The translations under genes were made by a program, and so were the position numbers. A stretch of 64,000 bases of DNA from Calothrix sp. PCC 7103 (GTDB lineage Bacteria > Cyanobacteriota > Cyanobacteriia > Cyanobacteriales > Nostocaceae), in contig NZ_KB217478.1 of assembly GCF_000331305.1 (NCBI RefSeq), positions 8,463,481-8,527,480 of the forward strand, in the 5' to 3' direction. The notes beneath the pieces were generated by a model. It was given only the letters and a program-made list of their open reading frames with translations. It was not told the DNA's origin and ran no database searches. Below are positions 1-64,000 of the stretch, piece by piece; the stretch's first letter is position 1; each line of letters starts with the position of its first letter.

Positions 1-1021
1 GTCTTTGATTCGTATTAAAGTAGAAAAAGATACTACTAGTGAAGTTACTTATACAGCGTTTCCTACTAAAAGAGGAGAATTTGATTGGGGAAATCTTCAA
101 ATACGTCAACTTGGCGCCTGGGGTTTAGGATGGGATAATTGGAAAGTTCCGCAAAGTTTGAAAGTTAAGGTTTATCCAGACTTAATTGGGTTAAGAAGTC
201 TTTCAATACGTTTGACGTTACAATCTTCTGGGTCGATGCGTCAGTTTCGACAGTTAGGTATTGGTACAGAGTTTTCGGAGTTACGAAATTACCGTAGTGG
301 TGATGATTTGCGGTTAGTTGATTGGAAGGCAACTGCAAGACGTGTTGGCGCCAGTGGTAATACATCACCGCTTGTAAGAGTTTTAGAACCAGAACAAGAA
401 CAAACGCTGTTAATTTTGCTTGATAGAGGTCGGTTGATGACGGCCCAAGTTCAAGGTTTACAAAGATTTGACTGGGGTTTAAATGCAACTTTATCGTTGG
501 CGTTGGCTGGGTTAAATCGTGGCGATAAAGTTGGAGTGGGTGTATTTGACCGTCAAATTCATACTTGGATTCCTCCTGAACGTGGACAACATCAACTTAG
601 CCATCTTATCGACCGTTTAACTCCTATTCAACCAGTACTGTTGGAATCCGATTATGTTGGTGCAGTCACTCATGTCGTCCAAAAACAAACTCGACGCTGT
701 TTAATTGTTGTTATTACCGATATTATTGATACCACTGCTTCCGCTGAATTATTAAGTGCCCTATCACGACTTACACCCCGCTATTTATCGTTTTGCGTGG
801 CTTTACGTGACCCTCAAGTTGATACTATTGCTCGTACTTTTACTGAAGATGTTCAAGGCGCCTATACCCGCGCTGTTGCTTTAGATTTGATGGCACAACG
901 CCAAGTTGCATTTGCCAAGCTCAAAGGTCGTGGTGTATTGGTGTTAGACGCACCAGCAAACCAAATTAGTGATGAGTTAGTAGAAAAATATTTACAGATC
1001 AAAGCCCGTAACCAACTGTAA
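1..1021 (+). CDS. DUF58 domain protein, 5' end cut by window
   Basis: The reading frame is open to the left edge, so the N-terminus (normally including two membrane helices) lies outside the window. About 338 residues are visible. The DUF58 signature LRNYRSGDDLRLVDW lies roughly 92-107 residues in, followed by a VWA-like strand LLILLDRGR that has lost most MIDAS residues. DUF58 proteins usually sit beside MoxR AAA ATPases and are thought to take part in assembling or maturing protein complexes at the membrane; the partner gene, if present, would be upstream of the window. The family call is firm from the signature; the cellular role is not known. Confidence 0.85.
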   Translation, partial: SLIRIKVEKDTTSEVTYTAFPTKRGEFDWGNLQIRQLGAWGLGWDNWKVPQSLKVKVYPDLIGLRSLSIRLTLQSSGSMRQFRQLGIGTEFSELRNYRSGDDLRLVDWKATARRVGASGNTSPLVRVLEPEQEQTLLILLDRGRLMTAQVQGLQRFDWGLNATLSLALAGLNRGDKVGVGVFDRQIHTWIPPERGQHQLSHLIDRLTPIQPVLLESDYVGAVTHVVQKQTRRCLIVVITDIIDTTASAELLSALSRLTPRYLSFCVALRDPQVDTIARTFTEDVQGAYTRAVALDLMAQRQVAFAKLKGRGVLVLDAPANQISDELVEKYLQIKARNQL

Positions 1022-1105
1022 ATATTCGATAAATTTGAGTAAATTGTGAGGAAACCCGTTGCATAGGCGCCCACCTGTGCGGTCATTGGTATAAAAATAT
1101 CGCTA

Positions 1106-1209
1106 ATATCATGTCCGGGAGCGTAACCATAATAAAATCATTGTAGAGACGCGATTAATCGCGTCTCTACGTGACGTGGTAATTATGGGTAATCAACCGG
1201 ACATGATAT
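1106..1209. repeat. Nested palindromic element with family A core
   Basis: Outer 13-bp perfect inverted repeats, ATATCATGTCCGG at 1106-1118 and its complement at 1197-1209, enclose a 28-bp perfect palindrome at 1143-1170 that begins GTAGAGACGCG. The core is a family A copy. The whole could fold into a two-level cruciform or hairpin. It lies in the roughly 500-bp spacer after the DUF58 gene and may be a MITE-like element, or a family A hairpin inserted into an older palindrome. Confidence 0.8.
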
Positions 1210-1324
1210 AACTACATAAATTCATCCTGTATAATAGCGCTTTTTTTGCGTTCACTGAGTGTCTCCGGAGGATAATAATACGTAATTTTTTTTTAAATTA
1301 AGTTATCAAATTTACTTTAAATAA

Positions 1325-1519
1325 GTTGGCGCCTCGGTAGTCAGTATAGCTAACTTTGTTTTACCTTGGGCAATGGCATTTGCTGCGGGCGCCATGTTAT
1401 TTGTAATTAGCGACGAAATTATACCAGAGTCCCATCGTAAAGGTTTGGAGAAAGAGGGAACGATTGGTGTAATAGTAGGTTTTGTAGTAATGATGTTTTT
1501 AGATATTGCGCTTGGATAA
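1325..1519 (+). pseudogene. Remnant of a ZIP-family metal transporter (C-terminus)
   Basis: An open frame without a credible start (in-frame stop at 1322-1324) translates to about 64 residues ending at TAA 1517-1519. It reads as the last two membrane helices of a ZIP/GufA-type divalent metal transporter: the stretch AFAAGAMLFVISDEIIPESH, then a charged turn and a final hydrophobic helix ending FLDIALG. The conserved E-x-x-P-E-S-H motif is the helix that normally carries metal ligands. Roughly the first three quarters of the gene are absent, so this is a decayed fragment. The frame is still free of stops, so decay may be recent. Confidence 0.7.
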
Positions 1520-1524
1520 TGGAA

Positions 1525-1938
1525 TTAACTAGATATATGAACAACTAATTCTCTAACGTGATTATGCTGACGGTGTTCCCAAATATAAATTCCTTGCCAT
1601 GTCCCTAATACTAGTTGTCCTCGATTAATGGGGATATGTTCTGAAGTATGAGTGATAGCAGTACGAATATGTGCTGGCATATCGTCGGGTCCTTCAGCAT
1701 CATGGATATATTTTGCTGATTCGGGTACTAACTTCGCCATAAAGTTTGCTAAATCTTTTAATACATCGGGGTCAGCATTTTCTTGGATTATTAAGCTTGC
1801 TGAAGTGTGGCGTAAGAATAGGGTGCAAAGTCCTGTATCTACTTTTGATTCGGCTACTATCTCGGCAATATTTGATGTAATATTACGTAGTGATTTTGCA
1901 TTGGTAGAAATTCTAAGTAACTTTTGATAGTGAGACAT
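1525..1938 (-). CDS. YjbQ/UPF0047 family protein (secondary thiamine-phosphate synthase-like)
   Basis: A 137-residue protein of the usual length for the YjbQ (UPF0047) family. It shows the family's conserved segments: TLFLRHTSASLIIQENADPD near residues 39-58, the acidic stretch HDAEGPDDMPAH, and GTWQGIYIWEHR near the C-terminus. The family is a compact trimeric fold with conserved His/Asp residues. It is annotated as secondary thiamine-phosphate synthase from genetic suppression evidence in E. coli, but the physiological role is uncertain. The stop codon lies 6 bp beyond the ZIP remnant on the opposite strand, so that remnant is the only thing separating it from the DUF58 side. Confidence 0.9.
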   Translation of the reverse strand: MSHYQKLLRISTNAKSLRNITSNIAEIVAESKVDTGLCTLFLRHTSASLIIQENADPDVLKDLANFMAKLVPESAKYIHDAEGPDDMPAHIRTAITHTSEHIPINRGQLVLGTWQGIYIWEHRQHNHVRELVVHISS

Positions 1939-1983
1939 TGCTTAAGAGTGGATAATCTTTTATATATTATAATATTTCATGTG

Positions 1984-2016
1984 TTGGGACGGGCAAGGAT
2001 GCCCATCCCACAAGAT
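1984..2016 (-). repeat. Family C dispersed hairpin
   Basis: On the minus strand this reads CATCTTGTGGGATGGGCATC followed by CTTGCCCGTCCCA. The arms GGGATGGGCA and TGCCCGTCCC can pair. Other copies are at 10331, 18061, 39691 and 62361. This one lies immediately 3' of the DUF928 gene (stop at 2019), where it could act as a transcription end. Confidence 0.75.
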
Positions 2017-2018
2017 GT

Positions 2019-2846
2019 TTATCTTATGGGGAAGTTGGATGCATTTTCTTGTAAGATTTTGAGTTCTCCGAGAATTGGTTTGTTTGCTAAATTTTTTAAT
2101 CCGACATTAGTTAATAGGTTTTGCCAGTCTTGCTGGAAGGTTGTATTTTGTGGTTCGGCAATACGAAGTAAAGCTAACTCGCTCAATGTTGTGTACCATA
2201 TACCATTTTGAGCATATGCTGCAATTTTTGCTCGTGGTGTGGTGGCAGCTTTTAACTGTTGTTCTAATTTTACATCGGGCGCCACTCTTTTGAGTGAACC
2301 GCTAACAAAGCTAGGGATAGATGATTTAGATGTAGTATTGTTTTGGCAATAAAGCTTGAAGTACCATGTGTAATTTTTATTAATTTCTAAGCGTTTTGAT
2401 GTCTTTAATTTCAGACTAAAAATACCAGGTTGAGTCGGTACAGGAAACGAAGTTCGCATAACGTCGTTTTTTTCCTCATCTTGCAACGAAAACTCACCTG
2501 CTGATACTTGATTTGATTTAAAAGGTATGTAAAACCATAAAGTCGGATTTTCTTCTATTACCAACCCTGAGCGATTATTCGGTATTAAAGCTTCTAATGG
2601 CATTTCTACAGATGGACAGTCACCACGACTACCAGTTCCCTTTCTGCCACCAGGTCTACCTTGGCTTGAACCATCTGGCTCATTCGTATTAAAATGAATC
2701 GGTCTACTATTACTATTCGCGACTTGATTAACTTGTGCAATTGCGGGCATAAAATATGACACACACATCAAACTAAACAAGTTAATAGTGACGTTTTTAC
2801 AGCTTTTTAGACAAAAGCTTTTCAGTATTTTCTGTAAAGGCATCAT
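2019..2846 (-). CDS. Secreted DUF928 domain protein
   Basis: 275 residues. A basic N-terminus and a hydrophobic stretch (about 18-36) ending in MPAIAQ look like a cleaved signal peptide, so the protein should act outside the cytoplasmic membrane. DUF928 hallmarks follow: a Gly/Arg-rich linker, GDCP, then LEALIPNNRSGLVIEENPTLWFYIPF, and a later KNYTWYFKLYC. DUF928 is a cyanobacterial family of unknown function, frequently encoded beside CHAT/CHASE2 genes. Here it follows the CHAT-CHASE2 gene by 106 bp in the same direction and is likely the last gene of that module. The role is inferred only from context. Confidence 0.8.
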   Translation of the reverse strand: MMPLQKILKSFCLKSCKNVTINLFSLMCVSYFMPAIAQVNQVANSNSRPIHFNTNEPDGSSQGRPGGRKGTGSRGDCPSVEMPLEALIPNNRSGLVIEENPTLWFYIPFKSNQVSAGEFSLQDEEKNDVMRTSFPVPTQPGIFSLKLKTSKRLEINKNYTWYFKLYCQNNTTSKSSIPSFVSGSLKRVAPDVKLEQQLKAATTPRAKIAAYAQNGIWYTTLSELALLRIAEPQNTTFQQDWQNLLTNVGLKNLANKPILGELKILQENASNFPIR

Positions 2847-2952
2847 AGTATGAATTTATACTTTTTGCTTTGCATTTGTCTAAGTAAAGAAATACATCTG
2901 GTTCTATACTTTATCTGTATTTAAACATGATTTTATACATAATGATTCAATA

Positions 2953-5316
2953 TCACGAAGAAACCCGGTTTCTATAGACTTTCAAACTTGCAGTGCTTCC
3001 TAACAAAACCAGCATCGATGGTACTAGGGGTATCCAAATACCTAATATAAATATGTAAAGACAAACACCATAAAGCACTCCGCAGCTAATCACTGCCGTC
3101 AAAATTAGGCGCCATGTTGATTGTATAGTTAAAGCTATTGTTGCTCCGACTAAAGCCCACGACCATATCCAGATATATTCGCTCCATTTTGGCAACACAT
3201 TCAATAAGGGACGATTATTTAACACTGCACTCAGAATTTGACTAATCATATGTGCTTGCACAACTACACCCGCAATTTGAGAGTGAGGCCATTTTCCTTT
3301 TGTGTAAGGTGTAGACCAACGCAGGTCATTAAAGCTGTCGGCAGTTGTACCAATGAGAACTATACGATTTTTAACTAAATCTAAAGTTAATTTGTCATTT
3401 AGTACGTCTTGGACAGTCAATGTTCTGACATATGGATTAGCAGCACGCCAGTTCAATAGTACTTGGTGTCCTTGATTATTTATATTATGATAGGCGCCAC
3501 TGTTTGATTCTAAGTTATAAAAGACTTTATTACCAATAACTAAATTTTTGTCTGGAGTCAGCTTGGAAACAATATTTTTATCAGCTAGATAACGGGTAGC
3601 AACTCGGAAACTAAAAGATTTATCTGTTTTACATTTGGCGTTAGAAGCAGATGGAGGCGCCATTGCTAGCAGGTGACGACGTAAAATAGTGTCGGGGTCA
3701 GGGACTACATCAGTAAAACCAAGACTTTTTTGTAAAGTCTCTGGTGGTGGTGGAACTCCTGGGTCTGTATTATCTTCACCACCTTTACAAACAGCGATAA
3801 AGTTATCACTTTGCATGATTGCTGCTAGGTTCTGGAAATTAGCTTCCACTGGGTTCTCTCGATAAAGGTCTAAACCTATTACACGAGGTTTGAATTGCTG
3901 TATTTTTTCCATAACATTAGCAAGAGTTCTGTTAGATAAAGATAACCCTCGTCTTTCTTGGGGATTTTGAGCTTGAACATCTGCTTCTGTCACCGTTATA
4001 ACTATGATTCGATTATCGGGTTTTTCAGCAGGACGACTACGCATAATTTTGTCGAAAGCTGAAAGTTCCCATGACTCCATAATTCCAGTGCTGCGTACTC
4101 CTACTGCTACACCAGTAACCAGTAAACTGACTTGAAGTAATGCTGTAAATAAAAACTTTCTTGGTAAATTAGGTTTGTATACAAAAGATTCGCTTCTCCA
4201 AATCAATGGTGCTGCTGCTGGGTTTTGACATATTACAGGCAACCAACTCGCACAAGGATATTCATCTTCTAATCCTTGTAACCTTGCTTGTGCTTCTCGC
4301 ACCGACATATACAAAGACTTACCAGTTGCAAATGCTTCGATAAAATTCTTTAAAAACGCTTGGGCAATAATATCTGGAACTGGTTCACGCATTACTATAA
4401 TTTGCGGAATGTGTAACGATGCCAAATCACGTGCTAGTCCAAGACCGTCACACGAATTAAATATAGCTAGACTTAAACCGTTAGATAACGCTGCCCGTAA
4501 ACCGTTTTTTAGTTGCGAAATCGTTAAAGTATCTGTTTTGTTTATTTGAATTGTGCCCGTTTCGCCATCCGATTGACTAGAGCTATGTCCAGCGAAAAAA
4601 ATTATATCCCATCCTTGCTTATCCCAAAGCCAGTAATCTAATTCTCTACGTTTGGGTTCTACTAAAAATACTGTTTGTGCGTTTGTAAGCTCTAATATAG
4701 CTCGGTCTTTTTCTACGTCAATTCCTTCACTGTTTCCCAAAATTGCTAAAATCCGCATTGGAATATTTGGATTTTTTACACTTGGTTGAAGATATTCAAA
4801 TTGCGAAGTACTCAGACAAACTACTGCGCTGACATAATCTTCAAAAAAATCCCACAAATGCCAGGGTATTTTTCGAGCTTCTTCGTCTTCTGTCTCGAAT
4901 ATAAATTTTATCTCATCACTCGGCGCCAGTTTTGTGCGTAACTTCTGATTAACGTGTATAAATGATAAAGATTTAAACCATAAATTAATATGATACTCTA
5001 ATTCTTCACACAAGCTACTGAATTCCATTAAGGAAACATTTGTAACATCTTCTTCTTCAACCTCTACGTCAAAATCATTGGTGAGAATGTCATCATTTCT
5101 TAACTTTCGCCAACTTCTATCGTGGTAAAGCGCTTCGTTAAGTAAACAATAAAGTAGCTGCCAACGTCTATATGACTCAGAAATTTCTGGAGCAGCAGGC
5201 AAACTCCCAACCATTTGTGTTGGTGCGTTTGTATTTTCCCATAGTTGAATTGTAACAGTCGAAAAACCCTGTCTGAAATTACCCTTACCTAAATTTAATA
5301 CTACTAACTTATTCAT
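2953..5316 (-). CDS. CHAT-CHASE2 membrane protein (putative caspase-like sensor protease)
   Basis: 787 residues. The cytoplasmic N-terminal half ends in a CHAT (caspase-like) domain of about 185-370 with an apparently intact dyad: His244 in FFAGHSS and Cys289 in FNSCDGLGLA. One membrane helix follows (about 386-408), then a CHASE2 extracytoplasmic sensor domain (about 411-690, beginning SWELSAFDKIMRSRP), and two or three closing helices (about 712-778). In ordinary CHASE2 proteins the output domain follows the last helix; here it comes first. The start overlaps the upstream DUF1822 stop by 4 bp (ATGA), so translation is likely coupled. The last residues (RNRVS) are encoded by a family B palindrome that runs into the gene. 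Substrate and ligand are unknown. Confidence 0.85.
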   Translation of the reverse strand: MNKLVVLNLGKGNFRQGFSTVTIQLWENTNAPTQMVGSLPAAPEISESYRRWQLLYCLLNEALYHDRSWRKLRNDDILTNDFDVEVEEEDVTNVSLMEFSSLCEELEYHINLWFKSLSFIHVNQKLRTKLAPSDEIKFIFETEDEEARKIPWHLWDFFEDYVSAVVCLSTSQFEYLQPSVKNPNIPMRILAILGNSEGIDVEKDRAILELTNAQTVFLVEPKRRELDYWLWDKQGWDIIFFAGHSSSQSDGETGTIQINKTDTLTISQLKNGLRAALSNGLSLAIFNSCDGLGLARDLASLHIPQIIVMREPVPDIIAQAFLKNFIEAFATGKSLYMSVREAQARLQGLEDEYPCASWLPVICQNPAAAPLIWRSESFVYKPNLPRKFLFTALLQVSLLVTGVAVGVRSTGIMESWELSAFDKIMRSRPAEKPDNRIIVITVTEADVQAQNPQERRGLSLSNRTLANVMEKIQQFKPRVIGLDLYRENPVEANFQNLAAIMQSDNFIAVCKGGEDNTDPGVPPPPETLQKSLGFTDVVPDPDTILRRHLLAMAPPSASNAKCKTDKSFSFRVATRYLADKNIVSKLTPDKNLVIGNKVFYNLESNSGAYHNINNQGHQVLLNWRAANPYVRTLTVQDVLNDKLTLDLVKNRIVLIGTTADSFNDLRWSTPYTKGKWPHSQIAGVVVQAHMISQILSAVLNNRPLLNVLPKWSEYIWIWSWALVGATIALTIQSTWRLILTAVISCGVLYGVCLYIFILGIWIPLVPSMLVLLGSTASLKVYRNRVSS
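2959..2973. repeat. Family B palindrome inside the end of the CHAT-CHASE2 gene
   Basis: AGAAACCCGGTTTCT, a 15-bp palindrome of the dispersed family B. It lies in the last codons of the CHAT-CHASE2 gene and encodes part of its C-terminus. Confidence 0.85.
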
Positions 5317-6551
5317 GGCGACTTGCCAATAAGTGCATCAAGCATGAAATCCTCTTTTATAATGACATCTTGTAACACCAATTGAATACTAAAAGATTTT
5401 CCTAAAGGAAACTTAAATCTTTTCAATTGGATGTAATTGTCATGGTTTCTAGAAATAACTTCTTGAACAACAGCTCCTGAAGGCAACAGTAAGGAAAGTT
5501 TTATACTTGCAGGTAAGTAATATTCCTCATTCGTAGGATATAGTTGCACGCGAATGTTTACTTTGTCATCTATCTCAGGTGATAACCCAATTAATAGTAC
5601 AACAGCCTTATTACCTAATTGCATTCCTAAATCGATTAATTTGGCGCCTTGAGTACGATGAGTCAAAGCAGCATCCTGTCTAAATTGAGCAGCTAGAGTT
5701 CTTTGCTGTAGATTTAACAAAGCATCTATATGCTGCCAACCAGTTTCAAAAATGTCTTCTAACCATAGAGTTAAATTAGTTAAGTTAGTAGATTTAGGCT
5801 GAATAGTATTACTGAGTTTATTGACTCTAAATTTGTATAATTCTTGCCTCAGTGTGTTGGATGCAATCAAAGCACTCCACTCGTCAAAATTTCCATATAA
5901 ACGGGGAGAGTGGATATTTGACTGACTTAATATATTTAGTAATTGTATTGCTTGTGCATTTGAGGTTGTTAATAAAGGTTTGAAGTGTAATTGTTGTTGA
6001 CAGTACTCACGTGCAACCCACATCACATTTAAGTCTTCAATAAGAGACTCTCTTTCTAGACAGTATGTTTTAGTTATTTGGTTGAATGTTGCATACTTGG
6101 TAAGTTGCTCGTGGGTTGTATATCCCCATACTCGTAACCAAGATTGTTCTAGATTTAACTGTACATGTAAATAATATTCTCCAGCCCAATCGGGAATATT
6201 AACCCATTCCGCTGGAACTTCAAATTCCAATGGATTGCTTTTATCGCTAGGTATTAATACTAATTTAGTATTATCAACATTAATTGCACATCCGTTGACT
6301 ACTTCCCAATACGTTACTAAATCATCCAAACTGGAAATTTTAATGACGTTACTAAATTCTGGGTTGTCCTTTAACCAATTTGAAAATGTATTGAGAGATA
6401 GATAATTTAAAAAAGCTCGCCATCGTGCAGCATCAGTAGAATAATATTGTGAATAAATTTGTTTCCAGGCATCTTCTTGTGCTTGGCTTGATAACTCTAA
6501 CCACAATTGGTTAGGATAAATGGTTTCTAACTCACTCAAATTATAGCTCAT
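5313..6551 (-). CDS. DUF1822 family protein (module 1)
   Basis: 412 residues, soluble, with no signal or membrane helix seen. DUF1822 is a cyanobacterial family of unknown function. The central motif LTLWLEDIFETGWQHIDALL (about 253-273) and the C-terminal part (DLGMQL..., YLPASIKL, DNYIQL, FSIQLVL) match the second DUF1822 protein of this window at 9148-10317 segment by segment, so the two are paralogues. The start overlaps the upstream sigma-like gene by 11 bp and the stop overlaps the CHAT gene by 4 bp; all three must be one transcript. The context suggests a regulator or partner of the sigma-like protein or of the CHAT protein, which is inference. Confidence 0.75.
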   Translation of the reverse strand: MSYNLSELETIYPNQLWLELSSQAQEDAWKQIYSQYYSTDAARWRAFLNYLSLNTFSNWLKDNPEFSNVIKISSLDDLVTYWEVVNGCAINVDNTKLVLIPSDKSNPLEFEVPAEWVNIPDWAGEYYLHVQLNLEQSWLRVWGYTTHEQLTKYATFNQITKTYCLERESLIEDLNVMWVAREYCQQQLHFKPLLTTSNAQAIQLLNILSQSNIHSPRLYGNFDEWSALIASNTLRQELYKFRVNKLSNTIQPKSTNLTNLTLWLEDIFETGWQHIDALLNLQQRTLAAQFRQDAALTHRTQGAKLIDLGMQLGNKAVVLLIGLSPEIDDKVNIRVQLYPTNEEYYLPASIKLSLLLPSGAVVQEVISRNHDNYIQLKRFKFPLGKSFSIQLVLQDVIIKEDFMLDALIGKSP

Positions 6552-8004
6552 ATGATTTTGCTGTATGGTTGCACGTAGTACGATGAGTATTTCTATGTAT
6601 TAGCCAGTTATCAATAAAAATAGCTAGTTTATTTTTTACTACATCTAAAGCATTTACGCCCAGTTGTATACTTATCTCTAGCTCTTCTTGAAAAGCATTT
6701 ATTAATTTTTGTTTGATTTGATTATCATTTTCAATATTATTGAAAGATATGTTATCAACAATCTTGATTCGAGCAACTCTATCTAGAGTATTGAAAAACT
6801 CTTGCTGAGTATATACCTGTAGACAATCGTTCATAGCGTCTTTAATCGCTTCTATATTTTTGTCCTCATATACCTTAACCTCTGGGGAGTACTTCTGCCA
6901 CTGGTAAATTAGGCTAGCTAATAAAGTTTTTGTATATTTTCCTAAATGGCGGGCAACTTGATACTGTTTTTGTATTTCTGTATATTTATTAGTAATGGCG
7001 CCTGCGATTTCAGTTTGAGTCAAACCTAAACCATGCCAAAGCTTAAGCATTAGTTGCCCTTGTTCAGGTAACGCCAAAAATAGTTCTTTAATCAAAGATT
7101 GTATTTCTTGCCATTCTTCGTGTTGAATTAAATTTTCTAAAAGACTTGAATTACAATCAGTAATATTGATTTGCTCATCAAGAGGCGAAAACTGTTTGGT
7201 ACGATAATTGCGTGCAGCTTCAATACAAGTTGAAAGAATATTTTGAACTTGTGCAACAGATTGGCTTGTTAATTTAAATTCTTGGCAGCGCTGATTATAG
7301 CAAGATGTAATTTGCTCAATTTGCAAACTTTCTTCTGAACCAAACGTGCGATTAGCTGGCTTATTCAGATAAATTTCATCAAAACATTGCCAAGCCAAAT
7401 AATAAGAATTGATATTGCTGTGATTAATACCTCTTGCCAATAAAGCTTCTTTAAGCTCCTTAGCCGTTAAATCTTTAAGTAAACCGTAATCAGTAAACTT
7501 ATCCCTTTTTGCCTCAATATCTTGAGTATAGATTAAATTACCAGTAAAACGTAAAATAGCTGTTTTTGCATAAGCATTTAAATTCGCTTGAGGATGCTCA
7601 ACATCAAAAGTTTTAAATAACTTTTCTGGTGGGTTAACAGCCAAATTAGCTATTTGAAACAACTCCGGGAGTGGATACTTGTGCCGAATAAAACTAAACC
7701 GTTGGAAACTCTTATATGCCGCCCACAAACAAGCTTCTTGTAAATAAGATGATAAATGCCCCCTGGCTTTAACAAAACAATCCGGAGACAAAGATACCTG
7801 CTGCACAGCTTGATTTACCTTAATAATTTTAAGAAAATAGTGTGCCCAGTACTCTGCCTTAAGCTCCGATTCACTTTGCATCAATCTTTTCATATTGCGT
7901 TCCAACTGTAAATCAGTCTTCCACAATACATTTAGGCGTTTATTAACCCCCTCAAGCATCAAAAATGTCGAGAATTTTTGTATAGTGTCGTCACGTTTCT
8001 TCAC
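6541..8004 (-). CDS. Sigma-70-like protein (module 1)
   Basis: About 487 residues. A perfect GGAGGT at 8011-8016 (minus strand), six bases before a GTG at 8004, decides this start over the ATG at 8025. The C-terminal third carries a sigma region 4-like segment: LPEQGQLMLKLWHGLGLTQ then EIAGAITNKYTEIQKQY, at about 308-355, where a proliferation-type helix precedes a helix-turn-helix. The N-terminal half is long, helical and has no easily recognised region 2. It is larger than usual ECF sigma factors. Large sigma-like proteins encoded with DUF1822 partners occur in cyanobacteria. It is first in a tightly overlapping operon with DUF1822 and CHAT-CHASE2. Whether it directs RNA polymerase is untested. 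Confidence 0.65.
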   Translation of the reverse strand: MKKRDDTIQKFSTFLMLEGVNKRLNVLWKTDLQLERNMKRLMQSESELKAEYWAHYFLKIIKVNQAVQQVSLSPDCFVKARGHLSSYLQEACLWAAYKSFQRFSFIRHKYPLPELFQIANLAVNPPEKLFKTFDVEHPQANLNAYAKTAILRFTGNLIYTQDIEAKRDKFTDYGLLKDLTAKELKEALLARGINHSNINSYYLAWQCFDEIYLNKPANRTFGSEESLQIEQITSCYNQRCQEFKLTSQSVAQVQNILSTCIEAARNYRTKQFSPLDEQINITDCNSSLLENLIQHEEWQEIQSLIKELFLALPEQGQLMLKLWHGLGLTQTEIAGAITNKYTEIQKQYQVARHLGKYTKTLLASLIYQWQKYSPEVKVYEDKNIEAIKDAMNDCLQVYTQQEFFNTLDRVARIKIVDNISFNNIENDNQIKQKLINAFQEELEISIQLGVNALDVVKNKLAIFIDNWLIHRNTHRTTCNHTAKSYEL

Positions 8005-8010
8005 ATTTAA

Positions 8011-8016
8011 ACCTCC
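8011..8016 (-). promoter_or_regulatory. Consensus Shine-Dalgarno that sets the GTG start
   Basis: GGAGGT on the minus strand lies 6 bases upstream of GTG 8004. It would lie inside the coding region if the ATG at 8025 were used, so the GTG start is preferred. Confidence 0.75.
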
Positions 8017-8130
8017 ATGCACCATTCTCTATAATACTCGTGTATTGAACAGCAATTTCGCCCTCAACCTACTTATGGGCGCCATAATTAATAGAATATG
8101 CAACTTTCTCAAAATTTGCGTAAAAACTGG

Positions 8131-8157
8131 CAACGGATGTAACGGATGTAACGGATG
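8131..8157. repeat. Family D tandem nonamer (TAACGGATG)3
   Basis: Three direct copies of YAACGGATG in the divergent spacer between the two sigma-like modules. The spacer (8026-8371) also holds a family B hairpin and a GGCGCC at 8319. I see no gene in it; a minus-strand frame across it is just translated repeat. Confidence 0.85.
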
Positions 8158-8163
8158 TTGACA

Positions 8164-8230
8164 AGAAACCGGGCTTCTTACCAAAGATTTTGCTATAAGA
8201 CGTTGATTTGCCTACAGAAGCCCGGTTTCT
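8164..8230. repeat. Family B paired hairpin element
   Basis: AGAAACCGGGCTTCT (8164-8178) and its exact complement AGAAGCCCGGTTTCT (8216-8230) face each other across a 37-bp loop. This copy carries a matching G-to-A type change in both arms (GGCTTCT / AGAAGCC), so the pairing has been preserved. It sits between the start codons of the two divergent modules and may separate their promoters. Confidence 0.85.
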
Positions 8231-8371
8231 TTTTTCTTTAAGTTTTGTAAAGAATTTCAATTTTGCATAAAACCCCCTAACTTGTGCAGAGAAGTAATGG
8301 TAGGTAAAGCCTTTGGGTGGCGCCTGCGTATATTAAGTACAAACACTGATATATAGCTATAGATTATTACT

Positions 8372-9112
8372 ATGATGACCTTTGATGAAACCCAGACTCC
8401 ATCCAACGAGACTCCTTCTCAGCTACAAAAATTAGCAATACAAGCTCAAAACACTCTTGCAGGAAGTCCACAAAGACATCGTGCATTAACTCTGTTAATT
8501 CAAGAACTGTGGAGACAACCAACGTTTGGAATTTTGAGAAAAAGCCTCAGAACAAAATATGGCAATTTGTCGAATGGTCTTTTTGAAGACTTATTCAACG
8601 ATGCACTTCAAGAAACATTTATTGCAATTAGCCAATATATTGACAGGTATGACCCCCAAGAACCATTACTGCCATTAATTTGCACAATTATCCGCAATAA
8701 ATATAGCAATCTGTACAAAAAGCATTGCAAATACGGCGTTACACGTATTCCTAAGTTCATAGGCAATCAGAATTCAAAGCAAGGTCAGGTGATATCTTTG
8801 GATGGATTAGATGAGTTTGTGCAAGATAATATCATGAGCAAACACTTCTCAAATTCTTCCGGTAAGTCAATATCTAACTGTGATGTATTAAGGGAGTTAT
8901 TAATTGATGACCCAGACAATAAGTTCAAAGTATCCGTTAGAGATAAGCCTGATATCACTTTTCAGTATATAGCCATATACTTATACGTCCAAGGAAGAAA
9001 CATGCAACAGCTAGCTTCGGAGCTAGATATTTCTTACCAAACTCTAAATAGCTTTTTTAAAAGAAACTTAGAGAAACTAGAGCCATATTTTCGAGAAAAA
9101 CTACAGCATTAA
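8372..9112 (+). CDS. Sigma-70-like protein (module 2)
   Basis: 246 residues; ATG at 8372 or 8375. A region 2-like helix ALQETFIAISQYIDRYDP followed by PLICTIIRNKYSNLYKKH (about 90-128) resembles the core-binding and -10-recognition helices of small sigma factors. The C-terminal segment MQQLASELDISYQTLNSFF (about 211-230) is a helix-turn-helix like region 4. It is shorter than the module 1 protein and only distantly similar. It is first in an operon with a DUF1822 gene 35 bp downstream, mirroring module 1. Probable ECF-like regulator; function inferred from motifs. Confidence 0.65.
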   Translation: MMTFDETQTPSNETPSQLQKLAIQAQNTLAGSPQRHRALTLLIQELWRQPTFGILRKSLRTKYGNLSNGLFEDLFNDALQETFIAISQYIDRYDPQEPLLPLICTIIRNKYSNLYKKHCKYGVTRIPKFIGNQNSKQGQVISLDGLDEFVQDNIMSKHFSNSSGKSISNCDVLRELLIDDPDNKFKVSVRDKPDITFQYIAIYLYVQGRNMQQLASELDISYQTLNSFFKRNLEKLEPYFREKLQH

Positions 9113-9147
9113 TTTATACAGTACTTAGAAACTATTAAGGAGCGATA

Positions 9148-10317
9148 ATGAATACTACAAATACTGCTGACGCTTTAACTTTTACAGTACCGCTTTCTTT
9201 TGAAGCGCATTCCCTAGCTCAAATATATAGTAAACAGCAAAATCGTGCTGATCGAGCGAAGCAAGTATACTTAAATACTTTAGCAATATACGCAGTTGAG
9301 CATTATTTTAAATGTATGGGTTTTGCAACTAACTGGGAAGGTAGTGATAGTCGCAAACCAATAGTACAGAAGTTTTTAGATATTGCCGATTTAAACGTTA
9401 GAGGTATGGGCAAATTTGAATGTCGTCCAATATTACCAGGCGCCGACATATTAGAAGTACCATGTGAAGCATGGGATGAGCGCGTTGGTTATGTTGCAGT
9501 ACAATTGACTCAATGTTTAAAACAAGCAACACTAATAGGTTTTATATCGCAAATAGCAGACAACGAAGGAAGCATACCATTAAATCAACTGCGCGCGTTT
9601 GATGAATTTCCAGAATACTTAAATCAACTAAAAACTAAAAGCACCACACTCACATCATCCACATCACCACAACTTGTAAATTTAGAAGAATGGCTAAATA
9701 ATATTATTGAAACTAGCTGGCAAACAGTAGAAGAATTTTTTAGCGCTCAAACATATAGCATGGCTTTCAGGCATCGTGGTATTATCTCAGAACAGATAAA
9801 CCCTAACGATACTAGCAGCCTCAAAGAATTTATTAGCACTTTATACACAAATCAACGCTTCGGCAACTCAACACAAAAAACTTATCCTGCTGACTTAGAA
9901 CCACTATCAGCATTAACTCAACTTATCGAGTTAACTCAAGACGACGAAACTCGCTGGAAAGCAGTTGAGCTTTTATGGAAAATAAACCCCAAACATCCAT
10001 CTGCCGCAATTAGACAAATTACAGATTTAGGAATGCGCTTGGCAGGATACTCAATCGCCCTCATGGTAGCTATATTACCAAAACTTGACGGTAAAAGAGG
10101 CATTCTTTTACGAGTTTACCCAATGGACAATCAAGCATTTTTACCCCAAAACCTCAAATTAGCCGGTTTTGATGAAAATGGTAAAACACTACTCGAAGTT
10201 CAAGCACGCGAGCAAGACAATTATATTCAATTCAGATTCAATGCTGACCGAAAAGACAAATTCAGTGTTCAAGTATCCCTAGGTGAAGCCAGCATCACAG
10301 AATATTTCAGTGCCTAA
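9148..10317 (+). CDS. DUF1822 family protein (module 2)
   Basis: 389 residues, preceded by AAGGAG at 9137-9142. It is paralogous to the DUF1822 protein of module 1: LEEWLNNIIETSWQTVEEFF (about 171-190) corresponds to the LWLEDIFETGWQHIDALL segment there, and DLGMRLAGYS, VYPMDNQAFLPQNLKL, EQDNYIQF and KFSVQVSL match in order. No membrane helix is seen. It follows a sigma-like gene, and the facing CHAT gene (10426-13068) ends 108 bp beyond its stop on the opposite strand. That gap holds family C and E repeats. Function unknown; it shares gene context with module 1 but not strict operon order. Confidence 0.75.
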   Translation: MNTTNTADALTFTVPLSFEAHSLAQIYSKQQNRADRAKQVYLNTLAIYAVEHYFKCMGFATNWEGSDSRKPIVQKFLDIADLNVRGMGKFECRPILPGADILEVPCEAWDERVGYVAVQLTQCLKQATLIGFISQIADNEGSIPLNQLRAFDEFPEYLNQLKTKSTTLTSSTSPQLVNLEEWLNNIIETSWQTVEEFFSAQTYSMAFRHRGIISEQINPNDTSSLKEFISTLYTNQRFGNSTQKTYPADLEPLSALTQLIELTQDDETRWKAVELLWKINPKHPSAAIRQITDLGMRLAGYSIALMVAILPKLDGKRGILLRVYPMDNQAFLPQNLKLAGFDENGKTLLEVQAREQDNYIQFRFNADRKDKFSVQVSLGEASITEYFSA

Positions 10318-10330
10318 CATCCTGTAACAT

Positions 10331-10361
10331 ATCTTGTGGAGCGGGCATCCTTGCCCGCCCT
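10331..10361 (+). repeat. Family C dispersed hairpin
   Basis: ATCTTGTGGAGCGGGCATCC followed by TTGCCCGCCC. The arms GCGGGCA and TGCCCGC pair. It lies 13 bp after the DUF1822 stop and may serve as a transcription end between two convergent genes. Confidence 0.8.
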
Positions 10362-10400
10362 TCAAAAATTATACTTTACTGTTGTAGTGGCGCCGTTTAT

Positions 10401-10430
10401 GTTGGGTTCAGTTCCTCCACCCAACCTACA
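10401..10430. repeat. Family E repeat supplying a stop codon
   Basis: Inverted GTTGGGT (10401-10407) and ACCCAAC (10419-10425), continuing as CTACA. On the minus strand the element begins TGTAGGTTGGGT, and its TAG is the stop codon of the CHAT/binding-protein gene. A short relative, TTGGGTTTCACCCAA, is at 31225-31239. Confidence 0.75.
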
Positions 10431-13068
10431 GTTTTTCTTCGATGAAGTTGCAGGGGGAGTCTTTGTCGCATTGTACTTTTACTAGTACTCCAACACGGTT
10501 GTCACTGCTAACAGGTTTTCTACTGCCTTTTTCTTGTTGAGTGTCAAATTGAATTTTTGCAACGGCGCCTTCTGCTGTAAAATTATCTAGGTTGTTGAGT
10601 ATATTGTCTCTGAGTAGTTGACGAGTGGGTTTTTTTGTAATTGTGCTTAAACCTTGACTAATTACTTGTACTGCATCGTAGGAAGTAACCGTAATCCAGT
10701 TGATTTTTGCACCACCCCAAAGTTTATCAGCTTCTTTCTCGAATTCAGATAAATTGGCAGGTGATTCACTTCTTTGCCAGGGTACTGCTGTTATTAACTT
10801 AGTTTGTTTTGCTCTGGAGCCAAAAGTTTGATTTAGTGTAGCTGGACTATATAATGTACTGGCACCTAATAATATTAAGTTATTATTTGGGGTGTTAGAA
10901 GCTTCTTTAAGTACTTCTAACCCTTTATTTAAAACATCTTCTATACCAGAAGGAGCTAGTAATAGTACATTAGCATTATTTTTTATGGCTCCATTAATAA
11001 TTTGTTTGGTGCTATCTGTTTTCAAGTCGTATATAGGTATATTTTGTTGATTCGCAATTTTGATAAATTTGTCTTTGATTGATTCGCTATAAGATTCTCC
11101 TCTATCATATGCTATTACTGGTTTTATTGATTTTGATGGAATTTTTGTGAGTATATACTGATATAAATTTGTGACTGCAATAGAATCACTTGTAACTGTG
11201 CGAAGAATCGGATATGATGAGTTACTTAATTCGGTAGATGTACTTGTAGGGGAAATAACAAGAATATTATTCATGTATCCTAAATTTACAGCAGCTTTAG
11301 TCAGTTCACTTCTGTAATGCCCAATAACTGCAATAATATCTTGCTGGTTATTATCATTTGCGATTTTACTCGCTACTTGTGTTGTTGTTGAATGGTCATT
11401 GCCGTCATTTACTATTTTTACTTGTAACTGTCTGTTATTAATGCTATTTGTACATGTTGGAGTTTGATTGCTTTGGATAGGTTGTACAATTTTGTCTACG
11501 CTACCACAGTTAATTTTACTTTGAGCATGAGCAATACCACGTAAGATTTCTTCCGCAACGTTTGGGTTTTTAGTGATGGGGACACTAACTGCAATGTGCA
11601 GACTATCTTGTTTTGTGTTTGCTACAATAGCGTTATTTAGGTAAATTAAACTTTCTGGGTCGTTGGGAGTTTGATTTAATGATTTTTTAAATGCATTAAT
11701 CGCTAAGTTCCATTCTTGTTTCTGAAAAGCAATTGCTCCTTCTTGTTTGTGTGGGTTTCTTTTCAGTAATATTTTCTCTCCTCTACTAAAAAGGTTATCA
11801 AGACTTTGACTCTGAAGCTGTGGTACTGGTGTTTTACCAAGTGTTGGAACAGGTGGTGTTGATGATGTAATTATTTGTTTGATTATGATAGCTGCTAAGG
11901 CGCCTACTAATACTAAGCTTATAAGTGTTGCAACTTTGTGTGAATGCCAAAGTCTACTTACACCACGTTTAATTTTAATATGGATAGGTTGGCGCCAGTA
12001 TAGTGCCCTTTCAGCAGGGTTTTGACAAATTACAGGTAGCCAAGATGCATAAGGGTACAAATTTTCTATATCTTCTAATTTTTCCTGTGCTTGTCGTACA
12101 GAATAGTGAAACTTTTCCCCTCGCGAAAATAAACGTAAAAATTCTTGTAAAAACTCCTTGGCAACTTCATCTGGTACTGGTTCACGCATGACGATTACCT
12201 GCGGAATACCAAGTTCGGTAAGTTTGTTCGCTAACCCTAACCCGTCACACGAGTTAAAAATTGCTAGTTTTAAACCGTTATCTTTAGCTTTGATGAAAGC
12301 ATTTTTTAAATCTTTTAATGCTGGACTATCTATATTATTAAGCTGAATGACTCCATCGTTGCCATTGTTAGAAGTGCTGCTGTGTCCAGCAAAGCATAAA
12401 ATATCCCATGAACCAGTACGTAATTTATCACATAGTTCTTTTCTACTTGGTTGTTTTAGCTGTTCTACCTTTGAACCTGGTAAATTTCTGAGTATTTTTC
12501 CATCTGTACGAACATCAATCCCGTCATCATTACCTAAAACTGCTAAAATTTTAACTGGCGTTTGAAGTGGTTTCGATGCTAGGTTATATTTGGCGCCTAG
12601 CGATAACCAAGCTCTTTTACGATTTTGAAACAATTTCCATAAATGCCAAGGAAGCTTTTTTAAAACTTCATCGTTTGTCTGAAAAATAATCCGTGCTGAC
12701 TCATTTCTAGCTACTTCTTCTTCGACATATACACGTAGCTGTCCCATTGATGGATGCTCAAACCATTGTATCAATCTATCTTCGAGCGCTTTACCTGCTA
12801 CTCGACATTGGTCTGGAGTCGATACGTTGGTTGTTTGGTCTGGGTCTACGTCAAAACCTCTCGCAGAACTAATAACTCGTCGTACCGCATCTAAATTATT
12901 ATAATTTCGCTGAAATTCATTATACAGTCGAGGAATATCCGGCGCCGCTGGAAAATGCCCGACTTCTTCTTTATAAACACCCCCACTCTCTTCTCTGATT
13001 CGCAGGGTAACTGGAAAACCTTCCTCAAAATTACCACTGGCGATGGTAAATATAACTACCTTGCTCAT
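10426..13068 (-). CDS. CHAT domain fused through a membrane helix to a periplasmic binding protein
   Basis: 880 residues in four parts. The CHAT domain occupies about 170-355, with His229 in CFAGHSS and Cys274 in FNSCDGLGLA. One membrane helix lies at about 378-400. A short TPR-like segment (about 436-484, KQEWNLAINAFKKSLNQTPN) follows. A type I periplasmic binding-protein fold of the Leu/Ile/Val receptor kind fills about 490-865 (starting HIAVSVPITKNPNVAEEILR). The CHAT part is clearly paralogous to the module 1 CHAT-CHASE2 protein (shared IPQxIVMREPVPD and ASWLPVICQNPA). The likely layout is a cytoplasmic protease and an outside ligand sensor. It is convergent with the module 2 DUF1822 gene rather than co-transcribed. 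Ligand and substrate unknown. Confidence 0.85.
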   Translation of the reverse strand: MSKVVIFTIASGNFEEGFPVTLRIREESGGVYKEEVGHFPAAPDIPRLYNEFQRNYNNLDAVRRVISSARGFDVDPDQTTNVSTPDQCRVAGKALEDRLIQWFEHPSMGQLRVYVEEEVARNESARIIFQTNDEVLKKLPWHLWKLFQNRKRAWLSLGAKYNLASKPLQTPVKILAVLGNDDGIDVRTDGKILRNLPGSKVEQLKQPSRKELCDKLRTGSWDILCFAGHSSTSNNGNDGVIQLNNIDSPALKDLKNAFIKAKDNGLKLAIFNSCDGLGLANKLTELGIPQVIVMREPVPDEVAKEFLQEFLRLFSRGEKFHYSVRQAQEKLEDIENLYPYASWLPVICQNPAERALYWRQPIHIKIKRGVSRLWHSHKVATLISLVLVGALAAIIIKQIITSSTPPVPTLGKTPVPQLQSQSLDNLFSRGEKILLKRNPHKQEGAIAFQKQEWNLAINAFKKSLNQTPNDPESLIYLNNAIVANTKQDSLHIAVSVPITKNPNVAEEILRGIAHAQSKINCGSVDKIVQPIQSNQTPTCTNSINNRQLQVKIVNDGNDHSTTTQVASKIANDNNQQDIIAVIGHYRSELTKAAVNLGYMNNILVISPTSTSTELSNSSYPILRTVTSDSIAVTNLYQYILTKIPSKSIKPVIAYDRGESYSESIKDKFIKIANQQNIPIYDLKTDSTKQIINGAIKNNANVLLLAPSGIEDVLNKGLEVLKEASNTPNNNLILLGASTLYSPATLNQTFGSRAKQTKLITAVPWQRSESPANLSEFEKEADKLWGGAKINWITVTSYDAVQVISQGLSTITKKPTRQLLRDNILNNLDNFTAEGAVAKIQFDTQQEKGSRKPVSSDNRVGVLVKVQCDKDSPCNFIEEKL

Positions 13069-13127
13069 TTATATTTAGTTAATTATTATACTGTATTTAT
13101 CTTATTTGTACCAATATACCATTAAAT

Positions 13128-13155
13128 GTAGAGACGCGACATGTCACGTCTCTAC
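13128..13155. repeat. Family A hairpin
   Basis: A 28-bp near-perfect palindrome starting GTAGAGACGCGACA. It lies in the 320-bp spacer between the CHAT gene and msrA, which are divergent. Apart from this element and a T-run at 13256-13265 the spacer shows nothing I can name. Confidence 0.85.
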
Positions 13156-13388
13156 GATTTTAAATTTTAATGTAATTTTGTGTTTAAGCAGAATTAGCTG
13201 TTAATTCCATAATTTTATCGAAGTGAAAATTGTCAACTAGTTCCCGTAGTGCCGGTTTTTTTTTTAAGCATGGGAGTGAAAACCGATATCGAAGTGGGAT
13301 GGCATCACTCCTGCAAAATTAGATATATGTGTCAAAATATTAAATAAAGTAACAATATAAACAGATATAGTAACCGAGGGTAGCAAAA

Positions 13389-14042
13389 ATGATTTTTGGA
13401 TTTGGTAAGAAAAATGCCATGCCTAAGCCAGAGGAAGCATTGCCAGGACGCACTCAACCAATGCCTGTACCAGCTACTCACTTTGTAAATGGTAATTCTT
13501 TAAAACCTCCGTTTCCTGAAGGAATGGAAACAGCGATGTTTGGTATGGGTTGCTTTTGGGGCGCCGAGCGCAAGTTTTGGCAGTTGAAAGGAGTGTATAG
13601 TACAAGCGTAGGATATGCTGCTGGTTATACCCCAAACCCTACATATAAAGAAGTATGTTCAGGAATGACGGGTCATAACGAAGTAGTGTTTGTTGTATAC
13701 GACCCAAACGAGATAAGTTACACTGAAATACTTAAAACATTTTGGGAAAGTCACAATCCAACGCAAGGAATGCGTCAAGGTAATGACACTGGTACTCAAT
13801 ATCGTTCGGGAATATATACATACTCCCCAGAACAGAAAAAACTTGCCCTTGAATCACGCTCTGCTTATCAACAAGCATTAACCAAAGCTGGTTACGGTGA
13901 AATTACCACCGAAATTTTGGAGGCGCCAGAATATTACTATGCTGAAGACTATCACCAACAGTATCTAGCGAAAAACCCTGGTGGATATTGCGGCTTAGGT
14001 GGAACAAATGTTTCATGCCCTATAGGTGTAGCACAAGCTTAA
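13389..14042 (+). CDS. msrA: Peptide-methionine (S)-S-oxide reductase MsrA
   Basis: 217 residues. MsrA reduces the S-epimer of methionine sulfoxide in proteins and uses thioredoxin to recycle. The active-site motif GCFWGAE is present with nucleophile Cys55. The C-terminal resolving cysteines are Cys201 (GGYCGLGG) and Cys210 (VSCPIG), the three-cysteine arrangement of E. coli-type MsrA. The N-terminal 45 residues ([13 protein letters not shown]) are the extension typical of cyanobacterial and plant-type enzymes. It is monocistronic, facing a P450 gene, with family D repeats between the two stop codons. Confidence 0.96.
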
Positions 14043-14045
14043 TAG

Positions 14046-14135
14046 GCAACGGATTACAACGGATGATCTGTTTGTTACAAACAAAATGCGCGTTATTTAA
14101 AATAACCTATCCGTTACATCCGTTACATCCGTTGC
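14046..14135. repeat. Family D repeats as facing arms
   Basis: YAACGGAT-type units at 14046-14068 on the plus strand face three CCGTTACAT units at 14111-14135. The arms bracket the convergent ends of msrA and the P450 gene. The right arm lies inside the P450 frame and encodes its C-terminal TDVTDVTD. Confidence 0.8.
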
Positions 14136-15470
14136 GAGCATTTTCATTCCTGGTGGAGTAGCGACAGTCAAACCACGACGTGCTGGTTTGACTGGACGTT
14201 TATTTAGAAGCGAAAGTTTGTATTTAGATAAAACTGTCGCTAAAACGATTTTCATTTCATGCATTGCGAATGCTGAACCAATACAACGACGACTACCACC
14301 ACCAAAAGGTATATATTCGTAGGCAGAATATTGCCTGTTTAAAAAGCGTTCTGGTTTAAATTTATTTGGTTCCGGATAAGTTTCTTCGCGATGATGCGCC
14401 ATATATATACCAGGTACAACAAGAGTCCCTTCAGGTAATTTATAACCCATAATTTCAATCGGTATTTTAACTTTTCGGAAAACACCAGATAATACAATTG
14501 GATAAATTCGTAAAGATTCTTGGCATACTGCTGTTAAATAAGGCTGTTTACTAATTGCTATTGTGTCTGAAAAACTATTTAAAGTATTTAGTTCGTTTAA
14601 TAACTTATCGTGCGTTTCGGGCTGTATATCAAGCCAATAAAACGCCCAAGTTAACGCCGATGCAGTCGTTTCATGTCCAGCGAGCATAAGTGTCATTAGT
14701 TGGTCGCGCAGTTCAAGATCAGACATTGGTTGACCGTCGTCGTATCGTGCCGACATCATTAAGCTTAAAATATCTTGTCGATTTTCGTTAGTATCAGCTT
14801 TGCGCTCTCGTATTAAAGCATAAATTAGCTCATCAATTTTTTGGATTTCGCGCGTCATCCAACCCCAAGGACTCAAGGCGCCAAAATCTTTTTGTAGAAA
14901 TCCAAAGAACAACGAACTCGACATTAAAGGGGAACCCATAAAATCGAGAAGCGAACTGAGTCTTCGTTGTATTTCTGTTAATAAACTTCCCTCATCTATA
15001 CCAAATACGACTCTTAAAATTACGCGCAGAGAAATTTCCTGCATCGACGAACGAATATTAAAAGCCTTGCCAACTTCCCAAGAGTCCATGACAGAAAGTG
15101 TAATTTCACGAATTGCATCGCCATACGCGCGCATTCTATCGCCATGAAACGGAGGTGTTAGGAGTTGACGCTGTTCCAAATGACGTTCACCATCCAAAAG
15201 TAGTAAAGAATTGGCACCAACCAAAAACTTCAAAAATCGATTGCCTCTACCAGCCTCAAAATAACTCGCATCAGCAGTATAAATTTGTTGTAAAGCTTGA
15301 GGATGACTAAAGTAAACGATATGATTCCCGCTCTTATTACGTAGAGTTAAAGTACCACCATATGCTTTAGCATAGTCTTCCATATACTGAATCGGCTGGA
15401 AAACTAACTTCATTATACGCAGCAACGGCGCCGTAGAAGGACCATCAGGCAAATTATATGTAGCGACCAT
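14097..15470 (-). CDS. Cytochrome P450 (CYP110-like)
   Basis: 457 residues with all core P450 motifs. The I-helix is AGHETTASALTWAF, the K-helix is ESLR, and the heme-binding loop FGGGSRRCIGSAFAMHE has the thiolate Cys near residue 396. No membrane anchor is seen. The start LPDGPSTAP and the QYMEDYAKAYGG segment resemble CYP110, a cyanobacterial family that hydroxylates fatty acids and related lipids, so that is the likeliest type of substrate. The last residues (TDVTDVTDRLF) come from a family D tandem repeat that has replaced or extended the native C-terminus after the conserved domain. No redox partner is nearby. Confidence 0.92.
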   Translation of the reverse strand: MVATYNLPDGPSTAPLLRIMKLVFQPIQYMEDYAKAYGGTLTLRNKSGNHIVYFSHPQALQQIYTADASYFEAGRGNRFLKFLVGANSLLLLDGERHLEQRQLLTPPFHGDRMRAYGDAIREITLSVMDSWEVGKAFNIRSSMQEISLRVILRVVFGIDEGSLLTEIQRRLSSLLDFMGSPLMSSSLFFGFLQKDFGALSPWGWMTREIQKIDELIYALIRERKADTNENRQDILSLMMSARYDDGQPMSDLELRDQLMTLMLAGHETTASALTWAFYWLDIQPETHDKLLNELNTLNSFSDTIAISKQPYLTAVCQESLRIYPIVLSGVFRKVKIPIEIMGYKLPEGTLVVPGIYMAHHREETYPEPNKFKPERFLNRQYSAYEYIPFGGGSRRCIGSAFAMHEMKIVLATVLSKYKLSLLNKRPVKPARRGLTVATPPGMKMLATDVTDVTDRLF

Positions 15471-15517
15471 AATTATAACTCAAGGTTCACGCACTCCTTA
15501 ATCATATCGTGGCGCCT

Positions 15518-15582
15518 AGAAACCGGGTTTCTATACGAAATCTTCGTTTTTATTACGATATCGAAAAAGAACCCCGGTTTCT
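15518..15582. repeat. Family B paired element
   Basis: AGAAACCGGGTTTCT (15518-15532) and AGAACCCCGGTTTCT (15568-15582) flank a 35-bp AT-rich loop containing TTTTTATTACGATAT. The element lies between the divergent P450 and ParA genes and rules out the upstream in-frame extension of the ParA gene as coding. Confidence 0.85.
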
Positions 15583-15616
15583 TGTATATTTAGTGTTAGT
15601 CAGCACAGAAGTGAGT

Positions 15617-16255
15617 ATGGGCGTGCCGAAAATCATCGCGGTTGTAAATGGTAAAGGCGGAGTTGGTAAAACTACTACCGCAATTAATCTGGCGGCAACT
15701 TTTTCTCGTAACCATACGGTGCTTCTTGTGGATGCTGATATTCAGGGTTCAGCAAGTTGGTGGTTTGGACGCAGCCAGAAAGGAATGGGGTTTGACCTAT
15801 CCCAAGACACAAATTCTAAACTTTTAGGTCATTTACGTTCTATTAAAGGTTACGATTTAGTAATAGTAGATACACCTCCAGCGCTACAGTCAGAAGCTTT
15901 AGCGGCAGTTGTGGATGTTGCCGATTATTTGGTTTTACCCACACCTCCGGCGCCAATGGACTTAGCTGTTCTTGTTGATACAGTAAAAACAGCAGTGACT
16001 CCTGCGCGAAAGCCATATAGAGTCTTGCTTACCAAAGTAGATACACGAAGTTTAGGAGAAGCACTGGAAGCACAAAACACTTTATTGCAATTAGGTATCC
16101 CCGCTTGTAATGCGTTTGTTCGTATTTATAAAGCTCATGAACGCGCTGCACTCGAAGGTGTAGCAATTACAGAATGGCGGGGAAAAAATGGACGCGAGGC
16201 AGAATCAGACTACCGTCGCGTCGCCGAAGAAATACAGCGCGACTGGAGAAAATAA
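15617..16255 (+). CDS. mcdA: ParA-family ATPase, probable carboxysome positioning protein McdA
   Basis: 212 residues from ATG 15617 (GTG 15611 is also possible; the longer frame runs through a repeat). The deviant Walker A box is NGKGGVGKTTTA with signature Lys13 and Lys18, and the Walker B region is LVIVDTPPA. This is a single-domain MinD/ParA ATPase that would bind nucleoid DNA as an ATP dimer. The next gene overlaps it (TAATG) and encodes a coiled-coil protein with McdB features, and the carboxysome shell genes ccmK3-ccmK4 are 3 kb away. McdA with the signature lysine corresponds to the type 2 systems described for many cyanobacteria. A generic plasmid-type ParA is the alternative. Confidence 0.65.
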   Translation: MGVPKIIAVVNGKGGVGKTTTAINLAATFSRNHTVLLVDADIQGSASWWFGRSQKGMGFDLSQDTNSKLLGHLRSIKGYDLVIVDTPPALQSEALAAVVDVADYLVLPTPPAPMDLAVLVDTVKTAVTPARKPYRVLLTKVDTRSLGEALEAQNTLLQLGIPACNAFVRIYKAHERAALEGVAITEWRGKNGREAESDYRRVAEEIQRDWRK

Positions 16256-16881
16256 TGGCTAAAAGAAGACTTGCTGACTTAGTACAAGAAGAAGCAAATA
16301 AAGATACTACTGATACTACAAAAGCATCTGTAATAGATGTGACTGCTACACCCGTAGAAGAATCATCAGAACAGGAAAGTGCAAACGAAGAAAATAATAC
16401 AGAAGGAACTCATTTAAGCAAAGCCGACTTAGAAGTAACCATTCAAGAATTAAATGAATTGATCGCGCAAGTTCATCAAAGCGAGGCTAATCTACAAAAC
16501 CAAGTTGAGCAGCTACGATCTGCTTTATCCGAACAAAAAGAATTGTCTGAGCGTTCAGAAAAAGCTTTAGCCGAACAACAAACAAAAGCAGACCGTTCCG
16601 AAAAAGAGCTTAAAGAAGCCAAAAAAACTGCATTGCAGCTAGCAGAAGCAAATTCACAGCTATCAGCAGAAATTGAAGAACTCAAGCAAACTGTAGCTTT
16701 ATTAGAGCAACAAAGGCAACCTCAACAACAGCGTCCTCAAGTTAAAGAGAAACCACCTGCCATCACAAAGGCGCCAATATCTTACAGAAAATCATATGGA
16801 ACACTCGAAAGGTTACAAGTCCAACCATCAGTAGAACAAACACATTCTTCAGATACTTCACCAATGTGGTTACTTGATTAG
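16255..16881 (+). CDS. mcdB: Coiled-coil partner of ParA, probable McdB
   Basis: 208 residues from ATG 16255, which overlaps the ParA stop as TAATG. The layout is a basic start (MAKRRL), an acidic, Ser/Thr/Glu-rich disordered region (about 10-52), a continuous coiled coil (about 55-152), a Gln/Pro-rich stretch (about 153-166), and a tail ending PMWLLD with Trp205 four residues from the end. McdB proteins are disordered/coiled-coil, Gln-rich proteins that stimulate McdA and bind carboxysomes; a near-terminal tryptophan is reported as invariant in them. This fit, plus the pairing with a ParA gene, is the basis of the call. Sequence similarity could not be tested. Confidence 0.6.
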   Translation: MAKRRLADLVQEEANKDTTDTTKASVIDVTATPVEESSEQESANEENNTEGTHLSKADLEVTIQELNELIAQVHQSEANLQNQVEQLRSALSEQKELSERSEKALAEQQTKADRSEKELKEAKKTALQLAEANSQLSAEIEELKQTVALLEQQRQPQQQRPQVKEKPPAITKAPISYRKSYGTLERLQVQPSVEQTHSSDTSPMWLLD

Positions 16882-17123
16882 TGGAAAGTGCGCTCGTGCT
16901 GAGTAGAAAGTGCTGAATGCTGATTTTTTGTACTGTTCTCAATTTATAATTAACACTGTATTTTATATTATAGACGTGAGGTTTTTTAAATCAAAGCGCC
17001 TATTTATGCTGTTTCAGGCAAGTAATTAAACTTCTGTTCTCTGTAATCAAATTCAAACCAGTTACTTTGAATGAGCGCACTAATTACTTAAAACTCAGCA
17101 CTCAGCACTCAGCACTTTCCACT
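16880..17123. repeat. 244-bp element with inverted ends and ACTCAGC heptamers
   Basis: AGTGGAAAGTGC at 16880-16891 is the exact complement of GCACTTTCCACT at 17112-17123. Heptamers ACTCAGC are repeated in tandem next to the right end (17094-17115), and GTGCTGAGT relatives lie next to the left end. The left end begins on the last base pair of the mcdB stop codon. It resembles a MITE or a short tandem repeat cluster of the kind common in filamentous cyanobacteria. Confidence 0.7.
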
Positions 17124-17140
17124 CAATCGCTATAGCTCTC

Positions 17141-18052
17141 ATGTACAATTTTTTACCAATTGCCTACTTTGAAGATAATTTTATACCTTTTTCGGATGCG
17201 AAAATATCTATAGCCACCCATGCTTTACATTATGGAACAGGAGCATTAGGAGGACTACGTGGAATTCCTGACCCGCAAGATTCTACACGAATATTGCTAT
17301 TTAGACTCGACCGTCATTGTCAAAGATTGAGTACCAGCGCAAAATTTCTCCATTACGACATATCAGCCGAAAAAATTGAAGAAACTATTATTGAATTTAT
17401 TAAGAAAAATCAACCATCGACATCATTTTATATCCGTCCTTTTGTATATACTGCTGATTTGGGAATAGCTCCACGACTGCATAGTATTAAAAAAGACTTT
17501 TTTGTTTATGGCTTAGAACTAGGTGAATATTCATCACCCACAGGCGTTACATGTCGAATTAGTTCATGGTATCGTCAAACGGACGTTAGTTTTCCATTAC
17601 GTGGAAAAATTAGCGCAGCTTATATTACTTCATCGCTGGCAAAAACTGAAGCTGTAGAATCTGGGTTTGACGAAGCAATTTTGATGAATTCCCAAGGCAA
17701 AGTTAGCGAAGCTTCAGGAATGAATATTTTTATCGTTAGAAATGGGCAAATATTTACACCTGGCTTTGAGCAAGATATATTAGAGGGGATCACCCGCGAT
17801 AGCGTCATGAAATTAGCTGGCGATTTAGGATTTAAGGTCATTGAAAGACCAATTGATAAATCGGAGCTATTTATCGCTGATGAAGTCTTTTTGTGTGGTA
17901 CTGCTGCTAAAGTTTTACCTGTTCTCCAAATAGAAAACTTCAAGTTACCTGAAAGTAGACCGATAACAGAAAAATTGCGCGATAAATTTACGGCAATTAC
18001 CGAAAATCGCGACCCTAAATATCAAGATTGGGTATTTCCTGTTTCTCTTTAA
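17141..18052 (+). CDS. ilvE: Branched-chain amino-acid aminotransferase
   Basis: 303 residues, class IV PLP aminotransferase. It transfers the amino group between glutamate and the keto acids of valine, leucine and isoleucine. Seen in the sequence: ALHYGTGALGGLRG near the start, the PLP lysine Lys156 in LRGKISAAYITS, the KVSEASGMNIF segment, and GITRDSVMKLAGDLG with the C-terminal FLCGTAAKVLPV. Length and motifs fit the IlvE branch rather than D-amino-acid aminotransferase or PabC. It stands alone, with repeats on both sides. Confidence 0.92.
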   Translation: MYNFLPIAYFEDNFIPFSDAKISIATHALHYGTGALGGLRGIPDPQDSTRILLFRLDRHCQRLSTSAKFLHYDISAEKIEETIIEFIKKNQPSTSFYIRPFVYTADLGIAPRLHSIKKDFFVYGLELGEYSSPTGVTCRISSWYRQTDVSFPLRGKISAAYITSSLAKTEAVESGFDEAILMNSQGKVSEASGMNIFIVRNGQIFTPGFEQDILEGITRDSVMKLAGDLGFKVIERPIDKSELFIADEVFLCGTAAKVLPVLQIENFKLPESRPITEKLRDKFTAITENRDPKYQDWVFPVSL

Positions 18053-18060
18053 ACACATAT

Positions 18061-18125
18061 CTTGTGGAACAGGCATCCCTGCCTGTGAATTTTATCACTA
18101 CACAGGCAGGGATGCCTATGCTACA
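18061..18125. repeat. Family C double hairpin
   Basis: ACAGGCATCCCTGCCTGT is itself a hairpin and is followed by ACAGGCAGGGATGCCT in inverted orientation after a short spacer. The pair lies between the convergent ilvE and hydrolase genes. The hydrolase stop codon (18116-18118) falls inside the right arm. Confidence 0.8.
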
Positions 18126-19024
18126 AATTCTAATAAATGTTGTGCGACTATTTGCGGTTGTTCTAAATGTGGAACATGTCCAGAATCTTGAATCCAAATT
18201 AGTTTACTATTGGGAATAGCGCGCTTAAATCTTTTAGCATCTTTTGTACCTAATATCTTATCGTCATCACCCCACAGTATAAGTGTAGGCTGTTTAATTT
18301 CTGATAGCTTTGTAAATCTAAACGCACCATAGCCACCACTCTTTGTAAAAGCGATTAATGCAGTGTTCCAATTAGGCATTTCTAAGTGTAGGGTTGCACA
18401 AAGTTGAGCATCTATTGTTGCTAACTCTTTATTTTTGTAAGCTGCACGAGAAATACTTTGGCGGACTTTTGGACTACGTAAGAAATTAGCAGCGAGTGTA
18501 TCTAAAGGTGGGAACATAAATTTTACCAGTGGTGAATTACCCACTAAACCCGCGCTATCTATTAATACTAATTTTTCAACTGCTTCTGGATAAGTCAACG
18601 TGAAGTCAAGTGCTGCGGCGCCACCCATTGAGGCTCCGACTAAAATTACTGGTTTATTAATTAAACTTTTCCAAAAGTGGTATAAATGGGTTTTTATCGC
18701 TACCTGGCTAAATTTTACACCCGATAGTCTGTCTGTAAATCCGAATCCTAGTAAATCAACAGCCCAAGTTTCCTTGTTTTCGCTTATTTTAGGCAAAAGG
18801 CGCCGAAACTCTAGTGCCGAACTATCAAACCCGTGAATCAATAAAAAAGGAGTGCCTCCACTACCTTGATGTACGTAAGCAGTAGTGATTGGTTGATTAC
18901 TCAAGGGAGTGATAATTTCTGCTTGTTCGATTTTTTGCGCTATAGCAATTGAAGCTGACTCAACTAACTGCTCAACTGTAGCGGGTAAAAATTTGGGAAA
19001 TTGCTCTACACCAAAAGAAGACAT
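18116..19024 (-). CDS. Alpha/beta hydrolase
   Basis: 302 residues with a complete alpha/beta hydrolase core. It has the oxyanion-loop motif LLIHGFDSS (about 61-69), the nucleophile elbow GASMGG with Ser132, an acid near LWGDDDKIL (about 252), and catalytic His283 in DSGHVPHLEQP. There is no signal peptide. Substrate cannot be told from sequence; similar plant and cyanobacterial proteins are annotated as esterases or haloperoxidase-like hydrolases. The stop codon lies within a family C repeat. Confidence 0.88.
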   Translation of the reverse strand: MSSFGVEQFPKFLPATVEQLVESASIAIAQKIEQAEIITPLSNQPITTAYVHQGSGGTPFLLIHGFDSSALEFRRLLPKISENKETWAVDLLGFGFTDRLSGVKFSQVAIKTHLYHFWKSLINKPVILVGASMGGAAALDFTLTYPEAVEKLVLIDSAGLVGNSPLVKFMFPPLDTLAANFLRSPKVRQSISRAAYKNKELATIDAQLCATLHLEMPNWNTALIAFTKSGGYGAFRFTKLSEIKQPTLILWGDDDKILGTKDAKRFKRAIPNSKLIWIQDSGHVPHLEQPQIVAQHLLEFVA

Positions 19025-19120
19025 TTACGGTAAAAGCACATAAAAATTAACTATTTATTTATTTTACCACTCAACAACGTATAATTGTTTCACTTTCATT
19101 TTTGTGTAGTGGAGCGGGTA

Positions 19121-19432
19121 ATGCCACAGGCGGTTGGAGCAATTGAAACACTTGGTTTTCCTGCTGTACTAGCGGCAGCAGACGCTATGGTAAAATCTGC
19201 TGAGGTGACTATTGTTTATTATGGTATAGCAGAAAGTGGGCGCCTAATAGTTGTGGTGCGTGGACAAGTCGCAGAAGTTCAGCGCGCTGTAGAGTCTGGT
19301 ATAGAAGCAGGCAATCAAACTTTTGGAGGTGAAGTTATAACTTACTTTGTAATTCCAAACCCTCCAGAAAATATAGAAACCGTTTTGCCAATTCATTTTA
19401 CCAGTAAATCTGAACCTTTCAGAATATTTTGA
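19121..19432 (+). CDS. ccmK3: Carboxysome shell protein CcmK3-type (BMC domain)
   Basis: 103 residues from ATG 19121, preceded by GGAGCGGG; the frame upstream of this is not conserved. A single BMC domain, with AVGAIETLGFPAVLAAADAM at the start. The pore loop YYGIAESGR departs from the R/K-V/I-G-S motif of CcmK1, K2 and K4, which is the mark of CcmK3. CcmK3 is a minor beta-carboxysome shell subunit that forms mixed hexamers with CcmK4. It is the first of a ccmK3-ccmK4 pair located away from the main ccm operon, as usual. Confidence 0.88.
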   Translation: MPQAVGAIETLGFPAVLAAADAMVKSAEVTIVYYGIAESGRLIVVVRGQVAEVQRAVESGIEAGNQTFGGEVITYFVIPNPPENIETVLPIHFTSKSEPFRIF

Positions 19433-19433
19433 T

Positions 19434-19462
19434 GTAGAGATTGTGATTAATCACGTCTCTAC
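19434..19462. repeat. Family A hairpin between ccmK3 and ccmK4
   Basis: A 29-bp imperfect palindrome from GTAGAGATTGTG to CACGTCTCTAC, starting one base after the ccmK3 stop codon. It could form a hairpin in the ccmK3-K4 transcript and affect the ratio of the two subunits. Confidence 0.85.
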
Positions 19463-19518
19463 ACGACGTACAATAAATTCCTAACGCTAAATAATTTTAT
19501 TGATATAGGAGATTATCA

Positions 19519-19860
19519 ATGCCACTACAGGCAGTTGGCGCACTAGAAACCAAGGGGTTTCCTGCTGTTCTTGCAGCAGCAGATGCAATGGTAAAGGCTG
19601 GACGAGTCACACTCGTTGGTTACATACGAGTTGGTAGCGCACGCTTTACAGTTAATATTCGTGGGGATGTGTCGGAAGTTAAAACAGCTATGGCTGCTGG
19701 TATTGAAGCAGCAGAAAGTTGTCATGGTGGAACTTTAGAGTCATGGGTGATTATTCCACGTCCTCATGAAAACGTCGAAGCTGTTCTGCCCATTGCCTAC
19801 ACCGACCAGGTAGAGGAGTATCGACTGTCTGTAGAGAATCCAATAATACGTAGAGGTTAA
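19519..19860 (+). CDS. ccmK4: Carboxysome shell protein CcmK4-type (BMC domain)
   Basis: 113 residues, with AGGAG at 19507-19511. The BMC domain has the pore motif GYIRVGSAR typical of CcmK4, and the C-terminal tail is longer than in CcmK2. It is a hexameric facet protein of the beta-carboxysome whose pore may tune metabolite passage. It pairs with the ccmK3 gene 86 bp upstream and is followed by a hairpin terminator. Confidence 0.92.
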   Translation: MPLQAVGALETKGFPAVLAAADAMVKAGRVTLVGYIRVGSARFTVNIRGDVSEVKTAMAAGIEAAESCHGGTLESWVIIPRPHENVEAVLPIAYTDQVEEYRLSVENPIIRRG

Positions 19861-19909
19861 AAGACAGCCAAGCATCCGTACTTATTTAAGTTCGGAAAAG
19901 TTTGCACAC

Positions 19910-19934
19910 AAAGTACCCGTAAGGGTACTTTTAA
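19910..19934 (+). terminator. Likely intrinsic terminator after ccmK4
   Basis: A 9-bp stem (AAAGTACCC / GGGTACTTT) with a GTAA loop, followed by T-rich sequence, 50 bp after the ccmK4 stop. Confidence 0.75.
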
Positions 19935-20434
19935 ATTGCAACCTTTTTTTTAAGAATTATTGAAGTGAGGCATAAAAATTCCAAAAGTGAACAAATTATG
20001 AACTTATATACTGAGTTTGCTAAATCTTTATTAATTAAACGAAGATCGGGCTACAGAAGAGTTATATAGTATAAAAGCTATCACTCATTTTTTATCTACG
20101 CATGTGAAAAAAGCGTGAAACATAAAGCGCGTCAACTACGTCATGATACTGATAGCGTTTAAAATCCTAGAAACCTAGAAACCGGGTTTCTTAATATATC
20201 AACAAAACTATGTTAACAAAGCTTAATATTACAACAAACCGTCAAAATATCTGGGATACATCGAAATATACGCTTCCATGAAGGAGAAAAAATATAAAAA
20301 TCTCCAAATCATTGCATAAATTACATAAGTCCGAACGTAATTAAAGTGTAGTGGCAAATCTAGTAATGTATATTATCTCTGGTTGGGTGCAACTGCCAGT
20401 TAAAAGACTCAAAGTGGGATAACAGGGGGTTGTG
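19935..20434 (+). promoter_or_regulatory. 500-bp leader region upstream of hetZ
   Basis: No gene seen. It holds one family B palindrome at 20177-20191. The AT-rich stretch 20197-20345 and a CAGGGGG ribosome-binding site at 20423-20429 precede the hetZ start. I could not identify a confident HetR or NtcA site by eye. Confidence 0.4.
20177..20191. repeat. Family B single palindrome
   Basis: AGAAACCGGGTTTCT, unpaired copy in the hetZ leader. Confidence 0.85.
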
Positions 20435-21610
20435 ATGCAAACTTTAAGACAGGGTTTTGAGGAGCGCAATCTCGCAATGGAAACAATTGCGGAAAAACTG
20501 GCTTCATACTGGCACTCACGCTTGGCGACTGAGTGTTCAGAACAAAGCATAGCAAATAAAGAAAGTATTGTTAATTGGTTGCTTGGAAGCGACAAAACAC
20601 GCTATGAAGAACTAAGTCCCAAAGATTTAGATATTGCCAAGCAAGCAATGGAGTATCGCTTTAAAATTTTACAACAGCGCTACTTAGGTAAAGGTAGAGA
20701 CGTTGCTTATCGTAACTTGATTACTCGCTTGGGTGGACTAGTTACTTTACGCAATAAAATTCAAACTTGGGTTTCGTTAAGTCGTGACCGTCAACGCTCA
20801 GTAGTTGACGTGTTACAGGAAGTCATTCAAGAATTGCTGCAAAGCGATAATTATATGCTTTCTCAAATGGCTTTTATTTCCCAGTCTACGTCAGACCCAA
20901 GGTTAAAGAACGCGCTGTTATTTGCCAGCGTTGAAGAATATTGTCTACGTCCAATACGTAATCAACCGCTTCTTGTATATAGATTTGTAAACTATTTACG
21001 ACGTACTTCGCGTGGTGGTTTAACGCAGGTTCCGACGAGTGATTTGGTAAAATTAGTTTCAGAAGAAGTTTTAACCGACGACAGCGACAACCGAATAAAC
21101 TTAGTAGACAATCAGGCAATTGCCGACTATCAAGAAGCACAAGATTTAGAGGAACAGCAAACCCTGCGAACCGATGTCAAGCAGGAATTTGAAAACTACC
21201 TAAAAGAAAATCTTGGGGAAGATGCTGTACAGTGGTTGCGGATGTACTTGCAAGGCAAGTCACAAGATGCCATTGCCAAGAAATTAAATAAACCCATCAA
21301 GGAAATTTATCGACTGCGAGAAAAAATCAGCTACCATGCTATCCGCGTTTTTGCGCTCAAAAATAAACCTGAACTAGTTGATACTTGGTTAGGAACTTCC
21401 CTTATTGAGCATAATTTTGGCTTAACTCCTGTACAGTGGCAGCAATTGTTAGAAAAACTAACTCCAGCTCAAAAACAAATTCTAGAGTTACGTAAAGCTG
21501 GGGAATCTGTCGAAGCTATTGCACCAAAATTAAAACTAAAAGCGCACCAAGCAATGGGTGAATGGACGAAAGTTTACTTAGCTGCACAAGCGTTGCGAAC
21601 AGAAGACTAG
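20435..21610 (+). CDS. hetZ: Heterocyst differentiation regulator HetZ
   Basis: 391 residues from ATG 20435 (GTG 20432 is in frame). A mostly helical protein matching my recollection of HetZ: segments ALLFASVEEYCLRPIRNQPL and LLVYRFVNYLRRTSRGGLTQ (about 165-200), then a C-terminal portion with sigma/HTH-like helices (KSQDAIAKKLNKPIKEIYR about 280-300; KAGESVEAIAPKLKLKAHQ near the end). HetZ is a DNA-binding regulator acting early in heterocyst differentiation, downstream of HetR and upstream of hetP. The next gene in the same direction is patU-like, as in Anabaena and N. punctiforme, which supports the call. A HetZ paralogue is the alternative. Confidence 0.75.
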   Translation: MQTLRQGFEERNLAMETIAEKLASYWHSRLATECSEQSIANKESIVNWLLGSDKTRYEELSPKDLDIAKQAMEYRFKILQQRYLGKGRDVAYRNLITRLGGLVTLRNKIQTWVSLSRDRQRSVVDVLQEVIQELLQSDNYMLSQMAFISQSTSDPRLKNALLFASVEEYCLRPIRNQPLLVYRFVNYLRRTSRGGLTQVPTSDLVKLVSEEVLTDDSDNRINLVDNQAIADYQEAQDLEEQQTLRTDVKQEFENYLKENLGEDAVQWLRMYLQGKSQDAIAKKLNKPIKEIYRLREKISYHAIRVFALKNKPELVDTWLGTSLIEHNFGLTPVQWQQLLEKLTPAQKQILELRKAGESVEAIAPKLKLKAHQAMGEWTKVYLAAQALRTED

Positions 21611-21656
21611 ATACGACATTAGTAAAAAAATACTATAAGGTAATAATCAAACATGC

Positions 21657-21685
21657 AGGCGCCACTTCGAGAGGGCGCCTATTTT
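21657..21685 (+). terminator. Hairpin made of two GGCGCC copies after hetZ
   Basis: AGGCGCC (21657-21663) and GGCGCCT (21674-21680) pair across a 10-base loop and are followed by ATTTTAATTT. It looks like an intrinsic terminator or attenuator between hetZ and patU. Confidence 0.6.
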
Positions 21686-21774
21686 AATTTAAGTAAAATT
21701 CAGTCGGCGCTTGTTAACTACAGCCGAAGTTATGGGAAGAATAGAAAGGTAGGATATATTACTGCACGGGAACT

Positions 21775-22962
21775 ATGCTGTCTTCAGAGGACAAACCAAT
21801 TGACACCGAGACAATGACAAAGCAAGTGTCAGCCGACACAGAGCTTGAATGGAACCAAGAGTCAGTAAGAACAGAGATATTTCAGCTTATTGAGAGTTTC
21901 TTATCTTTTGAAGCTTGCCTCTACCATCAAATCTTGCCCCTACGGTTTGAGGCCAAGAGCTTAATCTTGGGAATGGTTAACTCAAGGGACGATGTAGCTC
22001 TCGATTACGTAAATCGTATTTTGTCATATGTAAATTGTACGATGGTGATTCGGCCAATGGACGCTGAAACTCATCGCTCAATACTTTCGGCATATTTAAA
22101 TTACAAAAATACTTCCCAATCCGTTAATAAACGAATTTCCCTACCTGAAGTATTTTCACAACCACATACCACTTCAGATAACCCGCAGCAAAATGTAACA
22201 TATATAGATGATAATCATAATAGTACAAATGAATTAAATAGATCAGATAGCGATATAATTCATACAGAAATTAAAGCTGCGACAACCAAAAAGGCAGAGG
22301 AAACAGCGATAGAGCCTACACCAATTACGAAAATACCGTTTTTATCAGTTCCTTTACCCGACGAGTTTACCCCTGTGGAGTTGTTACCATCACTACCACC
22401 CAAGAAATTTTTAGAAGAGTTGTTAGGCAGAGTAATTGTTGGGGGAATTGGAAGGCTTTATTTTGAACGACTGCCTTACGAGGGTAAAATCCTTTGGAGT
22501 GAAAATGGTGTATTACAGTCAGTGTTAGAAAAATTACCTCTTTCAGTATTCCAAGGCGCCTTAAACGAACTGAAACGATTCGCAAATATACGTGTAACTA
22601 CTCTATCGGAGCCAAAGCAAATAGAAAAAGAGTACATGTATGAAAACCAACGTATACTACTGCGGTTGCGAGTTATGCCAGGAATGTATGGGGAGGAAGC
22701 AACGCTACAAGTATTGAAAGGAGCAGCCTTAAAATTTTATCAGCAGCAACAACTATCTCGTCTTAGCCGTGACGCATTGGGAATTTCTCAACAACTCAGT
22801 TTCAAGTTACATGAGATGCAAGATAGATTATTACAGAGTCGTAACAGTAGCAGCGAGCAACTAGAAGCATTAACGGTATTAAATCGTTTGTTAGGCAACT
22901 TAGATAGTCAAATCAGAAACTTAACGATTTCGGAAAATAAAGGAACAGAGCATAAAGAATAG
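21775..22962 (+). CDS. patU: PatU-like protein (fused PatU5-PatU3 form)
   Basis: 395 residues. The N-terminal part (about 20-105, with FLSFEACLYHQILPLRFEAK and DYVNRILSYVNC) resembles the N-domain of GspE/PilB-type proteins. After a low-complexity linker (about 105-195), the C-terminal part (PKKFLEELLGRVIVGGIGRL, YENQRILLRLRVMPG) resembles the N2 region of the same family but has no Walker motifs, followed by a helical tail. In Anabaena the equivalent lies behind hetZ as two genes, patU5 and patU3; here one gene spans both, as in N. punctiforme. PatU affects heterocyst pattern. Identification rests on position and remembered similarity. Confidence 0.6.
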   Translation: MLSSEDKPIDTETMTKQVSADTELEWNQESVRTEIFQLIESFLSFEACLYHQILPLRFEAKSLILGMVNSRDDVALDYVNRILSYVNCTMVIRPMDAETHRSILSAYLNYKNTSQSVNKRISLPEVFSQPHTTSDNPQQNVTYIDDNHNSTNELNRSDSDIIHTEIKAATTKKAEETAIEPTPITKIPFLSVPLPDEFTPVELLPSLPPKKFLEELLGRVIVGGIGRLYFERLPYEGKILWSENGVLQSVLEKLPLSVFQGALNELKRFANIRVTTLSEPKQIEKEYMYENQRILLRLRVMPGMYGEEATLQVLKGAALKFYQQQQLSRLSRDALGISQQLSFKLHEMQDRLLQSRNSSSEQLEALTVLNRLLGNLDSQIRNLTISENKGTEHKE

Positions 22963-23161
22963 AAGTAAAAATTTCCGTAAAACTTCCGATTTGACAAATT
23001 GTGATTTGTGTTCTAATAGATACAAGACCAATACTAGTTAAAAGTTGCGGTCAATATTCAAATATATTTAACTTATTAATAAAGTCAGTTAATTTTTATA
23101 ACTTAATAAATTAGCAGCTTTTTAATTATCCTCCACCTATCTATTATCGTTTTGCACGTTC

Positions 23162-23845
23162 ATGCTGACAGCAATTTTTAGTGAAACTTTTCCCCTATTA
23201 AGTACAGCTAGCCCTCAAACAATAGAGTGGATGTTGAATGTTGCTACCGAACATGAATATCCGACCGGACGTGCTGTATTAATGGAAGATTCCTGGGGAA
23301 ATGCAGTTTATTTTGTAATTTCAGGTTGGGTAAAAGTTCGACGTACTGCTGGTGAAGATTATCGCGCACTGGCAATTTTGGGTAGAGGTGATTTTTTTGG
23401 AGAAATGGCAATTCTCGATGAGTCTCCTCGTTCTACAGATGTAATTGCTTTAACCCCAGTAAAATTACTAAGTATTTCTAGAAACTGTTTTATTCAAATT
23501 TTATTTAAAGACCCGCAACTACATCATCGCATGTTGCAGATGATGGTACGGCGCCTACGTCATGTTAACATGCGGTTGCAAATGCGACAGGCGCCTCCCG
23601 CTGTTAAACTTGCCTACACCTTAATTTCTCTCGGTGAAAATTATGGACAAGAATCAGAAAACGGTAGAGAAATATTTAATGTGTCTTGCCAAGACTTTGC
23701 TGATGTGACTGAGATATGTGTAGATGAAGCTGAAAAAATTATGGAAAAACTACATGAAAAAGGTTGGATAAATATCGATGCCAATAAACAAGTAATCAAC
23801 TTAGTTAATTTAAATCAATTGATAAATTTAGCTAGAAAAGTATAA
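23162..23845 (+). CDS. Crp/Fnr-family transcription regulator
   Basis: 227 residues. The cyclic-nucleotide-binding fold covers about 10-120 with the phosphate-binding cassette GDFFGEMAILDESPRSTDV, which keeps the Glu, Arg and Ser/Thr positions used to bind cAMP in CRP. The C-helix follows, then a winged helix (about 150-225, with FADVTEICVDEAEKIMEKL as the recognition region). It probably responds to cAMP, which cyanobacteria do use, but ligand specificity is not proven. It lies 199 bp after patU in the same direction, in an AT-rich spacer, and may have its own promoter. Confidence 0.85.
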   Translation: MLTAIFSETFPLLSTASPQTIEWMLNVATEHEYPTGRAVLMEDSWGNAVYFVISGWVKVRRTAGEDYRALAILGRGDFFGEMAILDESPRSTDVIALTPVKLLSISRNCFIQILFKDPQLHHRMLQMMVRRLRHVNMRLQMRQAPPAVKLAYTLISLGENYGQESENGREIFNVSCQDFADVTEICVDEAEKIMEKLHEKGWINIDANKQVINLVNLNQLINLARKV

Positions 23846-23876
23846 TATTTTTGAATCATTGGTAAAATGCCAATGT

Positions 23877-23930
23877 GTAGAGACGTGTTATCCGCTTTAC
23901 GAGAAATACGAGCGGATAACACGTCTCTAC
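23877..23930. repeat. Family A long-arm hairpin
   Basis: 54 bp with 20-bp perfect inverted ends (GTAGAGACGTGTTATCCGCT and complement) and a 14-base loop. Its right 39 bp are identical to the right part of the copy at 45078-45154. Confidence 0.9.
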
Positions 23931-23986
23931 ATTTACGCTAAACTAAATTATCTAGCCCCAAAGTAATTGTTACTCACAACTCAACA

Positions 23987-25795
23987 ATGACAGAACTTAT
24001 CACACCTCACGCAGGCGCCAGCAGTAAAGATAACAGTAAAGAACTTTCTCCTAGTATAATTCATTATTACGTGGCAATGCCGCAACCGCAAACTCACTTA
24101 TATGAAGTTAGTTTGCTACTTCAAAATTGCCCATCACCTATTCTTGATTTAAAATTCCCTGTCTGGACACCAGGTTCTTATTTAGTACGAGAGTACTCTA
24201 AAAATTTACAAGATTTTACTGCGTATTGTGATGATAAGCTTTTGCAGGTGTGCAAAGTTAGTAAAAATCATTGGCAAATTAATACGACAGATGTAACTAA
24301 TGCTTCATTAGTTACTATAAAATACCGTATTTTTGCAGCGGAGTTGTCGGTAAGAACTAACCATTTAGACTCTACACACGGTTACTTCAACGGCGCCGCA
24401 TTATTTTTTAGAATACCAAATTACAATAAACTTCCAATAAATATTACAATCGAGGCGCCTTCAAAGCAATGGCGTGTAACTACTGCACTACCATCTGTAC
24501 CAGGAAAAGCCAATACTTTCCGTGCCGCTGATTTTGATACGTTAGTTGATAGTCCCTTTGAAATAGGTACACACGAAGTATATAACTTTGAGGTATTGGG
24601 TAAACCCCATGAACTCGCAATTTGGGGAAAAGGTAATTATCAAGTTGAACGGATGATTACTGATATTAAGCGTATCATCGAAGTCGAAGCTGAGATGTTT
24701 GGCGGTTTACCTTATTCTAGATACATATTTTTGTTACATTTGTTTGCTCAAGCTTATGGTGGATTAGAACATAAAGACTCATGTTCGCTAATATATCAAA
24801 GGTTTGGATTTAGAGATAAAGATAAGTATGAGCGGTTTTTGCAGCTTGTAGCTCACGAATTTTTTCATTTGTGGAACGTAAAGCGAATTCGTCCTAAAGG
24901 TCTTGAAGTATTTAACTACGATGGAGAAAATTATACTCCTTCACTTTGGTTTTGTGAGGGAACGACAAGTTATTATGACTTGCTAATTCCTTTACGAGCA
25001 GGAATTTATGACGCAACATCATACTTATCACACTTAAGTCAAGAAATTACTAGGTATCAAAATACTCCCGGAAGAAAAGTTCAACCTTTATCTGAATCAA
25101 GTTTTGATGCGTGGATTAAGTTATACCGTCCTGATGCAAACAGCGGTAATTCACAAATTTCTTACTACCTCAAAGGTGAAATGGTGTCGCTGTTACTCGA
25201 TTTAATGATTCGTGCCGATCATCGTAATAACAAGTCATTTGATAATGTTCTTGTCAAAATGTGGGAGCAATTTGGCAAAGACGAAATAGGCTTTACTCCT
25301 GAACAGCTACAATCGGTTATTGAGTCGGTAGCAGGAACAGATTTATCTGATTTTTTTGAACGTTATATTGACGGGTTAGAAGATTTACCTTTTAATAGCT
25401 TTCTTGAACCATTTGGTTTACATTTAGTCGGTGATAATAATGAAGAACCTTACTTGGGTGTGCGGGTTACTACCGAAAATGGTAGAGAAATAATTAAATT
25501 TGTCGAAGCTGCTTCACCCGCACAAATTGCAGGAATTGATGCTGGTGATGAACTAGTAGCAATAGATGGTATTAAAGTCGGTGCCAACGGTTTAGCTGAA
25601 CGTCTCAAAGATTACCAGCCTAATGACTGTATGCAAATAACTGTTTTCCATCAAGACCAGTTAAATACACATACCGTTACCCTTACTTCTCCAATTCCAA
25701 CTAAGTATCAATTAAAACTAATAGATAAATTAGACTCAAGTCAAAAAGATAACTTGATTGGTTGGTTAGGTGCCTCTGCTAAACAAATGTGGTAA
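23987..25795 (+). CDS. M61 family metallopeptidase with PDZ domain
   Basis: 602 residues. The N-terminal beta domain (about 25-200) is followed by a thermolysin-like zinc site HEFFHLWNVKRIRP near residue 290, with WFCEGTTSYY supplying the downstream glutamate. A PDZ domain lies at about 480-570 (PYLGVRV, PAQIAGIDAGDELVAIDG). This is the M61 (glycyl aminopeptidase-like) layout. No signal peptide is visible, so it may be cytoplasmic or exported by an unrecognised route. It is monocistronic, between family A and D repeats. Confidence 0.92.
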   Translation: MTELITPHAGASSKDNSKELSPSIIHYYVAMPQPQTHLYEVSLLLQNCPSPILDLKFPVWTPGSYLVREYSKNLQDFTAYCDDKLLQVCKVSKNHWQINTTDVTNASLVTIKYRIFAAELSVRTNHLDSTHGYFNGAALFFRIPNYNKLPINITIEAPSKQWRVTTALPSVPGKANTFRAADFDTLVDSPFEIGTHEVYNFEVLGKPHELAIWGKGNYQVERMITDIKRIIEVEAEMFGGLPYSRYIFLLHLFAQAYGGLEHKDSCSLIYQRFGFRDKDKYERFLQLVAHEFFHLWNVKRIRPKGLEVFNYDGENYTPSLWFCEGTTSYYDLLIPLRAGIYDATSYLSHLSQEITRYQNTPGRKVQPLSESSFDAWIKLYRPDANSGNSQISYYLKGEMVSLLLDLMIRADHRNNKSFDNVLVKMWEQFGKDEIGFTPEQLQSVIESVAGTDLSDFFERYIDGLEDLPFNSFLEPFGLHLVGDNNEEPYLGVRVTTENGREIIKFVEAASPAQIAGIDAGDELVAIDGIKVGANGLAERLKDYQPNDCMQITVFHQDQLNTHTVTLTSPIPTKYQLKLIDKLDSSQKDNLIGWLGASAKQMW

Positions 25796-25800
25796 TCTTG

Positions 25801-25836
25801 GTAACGGATGTAACGGATGAGTTTGTTACATCCGAG
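25801..25836. repeat. Family D repeat
   Basis: GTAACGGATG TAACGGATG followed by an inverted GTTACATCCG, beginning 6 bp after the M61 stop codon. It lies in the convergent spacer together with a GGCGCC at 25849. Confidence 0.8.
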
Positions 25837-25865
25837 TATTTTTTAAGGCGCCTTTAGCGAAGAAA

Positions 25866-27218
25866 TTAAGTGTTAATGAGCAATCGCGCTAAACTTGGTA
25901 GTGCTTCTCCATACGTGGGATGAATATGAACTGATTGCTCTAATAACTGCCAAGTTGCTCCCGCTTCTATGAGTGATAGAAAAACATGTACAATTTCACC
26001 CGCTTCATAACCTACTAATGTTGCTCCTAAAATTTTGTCGGTGTCGCTGTCTATTACCATGCGGTAAAAGCCTAACTCATGTCCCCACTCTATCGCACGT
26101 GCAATATTAGACATTGGTAATGTGACGTAACGAGCATTAATGCCTTTTTTTTGTGCTTGTTCAAATGTCATTCCGACTCGTCCGACTTGTGGGTCGGTGT
26201 AAATGGCATAACCAAGCGTTCGGTCGTTACGGGTTCGCTCTTTTCCAGATAAAATTGCTTTTAGGCGGCGGTAATCTTCCCAGGAAATATGAGTGAAAGC
26301 TGGCTGTTTTGCTACATCACCAATAGCATAAATTCCATTGCAAGTTGTATGAAAATGGTCATCGACTTTGATGTATCCACGTTCGTCTAACTCAACTCCA
26401 GTTGCAGGTGTATTTAATGCGTTTGTATTAGGTTTGCGTCCGGTGGCAACTAGTAATGCTTCTGCTTGGAGTGTTTCTCCTGTAGAGAGAGATACTGTAA
26501 ACTTATTATCTTTGTAAGTGATATTTTGAGCTTGTGTATTGAAATGAAATTTAATACCATCTTGCTCAAGTGCTTTAACTAGAACTTCGCTAACTTCAGA
26601 TTCTTCATTTTCTAGGAGGCGCCTACCCCTAACTATTATCTGAGTTTGACTACCCAAACGCGCTAATCCTTGTCCTAATTCCAATCCGATATATCCCCCA
26701 CCAATAACAAGCAAACGCGGTGGTAATGAGTTTAAATCGAAGAAATTGTAATTGGTTAGATATGGAGTTCCTGCAAGACCTGGAATATCTGGTATTAAAG
26801 AAGACGTACCTGTATTAATCACAACAGTTGGTGCCTGTACGGTAACATCACCACCTGTGACAATTCGTTCTCCTATAAAGGATGCTTCAGCATAAACAAT
26901 TTTCACACCAGCATCTATTAAACGTTGTTTAATACCATGATTAAAGCTGTCGCGAATGCTACGTACCCTTTGCATGACAGTCGTAAAATCAACGTTAACC
27001 TGCGTGTGAACACCAAGCTTTTCTGCCTGCCGCGCACGTCCTGCTGCATGAGCAGATGCTAAAAATGACTTAGAAGGTGTACAACCATAGTTAATACAGC
27101 TACCACCTAAGACATCACGCTCAAACAACACTACATTTTTACCTTCCTTAGCAAAATCGGTAGCTAGTGGAATACCACCTTGACCACTACCAATTACGAT
27201 TAAATCTACGGTTTTCAT
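25866..27218 (-). CDS. FAD-dependent pyridine nucleotide-disulfide oxidoreductase (mercuric reductase-like)
   Basis: 450 residues, class I flavoprotein disulfide reductase. FAD-binding GSGQGG (about 10-15), redox-active Cys41/Cys46 in GGSCINYGCTPSK, NAD(P)-binding GGGYIGLELG, and the partner-subunit base His433 with Glu438 in HIHPTYGEALP. It lacks the N-terminal HMA domain and C-terminal Cys pair of true mercuric reductases, and is not lipoamide dehydrogenase by its surroundings. The substrate is unknown. It is the last gene of a three-gene operon (12 bp after the preceding SnoaL-like gene). Confidence 0.88.
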   Translation of the reverse strand: MKTVDLIVIGSGQGGIPLATDFAKEGKNVVLFERDVLGGSCINYGCTPSKSFLASAHAAGRARQAEKLGVHTQVNVDFTTVMQRVRSIRDSFNHGIKQRLIDAGVKIVYAEASFIGERIVTGGDVTVQAPTVVINTGTSSLIPDIPGLAGTPYLTNYNFFDLNSLPPRLLVIGGGYIGLELGQGLARLGSQTQIIVRGRRLLENEESEVSEVLVKALEQDGIKFHFNTQAQNITYKDNKFTVSLSTGETLQAEALLVATGRKPNTNALNTPATGVELDERGYIKVDDHFHTTCNGIYAIGDVAKQPAFTHISWEDYRRLKAILSGKERTRNDRTLGYAIYTDPQVGRVGMTFEQAQKKGINARYVTLPMSNIARAIEWGHELGFYRMVIDSDTDKILGATLVGYEAGEIVHVFLSLIEAGATWQLLEQSVHIHPTYGEALPSLARLLINT

Positions 27219-27230
27219 AGATAAAAAATC

Positions 27231-27659
27231 CTAACCTTGTATGGCGCCTAGCTGTTGTAATAATCCCATCCAATTCACAGCATTACGTGTTTCTACGAGC
27301 TTACCGTTTGCAATTTTGTAAATACTAATGCCAGTCATTGATACTTTTTGACCTGTTGCACGAATACCGGCAAAATCCCCAGAATGAGTGTATGTACCCG
27401 TCCACCGTGCAATAACTCTATCGTCTGTTGCAATCAATTCGTCGATTGTATAATGCGTATTGCTAAATATAGCGGTGGCACCACGATAGTCTTGTTTGGC
27501 ACCTTGTACTCCTCGCCCTGGTGGATTGTGTCCATAATCTATATAATCAGGAGAAATTATTTCATCAAGAACTTCTTCATGTCCTTGATTGAAAACTTCT
27601 TCATAAAATCGTTCTACAGTCAATTTGTTTTGTTCTTCTACCGATATTTCTGTTTTCAT
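27231..27659 (-). CDS. SnoaL-like ester cyclase family protein
   Basis: 142 residues, matching the size of SnoaL/NTF2-like alpha+beta barrel proteins. Typical segments are VERFYEEVFNQGHEEVLDEI, then DYIDYGHNPPGRG, IATDDRVIARWTGTYTHSGDF and NGKLVETRNAVNWMGLLQQLG. Proteins of this group are annotated as ester cyclases but most have no known reaction. It sits between an aldo/keto reductase and a flavin reductase in one operon, which suggests a role in handling reactive or aromatic compounds. Confidence 0.85.
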   Translation of the reverse strand: MKTEISVEEQNKLTVERFYEEVFNQGHEEVLDEIISPDYIDYGHNPPGRGVQGAKQDYRGATAIFSNTHYTIDELIATDDRVIARWTGTYTHSGDFAGIRATGQKVSMTGISIYKIANGKLVETRNAVNWMGLLQQLGAIQG

Positions 27660-27680
27660 TGCAATACCTTTTACTTTTAT

Positions 27681-28670
<990 letters not shown>

Positions 28671-28850
28671 TATTACTCAAACTACACGAAACGTGGTTTT
28701 GTAAGTATTGATTCCAGCTTATAATTCTTACCTGATGTTCAACTTCATCCTAAGACTGATTTATTTTTAACGATATAAAATTAATGATATAGAGTAGTAG
28801 ATTCGCTCAAATGCGCCAAAAAAAGTTAGTGTGGTATTGAAAAGTTGTAA

Positions 28851-30104
28851 TTGTATAGGGATTTCGCGTTGCGACCTTTAAGAATTATTGTAATTGGGGG
28901 AGGCGCCGCTGGTTTTTTTGGCGCCATTGCTGCTGCTAGGGCAAATTCTTTAGCAGAAATTATTTTGTTGGAAGCAGGTGGCCAACTGCTGTCGAAAGTG
29001 CGTGTGTCGGGTGGTGGGAGATGTAACGTTACCCACGCTTGTTTTGATCCAAAAGTGCTGACACAAAACTATCCTAGAGGAAGTAAAGCTTTAATTGGTG
29101 CCTTTACTAAGTTTCAAGCTCAAGATACTGTAACTTGGTTTAATAAACATGGTGTTCAACTTAAAACTGAACCTGATGGACGAATGTTTCCGACTACCGA
29201 TAATTCGGAGACTATTGTTGATTGTTTGATGGAAACTGCTAAGTATGTAGGTATCAGAATTTGCACAGGTACACCCGTTGTGTCGGTAAATAAGTTAAGT
29301 AAAGGGTTTGAGGTGGTTCTCAAGTCTGGTGATACATTGGAAGCTGACCGTTTGTTAGTGGCGACTGGTAGTAATCCGGTAGGTTATAAAATTGCTCAGT
29401 CCTTTGGACATAATATCGAATCACCTGTTCCTTCACTATTTACTTTTAATGTTCACGATGAAAGCTTACGAGAATTGGCAGGTGTAAGCGTTAACCCTGT
29501 TAAGTTACGCTTGACTGTTCCAGGAAATCATCAATTAGAGCAAACCGGAGCATTGTTAATTACGCATTGGGGAGTTAGTGGCCCTGCTGTACTTAAACTT
29601 TCGGCATGGGGCGCCCGTGTATTACACTCTAGTAAATATCAGGCAAATTTGTCTGTTAATTGGTTGCCGCAATTTACTCAAGAAGAACTACGACAAAAAT
29701 TACTGGCAGTCAAAGACGAAGTACCAAGACGCGCAATTTTATTACATCGTGGTGTAGATATACCTCACCGTCTATGGCAATATATGGCAATACGTGCAGG
29801 AGTTGAGAGTGCTGAAACTCGCTGGGCAGAACTTTCTAAAAAACAACTCAATTTACTCATTCAGGAACTTACTCAAGGACAATTTCCTGTAAACGGTAAA
29901 GGTGTATTTAAAGATGAGTTTGTTACTTGTGGTGGTGTTCAGCTTAAAGAAGTCAATTTCAAAACAATGGAAAGTAAGCTAGTTCCTGGATTACACTTTG
30001 CTGGAGAAGTACTAGATATCGATGGTGTAACTGGTGGTTTTAACTTTCAAAGTGCTTGGACTACCGGATATTTAGCCGGTTCGGCAATAGCTAACGAAAA
30101 TTAA
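28851..30104 (+). CDS. BaiN/HI0933-family flavoprotein
   Basis: 417 residues from TTG 28851; a second TTG at 28869, nearer the FAD fold, is equally possible, and there is no ATG. FAD-binding IVIGGGAAGFFGAIAAARA, the family motif KVRVSGGGRCNVTHA, and the C-terminal GVTGGFNFQSAWTTGYLAG are all present. HI0933/BaiN-like flavoproteins are widespread, with unclear substrates (BaiN reduces bile-acid intermediates in gut bacteria, which is not relevant here). Single gene divergent from the AKR operon. Confidence 0.88.
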   Translation: MYRDFALRPLRIIVIGGGAAGFFGAIAAARANSLAEIILLEAGGQLLSKVRVSGGGRCNVTHACFDPKVLTQNYPRGSKALIGAFTKFQAQDTVTWFNKHGVQLKTEPDGRMFPTTDNSETIVDCLMETAKYVGIRICTGTPVVSVNKLSKGFEVVLKSGDTLEADRLLVATGSNPVGYKIAQSFGHNIESPVPSLFTFNVHDESLRELAGVSVNPVKLRLTVPGNHQLEQTGALLITHWGVSGPAVLKLSAWGARVLHSSKYQANLSVNWLPQFTQEELRQKLLAVKDEVPRRAILLHRGVDIPHRLWQYMAIRAGVESAETRWAELSKKQLNLLIQELTQGQFPVNGKGVFKDEFVTCGGVQLKEVNFKTMESKLVPGLHFAGEVLDIDGVTGGFNFQSAWTTGYLAGSAIANEN

Positions 30105-30120
30105 CCTTTATTTACCCAAA

Positions 30121-30468
30121 CTAGCAGTCAATGCCTTTTTCCTTTGACTGCTGGATAACCATTTTCTCTAAAATGATTCCAACTTTGTCTATAGCTTGAT
30201 TTGTATTGCATTGAAACTTGGTAAGTTGAGAAATATCTTGCTTTTGCTGCTTTAACTCCTCAGCGACAAGTCCAAAATTCTTTTGCTGCTGTAAAGCTAT
30301 AGACATTAAAGCTTCGACCTTAAATCTCAAATCCGCAACAGTCGCTTGTAGGGATTCGTTCCGATTTCGCAATATCTCTACTGATGTTCGTAAATCAGCA
30401 TTGACATCGACTTGTCTATCGAGTCCAGCTTCTGTCCAGTCCAAACGTTCGTTAGTTGTGTCGGTCAT
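30121..30468 (-). CDS. Small coiled-coil protein of unknown function
   Basis: 115 residues, polar, with a predicted coiled coil over most of its length (heptad-like EILRNRNESLQATVADLRF through AEELKQQKQDISQL). No signal or membrane segment. The start ATG 30468 is followed by a Thr/Asn-rich leader. Its stop is 17 bp from the end of the convergent flavoprotein gene. Similar short coiled-coil proteins are common near cyanobacterial genes; no function can be assigned. Confidence 0.6.
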   Translation of the reverse strand: MTDTTNERLDWTEAGLDRQVDVNADLRTSVEILRNRNESLQATVADLRFKVEALMSIALQQQKNFGLVAEELKQQKQDISQLTKFQCNTNQAIDKVGIILEKMVIQQSKEKGIDC

Positions 30469-31268
30469 TGTAATTGTAGTATCTCTTAGACTGCCTAATT
30501 CTCTACCTATCTTTTATTTATGCTACTACATACTAGAAAATTCCTGAATCAATTTTATCCAATCTTTGAAATTATCACTCACTGCTTACTCAAAATAATT
30601 TGTCGGGTTTTCAATAAATCGAGTATTGATAATATTGCTACACTCTAACCTAAGTATTTTGAGTTAATGGTTGGTGTTTATTATATATAATTTGTGTTAT
30701 ATGCTTTTTGTAATAAATATTTATACACTGCTCAATAAATATAATTTGTATTAAGTAGTAGTCTGTGTCATTAATTTTGGTGTCTTCTTTCTTCTTAATT
30801 CTTTCTTTGCGCCTTTGCATTCTTTGCGGTTCGTTTTTTATACTCACCAAAATTAATAACATAAACCACTAGTTAAATCATTTAAGAATTGACGTTGCGC
30901 TGATTTTATTTGTAATGATTGGAGTATATTGAATAGTTGTGGCAGTTTATTTATGTACTGTTGCATGAGGATATTGGCTATTTTGGCGAAATATTTCATA
31001 AAAACGGCGCCTTTCTATTTAAGACATTAACTAATAACGCATTATTACAAACAATGGAGTTGAGACCATGTGACTGATGCAATAATAAGTATTTATATCA
31101 ATAGGTATAATTAGTATTCTATCTATGTACTGATGACATTTTAACAGTCAATATTATAATTGGATTCCATCTATGTTTAAATTTGGAGGCTTATTAACGT
31201 ACATAAAAGTTTAATAATATACTTTGGGTTTCACCCAACCTACATAAATTAAAAAAAGGGGTTTATTT
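30469..31268. other. 800-bp AT-rich spacer with repeat fragments
   Basis: No convincing gene. It contains a dispersed-repeat fragment at 30790-30834 (CTTTGCGCCTTTGCATTC type, common between cyanobacterial genes), a GGCGCC at 31006, and a hairpin TTGGGTTTCACCCAA at 31225-31239 related to family E, just before the tyrosine kinase gene. The latter could influence that gene's leader transcript. Confidence 0.55.
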
Positions 31269-33500
31269 GTGGCTATTAATGATGTTGAACAAGAACAACT
31301 GAATACAGTTGATATCAGGCAATTATTCAAAATTATACTCCGGCGCCGCTTTTTAATTCTGGGTATAGCGGGTGTGGTGATGTCAACCGCAGGTATTTTG
31401 GCGTTTATTGCAAAACCCAATTATCAAAGCTCGATGGAACTACTTGTTCGGTCGAATTTATATACAAACACAAAATCATCTAATAACTCAACTGATGCAA
31501 ATAGCAACTTTACAAACTCAAATACAGAAGTAATAGACTATACAGCGCAGTTACAGTTAATGCTCAGTAATCACTTAATAGAAAAAGCAGTTGTAATACT
31601 ACGTCCTGATTATCCTGATATTAAAATTGAAGACATAAAAGGTAAACTCACCGTTGCTGGTGTAGAGTCAGGGACTGGAATCAATCGTACTCCAAGTCAG
31701 GTATTTGAAATAAAGTATAAAAATCATGACCCTATCAAAACACAACGGGTACTACAAACGTTACTTAAAGTATACCAAGATTATAATATTGAACAGCAGA
31801 AGCAGCGACTAACTAAAGGGATGACGTTTGTTAACGAACGTTTACCAAAGGTAAAAATTAGTGTTGCTACTGCCGAAAGCAATTTAGAAGCTTTCCGTAA
31901 AAAACATAATATACTTGACCCAGAAGCGCAATCAAAAATTCTTTTAGAAAATCTGGCAGATACTCAAAAGCAGTTACAAACTACACGCGCACAATTACAA
32001 GATGTGCAAGCTAGATATACAGCATTGCAAGATAAGCTAGCAGCATCACCAAGTAGTGCCATGATTTCATCGCGCTTAAGCCAATCTACAAGGTATCAAA
32101 CATTACTTAATGAAATTCAAAAAACCGAGTTAGCTTTAGCTCAAGAGCGAATTCGCTATACTGATGACTCTCCAGTAGTACAGAAACTAGTCCAACAGCG
32201 AAAAAATCAATTAGCATTACTCAAACAAGAAGTTACTCGTGCGTTAGCTTTCCAAACAGGGAAAAAAGTTTCGCAACTAAGAAACTCAGAAATTGACGCA
32301 GTAATAAATCAAGCTTTAAAGCAATCTGCCTCTAATGAGTCATTATTAGCTGAAGGGCAAATGGCAGAAGTTGATATAAAGTTAGTAGAAGAAGTCATAC
32401 AAGTGCAAACAACTGCACTAGGTTTAGAAGCGAACGAAAAAAGTTTATCAAACTCAGAAAAGCGTTTACGGTTTGAATTAGCTAAATATCCTGGTTTGAT
32501 AGCAGAATACAATCGTTTGCTACCTGAAGTTGAAACCAACCGTAAAACTCTCGAACAACTAATGCAAACGCAACAGTCGCTAAGTTTGCAACTTGCTCAA
32601 GGTGGTTTCGACTGGCAAACATTAGAGGCACCGGAACGTGGAATATATACTGGTAGTGGTCGCTCATTAATACTGGGTGGAGGTGCTATTGCGGCGCCGA
32701 TAATTGCTATTGTTGTAGCACTAATCTTAGAAATGCTTAACGACTCAATTCACACATCATATGAACTGCAACGAATTACTAACTTACGCTTATTAGGAAT
32801 AGTCCCTAAATTAGCTAAGAATTATAAACGTAAGCGAGCTTTATTAACGGAGTGCAGTACTGAAGTACTGATTACTAGGATGGGGGGTTTGTCGGTAGCT
32901 TCTTTGCCATCGCATGAGAACCTGGATATGGCATATCAAAATATCAACATTCTCAACTCACCCTTACCATATAAATCATTGATGGTAACGTCCGCTAACT
33001 TCGGTGAGGGAAAATCAACAGTAACATTAGGACTTGCTGTCAGTTCTGCACGAACACACCATCGAGTATTAATTATTGATGCAAACCTACGCGAACCGAG
33101 TTTACATAAATACCTCGACCTACAAAACGAATGGGGACTATCACTTTTACTAGTCGATGAAGCACACTCAACATTTAAAGACTACATTCAGCCAATCCAT
33201 CCATCAATAGATGTACTAACCGCAGGTCCTCCAGAACTCGAAGATACAGTCAAATTGCTGAGTTCGCGACGCATGAAAGAACTGTTAAAGGAATTCGAGC
33301 AAAATTACGACCTCATATTAGTAGACGCTCCACCAATACTTAATACAGTAGACGCACGAATTTTAGCAACGTTATGTAACGCTATAGTCATAATTGCTCG
33401 TCTGGGTCAAATAACTCGTGCCGAACTTACCCAAACCAAAGAAATTCTAGAAAACCTCAACTTAATCGGCATTATAGCCAATCAAGCCACCAATAGGTGA
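31269..33500 (+). CDS. Polysaccharide co-polymerase/tyrosine autokinase (Wzc-like BY-kinase)
   Basis: 743 residues from GTG 31269. The N-terminal Wzz domain has a membrane helix at about 32-52 (FLILGIAGVVMSTAGILAF), then a long coiled coil (about 180-410), the second helix at about 470-490 and a cytoplasmic BY-kinase domain (about 560-743). Kinase motifs: Walker A ANFGEGKSTVTLG (about 577-589), Walker A' VLIIDANLREPS, Walker B LILVDAPP. The usual C-terminal tyrosine cluster is missing (it ends NQATNR), so autophosphorylation may use other sites. The family controls chain length in capsule or exopolysaccharide export. It has surface-protein genes behind it. Confidence 0.92.
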   Translation: MAINDVEQEQLNTVDIRQLFKIILRRRFLILGIAGVVMSTAGILAFIAKPNYQSSMELLVRSNLYTNTKSSNNSTDANSNFTNSNTEVIDYTAQLQLMLSNHLIEKAVVILRPDYPDIKIEDIKGKLTVAGVESGTGINRTPSQVFEIKYKNHDPIKTQRVLQTLLKVYQDYNIEQQKQRLTKGMTFVNERLPKVKISVATAESNLEAFRKKHNILDPEAQSKILLENLADTQKQLQTTRAQLQDVQARYTALQDKLAASPSSAMISSRLSQSTRYQTLLNEIQKTELALAQERIRYTDDSPVVQKLVQQRKNQLALLKQEVTRALAFQTGKKVSQLRNSEIDAVINQALKQSASNESLLAEGQMAEVDIKLVEEVIQVQTTALGLEANEKSLSNSEKRLRFELAKYPGLIAEYNRLLPEVETNRKTLEQLMQTQQSLSLQLAQGGFDWQTLEAPERGIYTGSGRSLILGGGAIAAPIIAIVVALILEMLNDSIHTSYELQRITNLRLLGIVPKLAKNYKRKRALLTECSTEVLITRMGGLSVASLPSHENLDMAYQNINILNSPLPYKSLMVTSANFGEGKSTVTLGLAVSSARTHHRVLIIDANLREPSLHKYLDLQNEWGLSLLLVDEAHSTFKDYIQPIHPSIDVLTAGPPELEDTVKLLSSRRMKELLKEFEQNYDLILVDAPPILNTVDARILATLCNAIVIIARLGQITRAELTQTKEILENLNLIGIIANQATNR

Positions 33501-33526
33501 TTTATTTAAGTTAGGACTTACGCACA

Positions 33527-33540
33527 AAAGCCGGGTTTCT
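33527..33540. repeat. Family B half copy
   Basis: AAAGCCGGGTTTCT, a degenerate family B copy lying 6 bp beyond the stop of the minus-strand adhesin gene, between two convergent genes. Confidence 0.6.
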
Positions 33541-33546
33541 ATTTCT

Positions 33547-36186
33547 TCAATTGCATGATGCTTGATTCTTAGGAATTTGAACAGTGCTAGGAGCCTTTGC
33601 GATTAATTCTACTTCACCATCAGCATTTTTAATCCATGCTTGTGAATCGATTAATTCTTGATTGTTAATGGTTGATATTTGCTTTTCTGTCACCGACTGA
33701 GTGCGTCTACTATTTTTATTAGGGAAAATACGCAAATCTTGCCATAGTACTTGACCTTGAATTATATTAGTGGGATTTTCAGGTAAGCCTTGGCGCCCAA
33801 CAATAGTAAAACTGTTGGTCTTATCACCTCTACAACCATCAACTATTTGCTGTGAGGAATCATTAAATGTAGATTCCGGTATCCATAATGCTTGTTGAGA
33901 AAAATTAGCATCAGATAAATTGATTTGCACAATTCCATTAAATTCTACACCAGCTTCTGAAGATGCTGTGATGTCACTTTCTTGTGTTAATGAGGGGCTA
34001 AATTTTGTTCCAAAGATTGCTTTAGCATTAACTAAAACTCGACCAGCAAAACTTTGTTGAGCATTTGCAGTGATATCGCTATTTTGTTGAGGTACGCCGA
34101 TGAGAAAATCAGTATCTATGAAAATGTTACCTCCTATTCCATCGCCTCGTGCATTCGTAGTAATTTTACTACCTTGAAGCATTTGAATTTTTTCAGATCG
34201 AAGATTAATGTTTCCTTTATCTCCTAAAGTTTCTGTGGTGATAATACTTTTATTGTCAAGCAAAATAAAGTTAGCTTGTACATTTATATTTCCTGATGTT
34301 CCCTGTCCTGGCGGAACATTTGGGTTAATGCTAGAAAAATTACTAGCGTTAATAGTTGCTCCATCTCGAATAATTAGCTTATCTACAGCAATATTGATAT
34401 CACCTCCCGCTCCAGTTCCAATGAGGTTACTTGCAAATAATCCGCTACGACCTTTTTCTGTAGTTCCAATTAGCCGAATCTCAGTAGCTCGAATGTTTAA
34501 CTCCCCTCCATTTCCAGCGCCAAAGGTTCCAGTTGCTACTTGACCACCGTTCGCAACTTCTAAAGTTCCTGCCTCAATAGTCAATTTCCCTCCATCACTT
34601 CTGCCGTCTAACCCCTCAGTTGTCTCTATCAGGCTAGGATTAAATTGATTAAAACCAGCTACATTTATTTCAGAAGCTCGAATAGTTAACTCACCAGTTT
34701 TTCCAAAACCATCATTACTAACTAATATCAATCCACCATCATTGACTCGCAATTTTCCAGTCTCCAACATTAATCTGCCTGCATTACCTGTACCTCCAGG
34801 CAGAACACTAGCAAATAAACCGCTCGAATTTCCAGGACTAGAGCCACTTACATCAACTTCTGAAGCTTTTATAGTTACATGTCCAGCATTCCCTGAAGCC
34901 CCGAAACCAAAACTACTGGCAACTATCTGGGCACCATCAGTGATTAACAAACGTCCAGTTTCTATGTTGATATTCCCTCCATTTCCAGAAACTCCTGGGG
35001 CAACTGGCGCAAACAAACCACTTGTTCCCAAGGGAGTGGCGCCAATAAGTTCCACATTCTCAGCTTTAACTGTTAAAGTGCCTGCATTTCCTGAGCCAAA
35101 TGTACCAGTTGATATTTGAGTACCATCAGCAACTAATAGGTGCCTGGTTTCAATTGTTAAATTGCCTCCATTTCCCGTAGCACCCGGAGCAACATCAATA
35201 AATACACCTCCATAAAAAGGATTATCTTTTGCCTGTCGAATAACCTCTACTGATTCAGAACCTTTGACGCTTATAATTCCTGCGGCGCCGTCATTCAAAT
35301 TATTTGCAAGCATTGCCGAACCATCAATTAGGCTAATACGCTGACCTTGAATGTGAATTGCACCATCATTACCACTGGTATCAATCGAAGCTGCTTGCGA
35401 TAGTTTAATATCTTTAAAATTATTTATATTTTCATAGTTAAATGCCCATCCTGGATTGGTGCTTGTCAGCTTAACCGTTCCCTCTTGATTAACACTACCA
35501 ACCTCTACTCGTCCTCCCGTTGCTGTAAGATTTCCTCCCTCCAGCAAAACATTACCACCAACTAGTGCTAAAGTTTGATTAGGCACCACCCCAAGTCCAA
35601 CAGGGCGATTTTGCCTGTTAATCGCAAAAGTCTCAAAATCAATACTAAGATTGTTCCCCATTCCCTGCACAACGATATCCCCTGCCCTATTGCCAAATTG
35701 TAAGCCAATAGGAACACTAACCTTTAGTAAGGGGGGAGCTTGAGGGTTTGTAGCACTAAAAAAATTACCCGAAGCAAACTGAATACTGTTGGCTGTAGTA
35801 GCGATAAAAGAACCACCAATATTAAGAGAAGCATTAGAGCCAAAAATAATGCCTTGGGGATTGAGAAGGAATAAATTAGCAGTACCGTTATTCCGAATTA
35901 AACCATTAATTTGGGAGGCTGATAAACCAGTTACCCGACTAAAGATGCTCTCAACCTGAAGAGGGTTATTGAAATAAGCTTCTGTTCCTGTGGGAATGGA
36001 AAATTTCTCAAAGCTGTGAAAAAGTAACTTGTTCTCAATGATTGTGCCACCTGTTATCTCGTTGACGCTCCCGTTTGTTTGGATGATGGAATTGCTAGGT
36101 AGAGTCGTATCAGGTATGATTTCGGCTTTGGCGAAAGAACCTAAATGATAACCTGAGACGAGGACAAACACTAGGAATTTATTCAT
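33547..36186 (-). CDS. Two-partner-secretion exoprotein (filamentous haemagglutinin N-domain)
   Basis: 879 residues. A signal peptide (about 1-21, MNKFLVFVLVSGYHLGSFAKA) leads into a TPS domain (about 25-260) with the conserved NGLIRNNGTANLFLLNPQGI and FGSNASLNIGGSFIATTANS. A long beta-helix follows, built of repeats like GNGGNLTIETRHLLVADGAQ. The C-terminus has paired Cys near CRGDK and QASCN, seen in cyanobacterial relatives. Such proteins are exported by an outer-membrane TpsB channel and act as adhesins or surface fibres. No TpsB gene is in the window. A TTA-repeat tract lies just upstream of the start. Confidence 0.9.
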   Translation of the reverse strand: MNKFLVFVLVSGYHLGSFAKAEIIPDTTLPSNSIIQTNGSVNEITGGTIIENKLLFHSFEKFSIPTGTEAYFNNPLQVESIFSRVTGLSASQINGLIRNNGTANLFLLNPQGIIFGSNASLNIGGSFIATTANSIQFASGNFFSATNPQAPPLLKVSVPIGLQFGNRAGDIVVQGMGNNLSIDFETFAINRQNRPVGLGVVPNQTLALVGGNVLLEGGNLTATGGRVEVGSVNQEGTVKLTSTNPGWAFNYENINNFKDIKLSQAASIDTSGNDGAIHIQGQRISLIDGSAMLANNLNDGAAGIISVKGSESVEVIRQAKDNPFYGGVFIDVAPGATGNGGNLTIETRHLLVADGTQISTGTFGSGNAGTLTVKAENVELIGATPLGTSGLFAPVAPGVSGNGGNINIETGRLLITDGAQIVASSFGFGASGNAGHVTIKASEVDVSGSSPGNSSGLFASVLPGGTGNAGRLMLETGKLRVNDGGLILVSNDGFGKTGELTIRASEINVAGFNQFNPSLIETTEGLDGRSDGGKLTIEAGTLEVANGGQVATGTFGAGNGGELNIRATEIRLIGTTEKGRSGLFASNLIGTGAGGDINIAVDKLIIRDGATINASNFSSINPNVPPGQGTSGNINVQANFILLDNKSIITTETLGDKGNINLRSEKIQMLQGSKITTNARGDGIGGNIFIDTDFLIGVPQQNSDITANAQQSFAGRVLVNAKAIFGTKFSPSLTQESDITASSEAGVEFNGIVQINLSDANFSQQALWIPESTFNDSSQQIVDGCRGDKTNSFTIVGRQGLPENPTNIIQGQVLWQDLRIFPNKNSRRTQSVTEKQISTINNQELIDSQAWIKNADGEVELIAKAPSTVQIPKNQASCN

Positions 36187-36196
36187 GAAAATTGAG

Positions 36197-36223
36197 TAAT
36201 AATAATTATTATTATTATTATTA
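36197..36223. repeat. Trinucleotide tract (TAA)3(TTA)6 upstream of the adhesin gene
   Basis: Nine trinucleotide units, ending 10 bp before the ATG of the TPS adhesin gene (minus strand). In this leader position a change of copy number would shift spacing between promoter or ribosome-binding site and start. Confidence 0.85.
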
Positions 36224-36236
36224 TAAGTATTACCAC

Positions 36237-37658
36237 TTAATTTGATGAATTAACATTGTTCGACTGTTTTGGGCTTGACAGCTTTTTTCGAGAAACCAAA
36301 CCCAGCCCAACAAGCCCCAACAACCCAATAAATGATGATGGTTCTGGTGTTTTTGCCACTTGACTCGCAGTATCTAATGTTTGCCAACTATAATTTTGCC
36401 AGAAACCTTCTTGGCGCCAACAGCCTGGGGTTCCACGGATACAAGTTACGGGACCCCACTCATAAATTTGGCTTTGGTCAATCATCGTTGCTACGTCTTG
36501 GTCGCGATTTTGACTAAGAAGTTCAGCAGCTTCGATGGGGTTTGCATCAAGCCAAGTTACTGTTTTACCTATTCGCTGTGCTAGTCGCTCTTTCGCTTGA
36601 CCATGTAAAGTCGTATAATCAATGTTACCTTGTCCCAAATCCCAACCAATGGCATCCATTGCGCGTCTATCAATGGTTGTGATGCTTCGCCTTTGACCTA
36701 CACTAAGTAATGGGTCCATAATACCTAATACATTACTTTCTTGTTTCCAGTGACTGGCTTGTTCACCATCACCACCGAAGCTAGTATTTTCTCCTGTTGC
36801 GAAATAAGCCAAAGAAGTTTGACCACCATCAACAGAGAAATAAGGATTACCACCGATGGATAGGTCAAGCCAATTCTCAGAAACTCCTGCTGCTGCAACA
36901 CTCTGTTGCGAATAACGGAACATATCCAGTGGGGTGACGTTGTTTAAAGTACCTGTTAAGCTGGAATAAAAATCATCTATATTATTCTGGTTATATTGCG
37001 TTTTTTGGCTTAACCATCCTGGTCTATCAATTCCACTCACAAAGCCAAGAATATGACCTACTTCGTGAACTCCAACGCTCAAGAAGTCTAATTTGTTATT
37101 GGGAACGGGGTTATTCAGAAAATCGTAATTCCAACTCACAGGTAAGCTTGATAAGTTACTCATGAGTATGTAACCATCAAGAGCATTGTTATTACCATTC
37201 AACATTTTTAGTGCCTTCGCGTTGGCACGAGTCATATTCAGTTCTTCGTTATTATCTACTTTAAAACCATCGATATAAGCAGTAAACTTGTCTACTTCAT
37301 CTTGTAAGTTGTTAAAAACGCTGGTGTCATCAGCAGATGCGATGTCAGCTTGTAAATTATTCCGCCAGTTAGTATATGTTTGATTTGCTGCTATTCCAGG
37401 AAGCGCACCACCAATAACATTTGTTGGTAAGTCGTTTGTCATCTCGACGTAAATATTAACACTAGCATTATCGGATAAATGTGATGACCAGATTCCACCA
37501 GCCATCTCAAAACCAACCATTTGCTCTAGTGTTGTTCCTTGTGCATAATTAAAGTTGAAGGTAAGAGCATGAACTGAGGCACTACTTGCGATAACTCCTG
37601 TAAAAGCAAGAATAATTTTTAAACACAAACTATTAATATTTAAACTAATATTTTTCAT
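36237..37658 (-). CDS. Secreted NF038122-type metalloprotease with PEP-CTERM anchor
   Basis: 473 residues. Signal peptide about 1-31 (ending SSASVHA). Zinc motif HEVGHILGFVSGID with His198, Glu199, His202. A C-terminal PEP-CTERM tripartite signal: PEPSS, then the helix FIGLLGLVGLGLVS, then basic RKK near residues 442-462. PEP-CTERM proteins are recognised by exosortase and processed for the cell surface, typically in strains that make exopolysaccharide. The nearby BY-kinase fits that. No exosortase gene is in the window. Protease substrate unknown. Confidence 0.85.
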   Translation of the reverse strand: MKNISLNINSLCLKIILAFTGVIASSASVHALTFNFNYAQGTTLEQMVGFEMAGGIWSSHLSDNASVNIYVEMTNDLPTNVIGGALPGIAANQTYTNWRNNLQADIASADDTSVFNNLQDEVDKFTAYIDGFKVDNNEELNMTRANAKALKMLNGNNNALDGYILMSNLSSLPVSWNYDFLNNPVPNNKLDFLSVGVHEVGHILGFVSGIDRPGWLSQKTQYNQNNIDDFYSSLTGTLNNVTPLDMFRYSQQSVAAAGVSENWLDLSIGGNPYFSVDGGQTSLAYFATGENTSFGGDGEQASHWKQESNVLGIMDPLLSVGQRRSITTIDRRAMDAIGWDLGQGNIDYTTLHGQAKERLAQRIGKTVTWLDANPIEAAELLSQNRDQDVATMIDQSQIYEWGPVTCIRGTPGCWRQEGFWQNYSWQTLDTASQVAKTPEPSSFIGLLGLVGLGLVSRKKLSSPKQSNNVNSSN

Positions 37659-37982
37659 TTTATTGCCTGTATAAAATTATAATTTTTATGCTGGAATATT
37701 CATAATATAATTTAATTTTGTTTAAAACTTATTTAATTTAGAAGAAATTTATTTAAATTAATTACTAATCTTTATTCGATAATGAGACATTAACGTATAA
37801 TCGTTTAAGTGAAAATACATACTTCATCTGCTTTTTTAATACTATTTGATGATTTGTGTCCAAATAAATTTTGGAGGTATCTGCAATTCAACCTAAAGAT
37901 ATATATGTAGCTTCAAAAATTAAAATACGATAAATTCAAGTTATTAACTCCTCCCCCAAAAAAACATCTAAATCCGAACAAT
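37659..37982. other. AT-rich divergent spacer
   Basis: 324 bp between the metalloprotease and the 112-residue membrane protein. Very AT-rich, with no repeat of the families named here and no gene recognised; presumably it holds the two promoters. Confidence 0.5.
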
Positions 37983-38321
37983 ATGCTTGGACGGTTGATG
38001 ATGGCATTGCTTTTAGCCATCATACTTTGGAGTGGTTTGTTCGCTAAAACCGCTTCATCACAGCTTATCGAATCTCGCTTAAATAACCTACAAGCAGATT
38101 TTAACCGCTTGGAGTCTCGTTTAGCTAACCTTGAAGCCCAAACAAATCGTACACTACCTTCACCAGGACGTACTTCACCAACCTTACCAGCACCCGCGCG
38201 TCGAACAACAACGCAGTCGCAGCGTGACCAAATGTTTGATAGGTTAGCCACTTTAGTAGTTGAACTCAAACAGCAAGTAAGTACCTTAGAGCAACGAGTC
38301 AAAAAGTTAGAAGCACGTTGA
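37983..38321 (+). CDS. Small membrane-anchored coiled-coil protein
   Basis: 112 residues. An N-terminal hydrophobic helix (about 5-24), a coiled coil (about 27-52), a Pro/Ser/Thr-rich linker, and a second coiled coil at the C-terminus (about 78-112, ELKQQVSTLEQRVKKLEAR). The ribosome-binding site is weak. The opposite-strand frame over it looks like a shadow. It precedes the larger membrane protein by 81 bp, probably in one operon. Function unknown. Confidence 0.6.
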   Translation: MLGRLMMALLLAIILWSGLFAKTASSQLIESRLNNLQADFNRLESRLANLEAQTNRTLPSPGRTSPTLPAPARRTTTQSQRDQMFDRLATLVVELKQQVSTLEQRVKKLEAR

Positions 38322-38402
38322 TGCTATGTAGCAACTACCCGACAGTATTGAAAATCAAACTTTATACTTGAGATAGAGTTAATTTTAACAGGAGACCAAA
38401 AA

Positions 38403-39659
38403 ATGGCTCCCAATCCTTCGATAATGCGGGCTGTTGAACAATTAGGGTATCGTGTCACCGTTGGTGATGTGGCAACTCAAGTTGGTTTAAACGTTGGACA
38501 AGCCAATCAAGGTTTGTTAGCTCTTGCATCCGATGCTGGAGGTCACTTACAAGTTGCTGATACTGGTGATATTGTATTTTTATTTCCTAAAAACTTCCGT
38601 GATATTCTACGCGACAAGTATTTTAAGCTTAAGTTGCAGGAATGGTGGAATAAAGTTTGGAGTATTTTATTTTACATAATTAGAATTTCTTTCGGTATTT
38701 TTCTGGTTGCGTCGATTGCGTTAATAACTATTGCTATATTTTTGATAATTACTGCCATGTCTAACCGTGATGGTGGTAGTGATAGTGGTGGTAATTGGGG
38801 TTCTAGTGGAGGAAGTTTCTTTTACTTCCCCGATTTTTGGTGGTTTCTTAGCCCTAATTACAATAGTCATTATCGGGAACGGCGCCACCAGAAGCGCGAG
38901 CTAAATTTCTTCGAGGCTGTTTTCTCATTCTTATTTGGTGATGGTAATCCAAATGCGAATTTAGAGGAACGTCGCTGGCAGGAGATTGCTACAGTTATAA
39001 GTGAAAATCGCGGTGCCGTTGTGGCAGAGCAAATATCACCATACTTGGATAATATCGGCGAAAAGTACCAGCAAGAGTACGAAGATTACATGCTTCCAAC
39101 ATTGACACGGTTCAACGGTCAACCTCAAGTTAGTCCCGAAGGAGAAATTGTTTACTACTTTCCTGAGTTACAAGTAAGTGCAGTTAAAAAACGGCGCCAT
39201 GCTATAGCATCTTACCTTGAAGAGATGAAATGGAAGTTTAGCGCCGCAACTTCTGGACAAATTATGCTGAGTGCTGGTTTGGGTATTGCTAACTTTGTAG
39301 GCGCCTTAATTCTTGGTAGTTTATTACGTGGTGGTGTAGTTGGCGCCAAGTTAGGTGGACTTGTAGGATTTGTTCAAGGTATTTACTGGCTGCTTTTAGC
39401 TTACGGTACCGGATTTTTAGTGATACCTCTAATCCGATACTTTTGGATTCAGTGGCGTAATACTAAAATTACTCAAAGAAACTCCGAACGAATTTCTCGT
39501 GCCAAACTACTATCTAGCATTAGCCAAGAGTTACAAAATAAAATTAACTTCGCGCAACAGTTTGCCGCTAACAAGTTTATCGGTAACGAAAATCTAGCTT
39601 ATTCTACAGAAACCGATTTACTCGACCAAGAAGTTAAACGTCTAGAAGAAGGTAATTAA
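38403..39659 (+). CDS. Conserved multi-pass membrane protein of unknown function
   Basis: 418 residues, CAGGAG at 38390-38395. The first 70 residues look like a winged-helix-like fold (VTVGDVATQVGLNVGQANQG). One membrane helix (about 92-118), a Gly/Ser-rich loop, a large soluble middle (about 160-265), then two more helices (about 290-345) and a charged tail. Similar proteins occur across cyanobacteria and in chloroplast-bearing eukaryotes, but I do not know a function. It follows the small coiled-coil gene and is followed by a family C repeat. Confidence 0.7.
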   Translation: MAPNPSIMRAVEQLGYRVTVGDVATQVGLNVGQANQGLLALASDAGGHLQVADTGDIVFLFPKNFRDILRDKYFKLKLQEWWNKVWSILFYIIRISFGIFLVASIALITIAIFLIITAMSNRDGGSDSGGNWGSSGGSFFYFPDFWWFLSPNYNSHYRERRHQKRELNFFEAVFSFLFGDGNPNANLEERRWQEIATVISENRGAVVAEQISPYLDNIGEKYQQEYEDYMLPTLTRFNGQPQVSPEGEIVYYFPELQVSAVKKRRHAIASYLEEMKWKFSAATSGQIMLSAGLGIANFVGALILGSLLRGGVVGAKLGGLVGFVQGIYWLLLAYGTGFLVIPLIRYFWIQWRNTKITQRNSERISRAKLLSSISQELQNKINFAQQFAANKFIGNENLAYSTETDLLDQEVKRLEEGN

Positions 39660-39690
39660 AATTAAATTAATACTCTTGTTAAGTATTAAC

Positions 39691-39724
39691 AACTCTTGTG
39701 GAGCGGGCATCCTTGCCCGCCCTT
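39691..39724 (+). repeat. Family C dispersed hairpin
   Basis: AACTCTTGTGGAGCGGGCAT followed by CCTTGCCCGCCC; 32 bp after the membrane-protein stop. Nearly identical to the copy at 10331-10361. Confidence 0.8.
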
Positions 39725-39874
39725 TCATCGGTTACGAATTTCTCTATGTGCGGTCATAATAAATGAGAAATAATCTCATCTGCCTTTATTTTAAGGCTCT
39801 TTCAAAGTTTTATACTATAAACGGTTAGAGATGCTTCGTACCTCAGCATGACAGAATCAAATCTCTGTGTACTC

Positions 39875-39920
39875 TGTGTCTCTATGGTAATAAAAATATT
39901 CTTTTTACCACAGAGACACA
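39875..39920. terminator. 16-bp inverted repeat, possible two-way terminator
   Basis: TGTGTCTCTATGGTAA (39875-39890) pairs with TTACCACAGAGACACA (39905-39920) across a 14-base AT loop, with one mismatch region. It lies 10 bp from the end of the minus-strand SpoIID gene and belongs to another common cyanobacterial spacer repeat (ACAGAGACACA type). Confidence 0.6.
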
Positions 39921-39929
39921 AGGAGGTAA

Positions 39930-41078
39930 CTATCTTGCTTTTATCGGTGAGAGTGCTACACCTCTAAAGTAATAAGCTAATATTTGCAGGTGATTTGCGC
40001 GTTGTAATGCTAAATTGTAGGCGCCCCATTGACTCAACCCTACACCGTGCCCGAAACCTCGACCCTGAAGTAAAAAGCTACCACCAGGTGCATTAGCAAT
40101 TGCAAAGCGGGTACTTCTGAGTTTGAGCGCTGTCCGTACATCTTCACCACGTAATACTCTCGTACCTTTATCACCGACAATACGTAACGACCTGACACTA
40201 CCAAAAGGTGATACTGTTTCTATTGCCATTTGCTTGACTTTACCAACTTCAGGAAAACGTTGACCAATTTCTGCTGCTGTAAAAGTTCGTTGCCAACTGC
40301 ACTCAGGAATATTTTGGTCAAAGTCTGGTACTGCCCGCAGGTAAGGTTCTTTTCTTCCCCAAACATCTTCGACATTCTCGGTATGTCCACCCGAACAAGC
40401 ATGAAATACTGACTCAATTATTCGGTTGTTGTAAGTTAATACTTGACCCGCTGTTTTATCGACTGCATCTAGTGTACTAGGAGATTCGCTTACTATTCCT
40501 TTGTATATTTGCCACTTGTCTGGAGTGTCCCCTAAATCAAAAATTGGGTCATTGCGATTTTGTTCGCGTCTGTAAATAGCATAGGTACGTGCGGCAATCG
40601 CTTGTGCTTTAAGTGCTTCTTGGGGCCAACGTGCGTCCATTTCACCACCAATAACGCTGTAAAGATACTCTTCTAAATCAATCCAATTAACCGCTGTTAA
40701 ACCTTGACCAGTTGGAACTACTAAAGTTCTTCCTCGATACCACTTGTCACCAATAAAAACATACCCTTTTGCAGTTGGCTCAATCCAAAACAAACCTGAA
40801 CGCCATTTATCTAATCCAACTCCACCTCCAGGTACAGGTTGAGCAAAGTATGCGCTCTTTGCTGGTAATTGTCCTAGCGTCCGACCACTACCATCCTTGA
40901 CAACCGCAGTTGTAGAACTACCTACTCTTACTTGTTTAACGTTCTGCTCAATTGCAACACGCAAAATTACTGACGCAGTAGCAGGAGCGACCATTGCCAT
41001 CGATAACAAAATCCCAAACCACCAGTGACGTACTTTAAACTGGGACAATAATGAAACAAAGTTAACTTGGATTCTCAT
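39930..41078 (-). CDS. SpoIID/LytB domain protein (putative lytic transglycosylase)
   Basis: 382 residues. A signal anchor (about 18-36, FGILLSMAMVAPATASV) and then the SpoIID domain (about 120-375), with the signature EEYLYSVIGGEMDARWPQEA, LKAQAIAARTYAIY and, near the end, GRGFGHGVGLSQWGA. In sporulating bacteria SpoIID cleaves denuded peptidoglycan; in cyanobacteria it is probably a cell-wall remodelling enzyme, of possible relevance to septa in filaments. Single gene. Confidence 0.9.
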   Translation of the reverse strand: MRIQVNFVSLLSQFKVRHWWFGILLSMAMVAPATASVILRVAIEQNVKQVRVGSSTTAVVKDGSGRTLGQLPAKSAYFAQPVPGGGVGLDKWRSGLFWIEPTAKGYVFIGDKWYRGRTLVVPTGQGLTAVNWIDLEEYLYSVIGGEMDARWPQEALKAQAIAARTYAIYRREQNRNDPIFDLGDTPDKWQIYKGIVSESPSTLDAVDKTAGQVLTYNNRIIESVFHACSGGHTENVEDVWGRKEPYLRAVPDFDQNIPECSWQRTFTAAEIGQRFPEVGKVKQMAIETVSPFGSVRSLRIVGDKGTRVLRGEDVRTALKLRSTRFAIANAPGGSFLLQGRGFGHGVGLSQWGAYNLALQRANHLQILAYYFRGVALSPIKAR

Positions 41079-41131
41079 GTCTGTATAATAGTATTTTTCC
41101 TACTTCTCTATATATATATTCCCTATTACAT

Positions 41132-41204
41132 GTAGAGACGCGCAAACCGGAGGTTTTTCCGAAGGAAAATTTTCCTGCGGAACACTCCGTAAACGCGTCT
41201 CTAC
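41132..41204. repeat. Family A long element
   Basis: 73 bp beginning GTAGAGACGCG and ending CGCGTCTCTAC, with a second inner hairpin CCGGAGGTTTTTCC / GGAAAATTTTCC. Lies 9 bp from the stop of the DHH gene. Confidence 0.8.
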
Positions 41205-41212
41205 AAAAAATG

Positions 41213-42484
41213 TTATTCAGGCTGAATTGGATTATCCTTTGGGTTTACTAGTCTCAACAACTTCTGCTTGATTTGCGAGTCGTAAACTTCCCATTTCATT
41301 CTGGCGTAAGCGGAGTTTTCGTTCCCTCCCGACAAAAACCCCATTGGAATTTCAAATCCACCTGCACTTGTACGACCACCACCAAAAAATCTACCGCTAC
41401 TGTCTTGCCCAAAAGCTTCTTTTATAAATTCGTCGGGGTCTAAAGTCAGTTTGCTTGTTCGCAACGAACCAATAACTACTTCGAGTTCTTCATCTTCGTC
41501 ATGAACTATACCATATACCACAGCAGTATGGACGTTCTCTTCTGTCACAAGAAAATCTGCTGCTTGCGGAATTGCATCACGGTCGTCATAACGTAAATAC
41601 CCAACCCCAGCTATCGAAAAGTTATTTTGAACGATTCGATTTTTTAATGACCGCTCAATTACGTCCATCACTCGTTTCGAGCGATTCGCTTGTAATACAG
41701 CGTTTAAAAGTTGAGCATCGTAAAACCTGCTCAAATATGCTGCTGCCATAAAATCTTCCTCCTGCGCCTGCATTAACCGATTGGTATCAGAACGCAAGCC
41801 GTGCATTAAGGCAGTAGCACATTTAACATGTTGGCTGATGCTATTGTCAAGGGTTAGTAACCCTGTTTGTAAGTACTGTGTAAAAATTGTTGCGGTTGCT
41901 CGTACCGAAGGACGTATATCTGTAAACTCTGACTTAAGTTCTCCTTGCAAACTATGATGGTCGATAACTGCTACAAGCGGCAATTTTGCTTGCACAACTG
42001 CCGATAATAACTGTGAGGTGGTTCCTTGGTTATCGATTAATACAAAGCCATGATAAAGTGATAAATCTTTCGTTTTTAGTGTTGGTGGAGTCCAACGTTG
42101 TGCTGGTAAACCCGTTAACTTGACTAATGCGATGTTTTCTTGGTGACTTAACGTGCCACCGTAAATTATTTCACACTTAATATCATATTGCTGGGCTATT
42201 AACTGGTAAGTCCAAGCTGATGACAATGCATCTGGGTCAGGAAAATCTTGCAATACTATTAAATGACGCTCGTGTCGGCGCCCCATTAACGTTTGCTGTA
42301 GTTCTTCTGATTTCTGGTACGCTAGGTAGTTATTGCGCTGCTGTCCGACAAAGCCACTTTCAGTGTTTGTTCCATTAGTCGGTTGCCTTACCAGGGGTTC
42401 GATCTCTAGGTCTGTCTCTTCAGAATGTGAATCGTTTGTCAAGGTGAGACTCTCAAGCTGAGAAAGGGAAGAGTTTAGTTGCAT
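41213..42484 (-). CDS. DHH family phosphoesterase (NrnA-like)
   Basis: 423 residues from ATG 42484; the frame continues upstream to an ATG at 42616 but that 44-residue leader has no domain character. DHH motifs: QDFPDPDALSS, DNQG, the DHH box VIDHHSLQGEL, and GLRSDTNRL. The DHHA1 substrate-binding end GGGRTSAGGFEIPMGF is present. Members hydrolyse short oligoribonucleotides, pAp or cyclic dinucleotide products (NrnA, GdpP types); which one applies here cannot be told. Single gene. Confidence 0.87.
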   Translation of the reverse strand: MQLNSSLSQLESLTLTNDSHSEETDLEIEPLVRQPTNGTNTESGFVGQQRNNYLAYQKSEELQQTLMGRRHERHLIVLQDFPDPDALSSAWTYQLIAQQYDIKCEIIYGGTLSHQENIALVKLTGLPAQRWTPPTLKTKDLSLYHGFVLIDNQGTTSQLLSAVVQAKLPLVAVIDHHSLQGELKSEFTDIRPSVRATATIFTQYLQTGLLTLDNSISQHVKCATALMHGLRSDTNRLMQAQEEDFMAAAYLSRFYDAQLLNAVLQANRSKRVMDVIERSLKNRIVQNNFSIAGVGYLRYDDRDAIPQAADFLVTEENVHTAVVYGIVHDEDEELEVVIGSLRTSKLTLDPDEFIKEAFGQDSSGRFFGGGRTSAGGFEIPMGFLSGGNENSAYARMKWEVYDSQIKQKLLRLVNPKDNPIQPE

Positions 42485-42955
42485 ATAAAATTTGTTTTTG
42501 ATTTGGTGAGGCTCCTTATCTCTGTTAATAAAATAATTACCAGCAGTGACTCCGTCAGTCACTATGAATTGCCACACACTTATAATTTTCGCAAAAATTT
42601 CTAAGCTTGGCACCATCTATTATGCCAGTCTTGTACATCACTGCGCTTGAGTTAAATATACATTTAGACTGACCTTTCTATGCAATATCGCTCGACAGCA
42701 CTATATCTATCGCACCAAATCTAAGCACGATAACCCTTTAATATATATTTCAGGCAATAAGTCAATTACAAGAGTGAACTAGGCGCCTCCAGAAGACGCG
42801 CCAAATATCGCCAAACTAAAAATATTTCAACACAAGAGTTGCCTACGACGATTTTCTCTGCTAAACTCTAAAAGTTCGTCGCTCAACTCGCATTCTGTGC
42901 GAACGTTATCGATTGCTCTCCACTACTTTACATTTCTTAACAAAATGTTCTAGTA
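42485..42955. other. Spacer before the DHH gene
   Basis: 471 bp with one GGCGCC at 42782. No RNA gene or coding signal found. It holds the presumed promoter of the DHH gene and the terminator region of the HNH gene, neither of which I can place. Confidence 0.4.
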
Positions 42956-43453
42956 TTAGAGACCAATTACATATTTTTGCCATTCCTTATGCGTTCCTGT
43001 TTTAAGGTGTTTGCTTACCTCAAAATAAAGACTGCTGTAAGGTCTTCTTGGTGTATGCCGTAAAGGCATATTAGCTTCTTGTGGTGTACGACTGCCTTTT
43101 CTAACATTGCAGCGAACGCACGCCGTTACAATGTTTTCCCAACTGTCTCCACCACCACGGGAGCGCGGAATAACGTGGTCTAATGTCAATTCGTCTCCGG
43201 AGTAACCGCAGTATTGACAACAGTGACCATCGCGATGTAATAAGTTCCGACGAGTAAGGGGAATTTCTTTGTAAGGTACACGGACATAATGCCTCAACCG
43301 AATGACGGTAGGCAGTGGGAAGTCAGCGTAAAGAAATTTACCATTATGCTCAACCTGTTCCGCTTTGCCCTTGATAAGCAAGATAGCAGCACGGCGCCAG
43401 CTTGTGATGTTAAGCGGTTCGTAAGAGGCGTTTAATACTAAGACCTTCCCCAT
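42956..43453 (-). CDS. HNH endonuclease domain protein
   Basis: 165 residues. An N-terminal part (VLVLNASYEPLNITSWRRA, about 4-22) is followed by an HNH nuclease fold (about 75-130). Zinc cysteines are in CQYCG and CVRCN; the catalytic core is LTLDHVIPRSRGGGDSWENI. This exact architecture is conserved as a single chromosomal gene in many cyanobacteria and is not tied to mobile introns here. Probably a nuclease acting in DNA repair or processing; its target is unknown. Confidence 0.88.
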   Translation of the reverse strand: MGKVLVLNASYEPLNITSWRRAAILLIKGKAEQVEHNGKFLYADFPLPTVIRLRHYVRVPYKEIPLTRRNLLHRDGHCCQYCGYSGDELTLDHVIPRSRGGGDSWENIVTACVRCNVRKGSRTPQEANMPLRHTPRRPYSSLYFEVSKHLKTGTHKEWQKYVIGL

Positions 43454-43898
43454 TGATCAAAGCTCAAGGTATTAGTTTTACATATATTAACACAAATATA
43501 ACCCAGTTTGCCAGAGTAACACAATTTATACATACGACAGGTGACTCTAAAAGCTGGGAAAGACTGAGATAGATTTAAAGATTAAGATATTTTAGATACA
43601 ACTCCAGCTGCATAGTGTTCATTGCCTTTAGCTTCAACATTCGCAGTCAGGCGACTTTTTACGCAATTATGCATAAAAAAATAATGTAATTTTTATTACA
43701 TGTATTGTCGTAAAAATATTTTTATGTAGATTGAGGATTTGTCACAGTTTGTTACAGTTGTATACCCATCTGCTCTTGCCCGAATTTAGTTTTGAGGGTT
43801 AAACTTCCAAATTATTCGGAGTTACTAGGAGTGATTTGTATATTCAAGTAATATTCATTCACTTTCGGTGAAGTTATTGTGTGGTGTGTAGGAGTTAT
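43454..43898. other. Spacer between HNH gene and alr
   Basis: 445 bp, AT-rich, divergent promoters expected. It contains a 7-bp hairpin ATGTAATTTTTATTACAT at 43684-43701 and a TAGGAG ribosome-binding site at 43888-43893 for alr. No gene seen. Confidence 0.4.
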
Positions 43899-45089
43899 AT
43901 GGATATGTTGAGTAATGAGCAGTTTTTGGGTATTGCTCATCAGGAAAGAGATACTTATTCTTGGATGCAGCAACGTGCTTGGGTGGAAATTGATTTAGGC
44001 GCCGTGGAGCATAATGTTAAGCAGTTAAAGAAGTTGCTGGCACCACAGACACAGTTAATGGCGGTTGTTAAAGCTGATGCTTATGGTCATGGAGCAGTTA
44101 CTATAGCTAAAGTCGCGTTATCATCTGGCGCCAGTTGGTTAGGAGTTGCTACAGTTCCAGAAGGTATTCAACTGCGTGAAGCAGGGATTACTGCACCGAT
44201 TTTACTATTAGGGGCTGCACAAACCTTTGAACAAATACACGCAATCGCGAATTGGCAACTTCAGCCAACGTTGTGTAGTCCCAGACAAGCTTTAGTTTTT
44301 TCCAATACGTTGGAAGCAATTAATTATAATTCTTCATTACCTGTGCATATCAAGCTAGATACAGGAATGTCGCGTTTAGGAACTAATTGGCAGGAATCTG
44401 CGGAATTCGTCAAGTTGGTAACTCGCTTACCTCGCTTACGTATTGCGAGTATTTATTCGCATTTAGCAACTGCTGACAGTCCAGACCCAACCATTATGAA
44501 CCTTCAGCATGAACGGTTTGAAGCCGCAATTGCCCAAATTCAAGCTAGCGGTATTACAATACCTTGTTTGCACTTTGCCAATACTGCCGCAACACTCGTT
44601 AGTAAAAAATTACATTACGATATGGTGCGAGTGGGGTTAGCTATTTATGGACATTACCCAGCAGAGCATCTGCATTATGTAAATCTTAAACCTGTTTTAC
44701 AAGTCAAAGCCCGCGTTACCCAAGTCAAAACTATCGAAGCTGGAACTGGTGTAAGCTACGGCCATAAATATGTAGCTTCTCGCGATATGCGTATTGCTGT
44801 GGTTGGCATTGGTTACGCTGACGGTATTCCTCGTAATTTGTCCAATAAGATGCAGGTGATAATCAGAGGACAGCGCGTTCCTCAAATAGGCGCCATTACG
44901 ATGGATCAAATTATGCTTGATATCAGCAGCATCCCAGATATTCAAGAAAACGAAATCGTTACCATATTGGGTAAAGACCAATACGAACAAATTACTGCCG
45001 ACGACTGGGCAAACGAGCTAAACACAATATCTTGGGAAATTCTCTGCTCCTTCAAACACCGATTGCCTCGTGTTGCTGTAGAGACGTGA
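43899..45089 (+). CDS. alr: Alanine racemase
   Basis: 396 residues from ATG 43899, which has TAGGAG five bases upstream (a GTG at 43881 is in frame but less likely). Makes D-alanine for peptidoglycan. PLP lysine Lys58 in VVKADAYGHG, the C-terminal domain tyrosine in GVSYGHKYVA, and MDQIMLDIS. The stop codon and the last residues (VET) are encoded by the first bases of a family A repeat (45078-45154), so the native C-terminus was probably altered by that insertion. Single gene. Confidence 0.93.
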   Translation: MDMLSNEQFLGIAHQERDTYSWMQQRAWVEIDLGAVEHNVKQLKKLLAPQTQLMAVVKADAYGHGAVTIAKVALSSGASWLGVATVPEGIQLREAGITAPILLLGAAQTFEQIHAIANWQLQPTLCSPRQALVFSNTLEAINYNSSLPVHIKLDTGMSRLGTNWQESAEFVKLVTRLPRLRIASIYSHLATADSPDPTIMNLQHERFEAAIAQIQASGITIPCLHFANTAATLVSKKLHYDMVRVGLAIYGHYPAEHLHYVNLKPVLQVKARVTQVKTIEAGTGVSYGHKYVASRDMRIAVVGIGYADGIPRNLSNKMQVIIRGQRVPQIGAITMDQIMLDISSIPDIQENEIVTILGKDQYEQITADDWANELNTISWEILCSFKHRLPRVAVET

Positions 45090-45154
45090 TTAATCTCTAC
45101 CCTGCGGGAAAAGCTCCGCTTTACGAGAAATACGAGCGGATAACACGTCTCTAC
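45078..45154. repeat. Family A chimeric element overlapping alr
   Basis: 77 bp with ends GTAGAGACGTG and CACGTCTCTAC. The left arm continues GATTAATC like the short subtype, while the right 39 bp equal those of the copy at 23877-23930. It supplies the alr stop codon. Confidence 0.85.
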
Positions 45155-45217
45155 TTTGGGAAATTTGTAATTTAGTATTCCCATTTCATTTTTATTGTGT
45201 TATCGTTTATAACTGAT

Positions 45218-45299
45218 GCGGATGTGGCGGAATTGGCAGACGCGCTAGATTTAGGTTCTAGTATCGTAAGGTGTGAAGGTTCAAGTCCTTTCATCCGCA
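45218..45299 (+). tRNA. tRNA-Leu (anticodon UAG)
   Basis: 82 bases, class II tRNA with a long variable arm. Acceptor GCGGATG pairs with CATCCGC (45292-45298), discriminator A at 45299. The anticodon loop TTTAGGT lies between CTAGA and TCTAG, giving anticodon TAG at 45252-45254 (reads CUN leucine codons). T-loop GGTTCAAGTCC is present. CCA is not encoded. A strong terminator follows. Confidence 0.97.
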
Positions 45300-45317
45300 T
45301 TTAGTTAAAAAAGTTTG

Positions 45318-45345
45318 AAACCTGGCAATATTAACTGCCAGGTTT
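45318..45345 (+). terminator. Intrinsic terminator of the tRNA gene
   Basis: A 10-bp perfect stem AAACCTGGCA / TGCCAGGTTT with an 8-base loop, followed by TATTG, 18 bp after the tRNA. Confidence 0.85.
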
Positions 45346-45372
45346 TATTGTAACTAGCCTCATTTCAAGCTA

Positions 45373-45489
45373 AGAAACCGGGTTTCTAGGCGAAATTGCT
45401 ATTTTTATTTGAAATATCAATGAATAAACCGGGTTTCTAGGCAAAATTGTTATTTTTATTACAGATTTTCCTGAATAAACCCGGTTTCT
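45373..45489. repeat. Family B triple array
   Basis: Three palindromes (45373, 45423 and 45473) separated by two similar loops containing AAATTGYTATTTTTATT. It looks like two paired elements sharing the middle arm, or a tandem duplication. Confidence 0.85.
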
Positions 45490-46249
45490 AAGATTTTATT
45501 ACACCTGACTAAAAAAAATAACAAGTAGCAAAGTTTATACAAATACAGAAAATATTGTCTGAAAAAACACAAACAGATGTTAAGTCAAGTCTAGACAATT
45601 GATTATAATTTTGATATAAGCATTATTTATTAATTGATGCTTAATGCTTGTTAACTTTGAACGGTAACTTAAGCTAAACAACGAAATATTTTCAAAATTG
45701 TATAAAATAAAACTTTATATTGATTTAATTAGATAGTCTTTAATTTTACTGAATAAAACCTCTAGAAAAAAAATACAAAGGTAAACATGACTAAGTGCTG
45801 TAAAAATAAAAACATAAATAGTAAAATTGCCTATGGTTAATAAAAAGGAAGGAAGTGTTTGCATTGTTAGATAATGATGCTTTATACTTAAGTGCTAACA
45901 CTGAAAAACTAGCTTTAATCATTGCGAGTTGATACAGTGTTATTGGGAAAACATCTAACTAAAGTTTACATAGAGGAGAGTGACTTCATTTAGTCTTTAC
46001 AGATTTTTTAGCAACTGTGTTCAAATGTTTGGTAGGCTCAGTATAGATAACTAGATAATTCACTCAAGCTAATAAATAATTGTTATGCTGAGTCGGGTGA
46101 GAAGGTTACGGGTAGAGAGTTCTACCATTTCCCCCCAACAAGGATATTTGTAGTTTAATATACAAACAGTCCAAATTTACTGAAGTAGTGGGTGCGATGA
46201 TTAAAAATTTCGATTATACCTATCAAATGAAGTTTAGGTAGCAGACACA
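45490..46249. other. 760-bp leader of the chemotaxis-like operon
   Basis: Long AT-rich stretch without a convincing gene. A 22-codon frame after GGAAGGAAG (TTG at about 45863 to TGA) is too short to support. The length suggests a long, regulated leader or several promoters for the operon that starts at 46250. Confidence 0.4.
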
Positions 46250-47356
46250 ATGAGTACAACTCCTCTCGATAGTTATAGGGTATTTCAGAAGCTACACCCA
46301 CTATCGTTGCTAGCGCAGTTAACTAGTCGCCGTGCAACTGGCTGTTTGAAAGTATTGACTGGTGCGATTTCTTGGTCACTTTATCTTGAGGAGGGTAAAC
46401 TTACCTATGCCTCATACTCAAATCAATTGTTTGATTGGCTTGATGGACACCTAGAGCGTTTGGCTCGACAAATACCTACTTTGAATCGCTCGACTCGAAT
46501 GCAGATGCGACTATTATTCGAGCCGAAACACATTAATCAATCGATTGCACAAGCTGACTATCAAGCTATTTGTTGGTTGGTTAATCGTGATTACATGACT
46601 TCTGAGCAAGCATCTGTATTAATTGAGGAATTAGCGCTCGAAGTATTAGAGTCGTTTCTAACGTTGAAAGAGGGTAGTTATGAATTTAGTCGCGAAACTG
46701 CTTTAGATGACCTTCCTAAGTTTTGTCGTCTAGATTTAAGAACTTTGGTTGAACAGTGTCAAAGACAATTACGAAGTCGCTACAGTTATTCTGCCCCTGA
46801 TGTAACTACCCATATCGAGGAGCAAAAACAGGCGCCACAATATGATAATGAGTCAATAAACGAATCTAGCCAGCAAGTATCCCGCAGCATTCATACTAAA
46901 GATACTTATGACAAGAATGACAATAATATAAATGTAGAAACTAACACTATAGGAGGAAATAATGAGTATTCAACCAAGCAACTTCGCAAAAAAGTTTATA
47001 CAGTTGCTTGTATCGATGACAGTCTAACCGTTTTAAGCTCGATTAAGCGGTTTTTGGATGAAAGTACTTTTGCGGTGGTGATGATAAATGACCCAGTAAA
47101 AGCTTTAATGCAAATTCTTCGTAGTAAGCCCGATTTAATCTTGCTGGATGTGGAAATGCCGAATTTAGATGGGTATGAGTTATGTTCGCTTTTGCGAAGA
47201 CATTCATCATTTAAGGATATACCAATAATAATGGTTACAGGTCGAACGGGGTTTATTGACCGCGCCAAAGCCAAGATGGTACGTTCTAATGGTTATTTAA
47301 CGAAGCCATTTACCCAATCTGAGTTATTGAAAATGGTTTTCAAACACATCAGTTAG
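46250..47356 (+). CDS. PatA-type response regulator (DUF4388/PATAN plus REC)
   Basis: 368 residues. The N-terminal DUF4388/PATAN domain (about 10-185; LAQLTSRRATGCLKVL, WSLYLEEGKLTYAS) is followed by a polar linker and a CheY-like receiver (about 245-368) with phospho-acceptor Asp300 in ILLDVEMPNLDGYEL and the Lys of LTKPFT. PatA-like proteins head chemotaxis-like operons in cyanobacteria and relay pilus or phototaxis signals. It corresponds to hmpA in the N. punctiforme hmp locus and to PilG in Synechocystis by position. First gene of the operon. Confidence 0.85.
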   Translation: MSTTPLDSYRVFQKLHPLSLLAQLTSRRATGCLKVLTGAISWSLYLEEGKLTYASYSNQLFDWLDGHLERLARQIPTLNRSTRMQMRLLFEPKHINQSIAQADYQAICWLVNRDYMTSEQASVLIEELALEVLESFLTLKEGSYEFSRETALDDLPKFCRLDLRTLVEQCQRQLRSRYSYSAPDVTTHIEEQKQAPQYDNESINESSQQVSRSIHTKDTYDKNDNNINVETNTIGGNNEYSTKQLRKKVYTVACIDDSLTVLSSIKRFLDESTFAVVMINDPVKALMQILRSKPDLILLDVEMPNLDGYELCSLLRRHSSFKDIPIIMVTGRTGFIDRAKAKMVRSNGYLTKPFTQSELLKMVFKHIS

Positions 47357-47458
47357 ATTTAATTTTTAAGCTTTAGCTATTTGGGATTTATTCCCAAATA
47401 TAAATTAAATTTATCAAATTTGTTTATACAGTTCGATTATTATTTGAGGGAATTTAAT

Positions 47459-47836
47459 ATGACTCTTACAATGTTAAGCACAATTTTAATAGTCGAAGAT
47501 TCTCCTAGTGAACTAGAGTTGATGAGTCACTATCTCAAAGAAAGTGGCTACGAAGTTATTCAAGCGACAGGCGCCAAAGAAGCTTTGGAAAAAGTCTCGA
47601 TAGAAAAGCCTGATGTGATAGTAACCGATGTTGTAATGCCTGGAATGAGCGGTTTTGAACTGTGCCGTGCGCTCAAGCGAAATCCTAACACAGAAAACGT
47701 ACCAATTGTTGTTTGCAGTTCCAAAAACCAAGAGATTGACCGTTTGTGGGCAATGCGACAAGGTGCTGATGCTTATTTAACTAAACCTTACACGCGCGAC
47801 GAACTACTGCTAGCTATCAAATCACTTGCAATGTAA
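47459..47836 (+). CDS. hmpB: CheY-like response regulator
   Basis: 125 residues from ATG 47459, which has GAGGG at 47446-47450; the frame extends upstream without similarity. A single receiver domain with acidic pocket VEDSPSE, phospho-acceptor Asp57 in VIVTDVVMPGMSG, Ser/Thr in VVCSSK and Lys in LTKPY. The stand-alone CheY/PilH-type regulator of the operon, probably acting on type IV pilus motors or as a phosphate sink. 103 bp after the PatA-type gene and 7 bp before the CheW gene. Confidence 0.85.
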   Translation: MTLTMLSTILIVEDSPSELELMSHYLKESGYEVIQATGAKEALEKVSIEKPDVIVTDVVMPGMSGFELCRALKRNPNTENVPIVVCSSKNQEIDRLWAMRQGADAYLTKPYTRDELLLAIKSLAM

Positions 47837-47843
47837 TTAATAT

Positions 47844-48341
47844 ATGAACAATCCAAAACTTCCACTCTCGACAACAGAAAACTTAAGTAGCTTGGGAGAC
47901 GGCTATCTCAAGTTTCATATTAACCAGCAAACTACTGCGGTTATTTCAATGCTTCATACTCAAGAAGCTATTGTAGTGCCTGTTGAGTCAGTAACTTCGA
48001 TGCCGGGAATGCGAGAGTGTATTTTGGGGTTGATGAATTGGCGTAGTCGCATAGTTTGGGTAGTTGATTTACCAAGAATACTCAATTTAGAGTCTATAGA
48101 AACTCGATTGCGTCAGTACAGCGTAATTATTATACGAGTTGATTCACTATTATTAGGCTTGGTTGTTGATGACATTATTGGCACTGTCAAATTTATTGCT
48201 GATGAGATTCATTCGCCAATTGGACAAGTTGCATCAAGCTTAGTTCCATATTTACGCGGTTGCTTTATACAGCAGCAAGAAACGCTATTAGTGTTAGATG
48301 CTCATGCAATTGTACATTCTTCTGCGTTAAAAACAGATTAA
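47844..48341 (+). CDS. hmpC: CheW-like adaptor protein
   Basis: 165 residues, a single CheW (SH3-like) domain. Typical segments are MPGMRECILGLMNWRSRIVW and VDLPRIL, then YSVIIIRVDSLLLGLVVDDI. It would couple the MCP to the CheA kinase at the membrane. It lies directly after the CheY gene; the following MCP is 234 bp away with a family B element in between. Confidence 0.9.
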   Translation: MNNPKLPLSTTENLSSLGDGYLKFHINQQTTAVISMLHTQEAIVVPVESVTSMPGMRECILGLMNWRSRIVWVVDLPRILNLESIETRLRQYSVIIIRVDSLLLGLVVDDIIGTVKFIADEIHSPIGQVASSLVPYLRGCFIQQQETLLVLDAHAIVHSSALKTD

Positions 48342-48404
48342 TTTAATTAATAGTGATGTCGTGGGGGAGAAAGGAGAAGCCTTTACTCCCTTTCCCTCAC
48401 TTTT

Positions 48405-48472
48405 AGAAACCGGGTTTATACGCTAAATCGTTATTTTTATTACAATATTTCAATGAATAAACCCGGTTTATT
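48405..48472. repeat. Family B paired element
   Basis: AGAAACCGGGTTTA (48405) and AATAAACCCGGTTTATT (48456-48472) with loop CGTTATTTTTATTACAATAT, close in sequence to the loop of the 15518-15582 copy. It lies inside the chemotaxis-like operon, between CheW and MCP genes. Confidence 0.85.
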
Positions 48473-48575
48473 CGCTTTTATAAAATGTGCATCTATTGTA
48501 ATGAACGGCTAGTTTGTAAAATGATTTGTTTCCATGATTCGGTGTTCTCGATAATGTATTTGAGGGAAATTATTT

Positions 48576-51350
48576 ATGTTTAATAAAACTGAACCTGCAA
48601 AGAGTAGCGATACTCAAAAGAAACCTTTAATACCTACAGAATCCAATAAAGGCGTAGATAAGAATAATAAAATCATATTGTATTCTCAGGAATCTAATTT
48701 TTCTAATCATAATATTAACAACTCTGTGGCAGGAAAATTTAGACAGCTAAGTTTGCGGACAAAAGCAACAATTATTGCAATTGCAATTGGAACTATTCCT
48801 GTTTTAGGATTTGGAATTTTATCTTACTTGATTGCTAGTAAATCAATTGAAAATAAATTCGCTCAGTCGCAGCAGTCCGAAACTGAAGGTTTAGCCGATA
48901 AAGTTAGCCGCTTTATGGTTGAACGTTATTCTAATGTTCAAGTATTGGCAAACCTACCAATTTTTGCAAATCGAAGAATTCGCGAATCAGTTTCTCCTCA
49001 AGAAAAACAAGTTGTTCTAGATAAAATTGCTGAGACGAGTAAAGTCTATGACAGCATTGCCGTTGTCGATTTGGACGGCAACGTCATTGTACAATCTAAA
49101 GGCAGTGTAATACCATCAAATCTTAGCGACCGAGATTACATCAAAACTGTTAAACGAGACGACCGTCCTTATATAAGCCAGCCTCAATTATCCCCATCAT
49201 CAAATAAGGTCAGTATTTATACTGTATCTCCTGTCAAGGATAATGTAAGTAATGAAACAGTTGCAATTTTAAGAGCAAGAATGCCTGTTGAATCATTAGA
49301 GAATGTGATTCAAAACTATGGGGGGGTCGGTAGAAGATATAATATTGCTGACGCGAATGGAAAAGTTTTTGTCGCAAGTAAAAAAGACCAAGTTGGTAAA
49401 GATATCAATACTCAGAAATCAGGTGGAGACGAAGTTGTTAGCTCTGCTTCTACAACAACTATTCAGGGTTTACCCGATTTAAAATGGAAAGCAGTGTTGG
49501 CAACCAACAAAGCAACAGCATTTGATGCACAGCGTCAGTTATTATTAACTACCGTTATTGGTACTGGGTTAACTGCATTGCTTGTAGCTTTGCTTGCTTA
49601 CTTACTCGCAAAACGTGCAACGGAACCAATATTAAATGCAACTGCTGCGGTTGCTAGGTTAGGAGAAGGGGAACTAGATACACGCTTGGAAGTTGAGCGT
49701 GGTGATGAATTAGGTGTTTTAGGCGCCAATATTAATCAAATGGCAGAGCAAATGCAAGCTCTCTTGAAAAGACAAGAGTTGGATGCTGAACGGGCAACGC
49801 TTTTGGCTGAGATTACATTAAGAATGCGGCAAACACTTAAATTTGATGAAATTACAAAAACCGCAGTTCGAGAAATTCGTCAAGCATTATTAACTGACCG
49901 AGTGATTTTTTACCAGTTCGACTTACAAACTTTAGAAGGAGTAATTATTTCTGAGTCTGTTGTGGCAGGTTACCCAAAAATGATGGGTGTAGAAATTGAT
50001 GACCCCTGTTTTCGCGAGAGACATGCACAAACTTATAAAGATGGACGAGTTCGGGTCATTAATAACATCTACGACGACCCAGGTTTGAAAAATGCTGCTT
50101 GCTACATTAAAATGCTTGAGAAATTCGCAGTCAAAGCTAATTTAATTGTACCCGTAATCAAGCAAGGTAAATTGATTGGGTTGCTTATCGCTCACCACTG
50201 TGACAGTCCTCGTCAATGGCAAGCATCAGAAGTTGAATTGTTTAAGCAACTTGGTATTCAAATTGGCTACGCTCTTGAACAAGCCCAGCTTCTAGAAACC
50301 GTTGAAAAAGGTAAAATGGTTGCCGAACAAAGCACTGAAGACGAACGCCATCAAAAAGAAGCCCTACAAATGCAACTTCTAGAACTACTTAGCGAAGTTG
50401 AAGGCGCCGCTAGTGGTGATTTAACTGTACGTGCGGATGTTACCGCTGGAGAAATTGGCACCGTCGCCGACTTCTTTAACTCGATTGTTGAGAGTTTGCG
50501 TGAGATTGTTACCCAAGTTCAACAAACAGCAATAAAAGTTAACGATTCGATTAACGTTAATTCCGGCGCCATAAACGAACTCGCTGACGAAGCACTCGAA
50601 CAAGCAGCCGAAATAAATCGTACTCTCAGTGCAGTTGATAGCATGACAAGAGACATGCAAGCAGTCGCCCAAAACGCTCAAAAAGCCGCGCATGTGACTA
50701 ACACAGCACGAAACACAGCTACAAAGAGTGGCATGGCGATGGATATGACAGTGCAAAATATCTTGAGCTTACGCGAAACAGTCGGAGAAACAGCGAAAAA
50801 AGTTAAGCGTTTAGGTGAGTCAACGCAGCAAATTTCGCGAGTTGTGGCACTCATTAACCAAATTTCAATGCAAACGAACTTACTCGCCATCAATGCTGGT
50901 ATCGAAGCAGCTCGCGCTGGAGAAGAAGGTCAAGGATTTATTGTTGTAGCTGAAGAGGTAGGAGAACTAGCGGCACGTTCAGCAGCAGCAACAAAAGAAA
51001 TTGAGCAAATTGTCGAAAATATTCAGCGCGAAACCAGTGAGGTTGTACAGGCAATGGAACTGGGAACCACACAAGTTGTGGAAGGAACTCATATTGTAGA
51101 AGATGCTAAATCAAGCTTGAATCAAATTTTAGAGGTATCACGTCAAATCGATGCTTTGGTACAATCTATATCAAATGCTACGGCATCGCAATTAGAGACT
51201 TCCAGCACGGTTAGCGAACTGATGAAGCAGATTGCTGCATCTTCCCAACGTACAAGTACTTCCTCACGCCAAGTTTCCCAGTCATTACAGCAAACAGTGG
51301 CAATATCTGAGCAACTACAATCAACCGTCGGAACCTTCAAAGTCAATTAG
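48576..51350 (+). CDS. hmpD: Methyl-accepting chemotaxis protein with cyanobacteriochrome-like GAF domain
   Basis: 924 residues. Disordered start (1-58), membrane helix (about 64-86), Cache-type periplasmic sensor (about 95-318), second helix (about 322-345), HAMP (about 346-398), a GAF domain (about 410-575), then MCP signalling helices to the end with [18 protein letters not shown]. The GAF domain contains D476-P-C478-F, a DXCF motif, and Cys509 at the place where bilins attach, though followed by Tyr instead of His. If it binds a bilin it would be a photoreceptor. Corresponds by position to HmpD/PilJ, which controls pilus motility and polysaccharide secretion. Confidence 0.82.
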
Positions 51351-51676
51351 TTAATGGTTAATAGTGAGCATCCGCTTGTAACAGGCGCTTTGGGTTAGTC
51401 TTTGAGTAAGGCACAAATGTAGCAAGAGATTATGCGTAGTAGCAAAAATTAATAGTTTGTAGTTGATAGTTCTTGCATCCCTGTTAGTATTAGCTATTAA
51501 CTAGTTTAGGAGATATGTTACTCACTATAACCTTTTACACAAATAACCCAAAGCTAGCTAATGGTTTTAACCTAAAGCTAGGCTAAATTAATTAGCCAAT
51601 ACCAGTTACTTATTATCCGAAAAAAAAATAAACAGATAACAAAAAACCAATAACTAATGACTAAGGGCTAGTAATC
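51351..51676. other. Spacer between MCP and CheA genes
   Basis: 326 bp of AT-rich, repeat-like sequence (near-direct repeats of TTAATGGTTAATAG and CCAATAACTAATGACT). No gene. It contains the AAAGCTAGCT / AAAGCTAGGCT pair at 51551-51585. Confidence 0.4.
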
Positions 51677-54600
51677 ATGTCACAGGATAAAGAGCATGAA
51701 ATCCAGATGCAGTTTCTGGAAGAAGCGACGGATTATCTGAATACGCTCGAAGGAGTTCTTCTTGAAATCGACAGCAACCGAATTGATATTGATAAAATCA
51801 ATGCGGCACTAAGAGCTGCCCACTCAATTAAAGGTGGAGCAGGAATGATGGGGTTTCGTGTGTTAAGCGATTTGGCGCACCGAATAGAAGATTCGTTTAA
51901 AGTTTTAAAAACAAAACGAAATTCTGTTTCGGTTGATACCGAGCTTCAAAGTTTGTTGCTAACAGGTGTTGATTGGCTGCGTCAAATCGTCGATTTACAT
52001 TCGCAGGGTGCCACTTTAGACTCAGAATGGCTAGCAACTTTTTGTAACCCTGTTTTCGATGAGTTGCACGAGCGTTTAGGAGACCCAAGCGAAGAAGATG
52101 CTTCGACTATCCTGTCATCAGAAGATGGGCAAGATATAATTCCCCTATTATTTCAGACTGAGGTGGAAGGCTGTTTAGAGCGTCTTGAGTCGATGTTGGC
52201 AGACAACCAACCCGAAAGCTTATTGGAAGAAGTCAGCATTATGGCTGCTGAGTTGGGTGGGTTAGGGGAGATGTTACAACTCGAATCTTTTAGCCGTTTA
52301 TGCGAGTCAGTGGCACATCATTTAGAATACGCCGGTCCTGCCCACATTTCTACTATTGCCCGTGCTGCACTTTTATCATGGCGCCGTTCGCAAGCGCTAG
52401 TTTTAACGAATCAACTCGATAGTTTACCCTACGAACTTGATTTAGAAGAAGTTACCCCTGTTAGCACTGATGCCGTTACAGCTATAAATGATACAGAGCA
52501 TGTCGAGTCAACTCTAGAAGAAATTTCTATAGAAATTCCAGATCACATCGGCGCCGCAGAAACAGCAGTTAGTAAAATAGAGTCAAATTGGCTAAACGAC
52601 GAAATTTTACATACTGATTTTGAAGCATTAGAAGCAGCGTTTGCAATTGAAAGTGCAGCAGCAGAATTTGAGGAAGTGCAATTAATCGAAACCGCAGATG
52701 CATATAGCATTATCGGTGATGAATATCAAGATTACCAGCTACAAAACCTCGGTGAGAGTACAGAGCGTAAAGTTGAGCAACCCGAAAAAGCTAGAGAACG
52801 TGACCAAGAAAACACAGTACGTGTTCCTAGTAAGCAGCTTGAACAAATCAACGATTTGTTTGGGGAACTAGTTATTCAAAGAAATGGTTTAAATTTACAA
52901 CTTGAACGTTTACGTAAATTAGTTCGTAACCTTAACCAGCGAGTTCAAGTATTAGAGCGCGAAAACCAGTACTTACGTGCAGCATACGATAAAATTTCCA
53001 CAAGAGCATCTGAGTACTTTAATACATCACCAACAGTAATATCCGAAGTTCCTTCTTACTTTGTTGCCAGCCAAGAACTCGAAGAAAGTTTGGAATTTGC
53101 AGATGGTACAGAGGTGCAAAGTATTGAACATCGCTTTGATGCTTTGGAAATGGACCGTTACAACGAGCTGAATCTATTATCGCAAGAGGTAATGGAAACC
53201 ATAGTTCAGGTGCAAGAAGTTACAACTGACTTACAGTTAAGTCTTGATGATACAGATAATATTTCTCGTAAACTCAATAAAACTTCTAAACAACTTCAAC
53301 GTAAACTAACTCAAGTGCGGATGCGTCCACTTTCGGACGTACTAGACCGTTTTCCGCGTGCGTTGCGGGACTTATGTATTGAATATGGTAAAAACGTTCA
53401 ATTAAAAATAGAAGGTGGAAACACTTTAATCGAGCGCAGCATACTAGAAGCGTTAAACGACCCTTTAATGCACTTAGTTAGAAATGCTTTCGACCACGGT
53501 ATTGAAGACCCCGCTTCGAGGGTAGCATCTGGAAAATCTGAGCAGGGAACAATCGAAATTAAAGCTACACACCAAGGCAACCGTACTATTATTACAATAC
53601 GTGATGATGGCCGTGGTATTCCACTCGCTAAAATTCGCAATCGTGCTTTAGCGATGGGGTTAGATGAAGCATTACTTACTGCTGCCACAGAAGAAGAGTT
53701 ACTATCATTAATTTTTGAACCTGGTTTTAGTACTTCTGAGCAAGTTACCGCTCTTTCGGGTCGCGGTGTTGGCATGGATGTAGTTAGAAATAATCTCAAG
53801 CAGGTTCGAGGCGATGTTAAAGTTAATACAAGTTTGGGTGAGGGAACTACTTTTAGTCTCTCTGTACCATTTACGCTTTCCGTCGCACGAGTGCTGCTTG
53901 TAGAAAGTAACCGCATGTTATTAGCATTCCCTACCGATGTAGTAGAAGAAATTTTCTTGTCACAAGAAGACCTAGTATATCCAATGGGAAATGGAGAAGT
54001 TCTTAACTGGCAGGGTAATATGCTGCCATTAGTGCGTCTGGGTAGATATTTAGAGTTTAACTGTCCTCGCTTTGATAACCCTAACTTAGAAACGGCGCCT
54101 GCAATTAATGCAGAGTCAGTATTAATTATTCGGGGTAATAACCAACCTGTAGCTGTACAGCTAGACAAAACGTGGGGAGAACAAGAAGTTGCGATACGTT
54201 TAGTTGAAGGAAATATTCCATTACCTCCAGGTTTCAACAACTGTACAATTTTAGGTGACGGAAGAGTAGTACCTTTAATCAACGCCAGTGAGCTATTATA
54301 TGCCATTGCAGCTTCAGAACGCACACCTAGGAACCAACAGTTACCATCTGCACGGTTAAAAACTCCTTTCTTGAATTCAGTTGAAGAAAAACCCGCACCA
54401 CCAAAAAACCAAAAAGGTACAATTTTAATTGTCGATGACTCAATAAACGTGCGTCGTTTCCTTGCCTTAACTCTTGAAAAAGCTGGATACAAAGTAGAAC
54501 AAGCAAAAGACGGGCAAGATGCAATTGAAAAACTCCAAACAGGTTTAAGAGTTCAAGCTGTAATTTGCGACATTGAAATGCCGCGTGTTGACGGTTATGG

Positions 54601-54799
54601 GTTCTTAGGACGTGTAAAAGCCAATACTGATTTTAAAGGTATACCTGTAGCCATGTTGACTTCGCGAAGTAGCGATAAACACCGTCAACTAGCAATTCAA
54701 TTAGGTGCCCGTGCTTACTTTTCAAAACCATACAACGAGCAAGAATTACTAAGAACTTTGGAAGAAATTATCTTTCCAATGGCGGGTGCAACTAAATAG
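51677..54799 (+). CDS. hmpE: Hybrid CheA-type histidine kinase with receiver domain
   Basis: 1040 residues. Hpt domain with phospho-histidine His49 in RAAHSIKGGAGMMG; a long acidic linker with a second Hpt-like helical stretch (about 155-260); dimerisation helices (about 385-440 and 495-540); a HATPase (HLVRNAFDHGIEDP, DDGRGIP, GRGVGMDVV); a CheW-like domain (about 735-870); and a C-terminal receiver with Asp965 in VICDIEMPRVDGYG and Lys1017. This is the CheA/PilL-like kinase of the pathway. Corresponds to HmpE by position. No CheR or CheB gene is in the window. Confidence 0.9.
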   Translation: MSQDKEHEIQMQFLEEATDYLNTLEGVLLEIDSNRIDIDKINAALRAAHSIKGGAGMMGFRVLSDLAHRIEDSFKVLKTKRNSVSVDTELQSLLLTGVDWLRQIVDLHSQGATLDSEWLATFCNPVFDELHERLGDPSEEDASTILSSEDGQDIIPLLFQTEVEGCLERLESMLADNQPESLLEEVSIMAAELGGLGEMLQLESFSRLCESVAHHLEYAGPAHISTIARAALLSWRRSQALVLTNQLDSLPYELDLEEVTPVSTDAVTAINDTEHVESTLEEISIEIPDHIGAAETAVSKIESNWLNDEILHTDFEALEAAFAIESAAAEFEEVQLIETADAYSIIGDEYQDYQLQNLGESTERKVEQPEKARERDQENTVRVPSKQLEQINDLFGELVIQRNGLNLQLERLRKLVRNLNQRVQVLERENQYLRAAYDKISTRASEYFNTSPTVISEVPSYFVASQELEESLEFADGTEVQSIEHRFDALEMDRYNELNLLSQEVMETIVQVQEVTTDLQLSLDDTDNISRKLNKTSKQLQRKLTQVRMRPLSDVLDRFPRALRDLCIEYGKNVQLKIEGGNTLIERSILEALNDPLMHLVRNAFDHGIEDPASRVASGKSEQGTIEIKATHQGNRTIITIRDDGRGIPLAKIRNRALAMGLDEALLTAATEEELLSLIFEPGFSTSEQVTALSGRGVGMDVVRNNLKQVRGDVKVNTSLGEGTTFSLSVPFTLSVARVLLVESNRMLLAFPTDVVEEIFLSQEDLVYPMGNGEVLNWQGNMLPLVRLGRYLEFNCPRFDNPNLETAPAINAESVLIIRGNNQPVAVQLDKTWGEQEVAIRLVEGNIPLPPGFNNCTILGDGRVVPLINASELLYAIAASERTPRNQQLPSARLKTPFLNSVEEKPAPPKNQKGTILIVDDSINVRRFLALTLEKAGYKVEQAKDGQDAIEKLQTGLRVQAVICDIEMPRVDGYGFLGRVKANTDFKGIPVAMLTSRSSDKHRQLAIQLGARAYFSKPYNEQELLRTLEEIIFPMAGATK

Positions 54800-54820
54800 T
54801 TAGTAACATCCCAAATTGTC

Positions 54821-54846
54821 TAGAGACGTGATTAATCACGTCTCTA
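54821..54846. repeat. Family A short hairpin
   Basis: 26-bp perfect palindrome TAGAGACGTGATT and complement, 21 bp after the CheA stop. It could end or attenuate the operon transcript before the second MCP gene. Confidence 0.85.
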
Positions 54847-54918
54847 CATTTTTGTTTGTATGGGTTATCATCAATACATCATTTTTGTGGTAATTACGGT
54901 AAATTAGTACTCAACATT

Positions 54919-54933
54919 AGAAACCCGGTTTCT
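54919..54933. repeat. Family B single palindrome
   Basis: AGAAACCCGGTTTCT, 25 bp before the start of the second MCP gene, close to its expected promoter or ribosome-binding site. Confidence 0.85.
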
Positions 54934-54957
54934 TCGCGTAATTAATACTAATATAAT

Positions 54958-57846
54958 ATGTATAAAACAGAACTATCATTAAATAAAAAACGGTTGCCCA
55001 TTTTAGAATATTTCTATAACTTACCAATTAGCCGTAAGCAAATGATAGCTTTAATAGCTTGCGAAATGGTATCTATCCTAGGTATAGGAATGGGCGCCAC
55101 GCTAATTATTACTCAAGGATTACGAAATCAAATACTTGAACAAGCGAAATCAGAAATTGCCGTTACAGATATAAACTATAATATCAAAGTTAATCAAATG
55201 GGGTTTGGATTTCGTGGACAATCAGATAACCTAGCATTAATTCGTGCAACTAAATTTCATAATTCCGGTAGGCCATTAAATCGAATTTCTCGGTCGGAAG
55301 TAAAGCAAATTTTAATTAATGAAGTCAAAGCTAGACAAATTGAATACGCAACCTTGGTAGGTAAAGATTTAAAGATTATCGCAAATGCCAATACTGACCG
55401 AACAGGTGAAGAATTTAATCCAAATAATTTGGTTAGTGAAGTTTTAAATAATCCTAAACAGATTAAAGCATCTCGTGTTGTGAGTTGGAGTGAACTAAGT
55501 AAAGAAGCACCACCTTTACCAACGGGGTTTAGTAATCAAGATGCTTTGATTCGTTATACAGTCACACCTGTAAAAGACCCAGTAAATCAAGTTGTTATTG
55601 GTGCTTTAGTATCAGGAGATATTGTCAATGGCAAAAGTGTAATTGCTAAACAAACTCTACAAGCAACTAGAGGTGGTTATAGTGCAATTTATTTTCAAAA
55701 AGCTAATGGAGACTTTGCGTTAGCTAGTTCGCTTCATCAAGGAGAGTCTCAAGATATTAACCAAGCTTTATCGAATGTTGAACTGCCTATTGAGAGTAAA
55801 TCATTACTTACTGCTGCTGTAAAATCTCCCAACGGTCAAGTTATAACTGAAAGGATGAATATAGGCGCCCAAAGTTATACAATGGCTTTTAAAGCTATTC
55901 CCAGTAAAATTATTGAAAATACAGACGAACAGCAAGCTATTTACGATAAAACTTCAATAGCTATTTTAGTTAGAGGAACACCAGAGTCATCGCTGAATAA
56001 GTTGCTAATGCAAAGTTTATTCCAGCAAATGCTTACAGTGTTTATTGCTTTAATACTAGTTGGCGCCTCTATAATAATATTACGACGGTCAATAGTTAAG
56101 CCAGTTGATAACCTTAAAACTGCTGCTCAAAAATTTGCAGACAGCGTAACTACTGGAAATCATAGAGATATTCAAGCATCGCGAGCGCAAATTTTTGCAA
56201 AAGATGAAATTGGCGAATTAGCAGTCAGCTTCAACACAATGGCTGACACAATTTACACACAAATTCAACAAAGAGAAAGTGAAGCACATTTAGCGTTACA
56301 ACTTAACGCTATTACAGCAGTAATACGCGAATCACTTGATAGTGAGAAAATTCTAAAAGTCGCTGTAATAAATACACGTAAAGCAATGCAAGTTGCAAGA
56401 ACGCTGTTTTACAGTTTAAATGAAGGGCAAAGTCAAGTGGTTGCAGAATCAGTTGACTATAAATCTAACACACTTTTAGGAACAAATATCAAAAATCCTT
56501 ATGACATTAAGGAGAATCTAGAAGATTTACCAATTGGTAGCATTAAGACCGTTAATAATATAGATATTGTTTCCAATACACCGCGCTTGAGCCAGACTTG
56601 TATCAATTACTTACAAAAATTTAACGTTCAAGCATACTTATTAGCGCCTATTTTTGTGAATAAAGAGCTATATGGTTTATTCGTAGCACACCAATGTGAA
56701 GATGCACGTCCGTGGCAAAACAGCGAAATAAATCTATTTAAACAAGTTGCGGTTCAAATTGGTTATGCGTTAGAACAATCTCAACTACTACAACAAGTTC
56801 AACAAGGACGAATACTAGCAGAAACAGTCTCTGTTGAAGAACGAAGACAAAAAGAAAATCTTCAGATGCAGCTTATGGAACTTCTCCAAGATGTTGAAGG
56901 TGCAGTAACTGGAGATTTAACCGTGCGTGCTGATGTTAGCGAAGGTGAAATTGGAACTGTCGCTGACTTTTTTAACTCTATCGTCGAAAGTTTACGTGAT
57001 ATTGTCACGAAAGTAAAAGCAACAGCAACCCAAGTCAATGAAGCAATCGGTTCCAACTCAGGAGAAATTCGACAGCTAGCAGAAGAAGCACTCGAACAAA
57101 CAGCAGAAATTAATAGCACACTTGAAACAGTTGATAGCATGACGATAGAAATGCAAAATGTCGCTGTTTCGGCGCGTCAAGCATCAGCAGTAGCTTCATT
57201 AGCAGCACAAAACGCAGAAGAAAGCGAAAAAGCAATTGACCGTACAGTTCAAAAAATAATGCACTTACGAGAAACAGTAGGTGAGACAGCCAAAAAAGTG
57301 AAGCGTTTAGGAGAATCAACGCAGCAAATCTCGCGGGTAGTATCATTAATCAATCAAATTGCCGTACAAACAAATCTTTTAGCTATTAATGCGGGTATTG
57401 AAGCAGCACGTGCAGGTGAAGAAGGACAAGGTTTTGCGGTGGTCGCAGAAGAAGTCAGTGAACTTGCTGCACGTTCATCGTTTGCGACAAAAGAAATAGA
57501 AAACATTTTAGAAAACGTTCAAAGAGAAGCAACCGAACTAGTACAGGTTATCGAATTAGAAACAACTCAAGTAGTAGAGGGTACGCGAGTAGTAGAAGAC
57601 GCAAAATACAGTCTTGCACAGATTTTGGAAGTATCACGTCAAGTAAACTTACTAGTAAACTCCATCTCTAATGCTACAGATTCGCAATTAGAAACATCAC
57701 AAATAGTAAGTACACTAGTCAAACAAATCGCCTTAACATCGCAGCGTACAACAACATCATCGCAAAAAGTATCACATTCATTACTACAAACAGTAGCAAT
57801 TTCGCAACAACTACAGAAAACCGTAGGCGCCTTTAAGATTAGTTAA
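54958..57846 (+). CDS. Second methyl-accepting chemotaxis protein with GAF domain
   Basis: 962 residues. Membrane helix (about 27-50), a large Cache-like sensor (about 52-350), second helix (about 358-380), HAMP (about 381-435), GAF (about 442-610), and an MCP signalling region nearly matching the first MCP of this locus ([29 protein letters not shown]). The GAF has a cysteine near 548 (SQTCINYL) at the bilin-attachment position but lacks DXCF and the following His. The start ATG 54958 has no clear ribosome-binding site. Probably arose by duplication of the first MCP and took a new sensor domain. Signal unknown. Confidence 0.85.
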
Positions 57847-57847
57847 G

Positions 57848-57919
57848 AGTGCTGAGTACTGAGCGCTGAGTTGTTACTTCTAACTATACTCAGCACTCAG
57901 CACTTTCTACGAGCGCACT
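57848..57919. repeat. ACTCAGC-type inverted repeat between convergent genes
   Basis: GAGTGCTGAGTACTGAGCGC (57847 on) faces ACTCAGCACTCAGCACTT (57889-57906). It belongs to the same heptamer family as 17094-17115. It ends 2 bp from the stop of the DUF427 gene, begins 2 bp after the MCP stop, and can fold as a two-way terminator. Confidence 0.75.
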
Positions 57920-57920
57920 T

Positions 57921-58205
57921 TTAAGCTTCGACTTTGACACCACGCCAGAAAGCTACATATCCTTCTATTTGTTTGGCTTTGTCCTTTGCACTGGGATAAT
58001 ACCAGGCAGCATCTTTGTTAACTTGCCCGTCAACTTCAATGCTGTAATAGCTTGCGACACCTTTCCACGGACAAGTTGTGTGAGTATCGCTGTCTTTGAA
58101 ATATTCTTTGTTAATTGCGTCAGCAGGAAAATAGTGGTTGTTTTCAACGACTACAGTTTTGTCGCTTTCCGCAAGAACGACGCCGTTCCAAGTTGCTTTT
58201 GCCAT
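57921..58205 (-). CDS. DUF427 domain protein
   Basis: 94 residues, the full length of the DUF427 family. Starts MAKATWNGVVLAESDKTVVV, with the conserved YFPADAINKEYF, TTCPWKGVASYYSI and the C-terminal YVAFWRGVKVE. The family is widespread and small, with a conserved Cys-Pro-Trp and aromatic pocket; no reaction is established. Single gene with a convergent MCP upstream neighbour. Confidence 0.92.
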   Translation of the reverse strand: MAKATWNGVVLAESDKTVVVENNHYFPADAINKEYFKDSDTHTTCPWKGVASYYSIEVDGQVNKDAAWYYPSAKDKAKQIEGYVAFWRGVKVEA

Positions 58206-58481
58206 GAGTGGTTTTGGTTATACTGAGAATTTACACTTATTTTACTTTATATATCTTTACATAACAGCAGTTATTAGGCAGCAACATACCAGCGTGGCGC
58301 CAACGTCGTTTGTATTTATTCTTTCCGTAGAATGGTAATATCTATCACTCTTAACTCTTATATATGTATTTATAGCTACCAAAAGTAGCTATAATTTAAG
58401 ATTTTTTATCAAAGGTTAACAATTTACCCATAAAGACGTGTTATTGTTTGGGGAATGTGAGTTGAAAAATCATCCTAAGGT

Positions 58482-59417
58482 ATGATGCCAAATTCTTTTA
58501 AGTTGTCCCTAAACCTGGAAGCAGAGTTTTTTTTCCAGCAAGGACTGCGCCGTAACAAGACAGAAAAGTTTGAAGCAGCTATAGCTAGTTTTGACAAAGC
58601 GCTGCGATGCAAACCAGAATATCCCGAAGCCTTATTCCAAAAGGGTTTCGCATTAGGGTCTTTAGGTAAACACGAACTAGCTATCGGTTGTTTTGACCAA
58701 ATGTTAACTTTCAAAAGCGATGATTGCTGGGTTTGGCATAACCGAGCGATAGCTCTTGGTAAGTTAGAACGTTATAACGAAGCACTCAATAGTTTTGAGC
58801 GTGCAATCGAGTTTAATCCAAACGGAACAACCGCATGGCACAATCGTGGTTTGACGTTATGTGATTTAGGGAAGTATGAGAAAGCAGTTCTCAGCTTTGA
58901 CCGTGCGTTAAAGTTACAGCCAGATGCTTATTGGGCATGGTATAACCGAGGAAATGCCTTAAAACAACTCGAACGTTACGAAGAAGCACTGAACAGCTAT
59001 GACCGCGCTATTGAGTTCAGTCCCAAAAACTTGCTGGCTTGGTACTACCGAGGTGTAAATTTGAGTGAATGGGGGCACCATGAAAAAGCGATTCTTAGCT
59101 TTGACCGTGCGTTAACAATTCAGCCTCAATATTATAAGGCTTGGCTGCACAAAGGCTTTGCTTGGGAACAGTTGAAAAACTATGAAAATGCGATTGCATC
59201 TTACAACCAAGCTTTGGAACTGGCGCCTAGTGATGACGCTGTTTGGTATAACAGAGGTCGTTGCTACATGGTACTACAGAATATCGACCGTGCGGTAGAA
59301 AACTTCCGTCAAGCGATAAGCATTCATCCAGGTAAATATTTACAAATTATTCAAACAGACGCTCAATTTGACGGATTACGTCATGACGAACGCTTTCAAG
59401 CTCTACTCAAGTGCTAG
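58482..59417 (+). CDS. Tetratricopeptide repeat protein
   Basis: 311 residues made almost entirely of eight TPR units of 34 residues (for example YEEALNSYDRAIEFSPKN, HEKAILSFDRALTIQPQY). No signal or membrane helix; ATG at 58482 or 58485 with AAGG at 58477-58480. TPR arrays bind proteins, and partners cannot be guessed. Cyanobacteria encode many such proteins. Single gene. Confidence 0.88.
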   Translation: MMPNSFKLSLNLEAEFFFQQGLRRNKTEKFEAAIASFDKALRCKPEYPEALFQKGFALGSLGKHELAIGCFDQMLTFKSDDCWVWHNRAIALGKLERYNEALNSFERAIEFNPNGTTAWHNRGLTLCDLGKYEKAVLSFDRALKLQPDAYWAWYNRGNALKQLERYEEALNSYDRAIEFSPKNLLAWYYRGVNLSEWGHHEKAILSFDRALTIQPQYYKAWLHKGFAWEQLKNYENAIASYNQALELAPSDDAVWYNRGRCYMVLQNIDRAVENFRQAISIHPGKYLQIIQTDAQFDGLRHDERFQALLKC

Positions 59418-59533
59418 CCATAAATGCTAGACGGTATTATAAGCGCGTTTATTATTACGCATAAAGTGGGTGTGGGTTCAAGTCAAAATTATTTTATAAT
59501 TGCGCGTATTTAATACCGATTAGGCATATACAA

Positions 59534-60229
59534 TTAGCGAACAACTAAATATAACTTTGACCACCTTTGTTGTAGGATGCTAGCTAGGGTATGTAAACCC
59601 CAAATTTCACAGCGATAGTGCCCAACAGCAATTACAGACATTTCACTATCAATAACTGCCTGTGCAGCTGGTTGTCTAAGTTGTCCTGTTATGTAAACAT
59701 TAACACCGTGTGATGCGGCTTCTCGTACCAGCAAATCTGTCATGGCGCCAACCACCGCAACTTTTTTGACTTCGCTTTCACTTGCCGCCCGTATTTGCTC
59801 GTACCCATTAAATATTTCTTTTACACAATTAAATATATCAGTAAACGTTTGATTAGGCGCCTGTCCAATCATTCCAATCGGTCTATTTTGCTTTTCTCCA
59901 AATACTTCTAAATTAGACAAGCTTAATACATCAGCCAAGTGAGTATTAAATCCTAGTGTTAAGGATTCATCAAACGGCAAATGATAAGAAATTACTCCTA
60001 TATCAGGTGGGAGTTGTTCAAGTTCAAGCTTCCAAGGTCGATGTAAAAATAATGCATCAATATGTTGGCTTTTTACCCAGTTATATAAACCATCCCAAGG
60101 TTCTAGTGCCAAACCTAAACGCTTAATAGAGCGTGTGGAAGGTAAATATATACCACCCTGTTCATCTTTGTTATAGCGCTCAACCTGGAAAAATGTGTTG
60201 AGAAATTTAGTAATTGTATCTAAATGCAT
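59534..60229 (-). CDS. Nif3-like dinuclear metal centre protein
   Basis: 231 residues. Nif3 family pieces: DALFLHRPWKLE, GVISYHLPFDESLTLGFNTH, LADVLSLSNLEVFGE, a middle KKVAVVGAMTDLLVREAASHG, and the C-terminal YITGQLRQPAAQAVIDSEM followed by AVGHYRCEIWG. These correspond to the metal-binding His/Glu sites, although the first site (HRPW) departs from the usual HHP-type. Role unknown; the family has been linked to GTP cyclohydrolase-like folds without proven activity. Single gene. Confidence 0.82.
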   Translation of the reverse strand: MHLDTITKFLNTFFQVERYNKDEQGGIYLPSTRSIKRLGLALEPWDGLYNWVKSQHIDALFLHRPWKLELEQLPPDIGVISYHLPFDESLTLGFNTHLADVLSLSNLEVFGEKQNRPIGMIGQAPNQTFTDIFNCVKEIFNGYEQIRAASESEVKKVAVVGAMTDLLVREAASHGVNVYITGQLRQPAAQAVIDSEMSVIAVGHYRCEIWGLHTLASILQQRWSKLYLVVR

Positions 60230-60231
60230 AA

Positions 60232-60390
60232 AAGAAAAAATGGCTGAGAGAATATTATTATATAGATGCTTTTGCTGGTTCTATTCGACCAAGGGCAAAA
60301 GAAGATGAACAACGATATATTGATGGCTCTCCCTTACGAGCTTTACAAACAGAGCCAATTCCACAATTGGATTCTACAATTGCAGTCTAG
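60232..60390 (+). pseudogene. Remnant of a three-Cys-motif partner protein (TcmP)
   Basis: A stop-bounded frame without a start translates to about 52 residues with YYYIDAFAGSIRPRAKEDEQ and then RYIDGSPLRALQTEP, the N-terminal signature of TcmP-like proteins (YIDxFAGxG...IxGSPLxAL). After that it diverges and stops at TAG 60388. The rest of the gene, including the usual phosphoesterase-like core, is missing. It lies between two intact genes on opposite strands. Confidence 0.55.
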
Positions 60391-60427
60391 AATATAAAGG
60401 TCAAAATCTAGGGATGCATGAAAAGCA

Positions 60428-62350
60428 ATGACACCTAAAGTCGCGCCATACGGGTCTTGGAAATCACCTATTACTACTGATTTGATTACGGGGGCAACTA
60501 TTGGACTAGGGCAAATATCACTTGATGGTGAAAATATTTACTGGACTGAGTTACGACCGACTGAGAAGGGACGCAATGTGATTGTGAAACAGGCGCCCAA
60601 TGGTACTATTCACGATGTTACTCCAGATGGTTTTAATGTGCGTACTCGTGTTCATGAGTATGGTGGAGGCGCCTATTTTGTGGTGAATGGCACTGTATAT
60701 TTTTCCAATTTTGCCGACCAGCGTCTTTATTATCAAAGTGGTGAAAATGCTGTTGCTTTAACTCCTGATGTTGCCATGCGTTATGGTGACGGTATATTAG
60801 ATGCTCAGAGAAATAGAATTATTTGCGTATGTGAAGACCATACCGCAGGTGATCATGAGCCTGCTAATAAGCTTGTGGCTATTAATTTGGAAAATAGCGA
60901 TATACAAACTTTAGTTTCTGGTAATGATTTTTATACATCGCCTCGTCTTAGTCCCGATGGTTCGCAGTTGGCTTGGTTAACTTGGAATCATCCTAAAATG
61001 CCTTGGGATAGTGCTGAGTTATGGGTGGGAGATGTACAAAGTGATGGTTCGATAGGTGATGCGAAAAAAATTGCAGGTGGCGCCAATGAATCTGTATGTC
61101 AGCCAGAATGGTCGGCAGATGGAAGGCTATACTTTATTTTAGATAGAACTGGTTGGTGGAATATTTACCGTACTACAGATGATAGTATTGAAAATTTAAC
61201 ACCAGTACCCGCAGAATTTGGTAAGCCACAATGGATTTTAGGCACTTGTACATACGGTATTGAATCTAATAATCGAATTATTTGTAGTTATACCCAGCAG
61301 GGAACTTGGAAGTTAGCTAGTCTTGATCTCACTTCACGTCAATTAGAAACTTTTGATTTGCCTTATACAGAAATTAGCTCGTTACAAGTGGCACCTGGTA
61401 AGGTAGTATTTAACGGTGGCGCCCCAACTCAACCTACAGAACTTGTTGTATTAGATTTAGCTACTCTTCAACGTACAGTTTTACGGCGTGCAAGTGAAGT
61501 TACTGTTGAGAGTGGTTATCTTTCACAAGTTAAAGGAATTGAATTTCCTACAACTAACGGAAAAACTGCATTTGCAATATTTTACCCACCGCAAAACCAA
61601 GATTACACGGCGCCTGAAGGTGAAAAACCACCATTATTAGTAAAAAGTCATGGAGGACCAACCGCAGCAACTTCCACAAGTTTAAGTTTAAGCATTCAAT
61701 ATTGGACAAGTCGCGGAATTGCAGTTCTCGATGTAAATTATGGTGGAAGTACTGGATATGGTCGCGAATATCGTCAGCGTTTAGAAGGTAATTGGGGTAT
61801 TGTTGATGTTGATGATTGTGAAGCGGGAGCGAAATATTTAGTTGAACAAGGGTTAGTAGATGGAAACCGTTTGGCTATTGCTGGTGGTAGTGCTGGTGGA
61901 TACACTACTTTATGCGCGTTGACTTTTCGTGATACTTTCAAAGCAGGCGCCAGTTATTATGGTGTAAGCGACTTAGAAGCATTAGCCAGAGATACACATA
62001 AATTTGAGTCACGCTATCTAGACGGTTTGATAGGCGCCTATCCGGAAAGAAAAGACCTATATATTGAGCGTTCCCCCGTCTACTTTACAGAAAAACTTGC
62101 TTGTCCTGTAATTTTCTTTCAAGGTTTAGAAGATAAAATTGTACCTCCTAACCAAGCCGAAATCATGGTAGAAGCATTACAGCAAAAAGGTTTACCCGTT
62201 GCATATGTAGCTTTTCCCGGAGAGCAACACGGGTTTCGCAGTGCAGAAAACATTAAAAGCGCGCTAGAAGGAGAAATCTATTTTTACTCGCGCGTCTTTA
62301 AATTTGAATTAGCAGAAAATGTACAAACAGTCAAAATAGACAATTTGTAA
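60428..62350 (+). CDS. S9 family (prolyl oligopeptidase-like) peptidase
   Basis: 640 residues. An N-terminal beta-propeller (about 30-380) with WD-like repeats (SPDGSQLAWLTWNHPKMPWD, PEWSADGRLYFI) and a C-terminal hydrolase domain (about 390-630). Catalytic Ser488 in AGGSAGGYTTL, an acid in GLEDKIVPP (about 568), and His601 in GEQHGFR. The layout fits acylaminoacyl-peptidase / dipeptidyl-peptidase relatives of family S9C. No signal peptide, so a cytoplasmic peptidase acting on small peptides is likely. Confidence 0.94.
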   Translation: MTPKVAPYGSWKSPITTDLITGATIGLGQISLDGENIYWTELRPTEKGRNVIVKQAPNGTIHDVTPDGFNVRTRVHEYGGGAYFVVNGTVYFSNFADQRLYYQSGENAVALTPDVAMRYGDGILDAQRNRIICVCEDHTAGDHEPANKLVAINLENSDIQTLVSGNDFYTSPRLSPDGSQLAWLTWNHPKMPWDSAELWVGDVQSDGSIGDAKKIAGGANESVCQPEWSADGRLYFILDRTGWWNIYRTTDDSIENLTPVPAEFGKPQWILGTCTYGIESNNRIICSYTQQGTWKLASLDLTSRQLETFDLPYTEISSLQVAPGKVVFNGGAPTQPTELVVLDLATLQRTVLRRASEVTVESGYLSQVKGIEFPTTNGKTAFAIFYPPQNQDYTAPEGEKPPLLVKSHGGPTAATSTSLSLSIQYWTSRGIAVLDVNYGGSTGYGREYRQRLEGNWGIVDVDDCEAGAKYLVEQGLVDGNRLAIAGGSAGGYTTLCALTFRDTFKAGASYYGVSDLEALARDTHKFESRYLDGLIGAYPERKDLYIERSPVYFTEKLACPVIFFQGLEDKIVPPNQAEIMVEALQQKGLPVAYVAFPGEQHGFRSAENIKSALEGEIYFYSRVFKFELAENVQTVKIDNL

Positions 62351-62360
62351 TCTCTTGTAA

Positions 62361-62391
62361 TCTCTTGTGGAACAGGCATCCCTGCCTGTTT
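62361..62391 (+). repeat. Family C dispersed hairpin
   Basis: TCTTGTGGAACAGGCATCCC followed by TGCCTGTTT, 11 bp after the S9 peptidase stop; arms AACAGGCA / TGCCTGTT pair. Likely acts as its terminator. The rest of the spacer to 62657 has no clear gene. Confidence 0.8.
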
Positions 62392-62657
62392 AATATATTA
62401 AAATTTAAATCTTGTTCAAACGACAGGGAAATATAAAACGCGCGCGCTTCATCATCGGGGGGTTCTAATATATCAAAGGCACCGTTTATAGCTTCTTGTA
62501 CTTTGGCAGGTAATGCTTCAAACATATCTGTATCTATTATATTGACATTAGCTTTGAACTTGTTAAAATTTGGGAAGTGTTCTGACAATAAATTCACATC
62601 CTTTGATTTTTTATCACCTGACGAAAAGAAAATAACTATTAATCGGAGACTACTAAA

Positions 62658-63266
62658 ATGTTTAGAGCAATTGCTTCGGAAGCGCTCGGTTTGAGTGACA
62701 TCGGCTCCATAATTCAGCCCCAAGATTTTAATAAGGTTGATGCTGATGATTATTTGTTTCACGAAGATGGTGAAAAGATATTTTTCCTAATTAAGTCAAA
62801 GAAAGACGAGTACTGTTTTACCAACTTTGCATTAATTCACGTAGACGGTGTTACTGCTGCTTCCTCAAAGCGGTCTATCAAAAGATACGAATATGCATCG
62901 GAGATAATTTCAGGCGTAACATTGGAAACAGCCGGAAACATAGATATGGATATCGAATTGAAGTTTAATATTGGAGCAAACTCATTTATTGTAAATGTGC
63001 GAAAGGACTTTCTCGAACAATTGAAGGATATCTATAAAACCTTGATTAGTATTAGTAAGCGTCAGTATACCGATAATATTTGTAGAACTAATGCACTAAA
63101 GACGCTAGATGCCATCGCATCTATGTACAAGATTAGTAATGTAACCTCTGGGGAAGCGATAACAACTCAATTCAATGATATTCTTACAAACCTCAATTCT
63201 ACCATGTTGGTAAATTATACAAAACGTGACTTTAGTGATGTTTTTAGCAAATATATTCGCTCTTAG
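62658..63266 (+). CDS. PH-domain protein (B. subtilis YvbH-like)
   Basis: 202 residues, with CGGAGA at 62643-62648. Bacterial pleckstrin-homology fold over about 1-120: FRAIASEALGLSDIGSIIQP, then EDGEKIFFLIKSKKDEYCFT and IHVDGVTAASSKRSIKRYEY, followed by a helical C-terminal region (about 125-202) matching the YvbH oligomerisation segment. I recall the same order in Bacillus YvbH. Soluble; function unknown, perhaps a stress-related oligomer. The similarity to a Firmicutes protein suggests past transfer. Confidence 0.75.
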   Translation: MFRAIASEALGLSDIGSIIQPQDFNKVDADDYLFHEDGEKIFFLIKSKKDEYCFTNFALIHVDGVTAASSKRSIKRYEYASEIISGVTLETAGNIDMDIELKFNIGANSFIVNVRKDFLEQLKDIYKTLISISKRQYTDNICRTNALKTLDAIASMYKISNVTSGEAITTQFNDILTNLNSTMLVNYTKRDFSDVFSKYIRS

Positions 63267-63323
63267 GAAACGTTGCTACGGTATACACAATTTATCAAAT
63301 CACTCTATAGTTCTTGCAAACTA

Positions 63324-64000
63324 TCCAAGTATGAACGGCGCCCGAATCTACAACAAAACCGAGCATTTCACTTTATCACCCGCCGTTGCGATTGCTTCCT
63401 TGTCGCATGTAAGTTAAAAAGTGCGCCTTTAAACAAAAGTAACAAATTCAGCAGGCGCCTTCTAACTTTCCAAAAATTCTTCTTTATATTCTTTTAGTGT
63501 TTCTCGCACTTCTGCTTCTATATTTAGGCTGATACGATTGCTTTCAACAAGATATTTAAAAAACTTCTTGAATGAAGCTATGTAAGATTTGGTATTGCTT
63601 TCTGAAGCCCAAAGCGCTTTTCTAGGATACCAATCAGTTAAGAATGACGAGACATCGTTTTCTTCAGCTTCGTCAAGCTTACGTACTTGTTCATAGTAAT
63701 ATAGGTATTCAGCAAAGAATTCAATATTACTACTGTGCTGTTTGATAGTTTTAAGAGAAAGATTAGACTTTTGTAACCAGGATTTAAAACCATCTAGTAA
63801 AATTTTATTATAGTTTTGTATTTCTACTATTTTTTTATCTTTTTCATCCATTTTAATTTAATAGTACAAAAATATGTAATGCTTTTTGTTATTTTACTTA
63901 ATTATGGTGCCTTTAACACTTTAATATACAAATTATACTAGACACTTGGGTATTTAAGTATCTAAGTATGAAAGGTGTCTGAGTTTACAACAAAACGCTC
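63324..64000 (+). repeat. Diverged direct repeat near the right edge
   Basis: Segments 63329-63360 and 63966-63997 share AAGTATGAA, G at matched places and TACAACAAAAC. The second copy is preceded by tandem AAGTATCT units and runs to the end of the window. The spacing brackets the integrase-domain gene. Weak but visible. Confidence 0.35.
63462..63851 (-). CDS. Stand-alone integrase core-binding (SAM-like) domain
   Basis: 129 residues resembling only the N-terminal DNA-binding part of tyrosine recombinases: LLDGFKSWLQKSNLSLKTIK, then FAEYLYYYEQVRKLDEAEEN, SFKKFFKYLVESNRISL. No catalytic domain with the R-H-R-Y residues follows: the frame ends after a charged tail. It is either a small protein in its own right (such short integrase-like genes occur in several phyla) or a truncated recombinase. 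Start ATG 63851. Confidence 0.55.
   Translation of the reverse strand: MDEKDKKIVEIQNYNKILLDGFKSWLQKSNLSLKTIKQHSSNIEFFAEYLYYYEQVRKLDEAEENDVSSFLTDWYPRKALWASESNTKSYIASFKKFFKYLVESNRISLNIEAEVRETLKEYKEEFLES

Follow-up and report, generated by a model that had tools for sequence, protein, structure and literature searches.

Two adjacent modules of Calothrix sp. PCC 7103, in the 64,000-nucleotide stretch of contig NZ_KB217478.1 that was analysed (the window), each encode a sigma-like protein, a DUF1822 protein and a CHAT protease with a sensor domain. We propose, with a probability of about one half, that the sensor-gated CHAT protease cuts a sigma-holding DUF1822 protein after a hydrophobic-Arg motif in its interdomain linker, which would release the sigma factor. 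Each module would thus act as a one-channel signalling line, in which the sensor domain would gate the cytosolic CHAT cysteine protease of the same polypeptide. The sensor is CHASE2 in module 1, where DUF928 would assist it from the periplasm, and a domain of the periplasmic-binding-protein type in module 2. DUF1822 would bind the product of the sigma gene immediately upstream and hold it inactive. Once the sensor fires, CHAT would cleave DUF1822 in the stretch that joins the N-terminal domain to the Ig-like C-terminal one, and the freed sigma factor would switch on genes. A regulated-proteolysis switch had been suggested in an earlier note on this DNA; it is supported in part by the evidence below, and the idea is partly in print already (Kaur et al., 2021, eLife, PMC8195603).

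Gene content of the two modules

All seven genes lie where the earlier note had placed them, as judged from ORFs and Pfam matches (Table 1). The overlaps in module 1, of the sigma gene with DUF1822 (6541/6551) and of DUF1822 with CHAT (5313/5316), suggest that these genes form a coupled operon. The protease gene of module 2 is convergent with its partners, as had been claimed, but this is atypical of the family: among 128 DUF1822 genes with a CHAT gene nearby, the latter is downstream on the same strand in 123, convergent in 2 and divergent in 3. The paralogy noticed earlier also holds, with phmmer E-values, in a small local set, of 1.1e-79 and 5.9e-80 for the CHAT parts and of 3e-19 and 1.8e-18 for the DUF1822 pair. 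A PADLOC search for defence systems gave no match for the seven window proteins.

Table 1. Features of the two modules (positions in the window).
Feature	Coordinates	Strand	Evidence
DUF928 gene	2019..2846	-	Pfam E 2.9e-59; hydropathy scan: hydrophobic signal-peptide-like N-terminus
Module 1 sensor protease: conserved N-terminal part + CHAT, TM, CHASE2	2953..5316	-	Pfam, dyad, hydropathy
CHASE2 domain, residues 401-725 of module 1 protease	3142..4116	-	Pfam
Module 1 DUF1822 protein, 412 aa, proposed sigma-holding substrate	5313..6551	-	Pfam E 2.8e-80
R291 codon, candidate cleavage site AAQFR/QD, module 1 DUF1822	5679..5681	-	Linker-motif alignment
Module 1 sigma factor, long class, 494 aa	6541..8025	-	TIGR02937, model, profile
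Divergent intergenic region separating the sigma genes of modules 1 and 2	8026..8371	.	ORF coordinates
Module 2 sigma factor, short ECF-like class, 246 aa	8372..9112	+	Sequence matches
Module 2 DUF1822 protein, 389 aa, proposed sigma-holding substrate	9148..10317	+	Pfam E 1.5e-78; AlphaFold2 model
R208 codon, candidate cleavage site SMAFR/HR, module 2 DUF1822	9769..9771	+	Linker-motif alignment
Module 2 sensor protease: conserved N-terminal part + CHAT, TM, Peripla_BP_6	10426..13068	-	Pfam, dyad, hydropathy
Periplasmic-binding-protein domain, residues 543-847 of module 2 protease	10528..11442	-	Pfam

Pfam assigns CHAT (E 7.3e-14) and CHASE2 (E 5.7e-61) to the module 1 protease, and CHAT (E 4.5e-16) and Peripla_BP_6 (E 3.5e-12) to that of module 2. 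Both keep the dyad His and Cys, as first noticed from the sequence (H244/C289 in module 1 and H229/C274 in module 2), and so do 152/152 CHAT sequences covering both columns (155 aligned). Hydropathy scans place a hydrophobic segment at residues 389-407 and 382-400, respectively; the description as a membrane-tethered protease fits these two copies, and we do not extend it to the STAND/WD40 copies. The CHAT domain is part of a constant N-terminal module (Pfam, dyad and the 18-row alignment A4), the first ~110 residues of which align across paralogs; the name EACC2 is borrowed for it from PMC8195603. The C-terminus varies, carrying a sensor or repeats as in the EACC2-caspase systems: CHASE2 is present in 9/16 protease paralogs scanned, and the others have nSTAND1, NACHT, WD40 or pentapeptides, a broader exchange of sensors than had been claimed. 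DUF928 is linked to CHASE2 rather than to CHAT in this genome (20/22), and is therefore likely a periplasmic partner of the CHASE2 sensor.

The TIGR02937 matches of both sigma-like genes (8.5e-9 and 2.3e-7) fall short of the cut-off of that model, and a Pfam search of the 494-aa protein gave no match. The predicted sigma-70 regions 2 and 4 were found: in module 1 the structure model shows sigma folds and the family profile matches both regions of solved structures, and in module 2 the assignment is by sequence alone. Scores against the CAS_III-E_sigma model were far under its 100-bit cut-off for the module 2 sigma (20.2 bits) and for two paralogs (27.2 and 22.6 bits). A search for an autoregulatory promoter in 17 aligned upstream regions returned a single recurring block, TGTAGTAAA, which occurs 47 times in the loci. 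Seven of these occurrences precede sigma genes of the long class, most of them orthologs, at a distance of 32-71 nt; since 34/47 occurrences lie away from any gene start on the same strand, we give such a promoter little weight.

A constant sigma-DUF1822 pair with exchangeable proteases

This genome (11.6 Mb) holds over a dozen related sets, which differ in their sensors: of its 22 EACC2-type CHAT genes, 18 have a DUF1822 gene no more than 5 kb away, against a random mean of 0.5. Loci fetched from other genomes show that the co-occurrence of CHAT, DUF1822 and sigma-like genes, which the earlier note had named as a check, is widespread. Over all loci fetched, which take in 20 DUF1822 genes from this genome, a sigma-like gene is directly upstream of DUF1822 in 139/170 cases (169 distinct proteins, one sitting in two loci), the adjacency that marks the EACC2-caspase systems. 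The 140 sigma-DUF1822 pairs have a median gap of 15.5 nt, and 33 overlap. The sigma profile was built without L028 (ankyrin-like repeats, by eye) and four divergent rows, and L026 was left out of the DUF1822 and short-sigma profiles.

The protease beside this constant pair is exchangeable. Other genomes supplied 79 usable loci anchored on DUF1822, in which the nearest protease was EACC2-CHAT in 47, TPR-CHAT in 6, C14 in 4 and trypsin in 3, and 19/79 had no protease of these four kinds within 5 kb; the kinds were checked by Pfam, and genes first noticed beside DUF1822 served to build the profiles for TPR-CHAT, trypsin and C14. Protease matches concentrate around the anchors, with 82 within 4 kb (628 kb of sequence) vs 3 beyond (426 kb). 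The anchors were 80 loci taken in score order down to about E 3e-52, own genome excluded, with one place (G093) skipped, one merged into a neighbouring stretch and one anchor then dropped by the length filter; the loci anchored on CHAT, the top 80 among 558 confirmed, are a non-random sample.

The DUF1822 linker and the candidate substrates

In the AlphaFold2 model of the module 2 DUF1822 protein (mean pLDDT 88.4) the N-terminal domain is of mixed type and is accompanied by an Ig-like domain and by a helical insert (residues 222-280) that about 13/128 aligned rows share. This model, together with the lack of a Pfam TPR match, led us to reject the reading of DUF1822 as a TPR protein. A hydropathy scan of both window DUF1822 proteins detected no hydrophobic segment, and hence no transmembrane segment of the kind found in membrane-spanning anti-sigma factors (RseA, RsiW). 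Comparison with Csx30 and anti-sigma factors, mainly of the Ig part (residues 288-389), gave no match in the rows listed, which leaves a Csx30 homologue without support over that part. No ORF matched both the sigma and DUF1822 profiles as a natural fusion would; a different fusion, of HTH, TRADD-like and DUF1822 parts, was seen at L093.

In alignment A5 (128 of 162 eligible proteins), the interdomain linker carries a conserved basic position, Arg in 114 and Lys in 6 among 127 aligned, which corresponds to R208 in module 2 and R291 in module 1. It is the sole basic column among the 16 conserved in at least 85% of rows. Hydrophobic-Arg occurs in 105/128 linker windows vs 26% of control windows, the linker window having been picked once the motif had been seen, and the ten-residue block around it is modelled with low confidence (mean pLDDT 51). 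The position is Lys in 4/5 trypsin-linked vs 2/97 EACC2-CHAT-linked copies, and Ala precedes Arg in 3/3 C14-linked copies having the motif, a shift that rests on related copies and was noticed late. On this alignment evidence the hydrophobic-Arg motif is a candidate cleavage site. Metacaspases and orthocaspases are described as cleaving after basic residues (PMC5756287); Csx30 cleavage, as reported in PMC10028731, depends on no single residue, so CHAT enzymes need not be Arg-specific.

The coupling between the three proteins is partly ambiguous. Over all loci (n=58 and 41), partial correlations were 0.65 and 0.42 for sigma-DUF1822 given CHAT, 0.62 and 0.69 for DUF1822-CHAT given sigma, and 0.01 and 0.16, with intervals that include 0, for sigma-CHAT given DUF1822 (0.05 and 0.21 in an earlier run with other filters). 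The order of this chain is the gene order, so chromosomal recombination could produce it; it could also arise if DUF1822 were the least noisy tracer. Within the genome, with two divergent modules excluded (n=12), the DUF1822-CHAT correlation (r 0.24, reached by 107/5000 permutations) is below that of sigma-CHAT (r 0.39, reached by 31/5000), which argues against DUF1822 as the hub; here the genes upstream of L016, L020, L023 and L024 were taken as sigma, those of the last three with a marginal sigma match or none.

The within-genome agreement of sigma-CHAT distances is what would be expected if the sigma factor itself were the substrate, destroyed or activated by CHAT with DUF1822 as an adaptor joining both, and the place of DUF1822 between the two, in gene order and partial correlations, is adaptor-like. 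We consider this quite unlikely, as sigma and CHAT show almost no direct coupling over all loci, and no basic column is conserved in the low-confidence linker of the long-class sigma factors (fraction at most 0.17 per column, residues 274-312; 75/79 long sigmas, alignment A6). The earlier proposal that CHAT cuts DUF1822 or the sigma-like protein can be narrowed, DUF1822 being the better candidate through its conserved linker Arg and the protease-linked shift. For such neighbourhoods Kaur et al. (2021) proposed activation of the protease by autopeptidase activity (PMC8195603): CHAT would cleave itself off the sensor, with which it shares one polypeptide, the freed protease or sigma factor would act, and DUF1822 would be a scaffold. 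Columns 346-375 past the protease core, however, hold no conserved basic residue, the only kind considered (R/K fraction at most 0.33 in 18 rows; column 345, at 0.83, is inside the CHAT match), whereas DUF1822 has one, and the constant sigma-DUF1822 pair, found with other protease types too, would have no role; this explanation seems unlikely to us.

The linker Arg might also be a docking or binding motif, for sigma, CHAT or RNA polymerase, in a conformational switch without cleavage. Where an aligned DUF1822 copy has complete flanks but none of the four protease kinds within 5 kb, the Arg is kept in 12/12 cases, so it may have another role or serve a protease in trans. Yet the dyad is intact in every complete CHAT sequence, unrelated protease classes stand in for CHAT beside the same pair, and the residue becomes Lys beside most trypsin-type genes, which together make docking rather improbable. 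Cleavage of DUF1822 in its linker, the reading that we prefer, predicts a single key residue, R208 or R291.

Comparison with known systems

In the RseA and RsiW pathways a signal leads to cleavage of the anti-sigma factor and release of the sigma factor. The logic proposed here is alike, but there the anti-sigma factor spans the membrane, whereas here DUF1822 lacks a hydrophobic segment in the hydropathy scan and the protease bears the sensor. HetF is a CHAT-family protein. In Anabaena it can cleave PatU3, and so offers another cyanobacterial protease able to cleave a negative regulator, in that case of differentiation; the partner is different, and the account of that cleavage describes no sigma factor (PMC12288457).

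Kaur et al. (2021, PMC8195603) have published the triad of EACC2-caspase, ECF sigma and DUF1822 as a predicted system, which makes ours one of a known kind. As described there, such systems have a constant N-terminus, of EACC2 and a caspase-like domain, and a variable C-terminus that includes CHASE2, and sigma and DUF1822 genes occur in most TRADD-N-independent neighbourhoods; ours share the constant CHAT-bearing N-terminal module, the variable C-terminus and the adjacent sigma and DUF1822 genes. Unlike that description, in which DUF1822 is called a TPR protein, our model gives it a mixed and an Ig-like domain; further differences are the varying protease next to the constant sigma-DUF1822 pair and the addition of DUF928.

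Our evidence favours a scheme that resembles the CRISPR type III-E Craspase (Cas7-11, Csx29, Csx30, CASP-sigma), in which Csx29, a TPR-CHAT protease, cleaves the sigma inhibitor Csx30 (PMC10028731, which also mentions RseA/RsiW regulated proteolysis). In both, the CHAT protease and the sigma factor share their locus with a further protein of two domains, and TPR-CHAT genes stand beside some DUF1822 copies (L011, L114, L117-L119). Unlike in Craspase, where the protease belongs to an RNA-guided complex (PMC10028731), the sensor here is fused to the protease, and DUF1822 shows no detected relation to Csx30 in the comparison of mainly its Ig part. If the scheme is true, DUF1822 and probably DUF928 acquire a function, the Csx29-Csx30-sigma logic serves general sensing, and the large expansion in this genome would explain how many sensors are wired to separate transcription programmes in one cell. 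A little short of even odds, in our estimate, is the wider proposal that sensor-gated anti-sigma proteolysis forms a general class independent of CRISPR, with over a dozen parallel lines in one cell, each with its own sigma factor, its own DUF1822 anti-sigma factor cut at hydrophobic-Arg and a swappable sensor-protease; DUF928 would be the shared periplasmic partner of the CHASE2 sensors, and Craspase would be one specialised example.

Gene arrangement and linkage of the modules

The sigma-like, DUF1822 and CHAT-CHASE2 genes of module 1 overlap one another, and the sigma genes of modules 1 and 2 lie head to head with approximately 350 bases between them. The module 1 CHAT shares 95% identity with a protein encoded on a contig of Calothrix sp. 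HK-06, and HK-06 harbors the same head-to-head sigma pair, but with a spacing of approximately 1.4 kb. Together with two DUF1822-CHAT sets to the right, the window modules form a local cluster of four.

Features and their coordinates (bare numbers are window positions; L-numbers denote fetched loci, and G000:C7 the contig of the same genome)
Feature	Position	Strand	Content
Module 1	leftward from 8025	-	sigma-like (494 aa), DUF1822, CHAT-CHASE2, then DUF928
Module 2	rightward from 8372	+	sigma-like (246 aa), DUF1822; CHAT-binding-protein gene convergent to these
HK-06 ORF	L029:3128-3877	-	head-to-head sigma pair
HK-06 ORF	L029:5301-6773	+	head-to-head sigma pair
Right-hand sets	G000:C7:8547555, 8586345		DUF1822-CHAT, 20 and 59 kb past the window's right edge
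Tandem CHAT locus	L017:7922-13038		one sigma-DUF1822 pair, then two tandem EACC2-CHAT genes, one with an OEP-like segment at its end and one with NACHT
Locus without sigma	L018:3639-10731		DUF1822, CHAT-CHASE2, DUF928; preceded by a gene with a TPS-secretion domain
Natural fusion	L093:6088-7971		LuxR/sigma4-like HTH, TRADD-like N domain and DUF1822, immediately 5' of a CHAT gene
TGTAGTAAA block	L109:5572, L110:5585, L112:5632, L115:733, L116:9484, L121:5604, L012:8769		upstream of long-class sigma genes

The 11.58-Mb genome contains 22 DUF1822 places (including two short remnants), 22 strong CHATs of the EACC2 type, which share a constant N-terminal part, 29 CHASE2 and 22 DUF928. DUF1822 lies within 5 kb of 18 of the 22 EACC2-type CHATs and, reciprocally, 17 of the 22 DUF1822 places have a CHAT within 5 kb. 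This proximity exceeds chance: over 2000 random placements the average was 0.5 and the highest value 4. Across the phylum, DUF1822 was matched in 102 of 146 sampled genomes, approximately half of them weak partial matches from one small-genome family of a related lineage (f24), several of which cover the N-terminal half in frames of about 500-1300 residues.

A TGTAGTAAA block is located 32-71 nt upstream of sigma genes of the long class (the 494-aa type of module 1), in some cases preceded by GAAAC at a distance of about 20 nt; the block is a possible promoter element.

Proteases and sensors beside the sigma-DUF1822 pair

The CHAT catalytic dyad is kept in all 152 sequences that cover both columns, and the attached domains vary. 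CHASE2 is present in 9 of 16 CHAT paralogs scanned; others carry nSTAND1 (L019, L022), NACHT (L017, L027), WD40 among the matches listed (L020) or pentapeptides N-terminal to CHAT (L026), and the module 2 CHAT has a binding-protein domain as its variable part. The protease type beside the sigma-DUF1822 pair also varies, being a TPR-CHAT in L011, L114, L117, L118 and L119, a C14 caspase in L009, L025, L111 and L113, and a trypsin-TPR protein in L161 and L162, with L019 having one in addition to its CHAT. The constant core is thus the sigma-DUF1822 pair, with the protease looking like an exchangeable input. A protease of the EACC2-CHAT, TPR-CHAT, C14 or trypsin kind lies within 5 kb in 60 of the 79 usable DUF1822-anchored loci, and the other 19 lack all four kinds at that distance. 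The fusion in L093 connects the form of the system that has TRADD-N with the one that has DUF1822.

DUF928 tracks the CHASE2 sensor and not the protease, as indicated by three results. A CHASE2 gene lies within 2.5 kb of 20 of the 22 DUF928 genes in the genome (random mean 0.36, maximum 4). DUF928 is found downstream of 74 of 98 CHAT proteins with CHASE2 versus 1 of 28 without (126 with room, the rows not being independent), and the partial correlation is 0.55 for DUF928-CHASE2 given CHAT versus 0.25 for DUF928-CHAT given CHASE2 (n = 73). The simplest reading is that DUF928 is a periplasmic partner of CHASE2, and probably a general one; 5 of 8 copies tested passed a hydropathy threshold near the N-terminus. 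The adjacency is independent of output (L189-L197; window 2019-2846), the linked CHASE2 proteins including three histidine kinases (L189-L191), an adenylate/guanylate cyclase (L192), CHAT proteins, a protein that is CHASE2-only by domain scan (L193) and proteins of similar length (L194-L197).

DUF1822 as a possible middle piece and its candidate cleavage site

In partial correlations over all loci, sigma-CHAT given DUF1822 was 0.01 in the long class (95% bootstrap -0.17 to 0.19, n = 58) and 0.16 in the short, 246-aa ECF-like class (-0.09 to 0.37, n = 41), with sigma-DUF1822 and DUF1822-CHAT at 0.42-0.69 in both classes, which puts DUF1822 between sigma and CHAT. Equal column numbers altered these values little, and the chain order they give is the gene order. 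About the same values would be expected from a single shared history of which DUF1822 is the cleanest tracer. Within the genome, 12 modules gave r = 0.82 for sigma-DUF1822, 0.39 for sigma-CHAT and 0.24 for DUF1822-CHAT; adding two divergent modules changed these to 0.76, 0.41 and 0.59, respectively. Both tests thus give a firm sigma-DUF1822 bond, but only the test over all loci gives a firm DUF1822-CHAT bond, and the evidence for DUF1822 as the middle piece is mixed.

The DUF1822 model consists of an N-terminal mixed domain and a C-terminal Ig-like domain, joined by a linker of variable length (mean pLDDT 51 at residues 201-210). Nevertheless, of 127 aligned rows, 114 have Arg and 6 have Lys at residue 208, the sole basic position among the 16 columns that reach 85% conservation; among 63 representatives below 50% identity, 54 have Arg there and 3 have Lys. 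The hydrophobic-Arg pair lies 11 to 27 residues past an invariant Trp, mostly 16 to 19, as would suit a short linear motif. According to PMC5756287, characterised C14 relatives, true caspases excepted, cut after Arg or Lys.

When rows were sorted by nearest protease, residue 208 was Arg in 88 and Lys in 2 of 97 for EACC2-CHAT, Arg in 7 of 7 for the TPR-CHAT type, Arg in 3 of 4 for C14, and Lys in 4 and Arg in 1 of 5 for trypsin. Seven EACC2-CHAT rows have neither residue; L014, L015 and L091 have an Arg close by and are probably misaligned at the motif. The Lys copies adjoining trypsin-type genes are in L019, L158, L161 and L162. Lys beside trypsin genes and Ala-Arg beside C14 would be the behaviour expected of a recognition site, but the copies are few and partly related, and the shift was noticed post hoc. 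Arg is also kept where there is no nearby protease (12 of 12 with full flanks, 3 of 3 with short flanks), which is evidence against a site recognised by the neighbouring protease alone.

Proposed mechanism and related systems

The existence of the module and its parts is settled. The most likely working order, proposed by analogy, is that the sensor would activate CHAT, which would then cut DUF1822 and so free the sigma. The predicted binding of DUF1822 to sigma is likely, and the odds of the predicted cut at the candidate linker Arg (R208 in module 2, R291 in module 1) are about even.

In the open-licence literature, a search for CHAT, anti-sigma, cyanobacteria and caspase together gave nothing but an unrelated review. 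Bell et al. 2017 is reportedly a study of an ECF sigma/anti-sigma in Nostoc. The sigma/DUF1822/CHAT triad was already predicted by Kaur et al. 2021 (PMC8195603), whose paper names EACC2, a term otherwise met in unrelated work, and makes no mention of DUF928, anti-sigma or Csx proteins. Within the open-licence literature, DUF1822 appears by name there and, as a list entry, in a comparison of Tolypothrix genomes, and DUF928 in one paper on WD40 proteins. In the Csx29-Csx30-CASP-sigma system, as described in PMC10028731, the sigma is inhibited by Csx30 and the inhibition is relieved by cleavage; the proposed sensor-CHAT-DUF1822-sigma order would follow the same logic.
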